DNA from: [Bacillus] selenitireducens MLS10 | GTDB taxonomy: Bacteria; Bacillota; Bacilli; Bacillales; Salisediminibacteriaceae | Assembly: GCF_000093085.1 (NCBI RefSeq) | Contig: NC_014219.1 | Location: 496,001-560,000 of the forward strand | Length of the DNA: 64,000 nt | Reading direction: 5' to 3' | Shown here: positions 1 through 64,000 of the stretch, piece by piece | Layout: the number at the start of each line of letters is the position of its first letter | Position numbering within the stretch: the first letter of the stretch is position 1 | The notes under the pieces: generated by a model | Seen by the model: only the letters and a program-made list of their open reading frames with translations | Database searches by the model: none | Told to the model about the DNA's origin: nothing | Position numbers and translations under genes: made by a program

Positions 1-1056
1 GAAGACTTCCGGGTCGGTGAAGGTCACCCAGGGAATGGCATTGTAGGAGACTTTGGTATGAAGGCCGGTGATGAGCTGTTGGACGACGTGCTTCCCTTCG
101 ACGCCTGCGACATGGGTGAACTGAAGTCCGCCGTTGACGTCACCGACGGCATAGACGCCGTCCGCCGTCGTCCGCAGGCTGCCGTCGACTTTGACAGCAC
201 CGGTTGACTCGGTTTCGATGCCGGCAAAGGAGAGGTTCAGTCTTCCTGTATTCGGCCGTCTTCCTGCAGCGACGAGGATCTCATCGGCTTTGACGGTGAC
301 CTGTTTACCGTTCTGTTCGAGAAGAAGCTGTTTTTCGTTCTGTTCGTTCACAGTGACTTCTTTGACCATGGCTGAGCCGATGAACGTCAATTCCTCACTC
401 AGGACCTTGGTCATCGTCTCGCGGACTTCGCCGTCCTCGCGGAACAGCGGTGTATCTGCCATGTCGATGAGCGTCACTTCGCTTCCGAGGCGGGCGAAGG
501 CCTGAGCCATCTCGGAACCGATGGCACCGGCACCGATGACGGCGAGCCGGCGCGGGAGTGTCTCGAGACTGAAAATGGTCTCGTTCGTCAGTGGACCGGC
601 TTCTTTCAGTCCCGGAACCGGCGGGATGACGGGAGATGAGCCGGTTGAGATGACGATTTTTTCGCCGCGGATCGAGCCCGTCCCTTCGATGGCGATGACG
701 TCACGTTCAAGAAAGGAGGCATATCCGTCGTATACATCGACGCCCATGTTCTCAAAGCGCTCTTTGCTGTCATGCCCCTGAATATCCGTTATGGCGTCCT
801 GGACTTGCTGCATGACGGCTTTTATATCCACGTCTCCGGTGACGGACAGCCCGAATGCACCGGCCTGTCGGGCCTGGTGGACGGTTTTCGCCGCAGCGAT
901 GAGCGCTTTTGACGGCACGCAGCCGACGTTCAGGCAGTCGCCGCCGAGGGCCTTACCTTCGATCAAAGCGGTCTTCGCCCCGAAAGAAGCGGCACCTGCG
1001 GCTACGGTCAGTCCCCCAGATCCGCCTCCGATGACGATGACATCATACTTTTTCAT
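1..1056 (-). CDS. Mercuric-reductase/dihydrolipoamide-dehydrogenase-like flavoprotein disulfide reductase (partial)
   Basis: FAD- and NAD(P)H-dependent disulfide oxidoreductase of the pyridine nucleotide-disulfide family. The 352 visible residues hold the FAD motif GGGSGG (10-15), the redox-active pair CLNVGC (Cys41, Cys46) followed by VPSKAL, the NAD(P) motif GAGAIGSE near residue 176 and the second FAD motif VYAVGDV. The C-terminal dimerisation domain runs off the window edge. The start is the ATG whose ATGA overlaps the stop of the TVP38 gene. AGGAG lies nine bases upstream, a better spacing than for the in-frame ATG two codons earlier. Substrate is unknown: the Hg-specific N-terminal domain is absent, so calling it MerA would be unsafe. 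The neighbours suggest a thiol/selenol redox partner, which is inference. Confidence 0.88.
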   Translation of the reverse strand, partial: MKKYDVIVIGGGSGGLTVAAGAASFGAKTALIEGKALGGDCLNVGCVPSKALIAAAKTVHQARQAGAFGLSVTGDVDIKAVMQQVQDAITDIQGHDSKERFENMGVDVYDGYASFLERDVIAIEGTGSIRGEKIVISTGSSPVIPPVPGLKEAGPLTNETIFSLETLPRRLAVIGAGAIGSEMAQAFARLGSEVTLIDMADTPLFREDGEVRETMTKVLSEELTFIGSAMVKEVTVNEQNEKQLLLEQNGKQVTVKADEILVAAGRRPNTGRLNLSFAGIETESTGAVKVDGSLRTTADGVYAVGDVNGGLQFTHVAGVEGKHVVQQLITGLHTKVSYNAIPWVTFTDPEVF

Positions 1057-1715
1057 GCACATTCTCTCCTTCGTCGTCCAGGCCGATTTTGCCGGACAGT
1101 TTTTTTTCTGAGCAGGATCGGGACAATCATAAAGACGAGAAAGATGGCGACGGCGGCTGCGATCTGCCAGGGATTAAGCGTCACAAAGCTCGATCCGAGA
1201 AAGGCATAGGCAAAGGTACCCGGAATGATCCCGATGAACGTGGCGGTGATAAAGGCCCGGAATTTGACGCCTGCCGTGGCGGCGATGTAGCTGATGGCGT
1301 CGAAATTGATCACCGGAATAAAGCGGAAGATCAGGACGTAGACAAAGCCGTTGTGGGCCATTTGCTTTTGGATGGTCGCGGTTTTGCCACCCTCTTTGAC
1401 TTTGATCAGCCGTGAGCCGAGTTTCCCGCCGATGAGGTAGGCGATGGCTGCGGACAGGGTGGCTCCGATGACGATGATGACCGTTCCCCAAAGGGCACCG
1501 AAGGCCAGGCCGCCTGCGAGACTCATGACGGATGCAGGGAAGAGGATGATCGGACGGAGGGCATAGAGCGTAATAAACAGAATCGGTGCCAATGTCCCGA
1601 ATCCGAGAATCCAGTTGCGGATCTCTTCCGGTGATACATCGAGGTATGAGCGGGAGAACCAGAGCAGTCCTCCTATTACTGCGGTTACAAGTGCGATGGT
1701 CAGCCATCTGTTCAT
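1053..1715 (-). CDS. TVP38/TMEM64 (VTT domain) membrane protein
   Basis: Integral membrane protein of 220 residues in the TVP38/TMEM64 (DedA-like, SNARE-associated) family. An N-terminal membrane helix (4-22) is followed by the VTT core, with glycine-rich re-entrant segments (SLAGGLAFGALWG and IIPGTFAYAF) and RFIPVINFDAISY. The tail is basic (RKKTVRQNRPGRRRR). Family members act in lipid scrambling or membrane homeostasis, and in many bacteria they sit beside or are fused to flavoprotein disulfide reductases, exactly as here. ATG with AAAGGGA seven bases upstream. The stop overlaps the reductase start (ATGA), so the two are translationally coupled. The selenoprotein gene ends 30 bases upstream, so all three probably form one operon. 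Confidence 0.9.
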   Translation of the reverse strand: MNRWLTIALVTAVIGGLLWFSRSYLDVSPEEIRNWILGFGTLAPILFITLYALRPIILFPASVMSLAGGLAFGALWGTVIIVIGATLSAAIAYLIGGKLGSRLIKVKEGGKTATIQKQMAHNGFVYVLIFRFIPVINFDAISYIAATAGVKFRAFITATFIGIIPGTFAYAFLGSSFVTLNPWQIAAAVAIFLVFMIVPILLRKKTVRQNRPGRRRRECA

Positions 1716-1745
1716 GGGGCAGTCCCTTTCTTACACGCTCCGGCG

Positions 1746-2486
1746 TCAGTCTCGGCGCCAGCGGTATGGCAATTTTTGAATCTTCTCGTCGTCTTCTGTT
1801 CTGTTCTGAACGGCCTCAAGGAGATCGACGGTGATCTTCTCCTGGAGGTCGCTGCGCCCGGCCTGGCCGAACGTGCGGCCGAGGGGGAACTTGATGTGCA
1901 GCGCCCGGGGTACGGACACTTTTTCGGTCAAATCAGGCAAGTGCGTCACAGAGGCCGTTGCGATGCCGGCCTGTTCCGCTGCCTGCTGGATCAATCCCAC
2001 GGATTGATGGCAAATGTATCAGCCGGGGGAGAGAAGAAGCACATCGACGTGCTCTTTTTTCAACTGTTTCAGAATAACGGGGATGCTTTCCTGATCTAGG
2101 CGGTCCGTTTCCGGAATATAGCCCATCATGCCGTAATGCGTCTTGGCAACGGATCCGATCCGTCCCTCTTCGGCGAGCTTCTTCAGTGCTTCAAGGGGGA
2201 AGACCGCGCCCGTGTCTTTATCCGCTTCCTCCGTGTCGTAATGGGTGTGGGTAATCATCAGCTGATCCGGGTCTGTGTCAGACGGAATCAGTCTGACAGA
2301 CGGGTCACCCGCGTCGACATCGAAGCCCTCCTGTGATTTCAGGTGGACGCCTGCGGTCGTCAAAAACGCGACGTTCCAATTCGTCATCGGTTTTACCGGT
2401 GTCGTGAAAGCGTTCGTACGGTCACGATTATTGATGGTTCGGTTGGCTGAGAGCTTAAACAGCCAGTGCTTGATCTGCTTCAACAT
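1746..2486 (-). CDS. Selenoprotein, GrdB-related (glycine/sarcosine/betaine reductase selenoprotein B family), Sec156 at UGA
   Basis: A 246-residue protein if the in-frame UGA at 2019-2021 is read as selenocysteine. Otherwise translation stops after 155 residues and 90 family-like residues are left without a start. The frame is identical on both sides: VDVLLLSPG-U-YICHQSVGLIQQAAEQAG. As I know the family, this position carries Cys or Sec in a (C/U)xxC motif followed by HQTVGLIQ, so UYIC is a UxxC redox motif. Other family-like segments are TTAGVHLKSQEGFDVD, SDTDPDQLMITHTHYD and PRALHIKFPLG. A hairpin fitting the bacterial SECIS rules follows the UGA. The ATG has AGGGAGGA upstream. The reaction of these short GrdB-like proteins is unproven; thiol/selenol redox chemistry is likely. 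First gene of the operon with the TVP38 and flavoprotein genes. Confidence 0.88.
1984..2012 (-). promoter_or_regulatory. Candidate bacterial SECIS hairpin
   Basis: Directly after the UGA (minus strand) ATCAATC and GATTGAT form a perfect 7-bp stem around the loop CGTGG. An outer TGC/GCA stem is separated by a small internal loop. The apical loop begins 17 bases after the UGA and has G as its second base. Both fit the published bacterial SECIS rules (loop 16-37 bases from UGA, G in the first two loop positions). Confidence 0.75.
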
Positions 2487-2510
2487 GAATATCCTCCCTT
2501 TCTGTCCTAC

Positions 2511-2516
2511 AGTATA
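2511..2516 (-). promoter_or_regulatory. Probable -10 box for the selenoprotein operon
   Basis: On the minus strand TATACT lies 25 bases upstream of the selenoprotein start codon. No convincing -35 hexamer is present at the usual distance, so activator dependence or a weak promoter is possible. Confidence 0.4.
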
Positions 2517-2553
2517 ACGGAAACGGAGGGTGAAAGTCGTGCGGAATGCTTGA

Positions 2554-2582
2554 TTGACAAGTCTGTCTGTAAGCTGTAATAT
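2554..2582 (+). promoter_or_regulatory. Sigma-A promoter of the GntR/ABC operon
   Basis: TTGACA (2554-2559) and TAATAT (2577-2582) are separated by exactly 17 bases, 47 bases upstream of the regulator's start codon. This is a near-consensus housekeeping promoter. Confidence 0.8.
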
Positions 2583-2586
2583 CATT

Positions 2587-2610
2587 AGTACATTACTCCA
2601 GTAATGCACT
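2587..2610 (+). promoter_or_regulatory. Inverted repeat, candidate YtrA-type operator
   Basis: Arms AGTACATTACT and AGTAATGCACT flank CC. They match as an inverted repeat at 10 of 11 positions, and the inner 7-bp arms are perfect. The repeat starts four bases after the -10 box, where a bound repressor would block the promoter. Autoregulation by the adjacent GntR protein is inferred. Confidence 0.6.
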
Positions 2611-2628
2611 GGGTCAGGTGGTGAACGG

Positions 2629-3012
2629 ATGCTGTCATCGGATGATACAAGACCGATTTATAAACAGCTGGCAGAGTGGCTTGAAACGGAGATCTTAAGC
2701 GGTCAGTTCCAGGAAGGGGACAAGGTGTATTCCCAATACCAGCTCGCGGATCTTTACACCATTAATCCTGCTACGGCGGCGAAGGGGCTCACGATCCTGC
2801 TCGATGAAGGGATTCTCTACAAGAAGCGGGGCCTCGGGATGTTTGTCGCTGAAGGGGCGCGCGAAACGATTCTGACAAAACGCCGGGCAACAACCGTCAG
2901 GCAGTCAGCAAGGTCGTTTGTCAAAGAAGCAACATACGTGGGCATGACGGATGAGGAGATGCTTGCGTTGCTCAAAGAGATGCAAAAGGAGGCGTCACGG
3001 GATGAAGATTGA
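2629..3012 (+). CDS. GntR-family transcriptional regulator, YtrA subfamily
   Basis: DNA-binding repressor of 127 residues. The winged helix-turn-helix spans about 8-75 (PIYKQLAEWLETEILSG, INPATAAKGLTILLDEGILYKKRGLGMFV). Only a short helical tail follows, with no FadR/HutC effector domain, which is the YtrA arrangement. Such regulators normally sit first in, and repress, an ABC exporter operon that responds to cell-envelope stress, as here. GGTGGTGA precedes the ATG. The reading frame overlaps the ATPase gene by 11 bases. The inducing signal is unknown. Confidence 0.9.
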   Translation: MLSSDDTRPIYKQLAEWLETEILSGQFQEGDKVYSQYQLADLYTINPATAAKGLTILLDEGILYKKRGLGMFVAEGARETILTKRRATTVRQSARSFVKEATYVGMTDEEMLALLKEMQKEASRDED

Positions 3013-3904
3013 ATGCAAGCAAGCGACGAAGCGCTTTGGAAGAAGGACCGAAGCGGTGAAAGACGTATCACTGACACTTGATCAGCCGTCCATAACGGGG
3101 CTTGTCGGACGTAATGGAGCCGGAAAGACGACGCTTCTTCAGCTGATGGCGGGGTATTTGAAGCCGACAGAGGGCAAAGTTCTGATCGGCGGGGAAGCCC
3201 CCTTCAACCATGAAGCGCTCGCTGCGAATGTGTCCCTGATCGATGATCGGATGGCCTTTCCGGAAGGGCTCAGCCTCGGTATGGTGATGAAGTTGGCGGA
3301 GAAGATGTATCCGAACTGGAATAAAGTGATCGGGGACGGGCTGTTTGCCTATTTCGGATTTGATCACAAGGCCCGGCATGAGGACCTCTCAAAGGGGAAA
3401 AAGAGTCTCTTTAATGCGGTGTTCGGCCTCGCGGCGCGTACAGACGTGACGTTCTTTGATGAGCCGACAACGGGGATGGACGAAGAAACACGCCGGGACT
3501 TTTACCGGGCACTGTTAAAGGATTACCTCGAGGAGCCGCGGATCATCCTCGTATCGAGTCATCATATCGGTGAGCTTGAGGATCTGCTTGAGTCGGTGAT
3601 TGTCATGGAAGAGGGACGAATCTTCCTGCACGAAGACATGGCAGATCTCGACGATTATGCCTTTTCTGTAACCGGGTCGAATGAAGCGGTTACGGCTGCC
3701 GTCGCCGGGAAACACGTCCTCGACGAAGAAGCGGTCGGGCCGAACCTGAAACGGGTCCTGTTGAAGCGGGATATGACGACCATTCCGGAACCGTTCACGG
3801 ATGCAGGATTCAAAGTGGGACGGGTGTCCGCAACGGAAGTGTGTCATGCGTTAACGAAAAGCCGGAAAGGAGCGATTGATGATGTCTACAGCCGCCAACA
3901 CTAA
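3002..3904 (+). CDS. ABC transporter ATP-binding protein
   Basis: Cytoplasmic ATPase of 300 residues energising the adjacent membrane subunits. Walker A is GRNGAGKTT, Walker B is VTFFDEPTTGMD and the switch histidine is in VSSHHI. The signature motif is degenerate (DLSKGKKSLF instead of LSGGQ). A C-terminal extension of about 90 residues follows the nucleotide-binding fold, as in YtrB/EcsA-like proteins. I chose the ATG giving MKIECKQ, inside the end of gntR, because the upstream in-frame residues are arginine-rich and not family-like. Substrate unknown; export or envelope-stress function is inferred from the YtrA-type regulator. Confidence 0.9.
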   Translation: MKIECKQATKRFGRRTEAVKDVSLTLDQPSITGLVGRNGAGKTTLLQLMAGYLKPTEGKVLIGGEAPFNHEALAANVSLIDDRMAFPEGLSLGMVMKLAEKMYPNWNKVIGDGLFAYFGFDHKARHEDLSKGKKSLFNAVFGLAARTDVTFFDEPTTGMDEETRRDFYRALLKDYLEEPRIILVSSHHIGELEDLLESVIVMEEGRIFLHEDMADLDDYAFSVTGSNEAVTAAVAGKHVLDEEAVGPNLKRVLLKRDMTTIPEPFTDAGFKVGRVSATEVCHALTKSRKGAIDDVYSRQH

Positions 3905-4613
3905 TACGATGACCTGGAATCTTGTCAGGATGAAGCTTGCTTCAAGCGGCTATGTCCTCTGGCAGCTGATGTTTTTGCAGGGACTCGGGTTTCTCTTCTC
4001 TTTGAATCCGAATGCGGGAGGGGGAGGCGGTATGCAGTTTATGTCGTACAGCTTCAGCTCGTATTCTGGAACGATTGTGTTTTTCTTTACGGTTATCTGG
4101 ATGATGATCGTGACAGGCGGTCTTACCCTGAAGCGGGTACAGACCGGTGTGTTCAGTTTCCCGGCGACGAGGGATACGGAGGCCTGGTCAAACGGAATCA
4201 TCATGCTCATTTACAGCTTTATCGGCGCCCTGACGGCCATATTGATCCAGTTCCCCCTGATTCTGATTCACCGGTTTGTCATGGCGACAGACGGAATTGT
4301 GATCGTGGAAGAAGCAACGCTTGCCGCCTATCTGTCCGGCTTTATCGGGACCTGGCTGTATCTGTTGCTTACGGGTAGCCTCGCTTATCTGATCTGGACG
4401 CTCTTTCAACAGCACGTCTTTATTCGGATCGGCACGGTTGCAGCATTGGCGATTCTCCTCTTTACGCCCGTGAACAGTGTGACAGGGTCCGTGTTTCTCT
4501 GGATCGCAGAGGAAAATGTGCTGACGGTCTTTGCCGTGAAGGCGCTGCTTGTGTCAGTGGTGTTCTATGTGAGTGGCTTTCTGCTCATGAGACGAATGGA
4601 GGTGATTCGCTGA
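3879..4613 (+). CDS. ABC transporter membrane subunit (ABC-2 type)
   Basis: Hydrophobic protein of 244 residues with about six membrane helices (for example residues 19-36, 59-83, 105-130 and 154-180). It follows and overlaps the ATPase gene. AAAGGAG lies six bases before the chosen ATG; a second ATG follows directly and a TTG precedes it. Sequence is poorly conserved, as is usual for these permeases. It presumably forms the translocation path for the ATPase at 3002. Confidence 0.78.
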   Translation: MMSTAANTNTMTWNLVRMKLASSGYVLWQLMFLQGLGFLFSLNPNAGGGGGMQFMSYSFSSYSGTIVFFFTVIWMMIVTGGLTLKRVQTGVFSFPATRDTEAWSNGIIMLIYSFIGALTAILIQFPLILIHRFVMATDGIVIVEEATLAAYLSGFIGTWLYLLLTGSLAYLIWTLFQQHVFIRIGTVAALAILLFTPVNSVTGSVFLWIAEENVLTVFAVKALLVSVVFYVSGFLLMRRMEVIR

Positions 4614-5338
4614 TGTCGCTGGTACTCTTTTCTCTTTTAAACATCGGAATCATGGTCGTTGTCTTTTATGTGTTATACCGGGTCTTTTTCTCGAGACTGC
4701 AGAACCGTTCTCAAAGCCTGTCTTTCCGCGCGTTCGGCGTCTATCTGGCACTTCTTCTCTTGGCCGTTCCGTTTGTGCTCATTGTGGACGGAGATGAGAC
4801 TGAGCCCATGCAAGAAGCCGAACCCGGGATGCTTGAGACGGTAAGAGAAGACGTGATGGCGCTCATTGAAGCAGGCGATCGGGAGGGGCTGATGACCGAT
4901 CACCGCACGGAAATACTGACACTTTCCGCTTCGGAATGGCCGGGCGGGATTTCGGCGACGGAAAATCTGAATGGCATCCACTTGATCCGCGACACGGATC
5001 CGGCCTATGGAGATGACATCACGGTCACCTTCGTGTATCCTCATAGTGAGTTCAATGAACGGGTCGTGACTGAAGAATTGCCGGAGGTGGGCCTTGAAGA
5101 GACCGATGACGGAATCAGTCTGAACTTTTCCGATCAGGAGCTTGTGTTCTCTTTCATCACACCGATGATTACCGTCGAACAGTTTTCTGACGGGGAGGAA
5201 GGGGATCATCCCTTCATGAGCACGAGCTTCACCTCCTCACAAAGCCAGCCCATCGTCTGGATCCAGTCGGCGGAATGGCTTCCTGTAGACGGTTATTTCA
5301 GCGAGACGACCCGAATTGAAAGGCAGGAGGAAGAATGA
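4613..5338 (+). CDS. Membrane-anchored acidic protein of ABC operon, unknown function
   Basis: A 241-residue protein I do not recognise. Two membrane helices (about 4-26 and 42-62) are followed by about 175 acidic residues predicted outside the membrane, starting DGDETEPMQEAEPG. The start codon overlaps the previous stop (TGATG) with GGAGGTGA upstream, so it is translationally coupled to the permease. It could be an accessory or sensing subunit of the transporter. No catalytic motif seen. Confidence 0.7.
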   Translation: MSLVLFSLLNIGIMVVVFYVLYRVFFSRLQNRSQSLSFRAFGVYLALLLLAVPFVLIVDGDETEPMQEAEPGMLETVREDVMALIEAGDREGLMTDHRTEILTLSASEWPGGISATENLNGIHLIRDTDPAYGDDITVTFVYPHSEFNERVVTEELPEVGLEETDDGISLNFSDQELVFSFITPMITVEQFSDGEEGDHPFMSTSFTSSQSQPIVWIQSAEWLPVDGYFSETTRIERQEEE

Positions 5339-5685
5339 AAGATACGGTATTATTTACAGTGGAGCTGCTGCGGATTATTTTGATTTTGTTTGCGGCTCTT
5401 GTCGGGTATTCGCTGTTGAACACGTTTGTGATGGACTTTTTTGGCGGTCTGGATGTCTTTGAAGGGAATGACTTTTTCCGAACGTGGTTCTTTCTGCTTC
5501 AGACACTCGGGATCCTCGGTCTGGTCACGGTTCTGTACCGCAATAAGCTGAAGAAGTCCGGGTGGATGGCCAAATACCAGGGCCCTCTTCAGGCCCGGAC
5601 GGTCTGGTGGATCGTGCGGATCAGTCTTGCGGCGATTGTCGCCTCTTACGGAATCTTTTTCGGACTGGTTGTATTTTCCGGGTGA
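5335..5685 (+). CDS. Small membrane protein of ABC operon
   Basis: A 116-residue protein with three predicted membrane helices (about 9-32, 48-66 and 90-114). Its ATG overlaps the preceding stop (ATGA). It is the last gene of the five-gene GntR/ABC operon. No family recognised; a further accessory subunit is the simplest reading. Confidence 0.65.
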   Translation: MKDTVLFTVELLRIILILFAALVGYSLLNTFVMDFFGGLDVFEGNDFFRTWFFLLQTLGILGLVTVLYRNKLKKSGWMAKYQGPLQARTVWWIVRISLAAIVASYGIFFGLVVFSG

Positions 5686-5751
5686 ACAGATGGTTGATTG
5701 TGGTAAAATAGAGTCGTATACCCAACTGTGTTGAAAAGGACGTGATCAGAA

Positions 5752-6738
5752 GTGAGCACTTCAAAGTTCAGCAGACCGGAACGGCTCTTTTACATCATGC
5801 AATTTTTATCCAATCACGATACGGTGAACGCCGGTGAACTGGCGGATCATTGTCAGGCGACAAAGCGCACCATCTACCGCGACATTCACTTCCTGCAGTC
5901 GCAGGGGCATGAGATTCAGACCCAGGGGCGGGAAGGCTACAAGCTGTTAATCCCGAACATGCAGGTCAGAAGCAAGCTCACCGAAGACGAGTGGCTGTCT
6001 CTGACGCTCTATCCCCTGCTTTCTTCGGGGATTGCCTCTTCGGATCATCCGTATCACCGCCACTACAAGACCGGCCTTGAAAAAGTGATGCGACTCGCGT
6101 CAGGGGGAGCACCGAACCCCGCATTTGCCGAGCGGATCCGCCTCCATGCGAGGACGCAGGACACCTTTCAGGCGAAGGTCATGCCAGCGATCATCACGGC
6201 GATCAGTGACAACCGCTGCATCGATGTCAGGTACTACGCCATGCACCGCTCGGAATGGTCGGAGCGGCGTCTGGAGCCATACTATCTTGTGCCAAGAGAA
6301 GGGCATCTTTACCTCGTTGCCTTCTGCCGGCTTCGAAACGATATCCGCGTGTTCAGGCTGAACCGTTTTGAAGACGTGCATGTCACGGACGCGCCGTTTA
6401 CGATTCCGCAGGACTTCTCCATCGATGCATTTCTGAAGAAGCGCTGGTCGATCATGGAGGAAGAGGAACCGGTGGACATCACCGTCCGCTTTTCGCCGGA
6501 TGCGGCCCGCTATGTGGATGAAGAGGACTTCTATGTGGAGACGAAAAAATACAATGAAACCGACGGGACATTGACGCTGACGGTCACGGTCGGGAGCCGG
6601 AAGGAATTCCTTCGCTGGATGCGCTCGTTCGGCCCTGATGCAGAAGTGCTCTCTCCGGCTTCGCTCCGGCAGGCGCTCGCAGCGGAATACCGGCATATGC
6701 TTGGCATGTATGAGGGAGATGACGAACGGCTATGGTAG
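5752..6738 (+). CDS. WYL-domain (YafY/DeoR-like) transcriptional regulator
   Basis: A 328-residue regulator. The N-terminal helix-turn-helix (about 8-62, with AGELADHCQATKRTIYRDIHFLQ) is followed by a central WYL domain (about 140-225, with RYYAMHRSEWSERRLEPYYLVPREGHLYLVAFC and FRLNRFEDV) and a C-terminal WCX-like region. WYL proteins usually bind a small ligand or nucleic acid. GTG start with AAAGGA upstream. It overlaps the next gene by seven bases and so begins a chain ending in the menaquinone genes. Control of that pathway is inferred only from position. Confidence 0.85.
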   Translation: MSTSKFSRPERLFYIMQFLSNHDTVNAGELADHCQATKRTIYRDIHFLQSQGHEIQTQGREGYKLLIPNMQVRSKLTEDEWLSLTLYPLLSSGIASSDHPYHRHYKTGLEKVMRLASGGAPNPAFAERIRLHARTQDTFQAKVMPAIITAISDNRCIDVRYYAMHRSEWSERRLEPYYLVPREGHLYLVAFCRLRNDIRVFRLNRFEDVHVTDAPFTIPQDFSIDAFLKKRWSIMEEEEPVDITVRFSPDAARYVDEEDFYVETKKYNETDGTLTLTVTVGSRKEFLRWMRSFGPDAEVLSPASLRQALAAEYRHMLGMYEGDDERLW

Positions 6739-7475
6739 TTTTGCATGTGATCCAGCTGGTCATGGGATTGACCCTTTCAGGAATCGGCTATCTGCTTCTT
6801 CAGGGGAAGATGCACAGCCTGGTCTCAGGCTTTGCGTCAAGAAGTGAACAGGAACAAAAAGACATGCTCGAGGCGGGCTATATGACAGTGACGGGGCGCG
6901 GCCTGTTCCTCTCCGGCGCCGTTCTTCTCATCGGTCTTGTTTTCGGTCTCATGGGCTTGTTCCAGGCGAACTTCTTCATGTGGGGCGTGTTTCTGCTGGT
7001 ACTGTTCGTAACGGCGTACCGCGGGATTGCGCGGGAACCGGAGCGGACGAGAAAACGAAACCGGATCGTCATGCACGTCACCGTGGTCTTCACTGCGGGT
7101 GTGCTCATCTTTGTCACGATCGCCGGATTCAGCGACAATGATCTGATCGTGCGTGACGACAGCTTTGAGGTGAGCGGCCTGTATGGGGACACATGGTCCT
7201 TGGACGACGTGGAGGCCGTGTCCCTTGAAACCGACGGGCCTTCGATCACGATGCGGACGAACGGCTTTTCCTTTGGAAGCACCGTGAAGGGCCGGTTCAG
7301 ACTGTCGGATGGCGGGCGGGCCCTGCTGTTTCTTGAGCTCGATGAACAGCCGTTTCTCCGGATTGAGCTGGACGACGACACGGTCTGGATCCACGACGGG
7401 GACCGTGACGTGACCGAATCATGGTATGATGAACTGACAGAACGACTGGCAGACAGAGAGGGGGAAGTTAGATGA
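6732..7475 (+). CDS. Membrane protein, DUF3784-like N-terminus with PH-like C-terminal domain
   Basis: A 247-residue protein. Two N-terminal helices with the pattern GLTLSGIGYLLLQGKMHSLV and the following LEAGY region resemble DUF3784 proteins. Two more helices lie at about 85-102 and 115-135. The last 100 residues look like a bacterial PH-type beta domain (SGLYGDTWSLDDVEAVSLE, RFRLSDGGRALLFLE). Start and stop overlap both neighbours (WYL gene and mqnB), so it is coupled to them. Function unknown. Confidence 0.68.
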   Translation: MVVLHVIQLVMGLTLSGIGYLLLQGKMHSLVSGFASRSEQEQKDMLEAGYMTVTGRGLFLSGAVLLIGLVFGLMGLFQANFFMWGVFLLVLFVTAYRGIAREPERTRKRNRIVMHVTVVFTAGVLIFVTIAGFSDNDLIVRDDSFEVSGLYGDTWSLDDVEAVSLETDGPSITMRTNGFSFGSTVKGRFRLSDGGRALLFLELDEQPFLRIELDDDTVWIHDGDRDVTESWYDELTERLADREGEVR

Positions 7476-8113
7476 AGCAGATTTTGATCGTGACATCCGT
7501 GGATAAAGAACGGCAGGCAGTGGAAGCCGGACTCAAAGGCGATCCGCGATTTCTCACCGGTCTCTGCGGCGTCGGTCCTGTGGAGGCCGCAGTACGGACG
7601 ATGAAGCTGTTGTCAACGTGCTCATCCTCCGTTGAAGCCGTATTGAACCTCGGTGTTGCCGGCGGGATTCCCGGGAAGGCGGCTGTCGGAGAAGCGGTAC
7701 TCGGGACAAAGACCGTACAGGCGGATCTCGGGTTTGAACAGGCGGACGGATCTTTTGAAGCCATCGAAGCGCTTGGCTTTACCGTCTCCGAACGTGATGC
7801 CAATTCTGACTTGATCAGCCGGGTAAGAGAGGCATTGCGGGAGAACGTACATGAGGGACCGATTGTCACCCAGTCGACGGTCACCGGAACGAAGGCATCT
7901 CTGGAAACTTTGTTGCAGCGCGTTCCTGATGCGATGGCCGAAGGAATGGAAGGATTCGCCGTTCATTCGGCGGCTGAAGCATACGGGATTCCGGCCCTTG
8001 AGCTACGGGCAATTTCCAATCCTGTCGGCCCCCGAAAGCGCGGGGAATGGCAACTCGAGGATGCGTTACATACACTGACCGGTCTGACGGTTCAATTAAA
8101 GGGGGGGATGTAA
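7472..8113 (+). CDS. mqnB: Futalosine hydrolase
   Basis: Cytosolic nucleosidase of 213 residues that splits futalosine (or 6-amino-6-deoxyfutalosine) in the alternative menaquinone pathway. It has the MTA/SAH nucleosidase fold: MKQILIVTSVDKE, GVGPVEAA, LNLGVAGGIPG and AEGMEGFAVHSAAEAYGIP. ATG overlaps the preceding stop (ATGA), and mqnD follows without a gap. A generic nucleosidase (Pfs) is the alternative, but the adjoining MqnD settles the role. Confidence 0.9.
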   Translation: MKQILIVTSVDKERQAVEAGLKGDPRFLTGLCGVGPVEAAVRTMKLLSTCSSSVEAVLNLGVAGGIPGKAAVGEAVLGTKTVQADLGFEQADGSFEAIEALGFTVSERDANSDLISRVREALRENVHEGPIVTQSTVTGTKASLETLLQRVPDAMAEGMEGFAVHSAAEAYGIPALELRAISNPVGPRKRGEWQLEDALHTLTGLTVQLKGGM

Positions 8114-8959
8114 ATGCAGCGGATTGCATTTTCACCGTGTCCGAATGACACATTTATTTTTCACGCCCTTGTAAAGGGTCTGATCAAAGGGGCACCGCCT
8201 TTGGACGTCACCTATGCGGATATCGATAAAACGAACTACTGGGCGCAGGACCGGGAAGGCCCTGGCATCATGAAGATTTCCTATGCGGCGCTTCCATATG
8301 TCGTGGATGATTATCAGCTCATCCCCTGTGGCGGAGCTTTGGGCCGGGGCGTGGGTCCGCTCGTCCTGACAAAAGAACCGGCAGACGGTATCTCCTTTTT
8401 AAAAGGGAAGACCGTTGCGGTTCCGAGTGACCGCTCGACGGCCTATATGCTCTTCAGACTCTGGGTTGCCCAAAGGCTTCCGGAAGGGGTCGGTAAGATC
8501 GTGATCCTGCCGTTTCAGGACATCATGCCTGCGGTTCGTGACGGCAAGGTCGACGCGGGGCTCGTGATCCATGAAGCGCGGTTTACGTATCCGCTTTACG
8601 GCCTGAATCTTCTTCAGGATCTCGGTGACTGGTGGGAACAGGATACCGGGGCCCCGATTCCCCTCGGTGCGATCATCGCGAGAAAAGGTCAGGTGGATGC
8701 CGGACAGTGGACGGACTGGATCCGTTCGTCGGTTCAGTATGCCTTTGATCATCCCGATGCGTCAGCGGCGTATGTGATGGAACACGCGCAGGAGATGGAG
8801 AAGGATGTGCAGAAGCAGCATATTGACCTCTATGTGAATGAGTTTTCCCTCGATCTTGGCAAGGACGGTTTTCATGCCGTGGACTCGCTGCTCGGCCGGG
8901 CTGCAAAAGAAGGGCTCGTGCCGGAGATTGATCTGAAGCGGCTGCGGCTTGGTGAATAA
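8114..8959 (+). CDS. mqnD: 1,4-dihydroxy-6-naphthoate synthase
   Basis: Enzyme of the futalosine menaquinone pathway that converts cyclic dehypoxanthine futalosine to 1,4-dihydroxy-6-naphthoate. The 281 residues show a periplasmic-binding-protein-like fold without signal peptide: FSPCPNDTFIFHALV at the N-terminus, the DKTNYWAQ segment, GGALGRGVGPLV, and DAGLVIHEARFTYPLYGL in the second lobe. The ATG follows the mqnB stop directly, with GGGGGGATG upstream. The remaining pathway genes (mqnA, mqnC, mqnE) are not in this window. Confidence 0.92.
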   Translation: MQRIAFSPCPNDTFIFHALVKGLIKGAPPLDVTYADIDKTNYWAQDREGPGIMKISYAALPYVVDDYQLIPCGGALGRGVGPLVLTKEPADGISFLKGKTVAVPSDRSTAYMLFRLWVAQRLPEGVGKIVILPFQDIMPAVRDGKVDAGLVIHEARFTYPLYGLNLLQDLGDWWEQDTGAPIPLGAIIARKGQVDAGQWTDWIRSSVQYAFDHPDASAAYVMEHAQEMEKDVQKQHIDLYVNEFSLDLGKDGFHAVDSLLGRAAKEGLVPEIDLKRLRLGE

Positions 8960-8995
8960 ATCGAAGATCTTGCTTTTTGACATGCCGGAGTAAGC

Positions 8996-9042
8996 AAAAC
9001 CGTCAGGACCTGAGTCACACTCAGTTCCTGACGGTTTTTTGT
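8996..9042. terminator. Bidirectional intrinsic terminator
   Basis: Long hairpin (CCGTCAGGA..CTGAGT / ACTCAG..TCCTGACGG) with A and T tracts on either side, between the convergent mqnD and MFS genes. It can stop transcription from both. Confidence 0.85.
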
Positions 9043-9053
9043 TGTACGTTGAA

Positions 9054-10451
9054 TCAGCTGCTTCTCGCGTGTTCCGGTTCCTCGGACGGTAGCCGGAAGG
9101 TAATCAGGAAGGCGACGGTTGCGATGATGAATAATAACAGAAAGACTGTGGAGAGCCCCGAGGCGAGGACATCCGCCGGTGCACTTGCTTCACCGCCGTA
9201 CCCGCCGATGTACTGATTGAGGGTGGCTCCGAGGATCGTGATCCCGAGCGTCTGGCCGAGTGTCCTGAGAAAGGCGTTTGAGGACGAGGCCGCTCCGCGG
9301 TTGGTCCAGTCAACGGAGGACTGAACGATGACGGTGAACATCGTCATGGCAAGCCCGAACCCGGCCCCGACGAAGAACATTATGATAACGAGCAGCCAAT
9401 TTGGTGTCGCGGCAGTGACGAAGGTCATCGCGAGCGTACTGAGCATGATGAGTCCTGTGCCGCCAATGCAGACCGGTTTCGCTCCGAACTGTTTGAGGAG
9501 CCGGCTGCTCATAAAGGCTGCGATCGGCCAGCCGAGGGACATCGGGATGAGCGTGAGGCCCGAGAAGATGGCCGCCAGGCCGAGCACCCCCTGTACCCAG
9601 AGAGGAAGATAGGCGGTGAGACCGATCAGGATCATGCCGAGCATGAGGCTCGCGAGATTGGCCGTTAACAGATGCTGGTTTTTCAAGAGATGGAGCGGAA
9701 CCATTGGCTCGGCTGTCCTGATCTGAATCCGGACAAACAGAACGAGAAACAGTCCGGCAATCAGAAACAGGCTGTACATGAGCGGGTCCGTCCATGCAAT
9801 GTCGGTCCCTCCTGAGAGAAGGGCGTACAGCAGGGCGCCGGTCCCGATGATGAACGTCAGAGCGCCTTTGTAATCAATGCGCCGTTTTTTCTTTTCAATC
9901 TGTTCCTGCAGGTGCCGGCCGACAAGGTGCATGGCCACAAGGCCAAAGGGAACGTTGATGAAAAAGATCCAGTGCCAGGTAAGAAAATCAACGAAAAAAC
10001 CGCCGACGAGGGGACCGAAGATCCCTGCAACACCCCAAATCGAACCGATTATGGCCTGGGCTTTTGCGCGCTGTTCGTATTGAAAGACATCGCCGACAAT
10101 CGTAAAGGTCATCGGGGTCAATGCGCCTGCACCAATGCCCTGAATGGCCCGGAAAAAGATGAGCTGTTCCATGGACTGGGAAAACCCGCAGAGAACCGAT
10201 CCGAGAAGAAAGACGGAAACGCCGCCGATAAAGACGCGCTTTCGTCCGAATAAATCCGCAAGCTTTCCGAAAATCGGCGTCATCACGGCATATGTGAGCA
10301 GGTAAGCAGCGAACACCCAGCTGATTTTGTCCATACCGCCAAGGTCTGACGTAATACTCGGCATCGCCGTACTGATGACAGTAACCTCGACAGCGGCGAG
10401 AAAGGTCGCAATCAGGAGGGCGACGATAATCTTTTTCTGGTAAGTATCCAT
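9054..10451 (-). CDS. MFS multidrug exporter, DHA2 (EmrB/QacA) family, 14 helices
   Basis: Proton-driven drug exporter of 465 residues. The N-terminal signature is FLAAVEVTVISTAMPSI, followed by the MFS loop motif GKLADLFGRKRVFIGG and the antiporter motif C-like segment GIWGVAGIFGPLVGGFF. The hydrophobic profile fits 14 helices. Start is the ATG giving MDTYQKK, with AAGGAC correctly spaced; an upstream ATG would add ten polar residues without a ribosome site. No dedicated regulator is adjacent, so the substrate cannot be guessed. Confidence 0.9.
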   Translation of the reverse strand: MDTYQKKIIVALLIATFLAAVEVTVISTAMPSITSDLGGMDKISWVFAAYLLTYAVMTPIFGKLADLFGRKRVFIGGVSVFLLGSVLCGFSQSMEQLIFFRAIQGIGAGALTPMTFTIVGDVFQYEQRAKAQAIIGSIWGVAGIFGPLVGGFFVDFLTWHWIFFINVPFGLVAMHLVGRHLQEQIEKKKRRIDYKGALTFIIGTGALLYALLSGGTDIAWTDPLMYSLFLIAGLFLVLFVRIQIRTAEPMVPLHLLKNQHLLTANLASLMLGMILIGLTAYLPLWVQGVLGLAAIFSGLTLIPMSLGWPIAAFMSSRLLKQFGAKPVCIGGTGLIMLSTLAMTFVTAATPNWLLVIIMFFVGAGFGLAMTMFTVIVQSSVDWTNRGAASSSNAFLRTLGQTLGITILGATLNQYIGGYGGEASAPADVLASGLSTVFLLLFIIATVAFLITFRLPSEEPEHARSS

Positions 10452-10498
10452 AGCGGCGTCCTTTCCTGTATGTAGTCCCACTCAGTATAACAGGAAAA

Positions 10499-10538
10499 CA
10501 AACCATCCCCAATCGGCAAATGCCAATGGGGATGGTTT
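10499..10538 (-). terminator. Terminator of the sortase operon
   Basis: Stem AACCATCCCC / GGGGATGGTT around a partly paired loop, followed on the minus strand by GTTTTCC. The hairpin overlaps the sortase stop codon. Confidence 0.7.
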
Positions 10539-11274
10539 AGAGTTCCTGATCGGTGACAAGTTCCGTAAAGACAACGAGACGCTCGCGATGTGTGCCGGCA
10601 TTTCGGTCAAATTCACCGGTACAGGTGATCAGATTTAAGCGTTGTGTGGCCGAAGGGCCAAATATAAGATCCATCGGTGCATCATCATACGGATACACTT
10701 CCATGCGTGTTACTTCGAAGGCAAGTTCCGTTCCTTCGACATCCTCTATATAAATCCGGTCGCCCAGGGTTAGTTGATCGAGATCAAAAAAGATGGCAGG
10801 ACCGCTGCGGTCATCCACGTGACCGGCCATGACCGAATTTCCGGCAGCGCCGGGTTTCGGTCCGCGGTGGAACCAGCCGACAGTGTCTCCGTCATCCGGG
10901 ACACCCATCTGACCGTTCTCAAGGATCCCCACGTCTTCAATGTCAGCACGAACATCAATGGCCGGAATCGAAATCACCGATGGATCGATCCCTCTCGGAC
11001 CGGATGAAACGGGTTGAACGGGTTCGGTCGTTTGCACGACCTGACTGTTTTCTTTGGAATCGGTCTCTGATCCAGCAGATTCAATCGGTTCTTCAGTCTC
11101 TGATTCACCGTCTGCCAAAACATCATTTACACCTGTCTGACTGTTTCCCTCCACAGTGTTGTTTTCCGATGGTTCAGACAGCGTGTCTTCATTATCTGAA
11201 ACCTGACTGCAGCCAGCTGCAGTCAGGATCAGAACCAGCACAAAGGCCGGGAGTATCTTATTGTTCAAACGCAT
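10537..11274 (-). CDS. Sortase (class F-like)
   Basis: Extracytoplasmic cysteine transpeptidase of 245 residues that anchors surface proteins to the cell wall. Its N-terminal hydrophobic helix has a lipobox-like end (LTAAGCSQ), then an acidic Ser/Thr-rich linker to about residue 95. The sortase barrel carries the catalytic His in SVMAGHVDD, Cys in LITCTGEF and Arg in THRERLVVF. The linker and single-domain layout resemble class F. The start lies inside the end of the DUF4397 gene (17-base overlap), so the two are coupled. Its likely substrate is that neighbour, whose C-terminus carries MPQTG. Confidence 0.88.
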   Translation of the reverse strand: MRLNNKILPAFVLVLILTAAGCSQVSDNEDTLSEPSENNTVEGNSQTGVNDVLADGESETEEPIESAGSETDSKENSQVVQTTEPVQPVSSGPRGIDPSVISIPAIDVRADIEDVGILENGQMGVPDDGDTVGWFHRGPKPGAAGNSVMAGHVDDRSGPAIFFDLDQLTLGDRIYIEDVEGTELAFEVTRMEVYPYDDAPMDLIFGPSATQRLNLITCTGEFDRNAGTHRERLVVFTELVTDQEL

Positions 11275-12070
11275 ATCTTCTGCGGACGATGACGAACATC
11301 GCACCGGCACCCGCAAGGAGGCTCAGGTAAAGCGGGAGCATCGTGGAGGACTGGGAAGCCCCGCCCATACCGGTTTGCGGCATATCACCAGGCATTGCAT
11401 AAGCGTCGTCAGCGACAACAACAACACCGAGGTCTTCAAGCGCGCCTACTGCATATACGGAATATACCGTGTCTGCTTCAAGTGTCGTACCGGAGAGATC
11501 AAGTACCTGATCTTCTGTGCCGGCAGCACGGATTTCAAGATCATACGTGTCAGGGTCCAACTCGAGGTAGTCAGTGACTGCGAAGAATTCCGCTCCTTCA
11601 AAGAGGGAGTCACCGCCAACAAGGCCTACATCAACTGCCGGTGCATCCGGAGACAAGTGACCAACGCGAACCTTTGTCATGCCTTCAGCCACCGTGTTGT
11701 CATCGACGAATGCTTCAAGTCTGAAGTCTCCGCCATCGAGGAAGTCAACAGCTGCGACAGTGTAATGCGTACCGCCTTCAACAGTCAGTGTCTGCTCATA
11801 GACTGCTTCATCTTCACCGGCAGCATGGATCGCAACATCGTGATCACCGGCAGGCAGTTCTAAGTAACCTGTGATATCTTCAAATGCAGCACCTTCCACA
11901 GCCAAATCACCATTCACATAAATATCAACGGCCGGGGCATCTGGGGAAGCGTGGAACACACGAACCATGGCGTTATCGTCACCGTGATTATCAGCGAAAG
12001 CCGTACCCGCGAACAATGAAAGCATCAGTACCATAGCGAGACTTGAGAGTAACCATTTTTTCAGTTGCAA
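11258..12070 (-). CDS. DUF4397 surface protein with MPQTG sorting signal
   Basis: Secreted, wall-anchored protein of about 270 residues. The signal peptide ends at GTAFA-DNHG. Two DUF4397 units follow, both beginning with a (R)VxHxSPDAPAVD motif: VFHASPDAPAVDIYV and VGHLSPDAPAVDVGL. The C-terminus has MPQTG, a hydrophobic helix and RRR, which is a sorting signal in which Met replaces the usual Leu. I prefer the TTG start because GAGGAG is nine bases away. The in-frame ATG three codons earlier touches the ribosome site and could hardly use it. The role of DUF4397 is unknown; it is beta-rich and common on Bacillus surfaces. Confidence 0.85.
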   Translation of the reverse strand: MQLKKWLLSSLAMVLMLSLFAGTAFADNHGDDNAMVRVFHASPDAPAVDIYVNGDLAVEGAAFEDITGYLELPAGDHDVAIHAAGEDEAVYEQTLTVEGGTHYTVAAVDFLDGGDFRLEAFVDDNTVAEGMTKVRVGHLSPDAPAVDVGLVGGDSLFEGAEFFAVTDYLELDPDTYDLEIRAAGTEDQVLDLSGTTLEADTVYSVYAVGALEDLGVVVVADDAYAMPGDMPQTGMGGASQSSTMLPLYLSLLAGAGAMFVIVRRRYAFEQ

Positions 12071-12079
12071 TTGAATCAT

Positions 12080-12412
12080 CTCCTCAATCTGATTTTTTGC
12101 ATGAAGGTTCGTTTTTGTACAACAAATGCTAATAATCAGTTGCACAATTGTTCAACCCTTGCACGGTTACTAATACCTCGATAGTGTAAAAACGAAACCT
12201 TGAATCTGATAATAAATTGAAAAACATGAGATTTTTGATCAGGAAGTCCCAGTGATCCTTCAATAGTCTCAGGAGACGGGACGTTACCGGGCGCGTATGC
12301 TTTTTTCAAAATCATATGCAAAAGAGGGCGTTTCTCCCTTCGGACCTTGCAACATGGCACAATTTCCGTTACAATGATGAACAATCATTTATTATGAATA
12401 TTCAAACAACGA
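12080..12412. other. Intergenic region between the DUF4397 gene and the SAM riboswitch
   Basis: About 330 bases without a credible gene. An 82-codon minus-strand frame exists but has no ribosome site, an improbable composition and no family resemblance. The stretch must hold the divergent promoters for the DUF4397/sortase pair and the methionine operon. Neither matches consensus well enough to place. Confidence 0.5.
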
Positions 12413-12522
12413 TTCTTATCGTGAGAGGTGGAGGGAAAGGCCCTGCGAAACCTCAGCAACCAGCCTGCGTGGGGCAGGTCAGGTGCTAATTCCTGCGGAC
12501 CGGGTGTCCGTAAAGATAAGAA
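12413..12522 (+). ncRNA. SAM-I (S-box) riboswitch aptamer
   Basis: Shows the S-box core: P1 arm TTCTTATC (12413-12420) pairs with GATAAGAA (12515-12522). In between lie GAGAGGTGGAGGGAAAGGCCC, CGAAACCTCAGCAACC and GGTGCTAATTCC. SAM binding stabilises P1 and lets the downstream terminator form, lowering expression of the methionine operon. Confidence 0.96.
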
Positions 12523-12540
12523 GAAGTGTCTGTTTACACA

Positions 12541-12578
12541 AACCTTCTTCTTTCGCTTTTGCAAAGAGGAAGGTTTTT
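12541..12578 (+). terminator. SAM-riboswitch terminator hairpin
   Basis: AACCTTC with TTCTTT pairs with AAAGAG and GAAGGTT, followed by TTTTT. The 5' arm CTTCTTCTT is also complementary to AAGAAGAAG at the 3' side of P1 (12518-12526), which gives the competing antiterminator. Confidence 0.9.
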
Positions 12579-12599
12579 ATATGGAAGGAGCTGTGCATA

Positions 12600-13721
12600 T
12601 TGGGGAAGAAACAAAGACTGTTGGACACATCGGTTGTTCAGATCGGCAACCGGAGTGATGAACGGACCGGAACGGTGAGTCCGGCGATTTATCCGTCGAC
12701 GGCCTACAGGCATGAAGGCATCGGGAAGTCGACAGGCTATGATTATTCACGGACGGGGAATCCGACCAGGGAAGTGCTTGAAGAAGGGATCGCTCAGTTG
12801 GAAGGCGGTCATGGCGGATTTGCCTGTTCGTCGGGCATGGCGGCCATTCAGGTGGTCATGTCCTTATTTGAACAGGGGGATCATATCCTCGCGACGAGCG
12901 ACCTTTACGGCGGAACATACCGCCTCTTTGAGGAAGGGTGGCGAAAATGGGGCCTCTCCTTTTCCTACGGCGATGCGGAAGACCTGGCGTTTTTTGAGAA
13001 TGCCATTACCGAACAGACGAAGGCGCTGTTTATTGAGACGCCGACGAATCCGATGATGCATGTCGCGGACCTGTCGGCCTTTTCCGCTCTCGCGAAGAAG
13101 CACGGTCTCCTTCTGATTGTGGATAACACCTTCTACACGCCATACTTGCAGCGGCCGATTGAATCCGGGGCGGATATCGTGATTCACAGTGCGTCAAAAT
13201 ACCTCGCCGGTCATAATGACGTCATTGCGGGGCTCGTAGTGACTGCAGAAGCGTCACTCTCAGAACGGGTCGGCTACTACCTGAACAGCATCGGTGCGAT
13301 TTTGTCACCGATGGATGCGTGGCTCGTAATGAGGGGGATGAAGACCCTTGCGCTTCGTATGGAGCGTCATCGGGAGAATGCCCGGCGCATTGCCACTTTT
13401 CTCAAGGACCATCCACTCGTGACGGATGTCCTTTATCCGGGTGACGGCGGGATGATGTCGTTTCGGGTGAAGGAAGAGGCGATGGTGAATCCGCTCTTGC
13501 AGCATTTGGAGCTGATTACGTTTGCGGAGAGCCTCGGAGGTGTGGAGAGTTTGATGACCTATCCGGCGACGCAGACCCATGCGGATGTCCCGGAAGAGGT
13601 TCGCGCGCGGCTTGGCGTCTGTAACCGACTCCTCCGCTTTTCGGTAGGCATTGAAGGAGCAGATGATTTAATTGACGATCTAGATCAGGCACTCAATCAG
13701 GCAGGAGGCAATGTATCATGA
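12600..13721 (+). CDS. metI: Cystathionine gamma-synthase / O-acetylhomoserine thiolyase
   Basis: PLP enzyme of 373 residues, the same length as B. subtilis MetI, joining an activated homoserine ester to cysteine or sulfide. Seen: VVQIGNRSDERTGTVSPAIYPSTAYRH, SSGMAAIQ, the PLP-binding region DNTFYTPYLQRP and the Schiff-base lysine in VIHSASKYLAGHND. The start is taken as TTG (12600) because AAGGAG ends nine bases upstream and earlier in-frame residues are encoded by the riboswitch itself. It overlaps metC by four bases. Regulated by the upstream SAM riboswitch. Confidence 0.95.
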   Translation: MGKKQRLLDTSVVQIGNRSDERTGTVSPAIYPSTAYRHEGIGKSTGYDYSRTGNPTREVLEEGIAQLEGGHGGFACSSGMAAIQVVMSLFEQGDHILATSDLYGGTYRLFEEGWRKWGLSFSYGDAEDLAFFENAITEQTKALFIETPTNPMMHVADLSAFSALAKKHGLLLIVDNTFYTPYLQRPIESGADIVIHSASKYLAGHNDVIAGLVVTAEASLSERVGYYLNSIGAILSPMDAWLVMRGMKTLALRMERHRENARRIATFLKDHPLVTDVLYPGDGGMMSFRVKEEAMVNPLLQHLELITFAESLGGVESLMTYPATQTHADVPEEVRARLGVCNRLLRFSVGIEGADDLIDDLDQALNQAGGNVS

Positions 13722-14878
13722 CAGAATCCTTAGACATACAGACAAGACTGCTGCATCACCGGCATAAGACGGATCCGCATAACGGGGCCGTCAGCGTCGG
13801 GGTACAACACGCATCAACCTTTCATCAGAACAGCCTCGAACAGTTTGGGGCATATGACTATGCAAGAAGCGGCAATCCGACTCGGGAAGCATTGGAAGAG
13901 ATCTTTGCGGGGCTTGAGAACGGCACCGATGCGTTCGCGTTTGCCTCCGGCATGGCAGCCATTTCAACGACGTTTATGCTGCTGTCATCCGGGGATCATC
14001 TCGTCATTACCGAAGATGTGTACGGCGGTACGTTTCGCATGACGACGGAGGTGCTGACCCGCCTTGGGATTGAGCATACCTTTGTGGATATGACCCGGGT
14101 GGACGAGGTGAAAGCGACCCTTCAGGACAATACGAAGATGATCTTCATGGAGACGCCGTCGAACCCGACGATGAAAATCACTCCGATCAGAGACATCGTC
14201 GCCCTTGCCGAGGCCCATGACTGTCTTACGGTTCTTGATAATACGTTTATGACGCCTGTTCTTCAGCGCCCCCTCGATCTTGGTGTGGATATTGTCGTGC
14301 ACAGTGCGACGAAATTCATCGGCGGTCACAGTGACGTCGTGAGCGGACTCGCCGTTGTGAAACGTCCGGATCTCGCCGGTCGTCTCGGCTTTCTACAAAA
14401 CAGCTTCGGTGCCATTCCGGGACCGGACGACTGCTGGCTGATTATGCGGGGGTTGAAGACGCTCCATACACGGATGATGGTCTCACAGGAAGTGGCTTCG
14501 AATCTTGCGCATTGGCTCGACGTGCAGCCGGAAGTAAAGCGGGTCTATTACCCGGGGTTCTCCGATCAGCTGGGGAATGCTATTCATGCCGGGCAGTCTG
14601 ACGGCCCAGGAGCGGTGCTGTCCTTTGAACTCGCGGACCGTGAAGCGGTGAGCCGTTTCAGTCAGGCGGTGGAGATCCCGGTCTTTGCCGTCAGTCTCGG
14701 AGCGGTGGAGTCGATTTTGTCCTATCCGGCCAAGATGAGCCACGCGGCCATGCCTGACCATGAACGGGTGGCAAGAGGCATCACCGACGGCCTGCTCCGT
14801 CTCTCCGTCGGGCTTGAAAGTGAAGCAGATTTAAAACGCGATTTCCGTCAGGCGTTCGACAGCCTGGCAAGGATGTGA
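13718..14878 (+). CDS. metC: Cystathionine beta-lyase
   Basis: PLP enzyme of 386 residues that cleaves cystathionine to homocysteine, pyruvate and ammonia. It is a paralogue of the preceding gene. Seen: TRLLHHRHKTDPHNGAVSVG, ASGMAAIS, VLDNTFMTPVLQRP and the PLP lysine in VVHSATKFIGGHSD. ATGA overlap with metI shows translational coupling. The assignment to MetC over another gamma-family enzyme rests on the MetI-MetC-MetF-MetH order typical of Bacillus methionine operons. Confidence 0.93.
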   Translation: MTESLDIQTRLLHHRHKTDPHNGAVSVGVQHASTFHQNSLEQFGAYDYARSGNPTREALEEIFAGLENGTDAFAFASGMAAISTTFMLLSSGDHLVITEDVYGGTFRMTTEVLTRLGIEHTFVDMTRVDEVKATLQDNTKMIFMETPSNPTMKITPIRDIVALAEAHDCLTVLDNTFMTPVLQRPLDLGVDIVVHSATKFIGGHSDVVSGLAVVKRPDLAGRLGFLQNSFGAIPGPDDCWLIMRGLKTLHTRMMVSQEVASNLAHWLDVQPEVKRVYYPGFSDQLGNAIHAGQSDGPGAVLSFELADREAVSRFSQAVEIPVFAVSLGAVESILSYPAKMSHAAMPDHERVARGITDGLLRLSVGLESEADLKRDFRQAFDSLARM

Positions 14879-14888
14879 GGTGCTGGCC

Positions 14889-16743
14889 ATGGATTTCTTA
14901 CAGGCTCTGAAGACCCGGGTCCTCGTCGGCGACGGCGCCATGGGAACGCTTCTTTATCAGGAGGGGTTTGAAGGATGCTTTGAAGAACTCAATGAGACCG
15001 CGCCGGATAAGGTGGCGCAGGTACACCGCCGTTATATCGAAGCGGGCTCGGATGTCATTCAGACGAACACCTACGCTGCGAACCGGATTAAGCTCCGTCG
15101 CTATCAGCTCGAGGACCGCGTCAGGGAGCTCAATGAGGCGGCGGTTCAGGTCGCGAGAGAGGCGGCCGGTAACGAAGCGTTTGTCGTTGCGACCATTGGC
15201 GGCATCAAGGCCTTCTTTCTTACGGAAGATTCGGAAGAAGAGATGAAAGAGGCGCTCGAAGAGCAGGTGGCAATCCTTTCCGAATCGGATGTGGACGGTT
15301 TTCTTCTCGAGACTTTCTATGATTTAAATGAAATGCTGGGTGTTATCCGTGCGATCCGCGAGCGGACGGATAAACCCGTCATCGCGAATTTGACGATGGG
15401 AGATATCGGTGTCATGCAGGGCGGCACGCCCATTGCCGATGCCCTCTCGGCCTGTGAAGAGGCGGGGGCGGACGTTGTCGGGCTGAACTGCCGGATGGGG
15501 CCGTATCATATGCTGCAGTCCCTCGAACAGGTTCCCCTCACGGAGGGGCGGATGCTTTCGGTGTATCCGAACGCCTCGTTGCCGAACGTGCGGGACGGGC
15601 GTTTTTTCTATCAGTCCAATCCTGGCTACTTCAAGCGGATGACCCGCTCACTCGTGCAGGAAGGCGCGAGACTCATCGGCGGCTGCTGCGGGACGGCAGA
15701 AGAACATATCCGTGCGATCCGGCAGGCGGTGGATGAAGGAGAGCTTGAACCGGTCACCGTCAAACACACTGTGAAACCGGCTCCGCGCATCGAAGCCGTG
15801 AAGCCGGACGATCAGCCGAAGACGCTTCCAGAGATCTTGAAGGAGAAGACATCGGTGATTGTGGAACTCGACCCGCCGAAATCCCTTGCACTCGTCCCGA
15901 AGTTTCTTGAAGGGGCAGAGGCCCTCACCCGTGCAGGCGCGGATGCCGTGACCCTTGCGGATAATTCCCTGGCTGTTTCGCGTGTGGACAACTTTGCCCT
16001 CGGAATGCGCATGAAGCATGAAAAACAGGCCCGGCCGCTCCTTCATATGGCGTGCCGGGACCGCAACATCATCGGCATGCAGTCCCACCTGCTCGGGCTT
16101 CATACGGCGGGGATTCATGATATTCTCACCATCACCGGTGATCCGGCGAAGGTGGGGGATTTCCCCGGCGCTACGTCCGTCTATGATATGGCATCGATGG
16201 ATCTCATCCGTCTTGTGAAACAGCTGAACGAAGGGATCTCGTTCTCCGGGAAAGACATTGGAGAAAAGACAACCTTCAGCGTCGGTGCGGCATTTAATGC
16301 GAACGCACGCCGCATCGATCGGGAAGTAAAGCGCCTTGAACAGAAAGTTGCCGCAGGGGCCGATTATTTTATGAGCCAGCCGGTCTATGATCCTGCGCGC
16401 TTTAAGGAGATTCATGATGCGACAAAGCATCTGAACGTGCCGATTTTTATGGGGATTATGCCCCCTTGTGAGTTCAAGAAACGCAGAGTTTCTCCATTAT
16501 GAGGTGCCGGGGATTTCCCTCACCGACGGGGTCCGGGAACGGATGGCCTGGCTTGACGGTAACCGCGAAGCCAGTGAACGGGAAGGGATCGCCCTTGCCA
16601 AGGAACTCCTCGATGCGGCGCTTCCGTATTTCAGCGGGATCTATCTGATCACCCCGTTTTTGCGGTATGAAATGACGGCTGAACTGACGCGCTACGTGCA
16701 CAGCAAAACAGTCAGCCTTGAACAGGAAGGACGATCGTTATGA
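14889..16743 (+). pseudogene. yitJ: Bifunctional homocysteine S-methyltransferase / methylenetetrahydrofolate reductase, frameshifted
   Basis: YitJ-type fusion of about 617 residues. The N-terminal homocysteine methyltransferase domain (about 1-285) has GDGAMGTLL and the zinc motif GGCCGT. The C-terminal MTHFR domain (about 310-617) has ADNSLAVSRVDN and ITGDPAKVGDFPGATSVYD. The frame breaks at the five-C run 16461-16465. With one C fewer, the text reads MPLVSSRNAEFLHYEVPG, as in intact homologues. As written, translation ends at 16502 and about 80 residues are lost. ATG is preceded by GAGGTG; its stop overlaps the metH start (ATGA). A homopolymer sequencing error is as likely as a true mutation. 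Confidence 0.9.
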
Positions 16744-19700
16744 CAGTCACAACGAAACAGGCATCGGCATTCCGTGATGCCCTGAAAGAGCGGATACTCG
16801 TTCTTGACGGTGCCATGGGCACGATGCTTCAAAATGCCAATCTTACCCCTGAACAGTTTGGCGGGGAGGCATATGAAGGATGTAATGAATACCTGAACAT
16901 CACCGCACCGGAGGTCATCCGCACCATTTATCACGATTATCTTGAAGCAGGGGCGGATATCATTGAGACGAATACATTCGGTGCGACGGATCTCGTCCTT
17001 GATGATTATGATCTCGGCCATTTGGCGTATGAGCTGAATAAAGCGGCCGCTTCGATCGCCGTCGAAGAGGCCCGGGCTTTTTCGACGGACTCGGAGCCGC
17101 GGTTTGTCGCCGGTGCGATGGGACCGACGACGAAGTCCCTGTCCGTCACGGGCGGGACGACTTTTGAAGAACTGTCTTCCGCTTACAAAGAACAGGTTGA
17201 GGGCCTTCTTGACGGAGGTGTGGATCTCCTTCTCCTTGAGACGAGTCAGGATATGCGGAATGTGAAAGCCGCCTATACGGCAATTGAAGAGGTCCTGTCA
17301 GAGCGTGATCTCGACGTGCCTTTGATCATTTCCGGTACCATTGAACCGATGGGCACGACCCTTGCCGGTCAGACGATCGAGTCCTTCTATATTTCCCTTG
17401 AACATATGAAACCGACTGTCGTGGGGCTGAACTGTGCGACGGGGCCGGAGTTTATGCAGGATCACCTCCGGAGTCTGTCCGAGCTCTCCACGGGCTTTGT
17501 CCACTGTTACCCGAACGCCGGGCTGCCTGATGAGGAAGGGCATTACCATGAGACACCATCTTCCCTGGCTTCAAAGCTGAGGGACTTTGCCGAGAAGGGC
17601 TGGCTGAATGTCGTCGGCGGCTGCTGCGGCACGACGCCGGAACATATCCGCGCCATGAAAGAAGCCGTGCGGGGCTTTGCGCCAAGGCAGCCGGCACAAG
17701 AGACCCACCACAGCATTTCCGGGATTGAACCGCTGATTTATGATGAGTCGCTTAGACCGATCCTCGTCGGAGAGCGGACGAACGTCATCGGCAGTAAGAA
17801 ATTCAAACGGCTGATCGCGGACGGTAAATTCGAAGAGGCTTCGGAAATCGCCCGGGCACAGGTGAAACGGGGGGCGATGGTTGTCGACGTCTGCCTGGCG
17901 GATCCGGACCGCGATGAGATGGCGGATATGGAACAGTTTCTGCACTATGTCATCAACAAAGTCAAAGTCCCGCTGATGATCGATTCCACTGACGAGCATG
18001 TCATTGAGAAAGCCCTGACGTACTCACAGGGGAAGGCGATCATCAACTCCATCAATCTTGAAGACGGCGAAGAACGTTTCGAAGCGGTCTGTCCGCTGAT
18101 CCGGCGTTACGGCGCCGCGGTGGTCGTCGGGACGATTGATGAAGAGGGCATGGGTGTCTCTGCTGAACGAAAGCTTGCGATCGCCAAGCGCTCCTATGAA
18201 CTCCTGACGGGGAAATACGGCATCGCGCCGGAGGATATCATCTTTGATCCCCTCGTATTCCCCGTCGGAACCGGTGATGAACAGTATATCGGTTCTGCAG
18301 AAGCCACCGTGGAGGGGATCCGTCTCATTAAGAAAGCCTTCCCGCGGACGATGACGATTCTCGGAGTCAGTAACGTCTCCTTCGGTCTCCCGCCCCTCGG
18401 GCGTGAAGTGCTGAATGCGGCTTTTGTTTATCACTGTACGAAAGCGGGACTCGACTATGCCATTGTGAATACCGAGAAGCTCGAGCGGTACGGATCGGTG
18501 TCGGAGGATGAAAAAAAGCTCGCCGATGAGCTCCTCTTCAGAACGTCTGACGAGACGCTTGCCGAGTTCACGGCCTTTTACCGGGCGAAAAAACCCCAGC
18601 AGAAGGTCGAAGCATCCAAGCGTACCCTTGAAGAGCGCCTTGCAAACTATATCATTGAAGGAACGAAAGAAGGTTTGTACACGGATCTTGACGAGGCCCT
18701 TGCAAAGTACCCGGATCCCCTTGACATCATTAACGGTCCTTTGATGGACGGCATGGATGAAGTGGGTAAGCTCTTCAATAACAACGAGCTGATCGTCGCA
18801 GAAGTGCTTCAGTCTGCCGAAGCGATGAAAGCGGCGGTGGCGCATCTCGAGCCGCATATGGAGAAAAAAGAATCCGATGACCGTGGAAAAGGGAAGATTC
18901 TCCTTGCCACCGTCAAAGGGGATGTCCATGACATCGGGAAGAACCTCGTGGAGATCATTCTCTCGAACAACGGCTTTCAGGTCGTGAACCTCGGGATCAA
19001 AGTGGCATCACATGAACTGATTGAAGCGGTGGAACGCGAGGATCCGGACTATATCGGCTTAAGCGGGCTGCTCGTCAAGTCGACCCAGCAGATGGTCATC
19101 ACCGCCAATGACTTGAGAGAGCGGGGCATTGATATCCCGATCCTCGTCGGCGGAGCTGCCTTGACCCGGAAATTCACGGAAACAAAAATCACCCGCCAGT
19201 ACAATGGGCTTGTCCTTTATGCGAAAGACGCCATGAACGGGCTCTCCCTCGCAAACAAGCTCGCCAAACCGGAAACCCGGGATGAACTCGTCGCCGTTCA
19301 GCACGAAAAGCAGCTGAAGCTGAACGAAGCCGAAGCGGCAGGTGACGGGATGGCTAGCAAGGGCAAAACCAATACGGCAACGGCGGATCCGGCACAGTCA
19401 GAAGTGAGCAGGGATCATAAAGTCTATCAGCCGGAGGACTTTGAGCCGCACATTCTCCGTGATTTCCGACTGACCCATCTCCAGCCGTATCTGAATCTCC
19501 AGACCCTTCTTGGCAGTCATCTCGGTGTGAACGGGAACGTCAGGCGAAAGCTTGAAAGCGGGGATGAACGGACGAAAGAGCTTCTCGATAAAGTGAACGC
19601 CCTCATACAAAAAGGGGAACAGGAGAAACTCCTTCGGGCTGACGGGATGTATCAGTTCTTCCCTGCCCAGTCGAATGGGAACGATATTCTGATCTATGAC

Positions 19701-20216
19701 CCGAACGATGAGTCATCGGTCATTGAACGTTTCACTTTCCCGAGACAAACACAGGCGCCTTATATGTGTCTGTCCGACTTTTTGAAAAGTGTGGACAGCG
19801 GGGAGATGGACCGGGTCGGCTTCCTCGCCGTCACCGCAGGGAAAGGCATCCGCAAGCTTGCTGAGGCGGCGAAGGAAAGCGGGGATTACCTCGACAGCTA
19901 CCTCGTACAGGCGGTGGCCCTTGAACTTGCGGAAGGTTTCGCCGAGCGGGTTCATCAGCAGATGCGGGATAAATGGGGATTCTCCGATCCTGTGGATCTC
20001 ACCATGCAGGACCGCTTTTCCGCAAGGTATCAGGGAGTCAGGGTGTCCTACGGCTACCCGGCCTGTCCGAATCTTGAAGATCAGAAGAAGCTGTTCGGGC
20101 TGTTAAAGCCGGAGAAGATCGGCATTGAATTGACGGATGAATACATGATGGAGCCGGAAGCAAGTGTGACGGCGATGGTCTTCTCACACCCGGAAGGGCG
20201 TTATTTCAACGTCTGA
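16740..20216 (+). CDS. metH: Cobalamin-dependent methionine synthase
   Basis: Full-length enzyme (1158 residues) transferring the methyl group of methyltetrahydrofolate to homocysteine through cobalamin. Domain order: homocysteine/zinc domain (about 10-315; LDGAMGTMLQ, GGCCGT), pterin-binding domain (about 340-600; GERTNVIGSKKF), B12 cap and binding domains (about 635-865; GDVHDIGKN with the cobalt-ligand His, SGLLVKSTQQM, GGAALT) and a SAM-dependent reactivation domain (about 930-1158; QGVRVSYGYPACPNL). Last gene of the SAM-riboswitch operon. It implies that the cell makes or imports B12. A linker near 870-900 is low-complexity and probably unstructured. Confidence 0.97.
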   Translation: MTVTTKQASAFRDALKERILVLDGAMGTMLQNANLTPEQFGGEAYEGCNEYLNITAPEVIRTIYHDYLEAGADIIETNTFGATDLVLDDYDLGHLAYELNKAAASIAVEEARAFSTDSEPRFVAGAMGPTTKSLSVTGGTTFEELSSAYKEQVEGLLDGGVDLLLLETSQDMRNVKAAYTAIEEVLSERDLDVPLIISGTIEPMGTTLAGQTIESFYISLEHMKPTVVGLNCATGPEFMQDHLRSLSELSTGFVHCYPNAGLPDEEGHYHETPSSLASKLRDFAEKGWLNVVGGCCGTTPEHIRAMKEAVRGFAPRQPAQETHHSISGIEPLIYDESLRPILVGERTNVIGSKKFKRLIADGKFEEASEIARAQVKRGAMVVDVCLADPDRDEMADMEQFLHYVINKVKVPLMIDSTDEHVIEKALTYSQGKAIINSINLEDGEERFEAVCPLIRRYGAAVVVGTIDEEGMGVSAERKLAIAKRSYELLTGKYGIAPEDIIFDPLVFPVGTGDEQYIGSAEATVEGIRLIKKAFPRTMTILGVSNVSFGLPPLGREVLNAAFVYHCTKAGLDYAIVNTEKLERYGSVSEDEKKLADELLFRTSDETLAEFTAFYRAKKPQQKVEASKRTLEERLANYIIEGTKEGLYTDLDEALAKYPDPLDIINGPLMDGMDEVGKLFNNNELIVAEVLQSAEAMKAAVAHLEPHMEKKESDDRGKGKILLATVKGDVHDIGKNLVEIILSNNGFQVVNLGIKVASHELIEAVEREDPDYIGLSGLLVKSTQQMVITANDLRERGIDIPILVGGAALTRKFTETKITRQYNGLVLYAKDAMNGLSLANKLAKPETRDELVAVQHEKQLKLNEAEAAGDGMASKGKTNTATADPAQSEVSRDHKVYQPEDFEPHILRDFRLTHLQPYLNLQTLLGSHLGVNGNVRRKLESGDERTKELLDKVNALIQKGEQEKLLRADGMYQFFPAQSNGNDILIYDPNDESSVIERFTFPRQTQAPYMCLSDFLKSVDSGEMDRVGFLAVTAGKGIRKLAEAAKESGDYLDSYLVQAVALELAEGFAERVHQQMRDKWGFSDPVDLTMQDRFSARYQGVRVSYGYPACPNLEDQKKLFGLLKPEKIGIELTDEYMMEPEASVTAMVFSHPEGRYFNV

Positions 20217-20237
20217 CGGGGGTGTGTAAACATGTGA

Positions 20238-20287
20238 AAAAGAGCGGACGAATGATTGAAAAAGATCATTTGGTCCGCTCGTTTTTT
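20238..20287 (+). terminator. Terminator of the methionine operon
   Basis: GAGCGGAC-AATGAT pairs with ATCATT-GTCCGCTC around a short loop, followed by GTTTTTT. Confidence 0.9.
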
Positions 20288-20340
20288 CGTGCTAAAATGA
20301 TGAAGTGTGAATGTAAGCATGTAAAGGAGTGTTTGTGAAG

Positions 20341-21273
20341 ATGAGCGAAGAAAAAGTATTGATTTTCGGTCACCGGAATCCGGATACCGACACGATCTGT
20401 TCGGCTCTGGTGTATGCGGATTTGAAAACGAAGCTTGGTGAGAACGTGGAAGCCGTCCGCCTCGGTGAAGTGGGTGCGGAGACGCAGTGTGCCCTCGATA
20501 CATTCGGTGTCACGGCGCCAAGGATGATGGAGCACGTCAGTGACGAAGCTTCAAAGGTGATTCTTGTGGATCATAATGAGCGTCAGCAGAGTGCGGAAGA
20601 TATCGATCAGGTACAGGTCACGGAAGTCATCGACCATCACCGGATTGCGAACTTTGAGACGGACAGCCCGCTGTATTACCGGGCGGAGCCGGTTGGATGC
20701 ACGGCGACGATCCTGAACAAGATGTACAAAGAACATGGTGTCGAGGTGTCCAAAGAGATGGCGGGCCTGATGGTCTCCGCGATCATCTCAGACTCCCTTC
20801 TCTTTAAATCACCGACATGCACGGATGAAGACTTGGCAGCGGCGAAAGAGCTTGCACCAGTCGCCGGTATCGATCTTGACGAATACGGTCTTGAGATGCT
20901 GAAGGCCGGAGCGAACATGGCGGAGAAAACGCCGGAGCAGCTAATTACGCTTGACTCGAAGGAGTTCGCCATGGGGGATGTGAAAGCGGTCATCGGTCAG
21001 GTGAACGTCGTGGATGCAGGAGATGTCCTCGATCGCCAGGCAGCGGTTGAAGAAGCGATGCAAAAAGAAGTGGAGAGCCGCGGTCTCGGGCTCTATATGC
21101 TCGCGGTGACGGACATCCTCAACAGCAACTCCATTGCCCTTGCTGTAGGTGATAAGAAAGAAGCTATTGAACAGGCCTTTGATGTGCGCTTTGAAAACGG
21201 ACAGGCGACGCTTGAAGGCGTGGTATCACGGAAGAAACAGATTGTCCCGCCATTGCAGAAACTGCTCGGTTAA
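20341..21273 (+). CDS. ppaC: Manganese-dependent inorganic pyrophosphatase
   Basis: Cytosolic family II pyrophosphatase of 310 residues that hydrolyses PPi and pulls biosynthetic reactions forward. Motifs of the DHH phosphoesterase family: [33 protein letters not shown] (DHH) and [18 protein letters not shown], with C-terminal DHHA2 residues [10 protein letters not shown]. The start is the ATG giving [11 protein letters not shown], matching homologues; AAGGAG lies 11 bases upstream and in-frame GTG codons are closer. Single-gene unit between two terminators. Confidence 0.96.
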
Positions 21274-21280
21274 TACGTCA

Positions 21281-21320
21281 AAAAACGCTTCATGCCTTCC
21301 GGGGCATGAAGCGTTTTTTT
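21281..21320 (+). terminator. Terminator of ppaC
   Basis: AAACGCTTCATGCC / GGCATGAAGCGTTT with a T run. The stem is A/T-flanked on both sides, so it may also act on the convergent AraC gene. Confidence 0.9.
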
Positions 21321-21330
21321 AGTGGTCCGG

Positions 21331-22209
21331 TTACTCCGGTTTCGGTCTGACGGGGATCCGGATCTCGCTTTCCACCTCAGGGACAGAGAGGGCGTCTGTG
21401 AGCATCACGAGCACTTCAGGACCTTCTGCGAGTTCATAGGCAGCGGTCGGGAACCAGTCGGAGTAAATCCGGCCCCAGGTGTTTTGGAGCGTTTCAGGAA
21501 ACGGACCGGATGACGTGAAGACGGCCCACTGTGAGGCTGAAACCGGCAGTGTTTCAAACGCATGCGGGACGTCTTTCCTTGTTGCCGCTGCGATGTACTG
21601 ATCGAGCTGGCCCTGTTCGTCCATCCACCCTTCAGAGAACTTGGCGGAAGCCTGGATGAGCCCTTTCGGTTCAAGATCACTCAAAGCAAGGAGCTGTTCG
21701 ATTTTTCTTCCTTTCAATGACTCTCACATAGCGGCAATTTCCGGGTTCTCTCCTTCAAACTGAATGGATACGCGCTTTGAGACTTCGGCGATCTGAAACG
21801 CCGGGAGGTCGGTCATTCGGTAATTCATGTGCATTCCTCCCTGAATCGTCATGTGAAGGAACACAGGCGGATACCAGTTGAACGAAGCACCATCCGTTTT
21901 TCCTCCTGTGGGCGTCACGCCGTGAAAGTGGGAAAATGCCCGGGTGAAAGCGTCAGCAGAATGGTAGCCGTATTTCAGGGCAAGATCGATGATCTTTGCA
22001 TCACCTTCCCGAAAGTCTTCCGCTGCTCGGGACAGGCGTCTCATCCGGACGTAGGCCGAAATCGTTTCACCGACAAGAAACGGAAATATCCGTTTCAAAT
22101 GGTACTCGGAGCAACCGGCGATGCTTGCGAACTTTTGATAATCCGGTTCCTCGAGCAGAGGGTTTTCCAAGTGCTGAATGGCTTTATTAAGGCGCGTCAA
22201 AGGATCCAT
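21331..22209 (-). pseudogene. AraC-family regulator with GyrI-like effector domain, interrupted by in-frame UGA
   Basis: Reads as one 292-codon protein apart from a UGA at 21724-21726. The AraC HTH domain (about 1-105; FASIAGCSEYHLKRIFPFLVGETIS, IDLALKYGYHSADAFTRAFSHFHGVTP) is followed by a GyrI-like ligand-binding domain (FQIAEVSKRVSIQFEGENPEIAAM, stop, ESLKGRKIEQLLAL, WAVFTSSGPFPETLQNTWGRIYSDWFP). Homologues, as I recall them, have Trp after NPEIAAM, so UGG has probably become UGA. No SECIS-like hairpin follows. Without readthrough, the product is a DNA-binding half of 162 residues. ATG chosen six bases after GGAGGG. A sequencing error is possible. Confidence 0.85.
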
Positions 22210-22285
22210 GGTCATCCCTCCTTGACCATTACTCTAACACAGTCATGCTGCAGGAAACCCTGCATCAGGTGCACCGTTGTTAACG

Positions 22286-22341
22286 AGTGCAAAAAAACAG
22301 GCACCGTCCTGCGGGTTTCCCCATACAGGCCGGTGCTTGTC
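22286..22341 (-). terminator. Terminator of the thioredoxin-like gene
   Basis: On the minus strand ACAAGCACCG pairs (one mismatch) with CGGTGCCTGT, enclosing an inner CCTGT..GCAGG stem, followed by TTTTTTT. Confidence 0.75.
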
Positions 22342-22351
22342 AATGGATGGT

Positions 22352-22780
22352 TTAAGGGGTGAAGATGTCCCCGGCAGGCACGTAGCCGACAATCCGGTCG
22401 ATCTCCTCGCCGTTTTCCATGAGGAGCGTCGTCGGAACACCTTCAATCCCGTAAGTCTCCCATACGTTTGCGTTCTCATTCAGACTGGCGTTGATTTTGT
22501 AGAGGGGATAGGTTCCCTCGCTTCTTGCTTCGTACGTCTGGATTTCAGGCATGTACTGGATGCAGAACTTGCATTCTGGGCTGTGCACATATAAGAGAAA
22601 CCGCTCATCATCAATGTCATCAATGCCGTTGTAGAGAACCTCATTTTTCTGATAAAAGGCCTTTGCCGATTCATCAAGGTCGCTGTAATACTGATCGGTG
22701 GATGCACTGCTGTTGGAGCCGCAGGCGAAGAGAACGGCAGACAGGATCATGATGATGGCAGGGAACAGGATACGTTTCAT
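22352..22780 (-). CDS. Thioredoxin-like lipoprotein
   Basis: Exported lipid-anchored thiol-disulfide protein of 142 residues. The signal peptide ends in the lipobox VLFACG. The thioredoxin-like domain carries the active site SPECKFCIQY (CxxC), the pre-cis-Pro segment GIEGVPTTLLMENGE and a short C-terminus. It probably acts outside the membrane on disulfides or as a reductant. The start is the second Met (MKRILF), the first being two codons earlier. Monocistronic, with its own terminator. Confidence 0.85.
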   Translation of the reverse strand: MKRILFPAIIMILSAVLFACGSNSSASTDQYYSDLDESAKAFYQKNEVLYNGIDDIDDERFLLYVHSPECKFCIQYMPEIQTYEARSEGTYPLYKINASLNENANVWETYGIEGVPTTLLMENGEEIDRIVGYVPAGDIFTP

Positions 22781-22920
22781 AGCCACTCACTCCAAGCTTT
22801 TGTCATGGATGTTTCTGACTTTACTGTACCATACTCCATTCCATGAGGTTGTGACAATAACGGAACAAATAATTTACTTAAAATGGATAAAATGATGGAG
22901 AGAGTGAATAATTCGAAGAC

Positions 22921-22950
22921 AAAAACCGGCAGTAAGTTCACTGCCGGTTA
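22921..22950 (-). terminator. Terminator of the amino-acid permease gene
   Basis: AACCGGCAGT / ACTGCCGGTT on the minus strand followed by TTTTG. It overlaps the permease stop codon. Confidence 0.85.
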
Positions 22951-23631
22951 AAGCTCGCCATAGCGGGCAAAGCGTTTCTCCAGATAGTTCTGCAGCTGGG
23001 TCATCAGCGTACAGATCACCCAGTAAATCATGGCAACGAGAATGAACATTGTCATGTAATCCATCTCCCGGCCGGCAACGATCCTCGACATCTGAAAGAT
23101 CTCAGGGACGGTGATCATCGCGGCAAGGGATGAGGCTTTAATGAGATCAAGCAGCACGTTCGTGAGCGGGGGAACGGCGATCCGCGATGCCTGAGGAAGG
23201 ACGACCTGCCGCATCATCTTCGTGTAGCTCAGTCCAAGGGATCGTGCGGCTTCCCATTGTCCCTTCGGTACGGCGTCAATCGCTGAGCGGTTGATTTCCG
23301 CCATATAGGCTGCACTGTTAAAGCTGAAGCCGATAATGGCGGCATTCACTGCCGTGAACTCAATCCCGATATAAGGAAAGCCAAAATAGAGCATGAACAA
23401 AATGATCAGAATCGGCACACCCCGCATGAAGGAAATGTACATCCGTGCAGGAATTTGCAGATAGAGGTGTCCGGACTGTCTTGCCAGTGCGAGAAAGAGA
23501 CTCATCACAAGACCGAGCACCATGCTGATCAGCGAAATATAGAGCGTCAGCGTCAGTCCTTCGAGGACTGTGGGCAAAGCCCGCCAGGCGAGGGCGGGAT
23601 CGAAGATATACTGCCATTCAATCTGGCTCAT
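22948..23631 (-). CDS. Polar amino-acid ABC transporter permease
   Basis: Inner-membrane permease of 227 residues of the His/Glu/Gln/cystine (HAAT) family, with five or six helices. Signature: the EAA-like loop GQWEAARSLGLSYTKMMRQVVLPQA and the N-terminal TLYISLISMVLG segment. The start MSQIEW is chosen because AAGGAG lies nine bases upstream. It follows the binding-protein gene after a hairpin. No ATPase gene is adjacent, which is unusual: the complex must borrow one from elsewhere. Substrate (cystine, glutamine or other) not determinable. Confidence 0.9.
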   Translation of the reverse strand: MSQIEWQYIFDPALAWRALPTVLEGLTLTLYISLISMVLGLVMSLFLALARQSGHLYLQIPARMYISFMRGVPILIILFMLYFGFPYIGIEFTAVNAAIIGFSFNSAAYMAEINRSAIDAVPKGQWEAARSLGLSYTKMMRQVVLPQASRIAVPPLTNVLLDLIKASSLAAMITVPEIFQMSRIVAGREMDYMTMFILVAMIYWVICTLMTQLQNYLEKRFARYGEL

Positions 23632-23653
23632 CAGGAACCACTCCTTCAAAAGA

Positions 23654-23683
23654 GCACCGGAGAACAGATTGTTCTCCGGTGTC
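23654..23683 (-). terminator. Intercistronic hairpin between binding protein and permease
   Basis: Stem ACCGGAGAAC / GTTCTCCGGT with loop AATCT, followed on the minus strand by TCTTTTG. The weak T run suggests partial termination or 3'-end protection, giving more binding protein than permease. Confidence 0.65.
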
Positions 23684-23718
23684 AGCTGTGATGGGAATCA
23701 TGAACGTCCGTTTACTGT

Positions 23719-24600
23719 TTACTCGTCGTCGAAATCGACATCCGGCTCCTGGGAGACGTCCTGACCGCCAAAGAACTGTTCGGACAGGGCGGTAATCGTG
23801 CCGTCTTCCATCATCTCTGCGATAACGCGGTTCAGCTGTTCCTGGAGCTCGTGGCTGTCTTCTTTCATGATCATGGCCTGATTGTTCGGGTGATAGAAGA
23901 GGTCAGGGTGAATGACCACATCGATTTCAGGCAGAGCCTCAATGGCCAGGGACTGCAGGTAAAAGTCATTCATGACGACGTCGAGACGGCCGTTCTCAAT
24001 GTCTCTTAAGTACGTGTCATTGGTGACATTCTCATAAGTGACGCCTTCTGCGCCATAGCTTTCAGCGATTTGCATGTAGATGGTTGTTGCTGCGCCGCCG
24101 TGCTTTTTCCCTTCAAGGTCTTCGAGCGTTTCGATGCCGGAGAAATCATCAGGACGGACGATCATCGCACCGTAGGAGAATTTATAGGGATCCGTGAACA
24201 GAAAGCGCTCTTCACGATCCTCGTTGATGTCGATATCATTGACGGCGAGATCCACCTGACCGCTGTTGATGGAGGTGAGCATCCCGTCAAAGCCCATTTC
24301 GGTGAATTCCACCTCAAGGCCAAGGCGTTCAGCGGCTTCCCGTGTGACTTCCACTTCAAAGCCCGTGAGGCCCTCATCTTCATCGTGGAAGGATGTCGGG
24401 TAGAGTGTCCCGGAAGTGGCCACAGTGAGAACCCCGCTCTCCTCGATCTCATCCCAGCTGCTTGGTTCGCCGCCTGTATCGTTGTCAGAAGCGGTCTCAT
24501 TGCCGTCTCCGTTCCCGCAGGCTGTAAGCAACAGACCGGTTGTGAGGACCGCTGCTGCTGTTTTGAAAAAAGGCATTGTTTCGTTTTCCATGTGACTCAT
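23719..24600 (-). CDS. Amino-acid ABC transporter substrate-binding lipoprotein (family 3)
   Basis: Lipid-anchored binding protein of 293 residues for a polar amino acid. The signal peptide ends in LLLTACGNG, then comes an acidic linker. The SBP_bac_3 fold is seen in ESGVLTVATSGTLYPTSF, LTGFEVEVTREAAERLGLEVEF, GQVDLAVNDIDINEDR and FTDPYKFSYGAMIV. The C-terminal tail is strongly acidic (EPDVDFDDE). AAGGAG lies two bases from the first ATG; the ATG three codons later has a spacing of eleven, so the true start may be there. Closest in pattern to cystine/glutamine binding proteins; the ligand is uncertain. Confidence 0.9.
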   Translation of the reverse strand: MSHMENETMPFFKTAAAVLTTGLLLTACGNGDGNETASDNDTGGEPSSWDEIEESGVLTVATSGTLYPTSFHDEDEGLTGFEVEVTREAAERLGLEVEFTEMGFDGMLTSINSGQVDLAVNDIDINEDREERFLFTDPYKFSYGAMIVRPDDFSGIETLEDLEGKKHGGAATTIYMQIAESYGAEGVTYENVTNDTYLRDIENGRLDVVMNDFYLQSLAIEALPEIDVVIHPDLFYHPNNQAMIMKEDSHELQEQLNRVIAEMMEDGTITALSEQFFGGQDVSQEPDVDFDDE

Positions 24601-24804
24601 CTCTCCTTAATGAAATGTGCAAATTAAAACCGTTTAAACCATACCATAAAGGTTGGTTTTGGTGCAATAACAATGTGTCCACAGTGAAAAAACGGGACGA
24701 AATGAATTATAAAAAACTTGTACAAATGAGGAGTATCATTTATGCAATTGGGGTATCAGTAGGTAGACAACCGTCAGGACGCCGAAACAAGAGGGAGCTG
24801 GAAC

Positions 24805-25380
24805 ATGAGCCGAAAAAAAACCATTGACCGTGTGGACTTATATACAGCCACGGAAGAGCTGATTCTTGAAGAAGGATACAGTTCCTTTCATTTTAAAGCC
24901 CTTGCAGAGCGGCTCGGTGTCGCGAGAAGCACGATCTATAATTATTATGACAAGAAAGAAGAACTCATCACGGACTATATGATTCACCTGCTCGCCCGTT
25001 CCGTCGAGCGAATCGATGACACGGCGCATGATCCTGAACCGGTCAAAGGGCTGATCAGGCTGTGGTCACGCTACGCACATATTCATCAAATGCTCCAGAT
25101 CATGCCGTATATCGATCAGGAAGCCTCCGATAAAGTGAAGGAGAACGTCAGACGCATGTTTCAGCTATTCATGGAGATGAAAGAAAAGATCGGCGTGATT
25201 CTGACCACCGGTGAAGAAGCAACGAAGATCAGACAGGATGTGTCCCTCTCCACCCGGATCGGCTTTATCATGGCCACGGTCCAGATCCCCATTCAGGGCA
25301 TGACGGAAGAAGAGTGGGTGGATGAGGTTTATACCATATTGCGGGACGGGCTTTATACAAAACCGACAGATACCCGGTAA
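24805..25380 (+). CDS. TetR-family transcriptional regulator
   Basis: A 191-residue repressor. The N-terminal helix-turn-helix (about 8-55) includes FKALAERLGVARSTIYNYYDKKEELITDYM. The C-terminal ligand domain shows no recognised subfamily. The gene lies 78 bases before the RND pump in the same direction, with a palindrome in the gap, so it most likely controls the pump and itself in response to a pump substrate. GAGCTGG precedes the ATG with moderate spacing. Confidence 0.9.
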   Translation: MSRKKTIDRVDLYTATEELILEEGYSSFHFKALAERLGVARSTIYNYYDKKEELITDYMIHLLARSVERIDDTAHDPEPVKGLIRLWSRYAHIHQMLQIMPYIDQEASDKVKENVRRMFQLFMEMKEKIGVILTTGEEATKIRQDVSLSTRIGFIMATVQIPIQGMTEEEWVDEVYTILRDGLYTKPTDTR

Positions 25381-25418
25381 AACTGTGGAAATCAGGCGCC
25401 GGGTTTACTAAAAAAAAG

Positions 25419-25438
25419 AAATGACACTTCTGTCATTT
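25419..25438 (+). promoter_or_regulatory. Palindrome, candidate TetR operator
   Basis: Perfect inverted repeat AAATGACA / TGTCATTT with a four-base spacer (CTTC), 20 bases before the pump's start codon. Size and symmetry fit a TetR dimer site. Binding is inferred. Confidence 0.55.
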
Positions 25439-25458
25439 ACGAAAAGGTGTGAAGACGA

Positions 25459-28400
25459 ATGTTTGAAAAAATCATTGAACGATCCAAAATAACACTGATG
25501 TTTCTTCTCATTGCCGTTATTATCGGGGCCCTTACTCTTGTGACGCTGCCGCAGCGGGAAGTGCCGGAGTTTGCCTTTGATATCGGCAACATCTCCACCG
25601 TGTATCCGGGGGCAACACCGGAGGAAGTGGAGCAGCAGGTCACAATTCCCCTTGAAGATGCCGTTGAAAGTATTGAAGGCATCGATTCAAAATCAAGTGT
25701 CTCCACTTCCGGTTTTTCCAACATTACCGTCGAACTGGTCGATGGGGTGAATCAGACCGAGGTGTTCACGGACATCCAGCAGGCGATCAACGGAGCCCTC
25801 GGTGATCTGCCGGACGAGGCGCAGGACCCGGACTTCACGCAGGCGCAGACGATCGGTGCCCTTTCGAGCTATCACCTCCTCGCAGACAGCCGTGAAGATC
25901 TGTATGAAGTCCGTGACATTGTGCACGACTGGCAACGGGAGATTGAGCGGATGATGGATATCAACCGGACCGATGTCAAAGGTTTCCCCGATCAGCAGTT
26001 CCGCGTGAACATTGACTCAGAAGAGATGTTTGAACGTGGTCTGCAGTTCCCGGATGTCATCGATGCCATTGAATCCGAGCTGAATACGAGTCCGCTCGGA
26101 ATCGAAGAGCGAAACGGGGAGAACGTCCAGCTCTCGTTGACAACCCTCGATGAGCTCGATGACATTGCAGGTATTTTTGTCGCAAACGATTTCGAAGGGG
26201 ATGCCGTTTACCTCGAAGACATTGCCGAAGTGGGGCTCATGCACGAGACGCCGTCAGACCTGATTACGTATGAAGAGACACCTGCCCTGTCCTTTACCGT
26301 CTTCTCAGAAGGAGGCGTCAATATCCCGCAGATCCACGATCAGGTGGATGAGCGGATGATGGAGCTGAAAGAAGAGCTGCCTGATGAAGTGAGTCTTGAA
26401 CTCTTCTATACACAGAAGACGATCGTCGATGAGATCTTCGGGGATCTGTCCCTGTCCTTTTCCCTTGCCGTTCTTTCCGTCATTTTGGTGACGCTCCTCG
26501 GGCTGAATGTCAGCTCGGCGGTCATCGTCGCCCTTGCAATTCCGACTTCTGTCTTGATCGGTTTGATTCCATTGCCGTTCTTCCAGGTCGATCTCAATCA
26601 GATTTCGATTATCGGGATCATTATTGCCCTTGGGATTCTCGTCGATGACGGCATTGTCGTCGGGGACAATATCCGTAACAAATACAAAGCGGGCATGGCT
26701 CCGGTGGAAGGGGCACTGAAGGGGTCGAAAGAAGTCAGGACCTCCATTATTACGTCAACCTTGACCGTCGTGTTTACGTTCTTGCCGCTCGTCTTTATCC
26801 AGGGCGGAAACGGGGACTTTATCCGGGCGCTGCCGACGGTTCTGATCACGACGATCATTGCTTCAACGATCGTGGCGCTGACGCTCGTGCCGATCTTTCT
26901 GATCTGGCGTCAGAAAAAGCAGTACCGCGCGAAGAAAAAGCGTATTTCGCAGCGGGACGGCTTGCTCGGAAAACAGTTTGATAAACTGGCAGACTGGTAC
27001 AGTGATACCTTGTTGACCCGCGTTGTCCGTCATCCGTGGAAAGTATCGATTGTCGGCTTTGTGATTACGACCGCTTTCTACGGTCTGATTCCGTTTATCC
27101 CCGTCGAATTCTTCCCGAGTACGGACCGCGACGAGGTGACGCTTGATGTGCGGATGCCTGCGGGTACGACGATTGAGGAGACACAGTCGACTTTGAATGA
27201 GATCCGTGAGCGGATCCTTGAAGAGGACGAGCATGTCTATGAGACGGCTGTCTATGCCGGTGGCGGCCTGCCGCCCCTCTTTGGAGATGGGATCTCAAAC
27301 AGCGGGGAAGAAACGGGGAATCTGCTTCTCCGGGTGAATCGTGAAGAACAGTCCGCCAATGAAACCATCGACCGGTGGACCCCGATACTGCAGGAAGAGT
27401 TCGGCTTTGCCGAGCCGGAACTGACAACGATTGAAGCCGGTCCGCCTGTCGGTGCCCCGATTGCGATCACCCTTCAGGGGCCGGATGTCAATACACTGAT
27501 TGACTTGAGCAATGAGCTCCAGGAACGCGTCAATGAGATCCCGGAGAGCGGAACCGTTCGAGATGACATGGGGCCATTGAGACCGACCGTTGTGTACGAA
27601 CCGGTTCGTGAAGAACTCGAAGAAAACAGCATCCGTATGCGCGACATCAGTGAACAGATCAGTCTCAGAACAGACGGTCTGCCACTCTTGACGTTCCGCA
27701 CGGCAGAAGAGTCTGTCGGAATCCAGCTGCTCCTTGATGCCGTTGAAGACGGGGAAGGCGTGGATCTTTCGGAGATTGTGCTCCCGGCAGAGAACGGCGG
27801 TGGTGAAGATGGCGGTGCGCCGGAACTCATCGGTCTTGATGAACTGTTAACAGAAGCAGGCTCCGAAGAAATTCCGCAAATCATCCGTGATGACAGCACA
27901 CGCACCATCACGGTCAGGGTCTTCCCGTCATCCGAGGATGACAACGGCCTTGAAGATCAGATTGAGACGATTACAGAAGAGCTTCAGGCCGATGCAGGCA
28001 GTGACTATACCGTGAGTCTCGGCGGTGAAACCGAGGCAAGGACGGATTTCATTATTGAACTGTTTACGTTGTTTATTCTCGTCCTCTTCCTGATCTACAT
28101 CGTTATGGCGATTCAGTTCTATTCCCTGACGATGCCGCTGCTTGTGATGAGTACCGTTCACATTGCCGGGGCAGGGGCCGTCATTGGCCTGTTCCTGACT
28201 CAGACGGGACTTGGATTCATGGCGTTGATGGGCATCGTTTCCCTTGCCGGGATCGTTGTCCGGAACTCTATCGTCCTTCTCGAATTCATCAAGCAGAGAA
28301 GGGCTGAGGGAATGGGCATTAAAGAGTCTGTCATTGAGGCGGGACGCGTCCGGCTGAGACCGATTCTTCTGACGGCATTCACGGCCATCGGTGCCTTGAC

Positions 28401-28539
28401 ACCGGTTGCCCTCAGTGGCGATGTTCTCTTTGTCCCACTGGCGATTTCGATCATTTCCGGGCTGTTGTTCTCGGCGATGATTACCGTTATTATCGTACCG
28501 GCTGTCTACACAGCTTTCGCAACCAAGTTTGGCAAGTAA
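25459..28539 (+). CDS. RND-family efflux transporter (AcrB/SwrC-like)
   Basis: Proton-driven exporter of 1026 residues. The N-terminal helix is followed by the first porter domain (VYPGATPEEVEQQVTIPLEDAVESIEG), helices with the proton-relay pair in LGILVDDGIVVGDNI, a second porter domain that includes an acidic insert (GGGEDGGAPE) and the final helix bundle (FMALMGIVSLAGIVVRNSIVLLEF). In Bacillaceae such pumps (SwrC/YerP) work without a separate outer-membrane partner and export surfactants or lipophilic drugs. No membrane-fusion gene is adjacent. Probably repressed by the TetR gene upstream. Confidence 0.93.
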   Translation: MFEKIIERSKITLMFLLIAVIIGALTLVTLPQREVPEFAFDIGNISTVYPGATPEEVEQQVTIPLEDAVESIEGIDSKSSVSTSGFSNITVELVDGVNQTEVFTDIQQAINGALGDLPDEAQDPDFTQAQTIGALSSYHLLADSREDLYEVRDIVHDWQREIERMMDINRTDVKGFPDQQFRVNIDSEEMFERGLQFPDVIDAIESELNTSPLGIEERNGENVQLSLTTLDELDDIAGIFVANDFEGDAVYLEDIAEVGLMHETPSDLITYEETPALSFTVFSEGGVNIPQIHDQVDERMMELKEELPDEVSLELFYTQKTIVDEIFGDLSLSFSLAVLSVILVTLLGLNVSSAVIVALAIPTSVLIGLIPLPFFQVDLNQISIIGIIIALGILVDDGIVVGDNIRNKYKAGMAPVEGALKGSKEVRTSIITSTLTVVFTFLPLVFIQGGNGDFIRALPTVLITTIIASTIVALTLVPIFLIWRQKKQYRAKKKRISQRDGLLGKQFDKLADWYSDTLLTRVVRHPWKVSIVGFVITTAFYGLIPFIPVEFFPSTDRDEVTLDVRMPAGTTIEETQSTLNEIRERILEEDEHVYETAVYAGGGLPPLFGDGISNSGEETGNLLLRVNREEQSANETIDRWTPILQEEFGFAEPELTTIEAGPPVGAPIAITLQGPDVNTLIDLSNELQERVNEIPESGTVRDDMGPLRPTVVYEPVREELEENSIRMRDISEQISLRTDGLPLLTFRTAEESVGIQLLLDAVEDGEGVDLSEIVLPAENGGGEDGGAPELIGLDELLTEAGSEEIPQIIRDDSTRTITVRVFPSSEDDNGLEDQIETITEELQADAGSDYTVSLGGETEARTDFIIELFTLFILVLFLIYIVMAIQFYSLTMPLLVMSTVHIAGAGAVIGLFLTQTGLGFMALMGIVSLAGIVVRNSIVLLEFIKQRRAEGMGIKESVIEAGRVRLRPILLTAFTAIGALTPVALSGDVLFVPLAISIISGLLFSAMITVIIVPAVYTAFATKFGK

Positions 28540-28546
28540 GCTATCA

Positions 28547-28594
28547 AAACAGGCACCTGGCGATTGTATGCCGGGTGCCTGTTTCATTTTTGTA
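28547..28594. terminator. Bidirectional terminator between the RND and mgtE genes
   Basis: AAACAGGCACC / GGTGCCTGTTT stem with an internal GGC-GCC extension. Followed by CATTTTT on plus and by TTGATAG on minus. The stem sequence recurs at 31600-31638. Confidence 0.85.
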
Positions 28595-28609
28595 TGCATC
28601 TGTCTGCGG

Positions 28610-29974
28610 TCATAAATACTGAAGCAGGGAGGTGGCGAACGTGAAATAAATCATCAGACCGATAATGTCGTTCACAGTGGTTATGAAAGGACCGGATGCT
28701 ATGGCCGGATCGAGATTGAGCTTGTGAATGATCAGGGGCACGACCGTCCCGATTACGGTTGCGAGACTGAGCGAGAACAGAATGGAAACGGCAACGATGC
28801 CAGCCAGAAGAAACTCGCCAGGATAGATGACCGGCACAATCACAATCAGCGTCACGGCACACATCAGTCCGAGCATGACGCCCGTTCTGAATTCCCGGGC
28901 AATCATGTTCCTGACGCCTTTTTTCTCGACGGTGCCAAGGGCGAGTGAGCGGACGGCGACGGCAAGAGACTGTGTGCCGGTGTTACCGGCGGAGTCCATA
29001 ATTAGTGGAATGAATCCGGCAAGGAGGACGATCGCTTCAAGGGTCTCCTCGAACTGCCCGATAACGCCAGCCGTGATCATCCCAAAAAACATGAGAAGAA
29101 TGATCCACGGTGCGCGTTTTTTGGCGGCAGTCACAGGGGACAGCGAGACGTCGGTAGCTCCCCTGGAAGCGGCGAACTCACCGAGATCTTCCGTCTGTTC
29201 GGCTTCCATGACGTCGAGAATATCATCGACGGTAATGATACCGATCAGTTTGCGTTTTTCCGTGACAACAGGGATCGCGAGGAAGTCATATTTCTTAAAC
29301 AGATGGGCCACGTCCTCCTGATCGTCGAGAGCCTTTACAGAAATAAGCCTTGTACTCATCACATCCTGAACGAAGGCGTCGGGTTCGGCAACGATCAGAT
29401 CCCTAAGGGAGGCGACGCCCACAAGCTTATGTCGGTCATCAATGACATAGAGATAGTAGATTGTTTCGGCTTTCGGCCCTTCAACGCGAAGCATGGCAAT
29501 GACATCCGAAATCCGGTCCGTCGTCCTCAGACTGATGAACTCTTTGGTCATGATCGACCCCGCAGTTTCTTCTTCGTACGTCAGGAGTTCCTTAATGTTT
29601 CTCGAAAAAGCATCATCGGACTCTTCGAGGAGTCGCGATACTTTGTCCTGCCTTGTCTGCAGAAGAAAATCCGCTGCTTCATCCGAGGCCATGTGCCGGA
29701 TCACAGCCCGTGCATAGTCTTCCTCGAGCTCATGAATATAGCGGGTCTGATCAAGGACATCAAGCTCCTGAAAGACGAGAGCGAACGCTTGCGGCGGCAT
29801 GGTTTCATAAAGGAAACGACGTTCCTGTTCGCGAAGATGTACATACAGATCCATCTGATCCTGAGGATGAAGGGAGGTAACCACCTCTTTAAATCCCGCT
29901 TTGTCACGGTCCTGTATCATGGCCTTCAGTTCGTTCTCATAGATGGTTTGAATGTCGCTTCTGTTAAAAGACAA
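28610..29974 (-). CDS. mgtE: MgtE-type magnesium channel (downstream copy)
   Basis: Mg2+ channel of 454 residues: N-terminal superhelical domain (about 1-125), two CBS domains (about 130-250; MTKEFISLRTTDRISDVIAML, VMSTRLISVKALDDQEDVAHLF) and five helices (about 280-454) with the pore segment PLIMDSAGNTGTQSLAVAVRSLALG. The start is probably TTG at 29974, six bases after GAGGTGATC, a perfect match to 16S rRNA; GTG at 29983 lies inside that site. It lies 60 bases after the paralogue at 30035 and is probably co-transcribed from the M-box promoter. Confidence 0.94.
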   Translation of the reverse strand: MSFNRSDIQTIYENELKAMIQDRDKAGFKEVVTSLHPQDQMDLYVHLREQERRFLYETMPPQAFALVFQELDVLDQTRYIHELEEDYARAVIRHMASDEAADFLLQTRQDKVSRLLEESDDAFSRNIKELLTYEEETAGSIMTKEFISLRTTDRISDVIAMLRVEGPKAETIYYLYVIDDRHKLVGVASLRDLIVAEPDAFVQDVMSTRLISVKALDDQEDVAHLFKKYDFLAIPVVTEKRKLIGIITVDDILDVMEAEQTEDLGEFAASRGATDVSLSPVTAAKKRAPWIILLMFFGMITAGVIGQFEETLEAIVLLAGFIPLIMDSAGNTGTQSLAVAVRSLALGTVEKKGVRNMIAREFRTGVMLGLMCAVTLIVIVPVIYPGEFLLAGIVAVSILFSLSLATVIGTVVPLIIHKLNLDPAIASGPFITTVNDIIGLMIYFTFATSLLQYL

Positions 29975-30034
29975 ACTGATCACCTCAGTATGGGGATCGA
30001 TCCCCTGAATTCTGAAATCGTGCTGGTGCAGCAG

Positions 30035-31399
30035 TTACAGGTACGCCAATAGCGATGTCGCTACGGAAAAGTAGATGAGCAGACCGACGATGTCGTTGAT
30101 CGTCGTGATAAAAGGGCCGGAAGCAATGGCCGGATCGAGATTGAGTTTATGAATGAACATGGGGATCAGCGTTCCGATGATCGTCGCAAGCGTCAGAGAC
30201 AGGGTCAGTGACGTCCCGACGACGACGGCGAGCATGAAGTTCCCCGAATACATGATCGGAATGATGATGATCAGGACGACGGCACAGATGATCCCGAGTA
30301 AGAAACCGGTGCTCAGTTCCCGGAAGACGAGTTTGCCGAGTCCTTTTTTCTCTGATGTGCCAACGGCAATGGAACGGACGGCAACTGCGAGCGACTGGGT
30401 TCCGGCGTTCCCGGCGGACCCCATGATCATCGGGATGAAACCGGCGAGGAGCACGGCCGCTTCGAGGGTCTCTTCAAACTGACCGATGATGTTTGCCGAG
30501 ACCATCCCGATAAACATCAGCAGGATGATCCAGGGGGCCCGGAGTTTTGCCGCAGCGAAGGGGGTGATTTTCATATCGGTACTGCCCCTTGATGCTGCGA
30601 ATTCATCAAGGTCTTCGGACGCTTCTTCTTCAATGACATCGAGAATGTCGTCAAAGGTGATAATTCCGACGAGGAGGCCATCGTCCGTGATGACCGGGAC
30701 AGCGAGAAAGTCGTACTTCTGAAAGAGGCGGGCAACGTCTTCCTGATCGTCGGATGTCTTGACCGATAAAACGCGTGTGCTCATGACTTCTTCGACTTTC
30801 CGGTGAGCGTCAGCCGTAATCAGATCCCTTAAAGATACGACGCCAACGAGCTGATCTTTTTCATTCGCCACGTACAGATAGTAAATGGTCTCAGCATCAG
30901 GGCCCTCTTCCCGAAGAAGATTGATGACGTCTTCGATCCGGTCATTGGCATGAAGGCTGATAAATTCCTTCGTCATGATCCCGCCGGCGGTTTCCTCTTC
31001 ATAAGAAAGCAGTTCTTTAATATCCGCCTGGTCTTCTTTATCGAGCGTTTCAATGATTTTGTTTGATTCTGATTCGTCCATTTCACCGAGGAAGTCGGCG
31101 ATGTCATCATCGGACATGTTGTTGATGACGTCGCGGGCATAATCGGTGCTGAGTTCTTTCATATACAGTTTCTGCTGTTCGAACTCGAGCTCTTCAAAGA
31201 TCTCTGCGAATTCCTCCGGAGAGATAAAATGATAGAGAATTTTTCGCTGGTCTTTTCCAATGTTGATATAGATATCGAGCTGATCCATAATGTGCAGATC
31301 GAAAAACAGTTCCCTGAATGATTCGAGGTCTTCATCCTGCAGGGTTCTAACCACAGCAAGTTCATATTCTTCGCGGTTTTGTTCGGTTAGTTTCACCAT
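30035..31399 (-). CDS. mgtE: MgtE-type magnesium channel (upstream copy)
   Basis: Mg2+ channel of 454 residues with the same layout as the downstream copy: N domain (acidic, DDDIADFLGEMDESE), CBS pair (MTKEFISLHANDRIEDVINLL, VMSTRVLSVKTSDDQEDVARLF) and five helices with the pore motif PMIMGSAGNAGTQSLAVAVRSIAVG. The ATG follows AGGAGG at ten bases. The clear similarity along the whole length shows a tandem duplication that has since diverged. Expression is controlled by the M-box in its leader: high Mg2+ should favour termination. Confidence 0.95.
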   Translation of the reverse strand: MVKLTEQNREEYELAVVRTLQDEDLESFRELFFDLHIMDQLDIYINIGKDQRKILYHFISPEEFAEIFEELEFEQQKLYMKELSTDYARDVINNMSDDDIADFLGEMDESESNKIIETLDKEDQADIKELLSYEEETAGGIMTKEFISLHANDRIEDVINLLREEGPDAETIYYLYVANEKDQLVGVVSLRDLITADAHRKVEEVMSTRVLSVKTSDDQEDVARLFQKYDFLAVPVITDDGLLVGIITFDDILDVIEEEASEDLDEFAASRGSTDMKITPFAAAKLRAPWIILLMFIGMVSANIIGQFEETLEAAVLLAGFIPMIMGSAGNAGTQSLAVAVRSIAVGTSEKKGLGKLVFRELSTGFLLGIICAVVLIIIIPIMYSGNFMLAVVVGTSLTLSLTLATIIGTLIPMFIHKLNLDPAIASGPFITTINDIVGLLIYFSVATSLLAYL

Positions 31400-31599
31400 A
31401 ATCCAGCATCCTCCTCAATGATTCAGACGCGCCTCTTCGTGGAGCCGTGAGGCGGCCCGGTTTCTTCGTGATTTATGTGTTCCGGTTTGGGCACAGGGTC
31501 CATTCCCCCACAGCTCCTTTCTTTGACTGATCGTTTTATTCAAATTCCCGTTCGCGTTCAGATGAAACCCGGATGCGGCTTGGCGGCCGATCTAAACAG

Positions 31600-31638
31600 A
31601 AACAGGCACCTGTATCCGTTGAATGGAGGTGCCTGTTT
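31600..31638 (-). terminator. Terminator in the mgtE leader
   Basis: AAACAGGCACCT / AGGTGCCTGTTT stem with CTGTTTAG after it on the minus strand. It sits between the M-box aptamer and the mgtE start, so it is the likely expression platform. Confidence 0.7.
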
Positions 31639-31680
31639 GCATGAAAAAAAGATGGCGGATCAAGCTCGCGCCGTTTTTTT

Positions 31681-31840
31681 CCTCCATTCGTTGAGCTTTA
31701 GCACTGCAGGGCATAGAGCGGCGCTCAGCTGCGTTAAAAACCACCTTATGTCGATGGTTCCTGTTCAACCCATTGGCGTCTTTGGACGTTGTTGGGCATC
31801 AGCATGTCTCCACTGCAGGAGCCTCACCTAACGAGGGATT
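31681..31840 (-). ncRNA. M-box (ykoK) magnesium riboswitch
   Basis: The minus strand has the conserved M-box text in order: CGTTAGGTGAGGCTCCT, ACATGCTGATGCCCAACAAC, GTCCAAAGACGCCAATGGGT, TGAACAGGAACCATCGACAT, AAGGTGGTTTTTAA and GCTAAAGCTCAACGAATGG. This is a textbook Mg2+-sensing leader upstream of mgtE. About 280 bases of leader separate it from the gene; apart from the terminator I see nothing else in them. Confidence 0.95.
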
Positions 31841-31860
31841 CAAATGTGTATAACAGCTGA

Positions 31861-31890
31861 AGTATATCGGGGAAACAACGGTCGTGTCAA
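31861..31890 (-). promoter_or_regulatory. Sigma-A promoter of the mgtE operon
   Basis: On the minus strand TTGACA (31890-31885) and TATACT (31866-31861) are separated by 18 bases, just upstream of the M-box. Confidence 0.7.
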
Positions 31891-32013
31891 CAGCCTGTAC
31901 AGCAGTGATACAACTCTTTTTCGAAAGACTGGCAATCTGTGCTATACTGAAAAAACAAGGTTCGGTCAGCTGGGCATGCAGTGAAAAAGACAGTACGAAT
32001 CAGGGGGGACACA

Positions 32014-32784
32014 ATGACAAACTTACAGGAACTGAAAAATAAAGTGTTGGAAAAAACACAGCTCGTTTTTATCATCAGTGATCCGGATCTTCCGGATAAT
32101 CCGATTATCTATGCGAATCGCGGATTCATGGAATTAACCGGTTACAGTACAGATGAAGTCATCGGCTATAACTGCCGTTTTTTACAGGGAGACGATACTT
32201 CTCCGCAGACAGTTTCGATTCTTCGTGAAGCGATCCGGCTTATGGAACCGGTATCGGTTGAGATACTGAACTATAAGAAAAGCGGGGAACCGTTCTGGAA
32301 TCTTCTGCACATTGATCCGATTTATCTTGAAGAGGAAGATAAATATTACTTTGTGGGGATTCAAAAAGACATTACGGAGATCAAGCAGGCTGAACAGAAG
32401 ATTGCAAGTTATCATAAGGAAATTGAACGTCTGTCGACGCCGATTGTTCCGATCAAAGAGGGGATCTCCGTACTACCGCTGATCGGCAGTATCGATGAGG
32501 AGAGACTGAATGCCATTATCGAACGGACACTGCCTGCACTCGAAGCCGATGAAGTGGAGATTCTGATTCTGGATCTGTCCGGCTTCTCGCAGCTTGATCA
32601 GGAAGCGACAGTGGGGATCTTTCAGCTGAATGATCTGATGAAACTCAAAGGTGTGGAACTTATTCTGACGGGTATTACACCGAAGATTGCCATGCGCACA
32701 AGAGGTCTTGGGATGGACCTGTCGGGACTGAAGACCTTTGCCTCTGTCAAACAGGCGATTGAACAGATTGAAAAACGGATGTGA
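32014..32784 (+). CDS. ytvA: Blue-light photoreceptor, LOV-STAS (YtvA-like)
   Basis: Cytosolic flavin photoreceptor of 256 residues (B. subtilis YtvA has 261). The LOV domain (about 8-125) has the canonical GYNCRFLQG with photoactive Cys54, plus NYKKSGEPFWNLLHIDPI and FVGIQKDIT. A linker helix (AEQKIASYHKEIERL) leads to a STAS domain (about 145-256; ILDLSGFSQLDQEATVGIFQL). In B. subtilis YtvA feeds light signals into the stressosome and SigB. ATG with GGGGGG eight bases upstream; an earlier in-frame GTG adds 11 unrelated residues. Single-gene unit. Confidence 0.94.
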   Translation: MTNLQELKNKVLEKTQLVFIISDPDLPDNPIIYANRGFMELTGYSTDEVIGYNCRFLQGDDTSPQTVSILREAIRLMEPVSVEILNYKKSGEPFWNLLHIDPIYLEEEDKYYFVGIQKDITEIKQAEQKIASYHKEIERLSTPIVPIKEGISVLPLIGSIDEERLNAIIERTLPALEADEVEILILDLSGFSQLDQEATVGIFQLNDLMKLKGVELILTGITPKIAMRTRGLGMDLSGLKTFASVKQAIEQIEKRM

Positions 32785-32831
32785 AGACGGAAAACGCGTC
32801 ACCGTGAACCTGATTGTTCATCTGCATTCGA

Positions 32832-32868
32832 CAACCGCCGCCCCTTCTGAAGGGGTGGCGGTTGCTTT
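32832..32868 (+). terminator. Terminator of the ytvA-like gene
   Basis: CAACCGCC-CCCCTT / AAGGGG-GGCGGTTG hairpin followed by CTTTTA. Confidence 0.85.
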
Positions 32869-32919
32869 TATGGGGAAGAACGTTTAAACTGTCTGAAGAA
32901 TACTTAGGGGGCTAATAGT

Positions 32920-33366
32920 ATGGATGACGAAATAAAACAGCTGGCGGGGTATCACATTACCCTGACGGCTCATCTTTTGCAGAACGAACACAACAGGGCG
33001 CTCGGCGATTTGGATGTTACGCCGGCACAGTCGAAGGCCCTCTACCTCTTAAACCGCTTCGGCAGCCAATCCCAGACAGAGCTCCAGGACAGGATGTATA
33101 TTAAAGGATCCACGATGAACGGCATCATTGACTCGCTTCAAAAAAAACACCTCATTCATAAAGAGGATTCGAAAACGGACAGGCGGGTTAAAGTGATTTG
33201 GCTGACAGAGGAAGGTGAACGTCTTGAACGGGAGATCTGGGAGATGCTTGGAGCCCTCGAGGCGCGTTTGATGGCGGGGATCAGCCCGAAACGGAAACAA
33301 GAGCTGATCCGCACCATTGAGCAGCTTCAGGACAATCTCAAAACGAACCATGCAGACATTGGTTGA
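32920..33366 (+). CDS. MarR-family transcriptional regulator
   Basis: A 148-residue repressor with winged helix (LNRFGSQSQTELQDRMYIKGSTMNGIIDSLQKKHLIHKE and the wing DSKTDRRVKVIWLTEEG). It precedes a MATE exporter by 14 bases, so it is very likely the operon's own regulator, released by a substrate of the pump. GGGGGCT precedes the ATG. Confidence 0.92.
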   Translation: MDDEIKQLAGYHITLTAHLLQNEHNRALGDLDVTPAQSKALYLLNRFGSQSQTELQDRMYIKGSTMNGIIDSLQKKHLIHKEDSKTDRRVKVIWLTEEGERLEREIWEMLGALEARLMAGISPKRKQELIRTIEQLQDNLKTNHADIG

Positions 33367-33380
33367 AAGGACGAAGCGTT

Positions 33381-34799
33381 ATGAACAGACAAAAAGAACA
33401 AAGCAGGCAGCTCGGTGAAGAATCGGTTCCGAAGCTTCTATTGCGTTTATCAATTCCAGCCGTTATCGGTATGCTTGTGATGTCTCTATACAACGTCGTG
33501 GATACGATATTTATTTCGTATTTTGTCGGAGTGGACGGCGTGGCCGGGGTCACATTTGCCTTTCCTTTGATGATCATCATGATGGCAGTGGCCGCAGCAC
33601 TTGGTATTGGCGGGGCATCGGTTATTTCGAGACGGCTTGGTGAAGGCAGGGAGAAAGAGGCGAATCTCGTTTTCGGTAACATATTGAGCCTGGTGCTCAT
33701 TACGGGGGTTATCGGCGTGATCGCCGCCTTCACGGTTCTCGAACCGACGCTCAGGCTGTTTGGTGCGACCGAGGGGATCATGGGCCATGCTCTGGACTAT
33801 ATCTTCCCGATCACACTCGCGACGGTCTTTTTCACCTACGGGTTTGCGACGAACTCGATTATCCGGGCTGAGGGGAATGCAAGGTTTGCGATGATGACGA
33901 TGATCATCCCGTCGGTGCTGAATATTCTCCTCGATCCGGTATTTATCATCTGGCTTGATATGGGGGTACAGGGCGCAGCCATTGCGACAGTGATTTCGCA
34001 GGCCGTTACCGCGGCTGTTACGCTGGGGTATTTCCTGAGAGGGCACAGTTCCCTCGTTATGACGAAGGCCTACATGACCCTGCAGTTTAAGACAGTGAAA
34101 GAAATTTTCGTCATCGGGATGCCGGGGTTTGCCAGGCAGGTCGCCGGAAGTGTCATGATGGTGGCGATCAACGCGATGCTGATTCGCTACGGCGGCGATT
34201 TTTATGTCGGTGTATTCGGGATAGTCCAGCGGGTCTCCATGTTCGCATTGATGCCGATGATGGGGATCTTGCAGGGGATGCAGCCGATTATCGGCTATAA
34301 TTACGGGGCGCGGCAGATGGTCCGGTTCCGCGAGACGATCAAACTCGGCCTGAAAGTCGTCACGATCTTCTCTGCCGGTGTATTTGTGGTCATGATGCTG
34401 TTGCCGGAGTGGCTCATGCAAATCTTCTCGCAAGATCCGGCGGTGATTGCCACAGGCAGCGAAGGGATGCGGATCGTTTTTGCCATGGCGATTCTGATCG
34501 GAGCCCAGGTTGTCAGCGGTGGTATTTATCAGGCAATCGGCCATGCAAGGCCGGCACTGATTCTTTCCCTTGCGAGGCAGGTCCTGTTTTTGATTCCGCT
34601 GGTGCTCATTCTCCCGCCTTTTATTGGTGTAACCGGGGTATGGCTCGCCTTCCCGATTGCTGATATCCTTGCCTTTGCCCTTTCAGCCTATTTGCTGTAT
34701 AAAGACCGTCAACTGTTCTTTTACGGTGATCCGCCGGGAGGGACAAACGAGCAGCCGGGTAAGGTGCAAAAGCAGGTGACAGAAGAGTATCAGACGTAA
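33381..34799 (+). CDS. MATE-family multidrug efflux protein (MepA-like)
   Basis: Cation-coupled drug exporter of 472 residues with 12 helices. Signature: LLLRLSIPAVIGMLVMSLYNVVDTIFISYFVG, the repeat half starting EIFVIGMPGFARQVAGSVMM, and PIIGYNYGARQ. The C-terminus is a polar tail of about 25 residues. ATG follows GAAAGGACG. Together with the MarR gene it resembles the MepR-MepA arrangement of Staphylococcus. Confidence 0.92.
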   Translation: MNRQKEQSRQLGEESVPKLLLRLSIPAVIGMLVMSLYNVVDTIFISYFVGVDGVAGVTFAFPLMIIMMAVAAALGIGGASVISRRLGEGREKEANLVFGNILSLVLITGVIGVIAAFTVLEPTLRLFGATEGIMGHALDYIFPITLATVFFTYGFATNSIIRAEGNARFAMMTMIIPSVLNILLDPVFIIWLDMGVQGAAIATVISQAVTAAVTLGYFLRGHSSLVMTKAYMTLQFKTVKEIFVIGMPGFARQVAGSVMMVAINAMLIRYGGDFYVGVFGIVQRVSMFALMPMMGILQGMQPIIGYNYGARQMVRFRETIKLGLKVVTIFSAGVFVVMMLLPEWLMQIFSQDPAVIATGSEGMRIVFAMAILIGAQVVSGGIYQAIGHARPALILSLARQVLFLIPLVLILPPFIGVTGVWLAFPIADILAFALSAYLLYKDRQLFFYGDPPGGTNEQPGKVQKQVTEEYQT

Positions 34800-34820
34800 C
34801 CGTATAGCCAATGACAAATG

Positions 34821-34861
34821 AAAACGCACTGCCCATCAGATGTGACGGGCGGTGCGTTTTT
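34821..34861. terminator. Bidirectional terminator
   Basis: AAAACGCACTGCCC / GGGCGGTGCGTTTT between the convergent MATE and methyltransferase genes. Confidence 0.9.
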
Positions 34862-34868
34862 GTATCGG

Positions 34869-35498
34869 TTACTTCTTTTGGATGACGGCAACAGCGATCG
34901 GATAATGCACATCCGGACGTTTCTCCCGTTCGAGTGCGACACTGTTTTGGAAATACAGGAGAGAGGACGCTATATCCGGGGAGCCGTCTGATACGAGTTG
35001 CCGGATCTCTTCTTCTGTCAGTTCGAAATAGTGGAACGGGGACTTTGACGGGATGGATCTGCCTCGACCGATCGGTGTCGAGAGGACGAGTGTGCCTCCT
35101 GGCTTCAAGAGTGAAATAAGGTTGTGAAAAAATTGTCTGTCATCGCTTACATGTTCAATCGTTTCAAAAGAGATGACGGTATCAAAGGTACCCAGCCGAT
35201 CCGGCAGATCAGCTGCGCGTCCGTCGGCGACGATGAACGACATCTTTGGATGGTAGTATTCCTTGTGTGCAAACTCGATAATCTCAGGATCGACATCAGC
35301 ACCGATGATTGTTTCGAGTGCTTTATTTCTACCTTTGGCAAGCCTTGCGGTCCCGTAACCGCTCCCGCAGGCAATGTCGAGGACACGCCCTGATACATAA
35401 GGTTTCGCAAAATCATAACGTGCAATATGCTCAAGGAGCAGTTGGTCAGATGGTTTCATTAACTTAGGAATCACACGTTCACCTGTATAGTCGACCAT
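34869..35498 (-). CDS. Class I SAM-dependent methyltransferase
   Basis: A 209-residue cytosolic methyltransferase. SAM-binding motif I is VLDIACGSGYGTARL, followed by IGADVDPEIIEFA, FDTVISFETIEHV and GGTLVLSTPIG. The N-terminal DYTGERVIPKL pattern occurs in glycan-linked or small-molecule methyltransferases, but the substrate is unknown. ATG with AAGGAGGGG upstream, 12 bases after the stop of the universal stress gene, so it is in the same operon. Confidence 0.88.
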   Translation of the reverse strand: MVDYTGERVIPKLMKPSDQLLLEHIARYDFAKPYVSGRVLDIACGSGYGTARLAKGRNKALETIIGADVDPEIIEFAHKEYYHPKMSFIVADGRAADLPDRLGTFDTVISFETIEHVSDDRQFFHNLISLLKPGGTLVLSTPIGRGRSIPSKSPFHYFELTEEEIRQLVSDGSPDIASSLLYFQNSVALEREKRPDVHYPIAVAVIQKK

Positions 35499-35510
35499 CC
35501 AAACCCCTCC

Positions 35511-35936
35511 TTATTTGACCATCATCACAGGCGCTTTGACATATTTCATGACTTTGTGGCTGACGCTTCCGAGAACCATCGTCTGGACCGAACTGAGACC
35601 GCGGCTTCCGAGAACAAGGACATCGGGATTTTGCTCATTGACATGTTTAATAATGGATTCCGGGACGCTGTTGCTTGCGGTAATGGTCGTAACGGTGACC
35701 GGAATGTTGGCTCGTTCAATACGTTCCACGATCGGATCAAGCTGTTTGCGGCGTTTTCGGCTGGCAGCATCGGAATCGCCGTGATGCAAGACATCGGTTT
35801 TAGACGTAGCGCCGGAAACGACGTGAAGCAGTTCGATTTGCGGTTTTTTGGACAGTTTGCCGAGTGCAATGGCTTTCTCTGCTGCGCGCAGGGAGTGTTC
35901 AGATCCGTCTGCGGCCAGAATAATGTTTGAAAACAT
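35511..35936 (-). CDS. Universal stress protein (UspA family)
   Basis: Cytosolic ATP-binding stress protein of 141 residues. It begins IILAADGSEHSLRAAEKAIAL and ends with the nucleotide motif GSRGLSSVQTMVLGSVSHKV (G-2x-G-9x-G-S). A Usp gene directly after a SulP transporter is a recurrent arrangement and suggests a regulatory tie to bicarbonate/anion uptake, which is inference. Confidence 0.92.
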   Translation of the reverse strand: MFSNIILAADGSEHSLRAAEKAIALGKLSKKPQIELLHVVSGATSKTDVLHHGDSDAASRKRRKQLDPIVERIERANIPVTVTTITASNSVPESIIKHVNEQNPDVLVLGSRGLSSVQTMVLGSVSHKVMKYVKAPVMMVK

Positions 35937-35971
35937 GGTGGTGCCCCCTTAGTTGTTGAATGATTGGTGGA

Positions 35972-36000
35972 AGACCCCTGCTTCAGTGAAGCAGGGGTCT
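35972..36000 (-). repeat. 13-bp perfect hairpin between sulP and usp
   Basis: AGACCCCTGCTTC / GAAGCAGGGGTCT with a three-base loop. No T run follows on the minus strand, so it looks more like an RNA-processing or stabilising structure than a terminator. Confidence 0.6.
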
Positions 36001-36018
36001 GATGATACATGGATCCGA

Positions 36019-37482
36019 TCAATGCCCGGATGCTTTACTGAGTCCGGTGATCCTGTCATACAGCTGGGTGCTTTCCCGGTTCATCCCGGTGTAATAGACA
36101 GGGATGTCGCGCTTTTCGAATTTGCTTTCAATTTTGTCGAAGGCACCGATGGCAGAATCGTCCCAAAGATGGGAGTTCGAGATATCAAAGGTGACAGTAT
36201 CGACATCTTCAAAGAAATCGACCTTTTCGAGAAAATCGGTGACAGATGCGAAAAACAGCTGTCCTTCTACATGATACGTGACTGAACGGTCTTTGTCATG
36301 GTAGATTTTGTGAACATTCACTTTGGATACTTTCCAGGCAAAGAATACGGCACTTAACAGAACACCGGCAAGGACTCCGAGGGACAGATCGTGCGTGTAC
36401 ACAACGGTACCGACGGTGACAACCATGACTGCGGCGTCTGATCGCGGAATGCGGTGAATGTTACGCAGGGAACTCCAGTCGAACGTCCCGATCGAGACCA
36501 TGATCATGACCCCGGCCAATGCGGCCATCGGGATCTGTACGACGACGGATCCGAGCACGATGATCAAAAACATCAGTGTAACGGCGGAGGTCAGGGATGA
36601 CAAACGGCCACGGCCACCCGATTTGACGTTAATGACAGATTGCCCGATCATGGCACAACCGGCCATCCCGCCGAAGCAACCTGATACAACATTTGCAATG
36701 CCTTGTCCACGGGATTCTTTATTTTTGTTGCTGTCTGTATCTGTCATATCATCGACGATGGATGCTGTCAACAGAGATTCGAGAATACCCACGATGGCAA
36801 GAGCCAGAGAGTAAGGCAAAATAATCATAAATGTCTCAAAAGTCAGTGGAATGTTTGGCAGGGCAAATATCGGTAATGTGGAAGAAAGACTTCCCATATC
36901 ACCAACGGTACGGACACCCATGTTCATCACAATGGCGATTGCCGTTACGACGATAATGGCGACAAGCGTCGACGGCACAGCAGTCGTAAAGCGCGGCAGG
37001 ATGTAAATAATTGCCAGCGTCAATGCAACAAGGGCATACATGATCCAGGTTTCTCCGACGAAATGCTGGAGCTGGGATGTAAAAATGAGGATCGCCAGCG
37101 CGTTAACGAAACCGATCATAACGGAACGCGGAACGAATTTCATAATACTCGACAGTTTAAATACGCCAAAAAGGATTTGAATAATTCCGGTAAGGATGGT
37201 TGCTGCGAGGAGATATTCAAGTCCGTGATCTGCAACGAGTGTGATCATGAGCAGCGCCATGGCACCGGTGGCACCGGAAATCATACCGGGTCTTCCACCT
37301 ACGATGGCAATGACAAGGGCTATGGAGAATGAAGCGTACAGGCCGACCATCGGATCAACACCTGCAATAATGGAAAAAGCGATGGCTTCCGGGATCAGTG
37401 CCAGCGCGACAACAATCCCTGCGAGGATGTCCCCCCGCACGTTAAAAAGCCAAGTCTGTTTGAAGTTTTGGATAAGATTCAA
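36019..37482 (-). CDS. SulP-family inorganic anion transporter
   Basis: Membrane transporter of 487 residues (SLC26/SulP). The N-terminal transport core has GIVVALALIPEAIAFSIIAGVDPMVGLYA and GRPGMISGATGAMALL; a C-terminal STAS domain begins near residue 400 (VEGQLFFASVTDF, VTFDISNSHLWDDSAIGAF). The pattern and the adjoining Usp gene resemble BicA-like Na+/bicarbonate transporters more than sulfate permeases, but the anion is not proven. TTG start, with AGAGGTG upstream. It lies upstream of usp and the methyltransferase on the same strand. Confidence 0.9.
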   Translation of the reverse strand: MNLIQNFKQTWLFNVRGDILAGIVVALALIPEAIAFSIIAGVDPMVGLYASFSIALVIAIVGGRPGMISGATGAMALLMITLVADHGLEYLLAATILTGIIQILFGVFKLSSIMKFVPRSVMIGFVNALAILIFTSQLQHFVGETWIMYALVALTLAIIYILPRFTTAVPSTLVAIIVVTAIAIVMNMGVRTVGDMGSLSSTLPIFALPNIPLTFETFMIILPYSLALAIVGILESLLTASIVDDMTDTDSNKNKESRGQGIANVVSGCFGGMAGCAMIGQSVINVKSGGRGRLSSLTSAVTLMFLIIVLGSVVVQIPMAALAGVMIMVSIGTFDWSSLRNIHRIPRSDAAVMVVTVGTVVYTHDLSLGVLAGVLLSAVFFAWKVSKVNVHKIYHDKDRSVTYHVEGQLFFASVTDFLEKVDFFEDVDTVTFDISNSHLWDDSAIGAFDKIESKFEKRDIPVYYTGMNRESTQLYDRITGLSKASGH

Positions 37483-37702
37483 TACATTGCACCTCTGTTT
37501 CTATTTTTTGTGCGGAAGCCCCCGTGGGGCCTCCAGTCCGATTACAACATTCTGAATAATAACAGAGAATGAAAAAAAGTCAAATTACGATGTAAGCGGA
37601 AGTCATGACCTATATGCGCTCAATAACTCTTTTTAACGACGATTTACGGGTGTGTTCATTGTTTTGTCAAATGTAAAGAAAGAATGTATCGATGAGAAAA
37701 TA

Positions 37703-37711
37703 TGGTATAAT
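37703..37711 (+). promoter_or_regulatory. Extended -10 promoter of the lipoprotein gene
   Basis: TGGTATAAT has a perfect -10 with TGn extension, 35 bases before the start codon. No clear -35 hexamer. Confidence 0.55.
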
Positions 37712-37746
37712 TAAGGATATATACAGAGAGAAAGAGGGGGATAACA

Positions 37747-38163
37747 GTGAGAATACTGATGATCGTTCTGCTGTTTGTGATAACGGCATGTGCACCACCA
37801 ACAAATCAGGAAGGAATTACGCTTGAAATAGATGCTACGTATACGAGCGGCACCCTTTACCTGGTCCCGATGATTGTGCACGAAGGGAATGAAGCAGTAT
37901 CAGTGTCACTCTATGATGCGGAACTGCGCATAGTGGAAGTGACGAGGGAAGATGCGACGGTTTACGATTCCTCGCCGGGAAGCACCGGGGATGAGCCTGT
38001 CATCCTCGAACAGGGAGAGGTCTATGAGGGGTCGCCGGTCCGCTTCACCGCAGAGGCAGGGGAATATGAAGTACGGGCAGTTGCCGAGATCACCGTGACT
38101 GATGATGAACTTGCAGAGGACTTGTCTCTCTCAACAGAAGTGACGGTTCAGGTGCAAGGCTGA
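37747..38163 (+). CDS. Small lipoprotein, unknown function
   Basis: Lipid-anchored protein of 138 residues. GTG start with GAGGGGGA upstream, signal peptide ending VITACAPP. The mature part is short, beta-rich and acidic (LVPMIVHEGNEAVSVSLYDAELRIVE, VRFTAEAGEYEVRAVAEITV), an immunoglobulin-like pattern similar to BsuPI-type domains, though I would not assign it. Monocistronic. Confidence 0.75.
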   Translation: MRILMIVLLFVITACAPPTNQEGITLEIDATYTSGTLYLVPMIVHEGNEAVSVSLYDAELRIVEVTREDATVYDSSPGSTGDEPVILEQGEVYEGSPVRFTAEAGEYEVRAVAEITVTDDELAEDLSLSTEVTVQVQG

Positions 38164-38203
38164 CATGTACAGACAGGTTACACGGAGATTTGTTCAGGTG
38201 TAC

Positions 38204-38232
38204 TTGATCACTTGGGATTAATATGGTATATT
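38204..38232 (+). promoter_or_regulatory. Promoter of the cold shock gene
   Basis: TTGATC (38204-38209), 17-base spacer, TGG-TATATT (38227-38232 with TG extension). The resulting leader of about 90 bases is long, as is typical for cold shock mRNAs. Confidence 0.55.
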
Positions 38233-38330
38233 TGTACTGTAAATGAATTCGGGAAACATTCTCGGCCTCAATAGGCAAGGCAAGAAAGTTACCGTGATTC
38301 AGAGTATTTTACAACAAGGAGGCCGATGTC

Positions 38331-38531
38331 ATGATGACAGGCAAAGTAAAATGGTTTAATGCAGAAAAAGGGTTTGGATTTATCGAGCGTGAAGATGGCG
38401 ATGATGTTTTCGTTCACTTCTCCGCAATCCAGGCAGAAGGATTCAAGACGCTGGATGAAGGTCAGGACGTTGAATTCGAAATCGTCGAAGGAAACCGTGG
38501 CCCTCAGGCAGCAAACGTTGTAAAGCTGTAA
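38331..38531 (+). CDS. cspB: Cold shock protein
   Basis: RNA/ssDNA chaperone of 66 residues. The cold shock domain is complete with RNP1 (KGFGFIE) and RNP2 (VFVHFS). AAGGAGG precedes the ATG. A second Met follows immediately. The symbol stands for the family; which paralogue it is cannot be told from one copy. Confidence 0.96.
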
Positions 38532-38550
38532 TGTAATAACCATAATTGAC

Positions 38551-38584
38551 AAGCCTGCTGTTTTACACAGCAGGCTTTTTTTTA
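38551..38584 (+). terminator. Terminator of the cold shock gene
   Basis: AAGCCTGCTG / CAGCAGGCTT followed by eight T. Confidence 0.95.
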
Positions 38585-38715
38585 TCAAAAAGAGTGCCTG
38601 TATTCAGAACGTCTCTATGAAACAGTGGCAACGGCAAGGCGTTCATTGTAAGATACAGTTAGATTCAGAATAATTATGATCGTGAAGAAAGATACATATA
38701 CAGGAGGCAGGACAC

Positions 38716-39711
38716 ATGGTAACCATCAACGATATTGCCAGACAGGCGGGTGTATCCAGAACAACCGTTTCAAGAGTATTGAATCAAAACGGCTACGTCA
38801 GTGACCGTGCAAAAACGAAAGTCCTCGAGGTCATTGAAGAGACCGGCTATGTCCCGAGTGAACAGGCAAAATCACTCAGGACGAAGAAGACAAATGTCAT
38901 CGGCGTTATACTGCCGAGGCTCAGTTCGGAAACCGTGAGCCGGGTTGTGGACGGCATGGACCGTGAACTTGCGAAGGCAGGTTATCAGATTTTGCTTTCG
39001 AGTACGAGTCTTGAGACGGAGAAGGAAGCTGATCATATCCGTCTTCTCGAGAGCAGGAGGGTGGACGGGATCGTTTTGTTTGGCACACATAAAGATGAAG
39101 CAATACTGAATGCCATCAAGCAGGCGAAAGTGCCGGTCGTGGTGCTCGGCCAGGATTTTACACCTCATGTGTCATCGGTTGTGTACAACGATTACGAGGC
39201 ATCAAGAGCAGCCGTGGCGGCTTTGGCAGATGTCGGACATGAAAAAATCGGTTTCATCGGAGTCGATGAAGCGGATATCGCTGTCGGTCAGGAGAGACGC
39301 CGGGGCTATCTTGATGAAATGAAAAGCCGTGGATTCGCGGTTTTACCGGAGTGGATGCAGACAGCAGGTTTTGATATGGCGTCAGGCAGCGAAGCCTTTC
39401 AGAAGATGCTTGAGTACAGTCAGACAAGGCCGACGGCGGTCTTTGCCGTTACCGACCGTCTTGCAATCGGAGCGATGCAGCGTGCGAAAGATGCCGGCAT
39501 GTCCGTACCCGGAGAAATGGCTTTTATCAGTATCGGTGCATCTGAAGCTTCGCAGGTCGTCACCCCAAAATTGGCTACGGTTGATTATTATAATGAGGAT
39601 GCGGGTATGAGTATAGCAAGCCTGATCCTTGAAGAAATCGATGAAGACATGAAAGATGCAAAAAAAATCGTGATGAACTATGGACTTTTGCTTCGCGATA
39701 GTTTATGCTGA
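38716..39711 (+). CDS. LacI-family transcriptional regulator (ScrR-like)
   Basis: A 331-residue repressor. N-terminal helix-turn-helix VTINDIARQAGVSRTTVSRVLNQNGYVS with hinge YVPSEQAKSLRTKKTN, followed by a periplasmic-binding-like sugar domain (IGVILPRLSSETVSRVVDGMDREL, RRVDGIVLFG). The pattern is that of sucrose (ScrR) or trehalose repressors. It lies directly before a PTS transporter, with two TGGAATCGATT(C/A)CA sites between them. AGGAGG precedes the ATG. Confidence 0.92.
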   Translation: MVTINDIARQAGVSRTTVSRVLNQNGYVSDRAKTKVLEVIEETGYVPSEQAKSLRTKKTNVIGVILPRLSSETVSRVVDGMDRELAKAGYQILLSSTSLETEKEADHIRLLESRRVDGIVLFGTHKDEAILNAIKQAKVPVVVLGQDFTPHVSSVVYNDYEASRAAVAALADVGHEKIGFIGVDEADIAVGQERRRGYLDEMKSRGFAVLPEWMQTAGFDMASGSEAFQKMLEYSQTRPTAVFAVTDRLAIGAMQRAKDAGMSVPGEMAFISIGASEASQVVTPKLATVDYYNEDAGMSIASLILEEIDEDMKDAKKIVMNYGLLLRDSLC

Positions 39712-39716
39712 TCATG

Positions 39717-39730
39717 TGGAATCGATTACA
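39717..39730 (+). promoter_or_regulatory. LacI-type operator half-perfect copy
   Basis: TGGAATCGATTACA, one base away from the palindrome 43 bases downstream. It also fits the broader cre pattern, so CcpA is an alternative binder. Confidence 0.55.
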
Positions 39731-39759
39731 TCAGGTTCCGCCATTCTTTTAATTTTTTG

Positions 39760-39773
39760 TGGAATCGATTCCA
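39760..39773 (+). promoter_or_regulatory. LacI-type operator, perfect palindrome
   Basis: TGGAATCGATTCCA is a 14-bp perfect palindrome with the central CG typical of LacI/GalR sites, 55 bases before the PTS start codon. Its spacing of 43 bases from the other copy puts both on nearly the same helix face. Confidence 0.65.
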
Positions 39774-39828
39774 GAATCAGTTCTCAAGGCATATCAGGAC
39801 TTTGTAAATAATGAAAGGAGAGGAAAGC

Positions 39829-41241
39829 ATGTCTGAAGAAAACAAACAGATAGCTGAACAGCTCATTGAAGCGGTCGGCGGACTCGAGAACATCGAGTCG
39901 GTTGCACACTGTGCCACACGCTTACGCATCATGGTGTCAGACAAAGAAAAGATCGATCAGGAAAAGGTGGAGGAGCTTGGCAAGGTCAAGGGCGCCTTCT
40001 ACAACGCAGGTCAGTTCCAGGTCATTTTCGGTACCGGAACAGTAAACAAAATTCATGAACAGGTCGTCGCACTCGGTGCACCTGAGTCTTCATCCTCGGA
40101 TCAGAAGAAGAACGCTGCACAAAAAGGAAATAAAGTGCAGCGGCTTCTCCGGACATTCGGTGATATATTCGTCCCGATTATTCCGGTACTCGTTGCAACG
40201 GGTCTGTTTATGGGGCTCAGAGGTCTCTTGACGCAAGAGGAAATCCTCGCCATTTTCGGGATGACCCCGGCGGATATTTCGGATAATTTCCTCCTTTATA
40301 CGCAAGTCCTCACGGATACGGCATTCGCCTTTTTGCCGGCATTAATTGCCTGGTCAGCATTCCGTGTGTTTGGCGGCAGTCCGGTCATCGGGATTGTACT
40401 GGGCTTGATGCTCGTGAACCCGGCCTTACCGAACGCGTATGACGTCGGTTCCGGTGATGTGGATCCACTTTATATGCTGGGCTTTATCCCGGTCATCGGT
40501 TATCAGGGCTCTGTACTTCCTGCATTCATAGCCGGTTTCCTCGGTGCCAAACTTGAGAAATGGCTCCGTCAGCGTATTCCGGAAGCTCTCGATCTCATTT
40601 TGACACCTTTCTTAACGCTGTTAATCATGATTACGGCAGCACTTTTTGTCCTTGGCCCGGTGTTCACAATTGTAGAAAACGGGATCATGGCTGGTATGAG
40701 TTTTGTGTTGGAATTACCTCTTGGTTTAAGCGGACTGATTATCGGCGGCCTGCATCAGGTGATCGTTATTACCGGTGTTCACCATATTTTCAACCTGTTT
40801 GAAATCCAGCTGCTGGCAGATGACGGCTTTAACCCGTTTAACGCGCTTATTACCGCAGGTATTGCCGCACAGGGTGGTGCAGCGCTTGCAGTGGCAGTCA
40901 AGACAAGCTCGAAAAAGCTCAAGGCACTGGCCTTTCCATCGTCGATTTCAGCGTTCCTCGGGATTACCGAGCCTGCGATCTTTGGTGTCAATCTGCGCTA
41001 CATCAAACCGTTCCTGATGGGACTGATCGGTGGTGCAGCCGGCGGTTTCTTTGCAGCACTCTTCAATCTGCAGGGGAACGGCATGGCCGTTACGGTGATT
41101 CCCGGGATGCTTCTCTATATTTATGACTTCATGCCACTCCTCCTGTATATTCTTACGAACCTGATCGCACTCTCTGTGGCCTTCATCCTGACATGGATGT
41201 TCGGTTTCAATGATGAGATGCTCAATGAGGTAAACGGCTAA
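39829..41241 (+). CDS. PTS sugar transporter subunit IIBC (sucrose-type)
   Basis: Membrane phosphotransferase component of 470 residues that imports and phosphorylates a sugar. IIB domain (about 1-85) has the phosphocysteine in SVAHCATRLRIMV and GQFQVIFGTGTVNKI. IIC (about 105-470) has about ten helices with VIVITGVHHIFNLFEIQLL and FLGITEPAIFGVNLRYIKPF. No IIA domain, so it must use another protein's IIA, as sucrose and trehalose enzymes do. Start ATG eight bases after GGAGAGG. No sucrose-6-phosphate hydrolase is adjacent, so the sugar remains uncertain. Confidence 0.9.
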   Translation: MSEENKQIAEQLIEAVGGLENIESVAHCATRLRIMVSDKEKIDQEKVEELGKVKGAFYNAGQFQVIFGTGTVNKIHEQVVALGAPESSSSDQKKNAAQKGNKVQRLLRTFGDIFVPIIPVLVATGLFMGLRGLLTQEEILAIFGMTPADISDNFLLYTQVLTDTAFAFLPALIAWSAFRVFGGSPVIGIVLGLMLVNPALPNAYDVGSGDVDPLYMLGFIPVIGYQGSVLPAFIAGFLGAKLEKWLRQRIPEALDLILTPFLTLLIMITAALFVLGPVFTIVENGIMAGMSFVLELPLGLSGLIIGGLHQVIVITGVHHIFNLFEIQLLADDGFNPFNALITAGIAAQGGAALAVAVKTSSKKLKALAFPSSISAFLGITEPAIFGVNLRYIKPFLMGLIGGAAGGFFAALFNLQGNGMAVTVIPGMLLYIYDFMPLLLYILTNLIALSVAFILTWMFGFNDEMLNEVNG

Positions 41242-41251
41242 TAAGGACAGC

Positions 41252-41290
41252 AAGACCCTCCGGTTTCGTGACGGAGGGTCTTTCCTTTTG
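41252..41290 (+). terminator. Terminator of the PTS gene
   Basis: AAGACCCTCCG / CGGAGGGTCTT followed by TCCTTTT. Confidence 0.85.
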
Positions 41291-41349
41291 CACCGTGTTC
41301 AAGTAAGATCGAATCAGAAAGAATGAATGACAGAAGGTGAGCCATACAT

Positions 41350-41757
41350 ATGGAAAAACAGATGTTCTATATTACGATCGCCGTCTTCGTAGGCGGTGCA
41401 GCGGGTACCCTGCTCAGGTTTTTCATCAATGAATGGTCGTCGATGGCGCTGTTTCCTTTAGGGACCGTCATCGAGAATATATCCGGCAGTCTTCTTCTCG
41501 GACTTTTGACCGGATGGGCAGCGTACCGGTATATGAATCCGTTTTTTAAAGAAGGACTCGGCGCCGGATTTTGCGGGGGGTTTACGACGATGTCCACGCT
41601 GATGGCGGATGTGACGCTCCTTGCGACGGCCGGGGGAGAAGCGGTTCTCATGACAGGCCTGTATGTATTCGTTTCCCTTGCAGGTGGATTGATCGCCGCC
41701 TTTACAGGGATTGTGCTCGGGGAACGATTCGCGGGAAAGGAAGGTGATGGTGCATGA
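41350..41757 (+). CDS. crcB1: Fluoride channel subunit CrcB/FluC (first)
   Basis: Fluoride exporter subunit of 135 residues with four helices. Family residues: GGAAGTLLRFFINEW, GTVIENISGSLLLGLLTG and GAGFCGGFTTMSTLMADV. Many Bacillaceae carry two adjacent crcB genes whose products form a heterodimeric channel. The ATGA overlap with the next gene fits this. I found no fluoride riboswitch upstream. Confidence 0.93.
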   Translation: MEKQMFYITIAVFVGGAAGTLLRFFINEWSSMALFPLGTVIENISGSLLLGLLTGWAAYRYMNPFFKEGLGAGFCGGFTTMSTLMADVTLLATAGGEAVLMTGLYVFVSLAGGLIAAFTGIVLGERFAGKEGDGA

Positions 41758-42140
41758 CGTGGGAGATGATCTTGATGGCGTCACTCGGCGGTGGGCTTGG
41801 AGCGGTTGCCCGCTATCACCTTGGACGCCTCATTAAAGCCAGGCTCGATCAGACCTGGCTGCCGAATGCGATGCTGATCGTGAATATCATCGGCTCTTTC
41901 GGGTTGGGTGTGACCCTTGGGGGACTGTTCGGATCGGTGACAGAGACGGATCCGTTGCCCAACCTCTATTTTTTCCTCGCAACAGGCTTTATGGCAGCCT
42001 TTACGACGTTTTCAACATTCAGTACGGAGGCCGTTGGACTGATTCGCACACGTAAATTTTATCCTGCATGTCTTTATATTTCGGTTACGCTCGTCGCGTC
42101 ATTTCTCGTATTCCTGGCCGGCATGTGGCTCACGGTCTGA
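41754..42140 (+). CDS. crcB2: Fluoride channel subunit CrcB/FluC (second)
   Basis: A 128-residue partner of the first CrcB: GGGLGAVARYHLGRLI, GTPNAMLIVNI-like NAMLIVNIIGSFGLG, and the fluoride-gate region TGFMAAFTTFSTFSTEAV. Four helices. Start overlaps the crcB1 stop by four bases, so equal synthesis of the pair is expected. Confidence 0.93.
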   Translation: MTWEMILMASLGGGLGAVARYHLGRLIKARLDQTWLPNAMLIVNIIGSFGLGVTLGGLFGSVTETDPLPNLYFFLATGFMAAFTTFSTFSTEAVGLIRTRKFYPACLYISVTLVASFLVFLAGMWLTV

Positions 42141-42155
42141 AACGCGCTGCAAAAG

Positions 42156-42187
42156 AACCCCCGATTCATTGTTGAATCGGGGGTTAC
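42156..42187. terminator. Terminator between crcB2 and the BCCT gene
   Basis: AACCCCCGATTCA / TGAATCGGGGGTT with TTCTTTTG on the minus side. Best suited to end the BCCT transcript, and able to act on both convergent genes. Confidence 0.8.
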
Positions 42188-42194
42188 ATGTGCG

Positions 42195-44144
42195 TTATTT
42201 ATCTTTTTTCTCATCGTCCGGTGATTCAAGCTCACCGTTTAACTGTTCACCGAGGTCATCACGGAGATCTTCGTAGATCTTTTCCTTGAACTCCTCATAG
42301 ACTTCTTCTTTGATATCGTCGTAGACTTCGTCTTTGACCTGCTCATAGACTTCTTCTTTCACTTTGTCGTAAGCTTCGCCTTTAAAGTCTTCATAGGCTT
42401 CTTCCTTCATCTGTTCATAGACTTCGTCTTTGACGCGGTCGTAGGTTTCGTCTTTAAACTCATCGTACACTTCGTCTTTGAAGTCATCGTAAACTTCCTC
42501 TTTCATCTGGCCGTAGACTTCTTCTTTCATTTCATCATAGGCTTCTTCACGGAACTCATCGTAGAATTCATCTTTCATGCCGCCGTAGACTTCATCTTTG
42601 ACGCGTTTCGTCTGTTTGCGCTGCGTCTTGATTTTGTCTTTCTTCATATCCTTTGTCATCATGATCAGAAGGCTGAAGACCATCACGACCATGATCATGG
42701 CAAACGGCAGCGCTGCGACAATCGAAGCGGTCTGAAGCCCTTCAAGTCCTCCGCTGATGAGAAGGACACTGGCGGTTCCGGCAATGAGGAATCCCCAGAT
42801 GACTTTGATTGTAAGCTTTGGACTCAGACTGCCCTGTGACGTCATCGCACCGAGTACATACGAGGCAGAGTCCGCCGATGTGATGAAGAAGATCAGGATC
42901 AGAATCACGGCAATGACACTCGTAATCATGGAGATTGGCAGTTCACCGAGAGTAGCGAAGAGAGCAAGCTCGACCTCGTTCATGACAAGGTCACCGATCT
43001 CATCATTGCCGCCCATAATCAGGCTGAGCCCGGTGCCGCCAAACGTGGTAAACCAGAGCGCGCCAAGGAGTGAAGGGACAATCAGAACACCTGCGACAAA
43101 TTCCCGGATCGTACGCCCCCTTGAAATCCGGGCGATGAAGATCCCCATAAACGGCGCCCAGGAGATATGCCAGGCCCAGAAGAAAATCGTATTATTTCCA
43201 AGCCATTCACCGTCCCCGAACGGGTTTAAGTCAAAGCTCATCTGAACGACATTGGACATGTAATTCCCGAGAACCGAGACAAAATTCTGGGCAATAAAGA
43301 GCGTCGGGCCAACAATAATCACGAAGAACAAAAGCAGCCCTGCCAGAATCAGATTCGTGGTACTGAGAATCTTGATTCCCTTGTCGACGCCTGTCGCGGC
43401 AGAAAAGATAAACAGGAACGTCACAATGGCAATGATGATAAAGTTGACGGTCGCATTGTTTGGAATCCAGTCAACCAGGTAGGACAGCCCGCCGGTAATC
43501 TGCAGGGCACTGAGACCGAAGGTGGTCGCAACCCCTGTGGATGTGGCCAAAACGGCGAGAACGTCGATGGCTTTTCCGAATCCGCCATAGGCACGGTCAC
43601 CGAGAATCGGTTGAAATGCCGAGCTGATGAGAGCCGGCTGGTCTTTTCGGAACTGAACATATGCCAGCGTCAGTGCTACGAGCGAGAAGATCGCCCATGG
43701 GTGGAGTGCCCAGTGGAAGACCCCGTACCTGAGACCTGCTTCAGCGCGGACGGCATCACTTTGACCTATGTAATCCGGATGCGGATCGTAATAATAGAGA
43801 ATCGGTTCTGCGACACCCCAGAATACGAAGCCGACACCGATCCCTGCGGCAAAGAGCATGCCGAGCCAGGAGAAAAAGCGGAACTCCGGTTTCTCATCGG
43901 GCTTCCCGAGCTTCAGTTTACCGAAGGGACTGATGGCGAGAAACAGTACAAAGGCAATAAAAAACGCGGTGACGAGCATGTAGAACCAGCCGAAGTTATC
44001 AAGGGTGAACGCAAGTGCCACGCTTGATACATTGGCAAGATTCTCCGGAAAAAATAATCCCCAGAGAACAAAAGCAAGAACAATGGGTGCTGAGATGTAA
44101 AAGACAATGTTTGGATTTTTCGTTTCGTACGAATACTTTTCCAT
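42195..44144 (-). CDS. BCCT-family glycine betaine/choline transporter with octad-repeat tail
   Basis: Na+-coupled importer of compatible solutes, 649 residues. Twelve-helix core (about 15-495) with FGKLKLGKPDEKPEFRFFSWLGMLFAAGIGVGFVFWGVAEP and the Trp-rich segment FFWAWHISWAPFMGIFIARISRGRTIREF. The C-terminal cytosolic tail is exceptional: residues 516-627 are 14 consecutive eight-residue units of the form K-(D/E)-E-x-Y-x-x-hydrophobic, ending in an acidic tip. In BetP the C-terminal tail senses osmotic stress; a similar role here is inference. A SigB-like promoter and an unusual leader hairpin precede it. Confidence 0.93.
   Translation of the reverse strand: MEKYSYETKNPNIVFYISAPIVLAFVLWGLFFPENLANVSSVALAFTLDNFGWFYMLVTAFFIAFVLFLAISPFGKLKLGKPDEKPEFRFFSWLGMLFAAGIGVGFVFWGVAEPILYYYDPHPDYIGQSDAVRAEAGLRYGVFHWALHPWAIFSLVALTLAYVQFRKDQPALISSAFQPILGDRAYGGFGKAIDVLAVLATSTGVATTFGLSALQITGGLSYLVDWIPNNATVNFIIIAIVTFLFIFSAATGVDKGIKILSTTNLILAGLLLFFVIIVGPTLFIAQNFVSVLGNYMSNVVQMSFDLNPFGDGEWLGNNTIFFWAWHISWAPFMGIFIARISRGRTIREFVAGVLIVPSLLGALWFTTFGGTGLSLIMGGNDEIGDLVMNEVELALFATLGELPISMITSVIAVILILIFFITSADSASYVLGAMTSQGSLSPKLTIKVIWGFLIAGTASVLLISGGLEGLQTASIVAALPFAMIMVVMVFSLLIMMTKDMKKDKIKTQRKQTKRVKDEVYGGMKDEFYDEFREEAYDEMKEEVYGQMKEEVYDDFKDEVYDEFKDETYDRVKDEVYEQMKEEAYEDFKGEAYDKVKEEVYEQVKDEVYDDIKEEVYEEFKEKIYEDLRDDLGEQLNGELESPDDEKKDK
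42264..42599 (-). repeat. Fourteen 24-base units encoding octads (KDEVYDEF-type)
   Basis: Units such as KDEVYGGM, KDEFYDEF, KEEVYDDF, KDETYDRV, KEEAYEDF and KEKIYEDL follow each other without a break. Tyr is at position 5 in all 14 and Glu or Lys at position 3. A fifteenth, RDDLGEQL, has lost the Tyr. The DNA units differ at many synonymous sites, so the array is old and kept at protein level. Confidence 0.92.
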
Positions 44145-44153
44145 AAGCAGAAT

Positions 44154-44187
44154 CTATCCGTTAAAGAACCGGATAGCCCCCTTTCGT
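44154..44187 (-). promoter_or_regulatory. Hairpin separating the ribosome site from the BCCT start codon
   Basis: On the minus strand GAAAGGGGG (44187-44179) is followed by the hairpin CTATCCG / CGGATAG (9-base loop), then ATTCTGCTT and ATG. Unfolded, the ribosome site is 34 bases from the ATG; with the hairpin looped out it would be at about normal distance. No other ribosome site is seen. Confidence 0.5.
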
Positions 44188-44248
44188 TATAGGATGATCT
44201 CACAGATAAAAGGAAAATAAGAGCAGTACCCCTTATAATAACTAAACT

Positions 44249-44274
44249 ATACCCCTGTGTCCATCCCCTGAAAC
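44249..44274 (-). promoter_or_regulatory. SigB-type promoter upstream of the BCCT gene
   Basis: Minus strand GTTTCA (44274-44269), 14-base spacer, GGGTAT (44254-44249). This matches the general-stress consensus GTTTAA-N12-15-GGGWAW with one mismatch. Osmoprotectant transporters of Bacillus are often SigB-controlled. Confidence 0.55.
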
Positions 44275-44281
44275 AATCTGG

Positions 44282-45139
44282 TTACAGTGAAATGGAAAAC
44301 ACCGTGTCCGCTATTTCTTCCTCATCGAGGAAGATGGTCAGGTGATATGTGCCGGTATCTGTGAGCGGATCTTCGGAGTCAAGAAGGTCGAGGGTGACCT
44401 CGCTCGATGAAAAGATGCCGAAGCTCCGGTCTCTCGTGATCGCCATCCCGTTACCACTGTCCGTTTCCCGCTCGAGTAGAAGGCGAAAGGAGCGGTCACC
44501 GATGGGCTCATCATGTATAAACAGCAGGTTGATCCGGGCTTCATATTTAACGAAATCGGGCTCGTCCCTGACATCCAACACACCTTCAGGGACTGGATTA
44601 TCATCGGAGAAGACATAAATCCCCGGTTCAAGGGCCGGATTGTATGTCCAGTTCGCAAGAGGGACGTTGACAAGCACGGCAAACAGCAAAGCTGATAGGC
44701 CTGTAATGATTCCGCTTTTCACGGATGCGCCGGAGCGGTAGAATAAAGGTGACGCATTGCCGTGATTCTTCAGGTGCTGAATCCGTCTGTAATAAAGGGC
44801 ATTGGCCTTCAACCCGAATCCGAGATGAAGAAGCGTAAAGCCGGTCAAGATAAAGAGAAGTTGAGAAGAAACGAGGTCTGCCCCTAGTCCGGCTGCATAA
44901 AATAACCAGGGGAGAAACGATGCGCCCGCGACAAACACGCTTTGCAACAGCACATAAAAGATCAGCCAGTCATAGAGGTGCCGGTAAGCGAGCCAAAAAG
45001 GCGTGACTAGGAGTGCTGCAAGGTTAAAACCGCAGTATACAGAAGGTTTTTGGTGGTCTTGCCACTTTGAAGAATAATAGGTATGATTTTGCCCGATGAG
45101 GGGAATGGTATCGGCAGTGCCGTTTATGGGATCGGTCAT
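44282..45139 (-). CDS. DUF2628-like membrane protein
   Basis: A 285-residue protein. The first half resembles DUF2628 proteins: a KPSVYCGFNLAALLVTPFWLAYRHLYDWLIFYVLL segment, about four helices in total and a further one at about 165-185. The last 105 residues form a soluble acidic domain (EPGIYVFSDDNPVPEGVLDV, LTDTGTYHLTIFLDEEE), predicted outside. Start ATG with GGAGGT nine bases upstream; longer in-frame versions would cross the promoter area. Function unknown. Confidence 0.72.
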   Translation of the reverse strand: MTDPINGTADTIPLIGQNHTYYSSKWQDHQKPSVYCGFNLAALLVTPFWLAYRHLYDWLIFYVLLQSVFVAGASFLPWLFYAAGLGADLVSSQLLFILTGFTLLHLGFGLKANALYYRRIQHLKNHGNASPLFYRSGASVKSGIITGLSALLFAVLVNVPLANWTYNPALEPGIYVFSDDNPVPEGVLDVRDEPDFVKYEARINLLFIHDEPIGDRSFRLLLERETDSGNGMAITRDRSFGIFSSSEVTLDLLDSEDPLTDTGTYHLTIFLDEEEIADTVFSISL

Positions 45140-45180
45140 GGTACATATACCTCCAGGTCGAATAGATAAAGTGGTTCGCA

Positions 45181-45242
45181 GGTTACGCATGCTTCATTAA
45201 AGTAACCTGAATACGTATGGTCCTTCTCCGGAAGACCATACG
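45181..45242. repeat. Two inverted repeats in a divergent promoter region
   Basis: GGTTAC (45181-45186) / GTAACC (45202-45207), then a perfect 9-bp stem CGTATGGTC / GACCATACG (45214-45242). The region lies between divergent membrane-protein and lipoprotein genes. Possible operators; no regulator suggested. Confidence 0.4.
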
Positions 45243-45308
45243 GACAGTTTACCACGGGCTACAGAGAAAAGCATGGCAGATAACCAGATCATAAAGGGGC
45301 GAGGAAAC

Positions 45309-45908
45309 ATGATGAAATGGATCGTGGGCGTATGGATGCTTATATTGCTTGCCGGATGCGGCGGCGAAGAGGCGGTGGAAGAGCAGGATGATTTTCCTCA
45401 CTCTCTTGTACATGAAGGGTTCTCCTATACACCTTTTACCTATCCGGCAGACTGGGACGTGACGGCGGTGTCGTCCAATGTCCGTCTCGCTTTTCGCAAT
45501 GAAGACAACCCGGAAGAGAATCAGTTTGCGCAGGTGCCGTTCCGCTACACGTTCACCTTTGGCGAGCGAGCACCGGAGAATGAGGTCAGTGAGGATGAAC
45601 TGGATGCATTTAACGAAGAAAACAGACGGAACGAAGAGACATTCCGGCAAAACTATTACCATACATCTTTTGAACAGTACGCCCGTCTTGATATCAGTAA
45701 AAACGGTTTTTTGCGGCTGTTGACGGAGTATGAAGGTGTGGAAGAAAAGGAAATCGCCGGTCGGGAAGTTCTCGTCTTGCGAAGTGAAAACCAGTGGGCG
45801 GCCAACTGGTTTGCAGGACGAAACTACTATGATTTGCTGATTTATAATGAGGCCATGATTGCCTCTGATGAAGCCTTTGAAGGCATTCTGGAGATGCTGA
45901 TGCCCTGA
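45309..45908 (+). CDS. Lipoprotein, unknown function
   Basis: Lipid-anchored protein of 199 residues. Signal peptide ends in LLAGCGGEE. The mature domain is acidic and has several aromatic residues (FSYTPFTYPADWDV, NYYHTSFEQYARLDIS). ATG with GAGGAAAC upstream; a second ATG follows directly. No family recognised. It lies alone, with the GGDEF-EAL gene 123 bases downstream. Confidence 0.75.
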   Translation: MMKWIVGVWMLILLAGCGGEEAVEEQDDFPHSLVHEGFSYTPFTYPADWDVTAVSSNVRLAFRNEDNPEENQFAQVPFRYTFTFGERAPENEVSEDELDAFNEENRRNEETFRQNYYHTSFEQYARLDISKNGFLRLLTEYEGVEEKEIAGREVLVLRSENQWAANWFAGRNYYDLLIYNEAMIASDEAFEGILEMLMP

Positions 45909-46031
45909 ATGAAATCGTACATTTGCGGGAGTATTTTGGGTGTATCTGTAAACGACTTCCTGTGATAAGATGAAAGCAGAGAGAAGATGACTCGGAAAAA
46001 GGTATGATGGTCACAGGAAAGGTCAGATGCA

Positions 46032-48062
46032 ATGATGAAACATATCGATATCTCCACAGCCCTGAATGCGAATCCCGATCACGCGGCAATCATCAGCCTT
46101 GAAGGGGAGATTCTCCTGACGAATCTGTCCTGGCAGGCTTTCAGCCGGGACAATACGGGAGATCCGGACTACACGGATGTGGGTGTAAACTATTTGGATG
46201 TTCTGAAAAAAGCCGGTGTGACGGCTGTGTATGAGGGAATCGTATCGGTTTTGGAAGGTCGGCAGGATTTTTATCATAACAAATATCCCTGTCATTCACC
46301 TGATGAGAACCGCTGGTTTATCATGACTGTCACCCCATTAAATGAAGGCGGCGATATCCAGGGGGCTCTTATCGTTCACCGAAATATCACCGAAGTCGAA
46401 TGGGCTAAGAATCAGACCGTGGACATCCTTGAGAGCATGACGGATGCTTTTTTCGCCGTGGACCAAAACTGGAGGTTCACCTTTTTGAATCAGGAAGCGG
46501 AAAAACTGCTGCAGGTATCGAGGTCCGGGCTGATCGGTCAAAACATCTGGACGGTTTTCCCTGATGCATTGGGTACGACCATTCAGTTTCATTATGAAAC
46601 GGTTGTGGATATGAAGCTCGCAAAGCAGTTTGAAACGTATTTTGAACCGCTGGATAAATGGTTTGAAGTCCATGCATACCCCCGTCATCAGGGAGGACTT
46701 GCCGTGTTCTTCAAAGATATCTCCGAAAAAAAGGCGTCAGAACAGCAGATTTGGGAGATGGCGAATCTGGATGAGCTGACTGGCCTTGCGAACCGCCGTT
46801 TTATCTATGAAAAGATGAACGGCATTATTCAGAAACGGATCCCCTTTTCACTCTTTTTTATGGACCTGAATGATTTTAAGGATATCAACGATGTCTATGG
46901 TCACGATGCCGGGGACCAGGTGCTTCAGAAGATCGGGGAGCGTCTGCAAGCTTTGCAAGAGGAGAGCGGGGGTGTTGCGGCTAGGCTCGGCGGGGATGAG
47001 TTTGTGTTCATGATTGCAGAGCTTGATCATGAAGTAACGGGGCATTTCGCCGAGCGACTTCTGAATCTCATCCGTAAACGGATGTCTGTGTCCGGCTATT
47101 ATGCGTTTTCGATGGTCGGAAGCATTGGGATCGCGATGTATCCGGAAACCGGGATGAATGTGAATGAGATCATGTCAGCGGCGGACGCTGCGATGTATGA
47201 AGCGAAGAAATCAAAATCGGTCACGGGCACCTACCGCTTTTATGAGATCAGCATGCGGGAAGTCATCAAGCGTCGGATTGTAATGGGAGACGATATGCTG
47301 ACGGCCATTGATCGTGGCGATTTTTATTATGTGTATCAACCGCAGATCAATATGAAAACCGGACTCGTCGACGGCGTGGAGGTCCTCTCACGCTGGAAGC
47401 ATCCGCAACTCGGGATGATTCCGCCTCCGGAGTTTATTGAACTGGCCGAAGAGACGGGAAAGATCAGGCCGCTGACGGAGCGGACGATTCGGGATGTGTT
47501 GAAGACGGTGGATGGCTGGCGGCGTGATTGGGGTTATGATGGCCGTGTTGCCTTTAACGTGTCGAGCTCATTGATCGAGTCGCCATCTTTCTTTACGTTC
47601 ATAAAAGAGCAGATGACATATTTTAAAATAGGAAGAGATCAGCTTGAGCTTGAGATTACCGAAACGGTCAACCTTGCCGCGTCGGAAGCTCTTGCGTACC
47701 ATCTTGATCAGTTTCGGCATATTGGTGTCAGTCTGGCCATCGATGACTTCGGCACCGGGTTTTCTAAAATCAGTCATTTGAGCCGGTTGCCAGTGGACCG
47801 GATCAAAGTTGACCGGACATTTATCAATGAGATCGGTTCGGGATCCAAAGGGGAAGCGATTCTCTACGCGGTGATTGACCTGATGAATCAGCTTGAAGTG
47901 GATGTCGTGGCAGAGGGCGTTGAGGAAGAGGAACAGGTTCGTGTGCTGATGGGCAGGAACTGCAGCCATATACAGGGGTATTACTACGCGAGACCGACTG
48001 AGGAGGAGGAGGCCGTCTCCTATATCTGGTCTTTTGTACAGACAAAGAACAGCGAACGCTAG
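46032..48062 (+). CDS. PAS-PAS-GGDEF-EAL cyclic-di-GMP enzyme
   Basis: A 676-residue bifunctional signalling protein. Two PAS domains (about 5-125 and 130-240) lead to a GGDEF domain (about 250-410) with intact RLGGDEF. No RxxD inhibitory site is seen before it. The EAL domain (about 425-665) has EVLSRW, N in VAFNVS, EITETV, IDDFGTGFS, KVDRTF and VAEGVE, so metal and catalytic residues look present. It may both make and break c-di-GMP under control of a PAS ligand. No membrane helix seen, so cytosolic. Confidence 0.93.
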   Translation: MMKHIDISTALNANPDHAAIISLEGEILLTNLSWQAFSRDNTGDPDYTDVGVNYLDVLKKAGVTAVYEGIVSVLEGRQDFYHNKYPCHSPDENRWFIMTVTPLNEGGDIQGALIVHRNITEVEWAKNQTVDILESMTDAFFAVDQNWRFTFLNQEAEKLLQVSRSGLIGQNIWTVFPDALGTTIQFHYETVVDMKLAKQFETYFEPLDKWFEVHAYPRHQGGLAVFFKDISEKKASEQQIWEMANLDELTGLANRRFIYEKMNGIIQKRIPFSLFFMDLNDFKDINDVYGHDAGDQVLQKIGERLQALQEESGGVAARLGGDEFVFMIAELDHEVTGHFAERLLNLIRKRMSVSGYYAFSMVGSIGIAMYPETGMNVNEIMSAADAAMYEAKKSKSVTGTYRFYEISMREVIKRRIVMGDDMLTAIDRGDFYYVYQPQINMKTGLVDGVEVLSRWKHPQLGMIPPPEFIELAEETGKIRPLTERTIRDVLKTVDGWRRDWGYDGRVAFNVSSSLIESPSFFTFIKEQMTYFKIGRDQLELEITETVNLAASEALAYHLDQFRHIGVSLAIDDFGTGFSKISHLSRLPVDRIKVDRTFINEIGSGSKGEAILYAVIDLMNQLEVDVVAEGVEEEEQVRVLMGRNCSHIQGYYYARPTEEEEAVSYIWSFVQTKNSER

Positions 48063-48081
48063 GCGTCCGCTGTTCTTTGTC
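48041..48081. terminator. Bidirectional terminator
   Basis: ACAAAGAACAGCG-ACG / CGT-CGCTGTTCTTTGT overlapping the stop codon of the GGDEF-EAL gene. It serves the convergent flavin reductase gene too. Confidence 0.8.
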
Positions 48082-48645
48082 TTATTTGTTGATATCAATG
48101 GATTTTCTTGTGGTGGTCTTGTCCTGGATCAGGTAATGGGACTGACCGAGAAATAATGGAAGCTGAAGCTTGTGGAAGTCGGGAAAGCCCGTTTCCGGTT
48201 CGAAGCGGTCGCTGTCCTGATAGAACGTGACAATATCACCGGCGATCCAGTCGTGATCCCCGTATTCATGCATCCCCTTTACGGTGCACTCATAGGCGAC
48301 ATAGGCGTCATCGAGAACCGGGGAACCTGTCTTCTTTCCCGGTGACCAGCGGGCTTCGAGACGGTTGAACTTGTCATTATCCCTGCCGGAAATTTTGCCT
48401 GCTCCTTCAATGAGGTGAGCATGTTCTGCGGGAACAAAATTGATCACGAAGGACTGGCTGTTTTTGACGAGCTGATACGTGTGGCGTTCTTTGGCGATGG
48501 CGACGCCGTAGATCGGTGGCGCGTAGGACATAAAGGAATGCCAGCCTGCGGCCATCATGTTTACTTCGTCTCCATCCTTCACGGTCACAATGGCAATGAG
48601 TCCAGGGTAGCAGTGGAGGATGGTGTTGTCTTTGATTTCTAACAT
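48082..48645 (-). CDS. Flavin reductase-like FMN-binding split-barrel protein
   Basis: A 187-residue cytosolic flavoprotein of the flavoredoxin/flavin reductase family. N-terminal IVTVKDGDEVNMMAAGWHSFMSYAPPIYGVAIAKERHTYQLV is the usual FMN-binding pattern, then SFVINFVPAEHAHLIEGAG and a C-terminal GQSHYLI. Probably uses NAD(P)H to reduce flavin or another acceptor; partner unknown. ATG follows GGGAGTTG. Monocistronic. Confidence 0.87.
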   Translation of the reverse strand: MLEIKDNTILHCYPGLIAIVTVKDGDEVNMMAAGWHSFMSYAPPIYGVAIAKERHTYQLVKNSQSFVINFVPAEHAHLIEGAGKISGRDNDKFNRLEARWSPGKKTGSPVLDDAYVAYECTVKGMHEYGDHDWIAGDIVTFYQDSDRFEPETGFPDFHKLQLPLFLGQSHYLIQDKTTTRKSIDINK

Positions 48646-48747
48646 GGTGATTCAACTCCCTTCTCTCCATTATTATAAAGGAAATAGGTCCCGGATGCAC
48701 CGGAAATCCATGGGAAGCGCCTCACTTCTTCAGGGATAAGGGGGCAA

Positions 48748-48794
48748 AAACAGACAACACCCCTGGACGAGTAAATGTCCAGGGGCGTTGTTAC
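48748..48794 (-). terminator. Terminator of the GerMN lipoprotein gene
   Basis: Minus strand CCCCTGGAC / GTCCAGGGG hairpin with AACA/TGTT extension, followed by CTGTTTTTG. Confidence 0.85.
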
Positions 48795-48796
48795 CA

Positions 48797-49465
48797 TTAT
48801 TCGTACAGCGGATATTCGTCCGGGTCTCCTGGTCGGAGCGGATCTTCGAGACTCATGTGGCCAAGGAAATTCTCGACCTGTTCGCCGTCAATTTCAACGA
48901 AGACTTCGGCGATGCCGAACTGCTCAAACATCATGGCAATATGCTCAGTAAGCATCATTGCGCCACTGGAGCCGAGATTGGCATCATTCAGTTCCGGAGA
49001 AAAGGAAATCACGGCTGTCTCATCATCAAATGAGATGGATTGCACGGTTGTCCCTTCAGGAGCCAACAGGAGCAGATCTTCCGAAGGAGCCCCTTCAAGC
49101 CAGAGTCCGAATGCATCCATGGCGCCGTCCTCGTCCATGGTGACCGATTCGTCCGTTACATAGCGATACGTCTCAAGGAGCTGGTCATCGGAGAAATAAA
49201 GAGTGACCTGATCGATCATCGCCACGTCCTCTTCTTCATTGGCTTCCTCTTCGTTATGATTCTCCTCATTGTTTTCTTCCGGTTCCTCATTGCCTTCATT
49301 GTCAGCCTCATTGTTCACGTTTTCAGGTTCGTTATTCATGTCGGCATTGTCGTTTCCGTTATCGACGGCTGATCCGGAGACAGCTTCGTTGTCGTTGCCT
49401 TCACCGCATGCGGCAAGAAAAAAGACCGAAGCAAGGGCCAGGGCAGTCAGTTTTGTTTTTTTCAT
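48797..49465 (-). CDS. GerMN-domain lipoprotein
   Basis: Lipid-anchored protein of 222 residues. Signal peptide ends FFLAACGEG. It is followed by a very acidic Asn/Glu linker (about 22-78) and one GerMN domain (about 83-205; QVTLYFSDDQLLETYRYVTD, LWLEGAPSEDLLLLAPEGTTVQSISFDDETAVISFS). GerMN domains occur in GerM and in LpqB-type envelope proteins. Upstream lies a perfect SigX-type promoter (TGTAAC-N16-CGAC), placing it in the envelope-stress regulon of the neighbouring sigma factor. The start is the ATG after GGGAGCAC. Confidence 0.88.
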   Translation of the reverse strand: MKKTKLTALALASVFFLAACGEGNDNEAVSGSAVDNGNDNADMNNEPENVNNEADNEGNEEPEENNEENHNEEEANEEEDVAMIDQVTLYFSDDQLLETYRYVTDESVTMDEDGAMDAFGLWLEGAPSEDLLLLAPEGTTVQSISFDDETAVISFSPELNDANLGSSGAMMLTEHIAMMFEQFGIAEVFVEIDGEQVENFLGHMSLEDPLRPGDPDEYPLYE

Positions 49466-49516
49466 GGTTATGTGCTCCCTTCGATAAAGCGATTTTGGGT
49501 GATGATTACTGTCTTT

Positions 49517-49542
49517 GTCGCCGTTCTAGAAAAAAGGTTACA
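49517..49542 (-). promoter_or_regulatory. SigX-type promoter of the GerMN lipoprotein gene
   Basis: Minus strand TGTAAC (49542-49537), 16-base spacer, CGAC (49520-49517). This equals the B. subtilis SigX consensus and has the same spacing as the promoter ahead of sigX. Confidence 0.75.
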
Positions 49543-49612
49543 GATGCCGTTTTCAATCGCCGGCGTATCCTGATAGAATAAAGAAGATTCACGAACAAAT
49601 GGAAGGATGTTG

Positions 49613-49708
49613 ATGAAGGTGAAAAACTGGCAGTGGGCGGTATTGTTGCTTGCCATTGGTTTTATAGCGGGTGCATTGATCTGGGCCCGGGCATTTATGA
49701 CGATGTAA
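49613..49708 (+). CDS. 31-residue single-helix membrane protein
   Basis: A short frame beginning MKVKNWQWAVLLL and ending ARAFMTM: basic-aromatic start, one membrane helix of about 20 residues, short tail. GGAAGGA lies five bases before the ATG, a good ribosome site. It sits between the GerMN gene and sigX, and the sigX promoter begins two bases after its stop. Coding status is inferred from the ribosome site and the transmembrane pattern only. Confidence 0.6.
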   Translation: MKVKNWQWAVLLLAIGFIAGALIWARAFMTM

Positions 49709-49709
49709 G

Positions 49710-49735
49710 TGTAACGCTTTTTTCTTTTCAGCGTC
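49710..49735 (+). promoter_or_regulatory. SigX-type autoregulatory promoter of sigX
   Basis: TGTAAC (49710-49715), 16-base spacer, CGTC (49732-49735), 28 bases before the sigX start codon. ECF sigma factors usually transcribe their own gene from such a site. Confidence 0.7.
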
Positions 49736-49763
49736 AAATTAAACAGGTAAGGGAGGTAATCGT

Positions 49764-50300
49764 GTGAGGGAGGAATTTGACAGGCTGTACCATCAGTATC
49801 ACCATCAGCTCTTTCAATATCTGTTCTACCTCGTCCGACACCGGGAAACGGCAGAAGAACTCGTTCAGGAAGTCTATATCAAAGTCCTCAACTCGTTCGA
49901 AACCTTCGAAGGGAAAAGCACGGAAAAAACGTGGCTGTATTCAGTGGCGAAGCATGTGGCCATTGACCATATCCGCAAGCAATCGAGAAAGAAACGCCGC
50001 GCAGAAGGCAAAGAATATGAATGGAGCGAACGTGAATTCGAGATTCAGGATAAAGACCCCCTTCCCGATGAAATTGTTGTTCAGAAAGAGGAAGTGCAGG
50101 AAGTGTATCAGATGCTGGCAAGATGTACTCCCGATCAGCAACAGGTGATGATTCTCCGGTTTGTGCAGTCCCTGTCCATTGCGGAAACGGCCGAGATCCT
50201 CGGCTGGACGGAAAGCAAGGTCAAGACGACCCAGCACCGGGCGATCAAAGCATTGAAGGGCCATCTTGAGCAGCGAGAGGAAGAGGAGGTGCATCCATGA
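49764..50300 (+). CDS. sigX: ECF RNA polymerase sigma factor SigX
   Basis: Sigma factor of 178 residues directing RNA polymerase to envelope-stress genes. Region 2: HHQLFQYLFYLVRHRETAEELVQEVYIKVLNSFETFEGKSTEKTWLYSVAKHVAIDHIRK; the DLVQEVYIRVLNS-like part is characteristic of SigX. Region 4: VMILRFVQSLSIAETAEILGWTESKVKTTQHRAIKAL. GTG start with GGGAGGT upstream. ATGA overlap with the anti-sigma gene. In B. subtilis SigX governs cell-surface charge and resistance to cationic peptides. Confidence 0.93.
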   Translation: MREEFDRLYHQYHHQLFQYLFYLVRHRETAEELVQEVYIKVLNSFETFEGKSTEKTWLYSVAKHVAIDHIRKQSRKKRRAEGKEYEWSEREFEIQDKDPLPDEIVVQKEEVQEVYQMLARCTPDQQQVMILRFVQSLSIAETAEILGWTESKVKTTQHRAIKALKGHLEQREEEEVHP

Positions 50301-51499
50301 CGAAGCGATGGTCTGATGAAGACATCGAGAAAACATTGACAAAAATGCCGGCGGTGGAGGACAGCCGCTCGAAGAACGATCTCATGGAGGCAATCGAAGC
50401 AAAGAGCGGGGGACAGCTTCAGATGCGGTCGTCGAAGAAGAAAAAACGGGCCTTTGTCGTACCGTCCATCGCAACAGCGGCGGCAATTTTGCTGATTGCG
50501 ATTCTGTTGCCGTCACTCTTTAATCAGGGGCTGCCGATTTCGAGTGATGAAAATGCGGCGACAGACGACATGGCAGTCACAAGTGACGACGGGGATGAAG
50601 AGATGACTGACAATGCCGGCAACACGGCCGAAGATACACCGCTGAATGAACCGGAATCAGAGGATGCCGGAGTGGCGACGGACAATGGAGATGATGGCGA
50701 GGCCGCCATCATGGAATCGTTGCCTTCGGCTTATCCGGTGTTCAGTGTAGAGGTAATCACGAGAGAAAGTGATTTTGTGGTCGGGGTGAGTCCGTATATT
50801 CAGGACAGTGAAGAAGTCCTTGGTGACGCAGTACTGTCGACGTTTCATACGAATGATCCCACGAGTAACGGCGCGTTTGCAGCCCTTGAGAGCGTGACGG
50901 TGGATGAGGGCGAAGCGGCGCTGATGTTCAGTGAGGAATCTCTGGTGAGCCTCACATCATCCGAGCATCAGATCATCGAATCGTTTTTCGATGAAATCTT
51001 CACGCTCTATGGCATCAGCACATACCGGTTTGAAACACCGGAAGGTCCCGGCATCCAGTTCGGTCAGGTTGGTGAAGTGATTGAAGCAGACGTGACTGAA
51101 GAAAACCGCGGTTACTACCTTGCTGAAGAAGAGGGACAGACCCTCCTTCTCAGCGCGCGGGCAGCCGGAGCGGATATGACGGGCGGAAACGGGGAACTCC
51201 TCGATTTGGAAACGCTGATCTCGCGAATGACGGATGAAGAAATTGAAGACGACTTTTTCCATCCGGTGACGGACACGGGTTTGACAATCCTGTCTGTCAG
51301 TATGTCAGCTGATGAAGTCACGCTGACATATGAAGCAGGTCCTGAGGTGACTCCGGAAGACAGGGAGCTCTTTTACCAGGCGTTCCGATATGCCGTCAAT
51401 ACCTATGGCATTGACGAACTGACGCTGATTGATGACGAAAGCGGAGAAACCATCGTTTTTACCTTTGAAGGCGGCACGATGCTTGTAGAAGACAAATGA
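50297..51499 (+). CDS. Anti-sigma factor of SigX (RsiX-like)
   Basis: A 400-residue membrane protein. The N-terminal cytosolic part (1-49; DIEKTLTKMPAVEDSRSKNDLMEAIEA) would hold SigX. One helix follows (about 52-72), then a strongly acidic linker and an extracytoplasmic region. That region contains two domains reminiscent of GerMN or RsiX C-termini (VEVITRESDFVVGVSPYI, VTDTGLTILSVSMSADEVTLTYEAGPEVTPEDRELFYQAF). Translation is coupled to sigX. Signal-dependent release or proteolysis is assumed from the family. Confidence 0.85.
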   Translation: MTKRWSDEDIEKTLTKMPAVEDSRSKNDLMEAIEAKSGGQLQMRSSKKKKRAFVVPSIATAAAILLIAILLPSLFNQGLPISSDENAATDDMAVTSDDGDEEMTDNAGNTAEDTPLNEPESEDAGVATDNGDDGEAAIMESLPSAYPVFSVEVITRESDFVVGVSPYIQDSEEVLGDAVLSTFHTNDPTSNGAFAALESVTVDEGEAALMFSEESLVSLTSSEHQIIESFFDEIFTLYGISTYRFETPEGPGIQFGQVGEVIEADVTEENRGYYLAEEEGQTLLLSARAAGADMTGGNGELLDLETLISRMTDEEIEDDFFHPVTDTGLTILSVSMSADEVTLTYEAGPEVTPEDRELFYQAFRYAVNTYGIDELTLIDDESGETIVFTFEGGTMLVEDK

Positions 51500-51515
51500 C
51501 AGAGGAATCCGGATG

Positions 51516-51551
51516 AAAGAGGGGAGCATGCAGCTTCTCTCTTTTTTTTTG
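51516..51551 (+). terminator. Terminator of the sigX operon
   Basis: AAAGAGGGGAGC / GCTTCTCTCTTT with loop ATGCA and a run of eight T. Confidence 0.9.
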
Positions 51552-51688
51552 ATGTGTAACGGTTAATCAGTGGCTGTGTTAAACTGTTGTCAACGTATAG
51601 GCTCAGATCTTGTTTGTAAGAGCGGCAAGGGGCGACGCCGAAGAACGGAGATCATCCATCCAAATCAGACGAAAAGGAGTGCTGCAGT

Positions 51689-52552
51689 GTGCTTCAGGCG
51701 GAACTTGTATTGGACATCAAAGCAACATTGGGGGAGGGGCCTTGCTGGGATGAAGACAGCCAGAAGCTGATCTGGGTGGATATCGAAGGATGCACGGTCA
51801 ACCACTTTGATCCCTCAACAGGGATGAATGCATCCACCCATGTCGGAAAGCGTGTCGGAGCGGCAGTCCAAAGAGATCAAGGCGGCCTTATCCTCGCATT
51901 GGATGACGGGTTCTATGCATTTGATCCGGACAGCGGCGAGCTCGTTCATCTGCATGACCCGGAGCCCGGTGTACAGACGAACCGGTTCAATGACGGAAAA
52001 TGCGATCCGTCCGGACGGTTTTGGGCCGGGTCCATGGTGCTGAAAGGAAGAAAGGAACGGGCGGCCCTGTACCGGATGGATCCGGACGGCTCGCTTCACA
52101 TCATGGAAACGGGCGTGACGATTTCCAATGGACTGGAATTCGATGAGGCAAGGGGCCTGATGTACTATATCGATTCGGTGACGAAACAGATCGCCCGGTA
52201 TGACTATGACGGGGAATCAGGAGAGATCCGAAACAAAACCGCAGCGTTCTCTGTCGCCGATCAGCCCGGTGTCCCGGATGGCATGACCATCGATGATGAA
52301 GGCATGCTTTGGGTGGCGTTTTTTAACGGGGGCAAGGTAGTCCGGTTTGCCCCTGATTCCGGAGCGGTGCTTGAGGAAGTGGCAGTGGCGTCATTGAAAG
52401 TGACCTCATGTACCTTTGGAGGCAGAGACTACCATGAGCTGTATATCACCACCGCCAGGGCGGATGAAGGTCAACATGAGCCTCATTCGGGCGGGCTGTT
52501 TAAAGTCCGTCTGCCGGTTTCGGGCGTGAAATCGTACAGGTTCAAAGGATAA
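51689..52552 (+). CDS. SMP-30/gluconolactonase-family lactonase
   Basis: Six-bladed beta-propeller hydrolase of 287 residues resembling regucalcin and sugar lactonases. Motifs: TLGEGPCWDEDSQKLIWVDIEG (metal-binding Glu), NRFNDGKCDPSGRFWAGSM (Asn and Asp ligands), GVTISNGLEFDEARGLMYYIDS and GVPDGMTIDDEGMLWVAFFNGGKVVRF. GTG start with AAAAGGAG upstream. Cytosolic, no signal peptide. Sugar lactone substrate not known; no sugar dehydrogenase is adjacent. Confidence 0.92.
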   Translation: MLQAELVLDIKATLGEGPCWDEDSQKLIWVDIEGCTVNHFDPSTGMNASTHVGKRVGAAVQRDQGGLILALDDGFYAFDPDSGELVHLHDPEPGVQTNRFNDGKCDPSGRFWAGSMVLKGRKERAALYRMDPDGSLHIMETGVTISNGLEFDEARGLMYYIDSVTKQIARYDYDGESGEIRNKTAAFSVADQPGVPDGMTIDDEGMLWVAFFNGGKVVRFAPDSGAVLEEVAVASLKVTSCTFGGRDYHELYITTARADEGQHEPHSGGLFKVRLPVSGVKSYRFKG

Positions 52553-52553
52553 A

Positions 52554-52613
52554 GTGATGTGAAGCTGTCAGTGAGGGGAAAGGGCCTTTTGACAGTTTCA
52601 CATCTTTTTTCAT
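52554..52613 (+). terminator. Terminator of the lactonase gene
   Basis: GATGTGAAGCTGTCA pairs with TGACAGTTTCACATC around a GC-rich loop, followed by TTTTTT. Confidence 0.85.
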
Positions 52614-52692
52614 CGGAATCACAGTTATTCCTGGAACTCTCACGGTAAGAGACAGAGGGGAACCTTCTATAGAGAGAAAAAGGAGAGATGCA

Positions 52693-53403
52693 ATGATGAA
52701 AGCAACTGTGAAAATGATGAGTGTAGCCGCCTTTGTTCCGTTGGCTTTGGCTGCCTGTGCGCCGGATAATGACGGCAATGACGGGTTGAACGGTGAGGAT
52801 CCGGAGTCCGGCAACGGGAACGCGAACAGTCAGAATGAGGGTCCGGACAGCGGCGCAGATGCCGGTGAAGTGGAGGAAATGGCTGATGAATACGGACTGG
52901 ATGTCAGCGTCTCCGGAGACACGGATGGTGAGGCACCTGATGTGACTCTCGAAGAACTTGAAGAGGCGTTCGCGTCATTTGTGATTGCAACCGAAGCGGA
53001 AGTCCTTGAATTCCTCTCGTCTCCGAATGAAGGGGAAGGCGAACAGTCCGGAGAAGGCACTGCGGATTATGCCATTCCGGGTGTGGAAGCTGAACAGGTG
53101 GACACAACGGTCGAGGTGTCGTTTTCTTATGAACTCGATGGAGATCTTGACGATGCATCCCGCTTCCCGACGTTTGCCGATGTCATGGATATTCAATCAG
53201 AAATGCCTGACGCCGGCATTCTGTCCTGGGAAGAATCCGCAGTGGACAGTGAAATCGAAGGAGCTGGCACCATAGCGGAATTTCATTCCGAAGGAGAATG
53301 GTCTCTCCATGCGACTTATGACGGGCTCAGTGTGGAAGCAAGTGAAACAGACGAATGGATCGCGGAATTCTCTACGAGTACCCTTGCAGGAATTGAGGAA
53401 TAA
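52693..53403 (+). CDS. Acidic lipoprotein, unknown function
   Basis: Lipid-anchored protein of 236 residues. Signal peptide ends in LALAACAPD; a long low-complexity acidic Gly/Asn linker follows to about residue 60. The folded part has no recognised domain (VEVSFSYELDGDLDDASRFPTFADV, HATYDGLSVEASETDEWIAEFS). AAGGAGAG precedes the ATG. The extreme acidity fits an extracellular protein of a salt-adapted bacterium. Confidence 0.75.
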   Translation: MMKATVKMMSVAAFVPLALAACAPDNDGNDGLNGEDPESGNGNANSQNEGPDSGADAGEVEEMADEYGLDVSVSGDTDGEAPDVTLEELEEAFASFVIATEAEVLEFLSSPNEGEGEQSGEGTADYAIPGVEAEQVDTTVEVSFSYELDGDLDDASRFPTFADVMDIQSEMPDAGILSWEESAVDSEIEGAGTIAEFHSEGEWSLHATYDGLSVEASETDEWIAEFSTSTLAGIEE

Positions 53404-53414
53404 AGCAGATGATG

Positions 53415-53452
53415 AGAGCCCGGTGCAGGTAGATATGCACCGGGCTCGGTTT
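53415..53452 (+). terminator. Terminator of the acidic lipoprotein gene
   Basis: GAGCCCGGTGCA / TGCACCGGGCTC followed by GGTTTATT. May also act on the convergent rocR gene. Confidence 0.8.
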
Positions 53453-53468
53453 ATTCAGTCAGCGATCT

Positions 53469-54869
53469 TTAGAGGTTGAATTTTCTCATCCGGTACTGCA
53501 GGCTCTGCCGCTTCAGGCCGAGCGTGCGGGCAGCCTGACTGATGTTGCCGCCGGCTTCTGTGAGCGACTTTTGAATGTAGGCCTTTTCCACCGTATCCAT
53601 ATACGTCTCAAGGGGAAGTCCCGGTTCAGGTTGCTGGGTGAAGAGACGTTCGGTTCCCTCGGAAGTGGCGGGCGGCTGAGTAAATTTGTGTTTCAGGTGA
53701 AGGGGAAGGTGCTGAAAGCCAATCGGCTCGTCGTCATAAATCAGATTCATCGCCCCTTCGATCGTGTGTTCAAGCTCTCTGACGTTGCCGGGCCAGTCAT
53801 ACTCGCTGAACAGATTGAACACGTCATCAGTAACTTCCTGAATATTCATCTGAAAAAGCCTGTTATATTTCCGTATGAAATGGGCAATTAAAACAGTAAG
53901 GTCCTCTTTTCGGTGTCTCAGCGGCGGAATGACAATCGATACGACACTCAGCCGGTAATACAGGTCTTCACGAAGCTTATTCTTGGAGAGTGCGTCCACG
54001 GGATCTTCGTTCATCGTGGCGATTATCCTGACGTCTACGCTCCGGCTTTTTGTGTCCCCGATTCTGCGGATCGTTTTTTCCTGAATGGCCCGCAAGAGCT
54101 TCGCCTGGAGAGAGGCGCTGAGGGAGTTGATCTCATCAAGCATCAGTGTCCCGCCGTTCGCCTGTTCAAAGAGGCCGGGGTGATCCGTTGCGCCGGTAAA
54201 CGCGCCTTTAACGGAGCCAAACAGAATCCCTTCAATCAGCGTATCGGGAAGGGCTGCACAGTTTTGGCTGATAAACGGTTTCGATGCACGGCTGCTTCCG
54301 TTGTGAATGCTTTGGGCGAAGAGTTCCTTTCCGGTTCCTGTCTCCCCGTAAATCAGCACGGAAGACGTTGTCCTTGTGGCCCGTCTCGCATTTTCCACGA
54401 CGTCTTCAATGGCGGGGCTGTTTCCGATGATCTGATCAAAGGTGAACCGGGCGTCGCTTGCTCCCCGGCTCGTTTCCCTTGAAAGGCGTTCGAGTTTGGT
54501 GATGTCCCGGGCGATTTCCACCGCGCCGATCTTCTCACCGTCCACGGTGAGCGGGAAGGTATTGTTGACGGTGGTGATTTCCTGGCCCTTAAAATTAAAG
54601 TAGACCTGCTTGGCGTCTTTGTGGACAACGTTGTTGTTCAGTGCCTGGAGAAGACGGCTCTCCTCTTCGGAATCAAAGAGGAAAATCTCCATGATCCGTT
54701 TGTTTAATACTTCCTTTGGATTCATGTCCTCCATTTCGGACATTTTCCGGTTATAGATGACGGACCGTCCTTCGGTATTGATCATGTGAATGCCGATATC
54801 CAGGTAATCGAGAAGCTTTCGGTACACAGGGTGAATGAATGCGGTATCAGTCAGTTTTTCCGGCTGCAT
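53469..54869 (-). CDS. rocR: Sigma-54-dependent activator RocR-like (PAS-AAA-Fis)
   Basis: A 466-residue enhancer-binding protein that activates arginine catabolism genes. N-terminal PAS domain (about 10-125; HMINTEGRSVIYNRKMSEME). AAA+ domain (about 145-375) with Walker A GETGTGKE, the sigma-54 contact loop KGAFTGATDHPG and Walker B GGTLMLDEIN. C-terminal Fis HTH (GGNISQAARTLGLKRQSLQYRMRKFNL). ATG with GAGGTG upstream. It is divergent from rocA, whose promoter is of the -24/-12 type, so it is the obvious activator; in B. subtilis RocR responds to ornithine or citrulline. Confidence 0.93.
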   Translation of the reverse strand: MQPEKLTDTAFIHPVYRKLLDYLDIGIHMINTEGRSVIYNRKMSEMEDMNPKEVLNKRIMEIFLFDSEEESRLLQALNNNVVHKDAKQVYFNFKGQEITTVNNTFPLTVDGEKIGAVEIARDITKLERLSRETSRGASDARFTFDQIIGNSPAIEDVVENARRATRTTSSVLIYGETGTGKELFAQSIHNGSSRASKPFISQNCAALPDTLIEGILFGSVKGAFTGATDHPGLFEQANGGTLMLDEINSLSASLQAKLLRAIQEKTIRRIGDTKSRSVDVRIIATMNEDPVDALSKNKLREDLYYRLSVVSIVIPPLRHRKEDLTVLIAHFIRKYNRLFQMNIQEVTDDVFNLFSEYDWPGNVRELEHTIEGAMNLIYDDEPIGFQHLPLHLKHKFTQPPATSEGTERLFTQQPEPGLPLETYMDTVEKAYIQKSLTEAGGNISQAARTLGLKRQSLQYRMRKFNL

Positions 54870-54932
54870 GTAGAACGGGTCACCTCACTTCGTTGGGAAC
54901 TGCTTTAAGTGTAGTAAAAAGAGGCGGGAGGT

Positions 54933-54978
54933 GCAATGATTCTTTGCGATTGGGTGCAAAATAATTCGCGGATGCAAA
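54933..54978 (+). promoter_or_regulatory. Candidate RocR upstream activating sequence
   Basis: Cluster of TTTGC/GCAA(A) half-sites: GCAA at 54933, then an inverted pair TTTGC (54943-54947) / GCAAA (54956-54960), and GCAAA at 54974. They lie 55-100 bases upstream of the -24 element, a usual distance for an enhancer-type activator. Confidence 0.5.
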
Positions 54979-55030
54979 GAGATTTTTCAGTTTTCAGAAT
55001 TGTAAGGGTTTACACAACGGGATTTTGTGT

Positions 55031-55047
55031 TTGGCATGGTTTTTGCA
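55031..55047 (+). promoter_or_regulatory. Sigma-54 (SigL) -24/-12 promoter of rocA
   Basis: TTGGCATGGTTTTTGCA: the GG and GC dinucleotides are exactly ten bases apart, fitting TTGGCAC-N5-TTGC(A/T) with one mismatch. It lies 60 bases before the rocA start. Confidence 0.9.
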
Positions 55048-55106
55048 TTGAGAATGAGTTGTCGAACATTTTTTATCAATAATGATTAAAAGGAGTGGAT
55101 TGCAAG

Positions 55107-56657
55107 ATGGTAGTACCTTACAGACATGAACCATTTACAGATTTTACGGTGGAGGAAAACCGTAAAGACTATCAGGAAGCGCTCGATTATGTAAAGAGTC
55201 AGCTCGGCAAGGAATATCCACTGATTATTAACGGAGAAAAAGTATTCACAGAAAAGAAATCTGTTTCAGAAAATCCGGCTAACCATAAAGAAGTTGTCGG
55301 CTACGTATCACAGTGCAGCCAGGACCTCGCCAAACAGGCCATGGAAGCTGCGGATGAGGCGTTCACATCGTGGAAGAAATGGGATCCGGCGGCGCGTGCG
55401 AACATTCTGTTCCGTGCATCAGCCATGATCCGTCGCAGAAAGCATGAATTCTCAGCCTGGCTCACGTATGAAGCCGGGAAGCCGTGGAAGGAAGCGGACG
55501 CAGATACAGCGGAAGCCATCGACTTCCTTGAATACTATGCCCGTCAGATCCTTCGTCTGAAGGACGGCATTCCGATTAATTCCCGTGACGGCGAGAACAA
55601 TACGTTCAATTATATCCCGCTCGGTATCGGGATCACCATTTCCCCTTGGAACTTCGCCTTTGCCATCATGGCAGGAACGACAGTGGGGCCGATGGTGGCA
55701 GGAAACACGATCCTCCTGAAGCCGGCAAGAACGACACCGGTTATCGCCTATAAGTTCATGGAAGTGCTCCTTGAAGCCGGCTTGCCAAAAGGCGTTGTCA
55801 ACTACGTGCCGGGGTCGAGCCGTGAAATCGGGGATTACCTCGTAGATCACCCGAGAACCCGCTTTATCAACTTCACCGGATCGAAGGAAGTCGGTCTGCA
55901 TATCGCAGAGCGCGCTGCAAAAGTGAACGAAGGACAGATCTGGATGAAGCGCATGATCTCGGAGATGGGCGGGAAAGATACGATCATCGTCGACAGCGAT
56001 GCGGATCTTGAACTGGCCGCAGAAGCAATCACGTATTCCGCATTCGGATTCTCCGGGCAGAAGTGTTCCGCGTGTTCACGGGTTATCGCGCATAAGGATG
56101 TGTATGATGATGTCCTGAACCGCGTGGTGGAACGCACGAAGAAGCTGACGGTCGGACCGACGTTCAAGGATAACTCCAACTTTATGGGGCCTGTGAATGA
56201 CCAGGATGCCTTCGATAAGATTCTCGACTATATTGAAGTCGGCAAGAAGGAAGGCAGGCTGATGGTTGGCGGAACAGGCGATAATTCGGAAGGGTACTTC
56301 ATTCACCCGACGGTCTTTGCCGATGTGGACTCCAAAGCCCGCGTGATGCAAGAAGAGATCTTTGGACCGGTCGTTGCCTTTGATAAGGCGGAAGACTTCG
56401 ACGAGCTCATCGAAAAAGCCAACAACACAGAGTACGGTCTGACGGGTGCGGTGATTTCGAATAACCGTGACCATCTTGAACAGGCCCGTCAGGACTTTCA
56501 TGTCGGAAATCTGTATTTCAACCGCGGTTGTACAGCTGCGATTGTCGGGTATCATCCATTCGGCGGCTTCAACATGTCCGGAACGGACTCCAAAGCCGGC
56601 GGACCGGACTATCTCCTGCACTTCCTGCAGCCTAAAACCGTATCGGATATGTTCTAA
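55107..56657 (+). CDS. rocA: L-glutamate gamma-semialdehyde (1-pyrroline-5-carboxylate) dehydrogenase
   Basis: NAD-dependent aldehyde dehydrogenase of 516 residues that oxidises glutamate semialdehyde to glutamate, the common last step of arginine and proline breakdown. Very close to B. subtilis Roc[18 protein letters not shown] at the start, [32 protein letters not shown], catalytic Cys in [12 protein letters not shown], and the C-terminal [26 protein letters not shown] with AAGGAG eleven bases upstream. First gene after the sigma-54 promoter. Confidence 0.96.
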
Positions 56658-56672
56658 AAACTATGACTCACT

Positions 56673-56722
56673 GACTTCCCGGGGAATTTTCTTTGGGAAG
56701 TCCTCTCTAAAAGAGGGGTCAG
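56673..56722 (+). repeat. Structured spacer between rocA and rocD
   Basis: GACTTCCC / GGGAAGTC (56673-56702) and then CTCTC-TAAAA-GAGGG. An outer CTGAC/GTCAG pairing could compete with the first stem. No T run, so it may set relative expression of rocA and rocD rather than end transcription. Confidence 0.45.
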
Positions 56723-56738
56723 TTATCGAGGTGATTAC

Positions 56739-57932
56739 ATGACCAAAACGATGGATATTATTGAAGTCACGGAGAAATACGGTGCGAGGAACTACCACCC
56801 GCTTCCGATCGTGATCGCAAAAGCCGAAGGTGTCTGGGTGGAGGACCCGGAAGGGAACCGCTATATTGACATGCTGAGTGCCTACTCCGCGGTCAACCAG
56901 GGGCACCGTCATCCGAAAATCATTCAGGCCCTGAAGGATCAGGCAGACCGGATTACCCTCACTTCGAGGGCGTTCCATAATGATCAGCTCGGCGCTTTTT
57001 ATGAAAAAGTCTCCAAGATGACAAATAAAGACATGGTTCTGCCGATGAATACGGGAGCTGAAGCCGTTGAAACTGCGGTCAAAGCCGTGCGGCGCTGGGC
57101 GTACCGGGTGAAAGGCGTGCCGGAAAACCAGGCGGAAATCATCGTCTGCGAAGAGAACTTTCACGGACGGACGATGACGGCTGTTTCCCTGTCTTCCAAT
57201 GAGGCATACAAAAAGGACTTCGGTCCGATGCTCCCGGGAATCAAAGTGATCCCATACGGCGATTTGAACGCCCTTAAAGAAGCGATTACACCGAATACAG
57301 CGGCTTTTCTGTTTGAACCGATTCAGGGTGAGGCAGGCATTAATATGCCGCCTGAAGGCTTTTTGAAAGAAGCGTATGAGCTTTGCCGGGAAAACCGGGT
57401 TCTTTACGTGGCGGACGAAATCCAGTGCGGTCTCGCCCGTTCAGGCAAGCTGTTTGCCTGTGACTGGGAAGAGGTCGAGCCGGATATGTATATTCTCGGA
57501 AAGGCCCTTGGGGGCGGCGTCATGCCGATCTCCTGTGTGGCAGCCAACGAAGAGATTCTCGGGGTCTTTGAGCCGGGCTCTCACGGTTCCACGTTCGGAG
57601 GCAACCCGCTTTCCTGCGCCGTTTCCGTTGCAGCGCTCGATGTTATAGAATCCGAACAGCTCGCAGAGCGGAGTCTTCGGCTCGGGACGTATTTCAAAGA
57701 ACAGCTCGAGACCCTTGATAACCCGAAAATCCGGGAAGTCAGAGGACGGGGACTGTTTATCGGGGTTGAAATGACGGAGGCGGCCAGACCATACTGTGAA
57801 GCATTAAAGGAAAAGGGGCTCCTTTGTAAAGAAACCCATGAGAACGTCATCCGATTTGCACCGCCGCTCGTGATCTCTGAAGAGGATCTCGACTGGGCAA
57901 TCGGACAGATCAAAGATGTGCTGAAAGGCTGA
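56739..57932 (+). CDS. rocD: Ornithine aminotransferase
   Basis: PLP-dependent enzyme of 397 residues converting ornithine and 2-oxoglutarate to glutamate semialdehyde and glutamate. Motifs: [80 protein letters not shown] and the PLP lysine in [16 protein letters not shown] with CGAGGTGA upstream. Feeds its product to RocA directly upstream. Second gene of the catabolic cluster. Confidence 0.96.
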
Positions 57933-58036
57933 CGCTCAGCCTGAATGTGGCCGGGTGCCAAAATGCTCCCTCCCACATCGGCATCCGGAACACAATCTGA
58001 AGCATGTGTCTGACACAGAAAGAGGGGTTGACAGCG

Positions 58037-58945
58037 ATGATTACAAGAAACCTGTTTTTATTTTTATCCCAGAATAAATATGTCAAAGGGAAGGCAAGAA
58101 AATGGGGGCCGAAACTCGGTGCCCATAGCCTGATTGCAGGGGAAACGATCCAGGAAGCGATGGATACCGTACGTGAATTGAATGCGAAAGGCCTGTCTGC
58201 GACAGTCGATCATCTAGGTGAGTTCGTCTATACACGTGAAGAAGCGGAAGAGTCCGCCAATTACTGCATGCGCACCCTGGATGCCATTGCAGAGAGCGGC
58301 GTGGACTGTAATCTGTCTCTGAAGCTGACGTCACTTGGCCTTGACGTGGACCGCAACCTTTGCCGGGATAATATGATGGCCATCCTTGAAACGGCTGAGA
58401 AACATGGTGGGATCTTTGTCCGGATTGACATGGAGGACTACTCCCATCTCGATGCGACTCTGGAGCTGCTTCATGAACTGCGCCAGACGTATACCAACGT
58501 CGGTACAGCTGTACAGGGTTACCTGTTCCGGGCTGAGAAAGACGTGGATCGTCTTAAGGGGACGAATATCCGTCTGATCAAGGGCGCGTACAAAGAATCA
58601 CCTGAGGTGGTCTATCAGAAACAGGAAGATGTCGATGCCAACTATGTCAAGATCATCAAGCGTCATATGCTGAATGGCAGCTATGCCGCCGTTGCGACAC
58701 ATGATCACAACGTAATCGCTGAAATCAAGCAGTTTGCCGAGGACAACGGGATTCCGCGTGAACAGTTTGAGTTTCAGATGCTGTACGGTTTCCGCACGGA
58801 TATGCAGGAGGAAATCGTAAAAGAAGGCTACAAGATGCGAATCTATGTCCCGTTTGGGGAAGACTGGTACGGTTATTATATGAGAAGGATGGCGGAGCGT
58901 CCGCAAAATATTGTATTCGGCGTTCGCGGGCTGTTGTCCAAGTAA
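58037..58945 (+). CDS. putB: Proline dehydrogenase
   Basis: FAD-dependent enzyme of 302 residues oxidising proline to pyrroline-5-carboxylate, which RocA then uses. TIM-barrel features: KGLSATVDHLGEFVYTREEA, LSLKLTSLGLD, FVRIDMEDYSHLDATL, GTAVQGYLFRAEKDVDRL, RLIKGAYKESPEVVYQ, VATHDHNVI and FQMLYGFRTDMQEE. ATG nine bases after GAGGGG. A proline gene inside a roc cluster joins both amino-acid routes in one transcript; PutB/FadM-like single-domain form. Confidence 0.94.
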   Translation: MITRNLFLFLSQNKYVKGKARKWGPKLGAHSLIAGETIQEAMDTVRELNAKGLSATVDHLGEFVYTREEAEESANYCMRTLDAIAESGVDCNLSLKLTSLGLDVDRNLCRDNMMAILETAEKHGGIFVRIDMEDYSHLDATLELLHELRQTYTNVGTAVQGYLFRAEKDVDRLKGTNIRLIKGAYKESPEVVYQKQEDVDANYVKIIKRHMLNGSYAAVATHDHNVIAEIKQFAEDNGIPREQFEFQMLYGFRTDMQEEIVKEGYKMRIYVPFGEDWYGYYMRRMAERPQNIVFGVRGLLSK

Positions 58946-59041
58946 ACAAAAGAACCCAAATATGAACCAGGGCGTGCCGGAGGGGTCAAAATCTGTACGG
59001 TTACGTCCTTTCTTTATTTTGATGAAATGGAGTGGTCAATC

Positions 59042-59944
59042 ATGAACAGACAGTTATCGATTATCGGCGTCCCGATGGACCTCGGTCAAAATCGCCGGGG
59101 AGTGGATATGGGACCGAGTGCGATGCGTTATGCCGGGGTGGTGGATCGCCTGACGGCACTCGGGTATGAGGTGGAAGACCGCGGTGATGTCCGCATTGGC
59201 AGATCCTCTGAAGAAGAGGAAAGCCAGTCAAATCTCAAGGATCTGCATGAAGTGGTGGATGCCAACAAGGCGCTTGCCAAAGAGGTGAAGTCTGTAGTTG
59301 AAGCAGAACGCTTTCCTCTCGTTCTCGGTGGGGATCACAGCATCGCGATTGGGACGCTTGCCGGTGTCTCGGAACCGTTTGAAAACATGGGAGTGATCTG
59401 GTACGACGCCCATGGTGATCTGAATACCGGGGAGACGTCCCCTTCGGGTAATATTCACGGGATGCCCCTTGCGGTGAGCCTTGGGATCGGGCATCCGTCC
59501 CTGACGGAAATCGGCGGATACGCACCAAAGGTTAAACCGGAAAATATCGTGATCATCGGTGCAAGATCCCTCGATGAAGGCGAACGGAAGCTGATCAGGG
59601 AAAAAGGGATTCAGGTGTATACGATGCATGAGGTGGACCGGTACGGGATGTCTCATGTTATGCAGGAGGCACTGTCGTACCTGAAAGACAGGCAGACGGA
59701 CGGCGTTCATTTAAGTCTTGATCTTGATGCCCTTGATCCTCAGGATGCACCGGGTGTCGGGACACCGGTGCTTGGAGGCACGTCCTACCGGGAGACGCAT
59801 CTTGCCATGGAGATCCTCGCAGATGCCGACATCCTGACATCTGCGGAGTTCGTTGAGGTGAATCCGATTCTCGACGTAAAGAACAAGACAGCCGAAGCGG
59901 GTGTTGGTCTCATCGGATCACTGTTCGGAGAGAAACTGCTCTGA
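59042..59944 (+). CDS. rocF: Arginase
   Basis: Manganese enzyme of 300 residues splitting arginine to ornithine and urea, the first step of the route. Metal-binding motifs GGDHSIAIG, WYDAHGDLNTGE and HLSLDLDALDPQDAPG are intact; the N-terminal SIIGVPMDLGQNRRGVDMGPSAMRYAG is typical of RocF. The ATG is chosen nine bases after GGAG. Last gene before a strong terminator. No arginine permease or urease is in the window. Confidence 0.96.
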   Translation: MNRQLSIIGVPMDLGQNRRGVDMGPSAMRYAGVVDRLTALGYEVEDRGDVRIGRSSEEEESQSNLKDLHEVVDANKALAKEVKSVVEAERFPLVLGGDHSIAIGTLAGVSEPFENMGVIWYDAHGDLNTGETSPSGNIHGMPLAVSLGIGHPSLTEIGGYAPKVKPENIVIIGARSLDEGERKLIREKGIQVYTMHEVDRYGMSHVMQEALSYLKDRQTDGVHLSLDLDALDPQDAPGVGTPVLGGTSYRETHLAMEILADADILTSAEFVEVNPILDVKNKTAEAGVGLIGSLFGEKLL

Positions 59945-59961
59945 ATGCCTGTGAAACATTC

Positions 59962-59999
59962 AAACCCCCTCCTGCATCTGTTGCGGGAGGGGGTTTTTA
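59962..59999 (+). terminator. Terminator of the roc/put cluster
   Basis: AAACCCCCTCC / GGAGGGGGTTT with a T run. Confidence 0.92.
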
Positions 60000-60050
60000 T
60001 ACATGAAGTGTTAAAAAGTTGTTCATTTTGTGACAAGCCGAACGGAGACG

Positions 60051-60079
60051 TTGACCCTCCCCGGGGCACGTGCTATAAT
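60051..60079 (+). promoter_or_regulatory. Sigma-A promoter of fbpC
   Basis: TTGACC (60051-60056), 17-base spacer, TATAAT (60074-60079). Confidence 0.8.
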
Positions 60080-60084
60080 TCAAT

Positions 60085-60103
60085 CAGAATGAAAATCATT
60101 CTC
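60085..60103 (+). promoter_or_regulatory. Fur box of fbpC
   Basis: Matches the 19-base Fur consensus at 15 positions (core GAATGAAAATCATTC). It starts six bases after the -10 box and so covers the transcription start. Iron repression expected. Confidence 0.75.
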
Positions 60104-60193
60104 AGTGATAATCGCAGTGAATGAGATCGTATAGTGAGACGTTGACAGGTGCTGAACATTCATTTTTGAAGGACATACGGGGAGGTAGTTCCA

Positions 60194-61255
60194 ATGAGCT
60201 TCATCAGAATGGAAAAGATCACGAAAAGGTTTACAAAGTCAGGGGATCCGGCCGTACAGGGGTTGGATTTATCGATAAACAAAGGTGAAATCATTACCCT
60301 TTTGGGACCAAGCGGGTGCGGGAAAACGACAACGCTTCGCATGATTGCGGGCTTTGAACATCCGTCCGGTGGCAGGATTACCATTGATGGAACAGATGTG
60401 TTTACGGACAGTCATTCACTTCCGCCTGAAAAACGCGGGATCGGCATGGTTTTTCAGGATTACGCCTTGTTTCCGCATATGACAATATTGAAAAATGTGA
60501 TGTTTGGTCTGAATAAATGGAACAGCCGCGCGAAGAAAAAGCGGGCTTTTGAAGTCCTTGAACTGGTCGGTCTCGAAGAGTATGCAGACCGTTATCCGAC
60601 ACAGCTCTCCGGTGGTCAGCAGCAACGTGTCGCCTTAGCCCGTGCCCTTGCACCAAAGCCGCATGTGGTACTGATGGATGAGCCGTTCAGTAACCTTGAT
60701 GCGGGGCTTCGTGAAAAGATGCGTTACGATGTGACGACGATTCTCCGAAAAGCTGAAACAACGGCGATTATGGTAACGCACGATCAGAAAGACGCATTTG
60801 CGGTATCGGACCGTGTTGTTGTCATGAAAGACGGGATTGTCCAGCAAATCGCTGAACCGAAAGAAATGTACCGCTGTCCGAAAAACTGTTTTGTGGCAGA
60901 ATTCGTCGGCAAAACCAATCTTCTGTCCGGAAAAGTTGATGCTGACGGTCAGCACATTCATACGAATATCGGGAAAGTGCTGTTGCCGCAACAGTTCAAC
61001 CGCCATAATCTTGACGATGTGAAGCTCTCGATCCGTCCGGAAGGCTGCCGCCTTTCCGATCAGGGGGCCTACTGCGGAGCCGTAGAACGTGTGACATACA
61101 GCGGTGACTATCAGGAATTGCATGTGCGGCTTCACAATGAGCCCGATTTAAGGAAAGAACCTATGCTCATTTATGCGCCGGTAGAACAGGAAGTGGAAGT
61201 CGGAACAACGGTTTCCTTTGATATTAAATCTGAACTGGTCGCTCTTGTTGAATAA
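60194..61255 (+). CDS. fbpC: Ferric iron ABC transporter ATP-binding protein
   Basis: ATPase of 353 residues energising Fe3+ import. Walker A GPSGCGKTT, Q-loop FQDYALFPHMT, signature LSGGQQQRVALARAL, Walker B VVLMDEPFSNLD, H-loop VTHDQKDAF. The C-terminal TOBE-type region (about 240-353) matches FbpC/PotA-class ATPases. ATG with GGGGAGG upstream. It lies first in the locus under its own Fur-controlled promoter, ahead of the separately controlled binding-protein and permease genes. Confidence 0.92.
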   Translation: MSFIRMEKITKRFTKSGDPAVQGLDLSINKGEIITLLGPSGCGKTTTLRMIAGFEHPSGGRITIDGTDVFTDSHSLPPEKRGIGMVFQDYALFPHMTILKNVMFGLNKWNSRAKKKRAFEVLELVGLEEYADRYPTQLSGGQQQRVALARALAPKPHVVLMDEPFSNLDAGLREKMRYDVTTILRKAETTAIMVTHDQKDAFAVSDRVVVMKDGIVQQIAEPKEMYRCPKNCFVAEFVGKTNLLSGKVDADGQHIHTNIGKVLLPQQFNRHNLDDVKLSIRPEGCRLSDQGAYCGAVERVTYSGDYQELHVRLHNEPDLRKEPMLIYAPVEQEVEVGTTVSFDIKSELVALVE

Positions 61256-61289
61256 CCGGCATATGAAAGTATGATTCAGATTTCATTGA

Positions 61290-61321
61290 GAAGTCCGCGC
61301 AGTGATTAGGCGGGCTTTTCA
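61290..61321 (+). terminator. Weak terminator of fbpC
   Basis: AGTCCGC / GCGGGCT hairpin with TTTTCATTTTG. The short stem suggests some readthrough into fbpA. Confidence 0.6.
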
Positions 61322-61361
61322 TTTTGTATATGCATGAACGTAAAGAGTAATAAGTATTTGT

Positions 61362-61376
61362 TTATAATTATTATAA
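61362..61376 (+). promoter_or_regulatory. PerR box
   Basis: TTATAAT-T-ATTATAA, a perfect 7-1-7 repeat equal to the B. subtilis PerR consensus, extended by one more matching base on each side. It lies 50 bases upstream of the fbpA -35 hexamer. Confidence 0.65.
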
Positions 61377-61426
61377 ATAATCACCGGATTGTCAAGAGTT
61401 TTGTTGAAAAAAATCACTTTTCTCTA

Positions 61427-61455
61427 TTGTATTTTTGGTCGTCCTCGTGTAGTAT
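61427..61455 (+). promoter_or_regulatory. Promoter of fbpA
   Basis: TTGTAT (61427-61432), 17-base spacer, TAGTAT (61450-61455). Confidence 0.6.
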
Positions 61456-61464
61456 TTAATTTGT

Positions 61465-61491
61465 AAATGATAATGATTTTCATTATCATTT
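61465..61491 (+). promoter_or_regulatory. Fur box of fbpA
   Basis: Perfect 12-bp inverted repeat AAATGATAATGA / TCATTATCATTT with spacer TTT, containing overlapping 7-1-7 Fur motifs. It begins ten bases after the -10 box. Confidence 0.88.
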
Positions 61492-61522
61492 AAGAACACA
61501 ACAACCAAGGGGGACATCAACG

Positions 61523-62599
61523 ATGAAAAAAGGTTTTTTACTCAGTGCGGCGATTCTGCCAGGCTTTATGCTTGCAGCTTGCGGGAACGACGGAAACAAT
61601 GAAACAGGAAGTAACGAAGCAAATGATAACGAAGTTGTGGAAGCCGGAGGCGAACTTGTAGTATACTCAGCACGTAACGAAACATTCGTCCAGGCACTTC
61701 TCGATAAATTCGAAGAAGATACAGGGATTGAGGTATTGGCGCTTCACGGCGCTGAGCCGCTTCAGATTCAGGAAGAGGCAGGCAATGTGCAGGCGGATAT
61801 CTTTATCTCCAATGACCTTGGCGGACTTGAATACTTAAATCAGCAGGATCTCCTTGAAGGTGGCGACTATGAGAATGTCGATTCCATCGACGAACAGTAC
61901 CGTGCTGAAAATAATGAATGGATTGCTTTATCATCAAGAGCAAGAGGGTTTATCTACAATAAAGACATGATAGCTGAAGAAGACGTACCTCAGTCCATGG
62001 AAGACCTGTTTGACCCGTCCTATGCAGACGTGGAGAATGGCTATGCCATTACCCGCGGCGGTAACGGGGGCATGATCGGGAATGTGTCGGCTCTCCGCTA
62101 CGAGTGGGGCGATGAGCGTACACAGGAGTGGATCGAAACGATCCAGGAAAATGCTTCCGGGATCATGCAGGGCCATGGTGATATTCGGCGGGCAGTGGGT
62201 GCAGGTGAGCATTCATTTGGACTCGTGAATAACTATTACTATCACCAGCAGCTCGAAGAGCCGGATAACAACAATGTCGGCTTCGTATACCCGGACCAGG
62301 AAGACGGTCAAATGGGCGCGATCACAAACGCTGCAGGACTCGGGAAAGTGGCCGGCGGACCGAACGGTGATAATGGCGACCGGTTCATGAACTGGATTCT
62401 TGAAGAAGAAAACCAGCTTGCCTTTGTCGGTGAATCACTTGAAGTGCCGATTAACCCTGATCTCGAGCCGCCGTTCGAAGGTGCTGTAAGGATTGCCGAT
62501 CTGAATCTTCAGGACATGCCACTTCGCGAATTGGGTAACTTCTTCGAGGATACACGCAGTCTGATTGAAGATGCTGGGCTTGATCTTGAACTGAGATAA
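61523..62599 (+). CDS. fbpA: Ferric iron ABC transporter substrate-binding lipoprotein
   Basis: Lipid-anchored Fe3+-binding protein of 358 residues. Signal peptide ends in FMLAACGND. After an acidic linker, the FbpA/FutA fold: LVVYSARNETFVQALLDKFEEDTGIEVLAL, ADIFISNDLGGLEYLNQQDLLE, WIALSSRARGFIYNKDMIAEED and the Tyr-rich NNYYYHQQLEEPD (the Tyr pair usually ligates iron). ATG with AGGGGGA upstream. Expression should be repressed by iron through Fur and may also respond to peroxide through PerR. The permease gene follows after 30 bases. Confidence 0.93.
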   Translation: MKKGFLLSAAILPGFMLAACGNDGNNETGSNEANDNEVVEAGGELVVYSARNETFVQALLDKFEEDTGIEVLALHGAEPLQIQEEAGNVQADIFISNDLGGLEYLNQQDLLEGGDYENVDSIDEQYRAENNEWIALSSRARGFIYNKDMIAEEDVPQSMEDLFDPSYADVENGYAITRGGNGGMIGNVSALRYEWGDERTQEWIETIQENASGIMQGHGDIRRAVGAGEHSFGLVNNYYYHQQLEEPDNNNVGFVYPDQEDGQMGAITNAAGLGKVAGGPNGDNGDRFMNWILEEENQLAFVGESLEVPINPDLEPPFEGAVRIADLNLQDMPLRELGNFFEDTRSLIEDAGLDLELR

Positions 62600-62629
62600 A
62601 CGCCAAATCCGATAACAGGAGAGGGCACT

Positions 62630-64000
62630 ATGACAACCAATCATCACGATAAGAATCACGATCAGACAAATAAAGAAATGCATACAGAAGAACAGAAGGT
62701 TGAGGGCAAAAAGCCCTCAACCATTCTGCGTTTCATGAACAGGCGGTGGATGGATCACTGGAGCGGGAATCCGCCGGGTCCGATTCTGCTGTTAATCGGT
62801 ATCGTCACGGCGATTCTCATGTCTGTCCCGATTCTGTATGTGATCTGGCGCGCGGTTTTCGCAGGTGCTGACAGCTGGGCGCGGCTGTTGGGGAACCGGA
62901 TTCCCGGCCTTATCTGGGATACACTTTCCCTTGTTGTCGCCGTTACCGCTGCGGCGATTACGATCGGTGTCAGTGTCGCCTGGCTTGTTGTCAGGACGGA
63001 TCTGCCGGGGCGCAAATGGCTTCAGTGGATGATGGCACTGCCTCTCGTTATCCCTCCTTACGTGGGGGCGGTGACGTACATCATTGTGTTCGGGCCGAGC
63101 GGCTGGGCGAGGGATCTGTGGGAACAATCGTTCCTCGACTCGATCATCGCCTACCCGATAAATATATATTCCTTTTGGGGTGTATTCATTACCCTGACCC
63201 TCTTCACGTATCCGTACGTCTTTCTGATTGCCAGTGCATCACTCAGGAAGATGAACAAAAGCTTTGAAGAGGTGGCCCGTTCACAGGGAATGAGTACGGC
63301 GCAGATCTTTTTCAAGGTGAACTTGCCCCTTTTGCGGCCGGCGATTGGTGCCGGAGCGATTCTGATCAGTCTCTATGTATTGTCTGATTTCGGTGCGATT
63401 GCGATGCTCCGCTATGTGACGTTTACTGCAGCGATTTATTACCAGCGTGCGGGTTTTGATATCCCGGCTGCTTCGGTACTGAGTCTCGTTCTGATTGTCA
63501 TTACGGTCCTGATCCTGTGGCTCGAATCGTATACAAGGAGAAAGAACAAGTACTACCAGACAACGAACTCCTACAAAGAACCGGATATTCTGTCCCTCGG
63601 AAAATGGAAGCCGATTGCGACCCTTTATATCGGCACGGTTTTCAGTCTTGCGGTGGTCCTGCCGATCAGTGTCCTTGTGTACTGGACGGTCATCGGTGCA
63701 GGTGCAGGGGCCATTGACAGCCGCTTCTTCGGTTTCGCCTGGAACAGCATTAAAGTGTCCGGCCTTGCAGCCGTGATTTCCATGCTGTTGGCGACACCGA
63801 TCATTTACCTGAAATCCCGTCATCCGTCACTGACGTCTAGTACGATCGACAAGCTGAGCTATGGCGGCTATGCCTTGCCGGGGGTGATTGTGGCACTTGG
63901 ACTGGTCTTTATCTTTAACAATCACATTCCAATGCTTTATAACACGTTTTATATGATTGCCGTTGCGTTTGTCGTGCGCTTCCTGCCACAGGCCATGCAG
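62630..64000 (+). CDS. fbpB: Ferric iron ABC transporter permease (partial)
   Basis: Membrane permease, 457 residues visible, running off the window end. Layout is the double (fused two-half) FbpB/ThiP type. The first half (about 50-300) has the EAA loop FEEVARSQGMSTAQIFFKVNLPLLRPAI; the second half begins near residue 325 (IATLYIGTVFSLAVVLPISVLVYW). The N-terminus is unusual: MTTNHHDKNHDQTNKEMH is His-rich, cytosolic and about 45 residues long, and codons 23-31 form a perfect hairpin. ATG with AGGAGAGG upstream, 30 bases after fbpA, so the two are co-transcribed. Confidence 0.93.
   Translation, partial: MTTNHHDKNHDQTNKEMHTEEQKVEGKKPSTILRFMNRRWMDHWSGNPPGPILLLIGIVTAILMSVPILYVIWRAVFAGADSWARLLGNRIPGLIWDTLSLVVAVTAAAITIGVSVAWLVVRTDLPGRKWLQWMMALPLVIPPYVGAVTYIIVFGPSGWARDLWEQSFLDSIIAYPINIYSFWGVFITLTLFTYPYVFLIASASLRKMNKSFEEVARSQGMSTAQIFFKVNLPLLRPAIGAGAILISLYVLSDFGAIAMLRYVTFTAAIYYQRAGFDIPAASVLSLVLIVITVLILWLESYTRRKNKYYQTTNSYKEPDILSLGKWKPIATLYIGTVFSLAVVLPISVLVYWTVIGAGAGAIDSRFFGFAWNSIKVSGLAAVISMLLATPIIYLKSRHPSLTSSTIDKLSYGGYALPGVIVALGLVFIFNNHIPMLYNTFYMIAVAFVVRFLPQAMQ
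62698..62722 (+). repeat. Perfect 10-bp hairpin inside the start of fbpB
   Basis: GGTTGAGGGC / GCCCTCAACC with loop AAAAA, 68 bases into the coding sequence. Could slow ribosomes or RNA polymerase; no T run follows. Confidence 0.6.

Follow-up and report, generated by a model that had tools for sequence, protein, structure and literature searches.

A gene on the minus strand of the window (the whole 64,000-nucleotide stretch of DNA that was analysed), at positions 1746..2486, appears split under default gene calling and is most likely one intact gene, in which selenocysteine (Sec) is inserted at an in-frame UGA. Translation, profile matches and homologue alignment assign its 246-residue product to the GrdB/PrdB superfamily, with the motif U156-Y-I-C159. 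The product is almost certainly a selenoprotein, a prediction based on the conservation of the UGA, the Sec machinery of the genome and covariation in a hairpin. The best explanation of the whole, with a probability of about 90%, is a stand-alone GrdB/PrdB-family Sec protein, whose synthesis would be guided by a SECIS element; at a best guess it would act in redox chemistry together with a flavoprotein, and its substrate may be a compound of sulfur or selenium.

The interrupted reading frame

Translated from 2486 to 1746 with TGA read as U, the minus strand yields a single frame with one internal U, at residue 156 (2019..2021), and with a TGA at 1746-1748 as its terminal stop. A Shine-Dalgarno-like sequence, AAGGGAGG, containing GGGAGG, lies just 5' of the ATG (2493..2500, minus strand). 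Translation thus bears out the 246-codon frame broken by one UGA which the initial annotation had described without giving its strand. The same annotation had expected standard gene callers to split the gene, and the default ORF list indeed holds it as two pieces, one ending at 2019 and the other an 84-residue fragment. At the base composition of the window, a stop would be followed by 90 open codons with a probability of approximately 1%; the frame alone is therefore weak evidence, and it is the conservation of the UGA column that decides.

A survey that sampled 299 genomes of the same order found homologues in 45, comprising 41 intact UGA-bearing genes, three genes without a stop at the site and one decayed copy. 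Full SelA is encoded by 41/41 genomes with the intact UGA gene versus none of the other four, a distribution with a chance probability of 7e-6, uncorrected for kinship. The three genomes in which no stop codon occupies the Sec site (G014, G151 and G272) all lack full SelA, and Cys was seen there in G014 and G272. The decayed copy, that of a related selenoprotein (L087, G253:C20), is interrupted by a TAA and by frame breaks; its genome, too, is devoid of full SelA, and the copy is a natural record of loss. UGA occupies the same column in all 14 close orthologues, the others of which are 55-63% identical to the window protein, and it is also found in other subgroups. Sec or Cys stands at column 156 in every aligned homologue, as had been claimed for short GrdB-related proteins, and positions 156 and 159 are among the 18 invariant columns of the alignment (with Cys written for Sec). 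Among close orthologues, amino-acid difference is 0.40 before the UGA and 0.35 after it, while codon positions 1/2/3 change at 0.33/0.21/0.64 and 0.29/0.21/0.61, respectively. As judged from this pattern, which is the same on both sides, purifying selection persists downstream of the UGA. A scan of named GTDB genomes matched only two MAGs, at 43-46% identity, and no relative of the selenoprotein was found among the viral contigs searched.

A bacterial SECIS hairpin is predicted from conserved pairing and covariation at 1990..2008 (minus strand), with a 7-bp stem formed by positions +11..+17 and +23..+29 after the UGA and a loop of the form NGUNG, which has, near its start, the G expected of a bacterial SECIS. 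In the window the stem joins AUCAAUC (2008-2002) to GAUUGAU (1996-1990) around the loop CGUGG, as had been claimed from the DNA. Across 16 sequences, namely the 14 close orthologues with L089 and L090, all seven stem pairs are kept and two are compensatory: 13 sequences have A-U and 3 have G-C at +15:+25, and 14 have U-A and 2 have C-G at +12:+28. Against synonymous recodings, the window hairpin ranks above 98% in stability (p ~0.02), with several orthologues behaving likewise; against dinucleotide shuffles it does not stand out (z -1.0). For a distant subgroup (L036-L042, L044-L046, L049), which keeps the UGA within the motif PSUPxCQQSAGLVAR, the predicted hairpin is no stabler than synonymous recodings. 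The subgroup of L035 and L050 (motif PGUGxCH) features another predicted hairpin, with a strong stem and a UGUAU loop ~25 nt past the UGA, placed differently from that of the window clade.

The search for selA, selB, selC (tRNA-Sec) and selD, which the initial annotation had proposed as a check, found all four in the genome of the window (3,592,487 bases, one contig). Those of its proposed checks that were run all favour its interpretation. Profile matches reached 441 bits for SelA, 353 bits for SelB and 394 bits for SelD, a tRNA-Sec with a UCA anticodon was called by both Rfam and ARAGORN, and tRNA-Sec, selB and selA are grouped inside ~4.3 kb. The SelD gene (L017, G000:C1:360864-361790) is itself a predicted selenoprotein gene, with an in-frame UGA, the motif AGUGCK and U as residue 10 of the matched stretch. 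Full-length SelA occurs in ~139 of the 299 sampled genomes (~46%, tallied from the SelA search), so Sec use is common in the order, and the supposition that selenoproteins are uncommon in Bacillaceae fails at that level.

If the UGA were an ordinary stop, the locus would hold a truncated 155-residue protein and a dead fragment, through pseudogene formation or sequencing error. This would agree with the two pieces of default gene calling and with a hairpin which, taken alone, is unexceptional by shuffling, but it is made extremely improbable by the same UGA in 14 orthologues, the purifying selection downstream, the full Sec machinery and, in genomes lacking SelA, a Cys at this position. The pseudogene or stop reading was rejected on UGA conservation and the codon-position pattern. 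Translation of the UGA as an amino acid other than Sec, by a code change or suppression, would also leave the frame open, as would any code with TGA as a residue. However, the gene itself ends in TGA, as do some orthologues, and the presence of SelB and of a tRNA-Sec with a UCA anticodon, with the co-varying SECIS-like hairpin 3' of the UGA, reduces the probability of such a reading almost to nil.

Gene neighbourhood

The selenoprotein gene is the apparent head of an operon with genes for a TVP38/TMEM64 protein and a pyridine-nucleotide disulfide oxidoreductase. The former, a membrane protein with a VTT domain recognised by profile match (1053..1715, minus strand), begins 30 nt after the selenoprotein stop. 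The latter (1..1063, minus strand; 478 aa), typed via its homologue in L057, has a start overlapping the VTT stop and extends ~373 bases past the window. In some relatives the selenoprotein gene joins a cluster whose genes are homologues of E. coli ydjX/Y/Z and ynjB-F. In L057 the order is ynjB-ynjC-ynjC'-ynjD-ynjF-flavoprotein-selenoprotein-rhodanese-TVP38, and parts of this arrangement recur in L055, L056, L066, L053, L054 and L065. A VTT gene lies within 6.5 kb of the selenoprotein in 7/14 genomes, far over the 0.32 expected from the 4-10 VTT genes per genome (P ~1e-8, or 2e-4 counting four lineages, the genomes not being independent). The VTT neighbour is absent in seven same-family relatives (L058-L064), and the functional association thus does not extend to every member.

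YnjB is also encoded in three relatives without the selenoprotein, which leaves the link suggestive only. The genome of the window has, at ~3.537-3.546 Mb (G000:C1; L124:4886-13988), a complete ydjX-ynjBCDE-F-like cluster with no selenoprotein in it, whose presence counts in favour of the link. This cluster includes an ABC importer, a TVP38 protein and a rhodanese 54% identical to the one adjoining the selenoprotein in L057, and it is itself adjoined by two genes that match the two halves of NCBIfam NF045663 'diclust_near_Sec'. ArsR- and ArsC-like genes, named from sequence, lie upstream of the selenoprotein in L060-L062 and L065. Literature searches on TVP38, ynjB or ynjE together with selenoproteins returned nothing relevant. 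Elsewhere, the window contains an M-box (magnesium) riboswitch (31676-31842, minus strand), a SAM riboswitch (12413-12522, plus strand) and a borderline match to the cspA thermoregulator (38246-38582, plus strand).

Family, predicted structure and possible function

The initial annotation had termed the protein GrdB-related, which holds for the superfamily, the score against Pfam GRDB (PF07355) being 33.3 bits over a cut-off of 22, and does not hold for PrdB proper. The best NCBIfam match is TIGR04483 PrdB (E 4e-52), which, with the equal size and the UxxC motif, favours an identification as the Sec subunit PrdB of D-proline reductase. However, the score of 177 bits does not reach the cut-off of 300, against 392-422 for true PrdBs, namely L047 and L095, which are Cys forms, and one from Clostridia. 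In a phylogeny of 48 proteins, PrdB (18 rows) and the protein's own clade (14 rows) each form a group of their own (support 100/100 and 100/98). Moreover, no PF09338 (PrdA/GrdE-type) gene was found in the genome of the window by a search which finds PrdA-like genes in Clostridia, where such a gene adjoins prdB; one also adjoins the Cys form of G014. Score, tree and missing partner place the protein in the GrdB superfamily and not among proline reductase subunits, so that the PrdB assignment was rejected as very unlikely. The window protein is a stand-alone short GrdB/PrdB-family selenoprotein, distinct from D-proline reductase PrdB.

An AlphaFold2 model of the protein (pLDDT 90.9) is a Rossmann-like alpha/beta domain in which strand 149-153 and helix 160-172 flank residue 156. 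No sequence relative was present in the PDB, Foldseek gave no match below E 0.001, and VIA-align retrieved nothing beyond common Rossmann-like arrangements, the best having a Z of 9.6 (157 residues, 3.5 A), with no thioredoxin-fold chain among the matches listed. The Thioredoxin_3 profile matches weakly, below its cut-off, and the model around the UxxC is Rossmann-like. Since there is neither a solved relative nor a close fold match, the substrate is tied to nothing structural.

In the proposed mechanism, the hairpin 11-29 nt after the UGA would guide SelB, leading to the insertion of Sec at position 156, in a strand-helix loop of the predicted domain. Sec156 and Cys159, both invariant columns, may then form a selenenylsulfide-type redox pair, and it is highly probable, from sequence, that the protein is a UxxC redox enzyme. 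Its electron donor could be the flavin disulfide oxidoreductase whose gene is the second one downstream, a tentative assignment suggested by the operon. A small sulfur or selenium compound is a possible, rather doubtful, substrate, proposed because orthologues sit with rhodanese, TVP38 proteins and a YnjBCD-type ABC importer. It is unlikely, albeit conceivable, that the clade represents the Sec redox enzyme of a ydj/ynj-type module which takes up and reduces such a compound and consists of the YnjBCD importer, TVP38 protein, rhodanese and flavin disulfide reductase. If so, the metabolism of selenium or sulfane sulfur in Bacillales would draw on an enzyme that itself depends on selenium.

A further alternative concerns function only, the Sec reading being common to both: the operon neighbours may be incidental and the redox protein may have another role, e.g. 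in relation to arsenic or general thiol stress. It arises because some relatives adjoin the ArsC/ArsR-like genes mentioned above, and the same-family relatives without a VTT neighbour also agree with it. On the other side stand the enrichment of the VTT neighbour in about four lineages and the merged operon in L057, and incidental association retains an appreciable, if minor, share of the probability.

Comparison with known systems

Genomes and marine metagenomes have long yielded 'PrdB' selenoproteins with UxxC (PMC1088965, PMC2398784, PMC9312934, PMC13188914). Those of marine metagenomes (PMC1088965, PMC2398784) resemble the window protein in belonging to pfam07355, in their UxxC and in having Sec more often than Cys. 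PrdB as modelled by TIGR04483 shares with it length, superfamily and the Sec (or Cys) of UxxC at the same column, but the window protein attains about half the HMM score, falls in a separate clade, has no PrdA-type partner in its genome and reads PGUYICHQSVGLIQ where PrdB reads AGUGTCHRSAVI. With selenoprotein B of the GrdB/F/H type (PF07355), it aligns over the C-terminal half, Sec site included; unlike that protein, it is without the N-terminal half (246 vs ~440 aa) and its genome has no GrdE-type PF09338 gene, in a search covering that partner and leaving out GrdA, GrdC and GrdD. The Alphaproteobacterial protein named by PGAP 'glycine/sarcosine/betaine reductase selenoprotein B family protein' is likewise of the GrdB family, with no annotated reductase partner adjoining, but it shares ~30% identity, is longer, has been annotated as a single CDS and is set in another gene context. 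The window protein marks out a clade of GrdB-family selenoproteins in Bacillales, which curated models name only as distant PrdB, and its gene is a clear example of splitting by default calling.

With regard to gene context, the relevant system is the E. coli operon ydjXYZ-ynjABCDEF, whose TVP38 proteins, ABC importer, rhodanese and CDP-alcohol transferase have homologues among the selenoprotein neighbours in several Bacillales. The literature searched gave no settled role for this E. coli module. The E. coli operon differs in having the AhpD-like YnjA and no GrdB-family selenoprotein, and the repeated linkage of the selenoprotein to a transport and rhodanese module shared with E. coli offers a testable lead on the function of both.

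Follow-up and report, generated by a model that had tools for sequence, protein, structure and literature searches.

On the reverse strand of the window, i.e. the 64-kb stretch of DNA analyzed here as a whole, lies a gene for a BCCT transporter that ends in a repetitive C-terminal tail (Table 1). Its assignment to the BCCT family, already made in the first-pass annotation, was borne out by a match to PF02028 over the whole profile (1-484 of 485, E 2.7e-185, 616.9 bits vs. a cut-off of 27), and the cut-off of TIGR00842 was passed as well (513.2 bits vs. 407.55). The protein missed the cut-off of the glycine betaine BCCT equivalog NF047988 (604.1 bits vs. 650) and its substrate is therefore not filed as betaine; the transporter is probably an osmolyte importer. 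Both by sequence (phmmer, E ~1e-119, residues 18-514) and by fold, the best PDB match was BetP. The genome (3.59 Mb, one contig) harbors five BCCT genes, only one of which carries the tail: matches of the other four stop at or before query residue 556 (L004 at 499), the tetrad array was not found in the tails of the paralogues L002, L003 and L005, and a search of the genome with the tail returned no second site better than E 0.05. TRF reported the array at periods 24, 48, 72 and 96 and no other tandem repeat in the 64-kb window. Scanning 42100-44600 for promoters and terminators turned up no signal that clearly exceeded chance. Two overlapping CrcB genes (PF02537; 41350-42140 of the window) are convergent with the BCCT gene.

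Table 1. Features of the BCCT transporter gene, in window positions.
Feature	Position	Strand	Basis
BCCT transporter gene, 649 aa	42195..44144	(-)	ORF; PF02028; best PDB match BetP
BCCT membrane core, residues 14-498	42651..44105	(-)	Pfam match limits
His326 in FFWAWHISWAPF, Trp in BetP and outgroup rows	43167..43169	(-)	alignment to BetP
Basic linker after last membrane helix, residues 498-515	42600..42653	(-)	
32 consecutive tetrads, V/I/L/M/F/A/T at every fourth position, residues 515-639	42228..42602	(-)	
14 octads K-[DE]-E-h-Y-x-x-h, residues 516-627, block net charge -29	42264..42599	(-)	in-frame, contiguous
C-terminal array end (units 11-15), best conserved stretch across relatives	42240..42359	(-)	

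The first-pass annotation described 14 contiguous octads with a Tyr in every copy, and this was confirmed, Tyr occupying position 5 in 14/14 units. Position 1 is K in 13 units and R in one, position 2 D/E in 13 and G in one, position 3 E in 13 and K in one, and position 8 is F/M/V/I/L throughout; a degenerate 15th unit lacking Tyr, RDDLGEQL, follows right after the octads at 42240-42263. Recognizing that position 4, just before the Tyr, is also hydrophobic or small in all 14 units (V 8, A 3, F 1, T 1, I 1), we place the underlying period at four: the octad is a tetrad, hydrophobic-[K/Y]-acidic-acidic, with K and Y alternating. The eight-residue unit claimed earlier is thus real as a K/Y octad, but its true period is four, and the residue left as "x" before the Tyr is not a free position. 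Within the 144-residue window tail, V/I/L/M/F pairs occurred only at lags 4, 8, 12 and 16 among lags 2 to 16, with 23 pairs at lag 4 vs. a shuffled mean of 5.0; in a 112-residue block starting one residue after the first K, there were 19 lag-4 pairs vs. a maximum of 13 in 20,000 shuffles. Ahead of the array, the linker has a net charge of +5 over the first 12 tail residues, and among the 40 rows listed for relatives this value was +3 to +9 in most and 0 to +2 in four.

To place the tail among relatives, we assembled an orthologue set of 91 distinct rows (at least 500 bits). Of these, 85 form a subfamily with a WAWH or WGWH motif, and six from outside the order, with Trp for the His, form an outgroup with tails of 3-31 residues and no tetrad run. 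Six of the subfamily rows have a TrkA_C-type tail; among the other 79, at least four consecutive tetrads were present in 76, the exceptions being L135, L059 and L143. The first-pass annotation had named absence of the repeat from all orthologues as a refuting result; the opposite was seen, the repeat running through the whole family, with the orthologue in 33 of 35 genomes and 5-15 octads in all 31 loci read. Across the order, the orthologue was found in 50 of 397 genomes and 24 of 135 genera (E <= 1e-170; the order list includes one extra match, L149, of the WAWW kind). Of the 398 genomes sampled from the class, 59 had a match at 1e-160, and matches outside the order ended at about query residue 505-532, short of the array. 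Two Clostridia metagenome bins (L048, L054) also carry the tetrad tail. The closest named relatives of the gene come from Salipaludibacillus species and Salisediminibacterium halotolerans (L018-L021, L039), a same-genus genome having a tail identical to that of L039, and the window thus likely comes from a haloalkaliphilic Bacillus relative of this group; the named organisms with the gene are largely salt or alkali dwellers, so any link of the tail with salinity is tentative. Nearly tail-less relatives exist (L059 with 10 residues, L143 with 14, a second copy in L036 with 24), so the tail is not essential everywhere in the subfamily. In a tree of 90 rows, built by a quick method and flagged by the program for long branches, 31 rows, 30 of them octad and 1 short, made up a single octad-rich branch with support 100, and the 6 TrkA_C rows grouped in a branch of their own, also with support 100, among the tetrad rows. 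In these comparisons, the tail is confined to one BCCT subfamily and is not a local oddity. Adjacent subfamily BCCT genes, one with a full tail and the other with a 24-residue tail, were seen both in L036 and at G1149:C51:50771-55870, which are probably the same gene pair; it offers a long and a short tail side by side in nature.

The composition of the tetrad was read from the longest run in each of the 76 rows that have one, out of 85 examined without the 6 TrkA_C rows; run lengths ranged from 4 to 36 consecutive tetrads. Position 0 was V/I/L/M/F in 97%, position 1 was K in 43%, Y in 30% and R in 8%, and positions 2 and 3 were acidic in 80% and 77%, respectively. Among 1170 neighboring position-1 residues, K/R stood beside Y/F in 727 cases, the K-K type accounted for 142 and the Y-Y type for 4, the rest involving other residues. 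Over 69 long tails, there were 1120 lag-4 hydrophobic pairs vs. 276 in shuffles, and the spectral peak lay at 88-92 degrees in 50 tails and at 180 degrees, a harmonic, in the remaining 19. Some tails show phase breaks, e.g. L022 with a longest run of 13 tetrads, and the initial part of the Gracilibacillus tails (L044, L047) consists of plain KDEF-type tetrads without Tyr.

The first-pass annotation also held that synonymous diversity among the units showed selection on the protein. Selection on the protein is supported, as dN/dS of the tail was similar to that of the core; codon diversity by itself is weak and would not prove it. Tail/core dN/dS, finite in 8 of the 11 pairs compared, was 0.029/0.026 for the window vs. 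L006, 0.025/0.025 for L101/L102, 0.058/0.018 for L022/L107, and 0.020/0.023, 0.027/0.020, 0.024/0.032, 0.030/0.019 and 0.038/0.026 for the others; these ratios are rough wherever dS is saturated, as in several pairs including the window vs. L006 (1.87 in the core, 2.20 in the tail); L101/L102 and L022/L026 (dS ~0.35-0.42) are unsaturated. The tail is under core-like purifying selection, with dN/dS of ~0.03. In tail alignment A2 (28 rows), units 11-15 contain an invariant Tyr and the majority of the near-invariant columns. Array length changes by whole tetrads: indels within the array keep the phase, with 32 residues between the window and L006, 24 between L020 and L101, 12 between L044 and L047 and 4 between L104 and L103, and indels of 1-3 residues occurred only beyond the array (eleven pairs). 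Repeat slippage by 12 or 24 bases would likewise favor such steps, so phase-keeping alone is no proof of selection. Between-unit codon identity for K, E, V and G is somewhat above that of the core, and part of the array may therefore be a fairly recent duplication. A DNA-level minisatellite without protein constraint was rejected, given that all 14 octad units differ from one another in DNA as well as in protein and that tail dN/dS is close to that of the core.

What structure such a tail might adopt was approached through its geometry. ER/K single alpha-helices are long, charged, low-complexity, helix-prone stretches, and the window tail shares these features; in contrast to them, it is poor in opposite-charge i,i+4 pairs, with only 3 + 3, below the 6.7 each of the shuffles (a synthetic EEEEKKKK control gave 56 + 52), and an ER/K helix was rejected. 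A one-faced amphipathic membrane helix was likewise rejected, the window tail having a spectral power of 0.39 at 100 degrees vs. 34.8 at 90 degrees. Projected on an ideal alpha-helix, the hydrophobic residues of successive tetrads lie +40 degrees apart and complete a 360-degree turn every nine tetrads; a long membrane-lying helix is therefore unlikely, and short local amphipathic patches are possible. The mismatch with the seven-residue coiled-coil period, pointed out in the first-pass annotation, held up in the lag and spectral analyses, where heptad and hendecad coiled coils (3.5/3.67) had a power of 0.41/0.65 vs. 20.2 at the peak (mean of 69 tails); a coiled coil was rejected. According to Hartmann et al. 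(PMC4786415), the periodicity accessible to coiled coils extends up to ~3.9 residues; a 4.0-residue period lies outside this range and, on that account, fits no standard coiled coil. A strict four-residue period kept over >100 residues is thus a structural puzzle.

Given the winding hydrophobic/Tyr stripe, the tails of the three protomers or of neighboring trimers might join through this stripe and through Tyr-Lys contacts, acting as oligomer or cluster glue with regulation being secondary. Tyr-Lys pairs at i,i+4 are indeed frequent (13 + 14, or 27, vs. 2.1 + 2.1, or ~4, in shuffles), conservation is best in the C-terminal units, and the closest solved relative, BetP, is a trimer according to PDB entry titles, which also name K+-upregulated and downregulated states. 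However, the period is beyond the coiled-coil limit and the window tail has no VILMF pair at i+3 or i+7; both speak against such joining, and we consider it unlikely as the main role. Acid-acid pairs at i,i+4 were also commoner than expected in the array (34 vs. 18.1 shuffled). This excess predicts salt-dependent folding: as a helix, the array should be destabilized at low salt and should gain from screening.

In the AlphaFold2 model of the full protein, the last membrane span continues as a confident helix up to ~residue 520 and is followed by helices with pLDDT of 34-49 per ten-residue block; the tail alone, predicted as a single sequence without alignment, also came out as helices, with a mean pLDDT of 52.8. 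Neither of these predicted models counts as evidence for a stable tail fold. With the tail alone as query, no PDB match was better than E 0.18; a formin PDB match (E 1.6e-6) was taken as low-complexity noise, as were weak Pfam/NCBIfam matches of the tail (RGS, EnY2, GvpQ), which were below cut-offs. The low confidence of the models and the net charge of -29 would suit a passive acidic brush, i.e. a disordered polyampholyte for solubility or spacing at high salt in line with the acidic bias common to halophile proteins, its pattern arising from composition and repeat slippage, and so would the related tetrad stretches in unrelated proteins described below. Such a brush would not need an exact four-residue period, a K/Y alternation this strict (KY and YK 727, YY 4 of 1170) or a dN/dS of ~0.03, nor does it sit well with a tail on only one of five BCCT paralogues; we doubt that it accounts for the tail.

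A tail-profile search matched 27 of 199 order genomes, the matches on non-BCCT proteins including secreted, amylase-like, lipoprotein-like and surface proteins; at the phylum level, 5 of 398 genomes had a match, four of them weak (E 3.9e-5 or worse), the loci read being those other than L207-L209. No other transporter with a tail-profile match was seen among the loci read from the 199 order genomes. A tail module common to several transporters was not supported: in the nine non-BCCT loci read, the matches fell on stretches of low complexity or with a different kind of repeat. The amylase-like L196 and the lipoprotein-like L206 contain tetrad stretches such as QELKEEVKQELKEE.

Two further features of the subfamily stand out. 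At the motif position of His326, which we take to be W374 of the BetP substrate site, His was found in 85/85 subfamily rows and Trp in 6/6 outgroup rows; judging from this W-to-H change in the WAWW motif, the substrate may differ from betaine. In addition, a nested clade of 6 rows (L061, L062, L144-L147) has a TrkA_C-type domain following a shortened tail. The domain was identified as PF02080 by profile scan in L061 (E 6.5e-15) and L062 (E 4.1e-15), and L144-L147 were typed by sequence; in the window protein, the Pfam scan found no PF02080 domain. TrkA_C/RCK_C is a regulatory ligand-binding domain of K+ transport; its presence on a BCCT importer marks a possible nucleotide or ion control point. 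These Shouchella-type proteins belong to the same subfamily as the window protein, are nested in its tree, and keep the attachment point and a short tail segment, but have TrkA_C in place of the long tetrad array. The corresponding genes are at L061:4974-6869 and L062:4977-6872 and in L144-L147. That one clade has a domain at this position, and that conserved C-terminal units are preceded by an array of variable length, might suggest spaced, near-identical docking sites for another cytosolic protein or a ligand; no partner was found, and in the loci read from the 199 order genomes the tail profile hit no further transporter, leaving docking as a highly doubtful explanation.

BetP (Corynebacterium glutamicum) is of the same BCCT family and has a C-terminal domain at the same place. 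According to a review (PMC10710835), the C-terminal domains that extend into the cytosol in ProP, BetP and OpuA are important for osmosensing, and those of BetP change their contacts in response to cytosolic K+. The first-pass annotation had set the tail next to a BetP-like C-terminal regulatory region, and this location agrees with the alignment to BetP and with that text. There remain differences between the two proteins as evidenced by: 1) the BetP alignment reaches only to residue 514, short of the array, and no relation was found between the array and the BetP C-terminus; 2) the window array, unlike the BetP domain, is acidic and periodic; 3) the substrate-site Trp of BetP is His here. 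ProP, too, is presented in that review (PMC10710835) as an osmolyte importer whose C-terminal domain extends into the cytosol and is tied to osmosensing; however, it belongs to another transporter family (MFS), and its C-terminus is described as a coiled coil, whereas the period here is 4.0 and not 3.5.

The position of the tail, its acidity, its confinement to one subfamily, the constraint on it and the TrkA_C swap point to a regulatory part. With moderate confidence, we surmise that the tail is a cytosolic osmoregulatory extension of an osmolyte importer, responding to ionic strength. The reading in the first-pass annotation is thus partly supported, its salt sensing, lipid binding and long helix being conjectural. 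Folding or contact that depends on ionic strength would be the most economical mechanism, one to which we give roughly even credence. The last membrane helix would continue into the basic linker and then into the acidic h-[K/Y]-[D/E]-[D/E] array, where acidic residues stacked at i,i+4 would make the array repel itself. At low ionic strength, the array would be held open, or against the basic linker and the cytosolic face of the transporter. Upon osmotic upshock, a rise in cytosolic K+ would screen the charges, and the array would fold or shorten; its contacts with the linker and with neighboring protomers would then change, with release of transport as the probable direction of the effect. The number of tetrads would tune the strength or the set point of this response. 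A bolder version, which we rate as very improbable, would make the array an ionic-strength gauge with an undescribed helical packing, in which exact 4.0-residue repeats, stabilized by alternating Tyr-Lys rungs, would assemble between the protomers of the trimer only when salt screens the acidic ridges, the repeat number being an evolvable gain setting.

It has long been asked how osmolyte importers detect the salt inside the cell, and the question has been studied in a few model proteins whose tails are short and irregular. With a tail that can be counted in units, a natural TrkA_C swap and nearly tail-less relatives, the relation of tail length to set point is directly testable in this subfamily. 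Among open-access papers, searched by title and start of abstract, there was none on this tail.

Other arrangements of the repeat were also seen. The diverged orthologue L134 has the tetrad order K-h-acid-acid with a 12-residue super-period. In the 240-residue tail of the Texcoconibacillus orthologue (L023, L215), the octads give way to a long acidic extension that is probably disordered. L205, a secreted and apparently wall-anchored protein, has about eleven GDVYNGVP-type octads, another Tyr octad repeat in an unrelated context.
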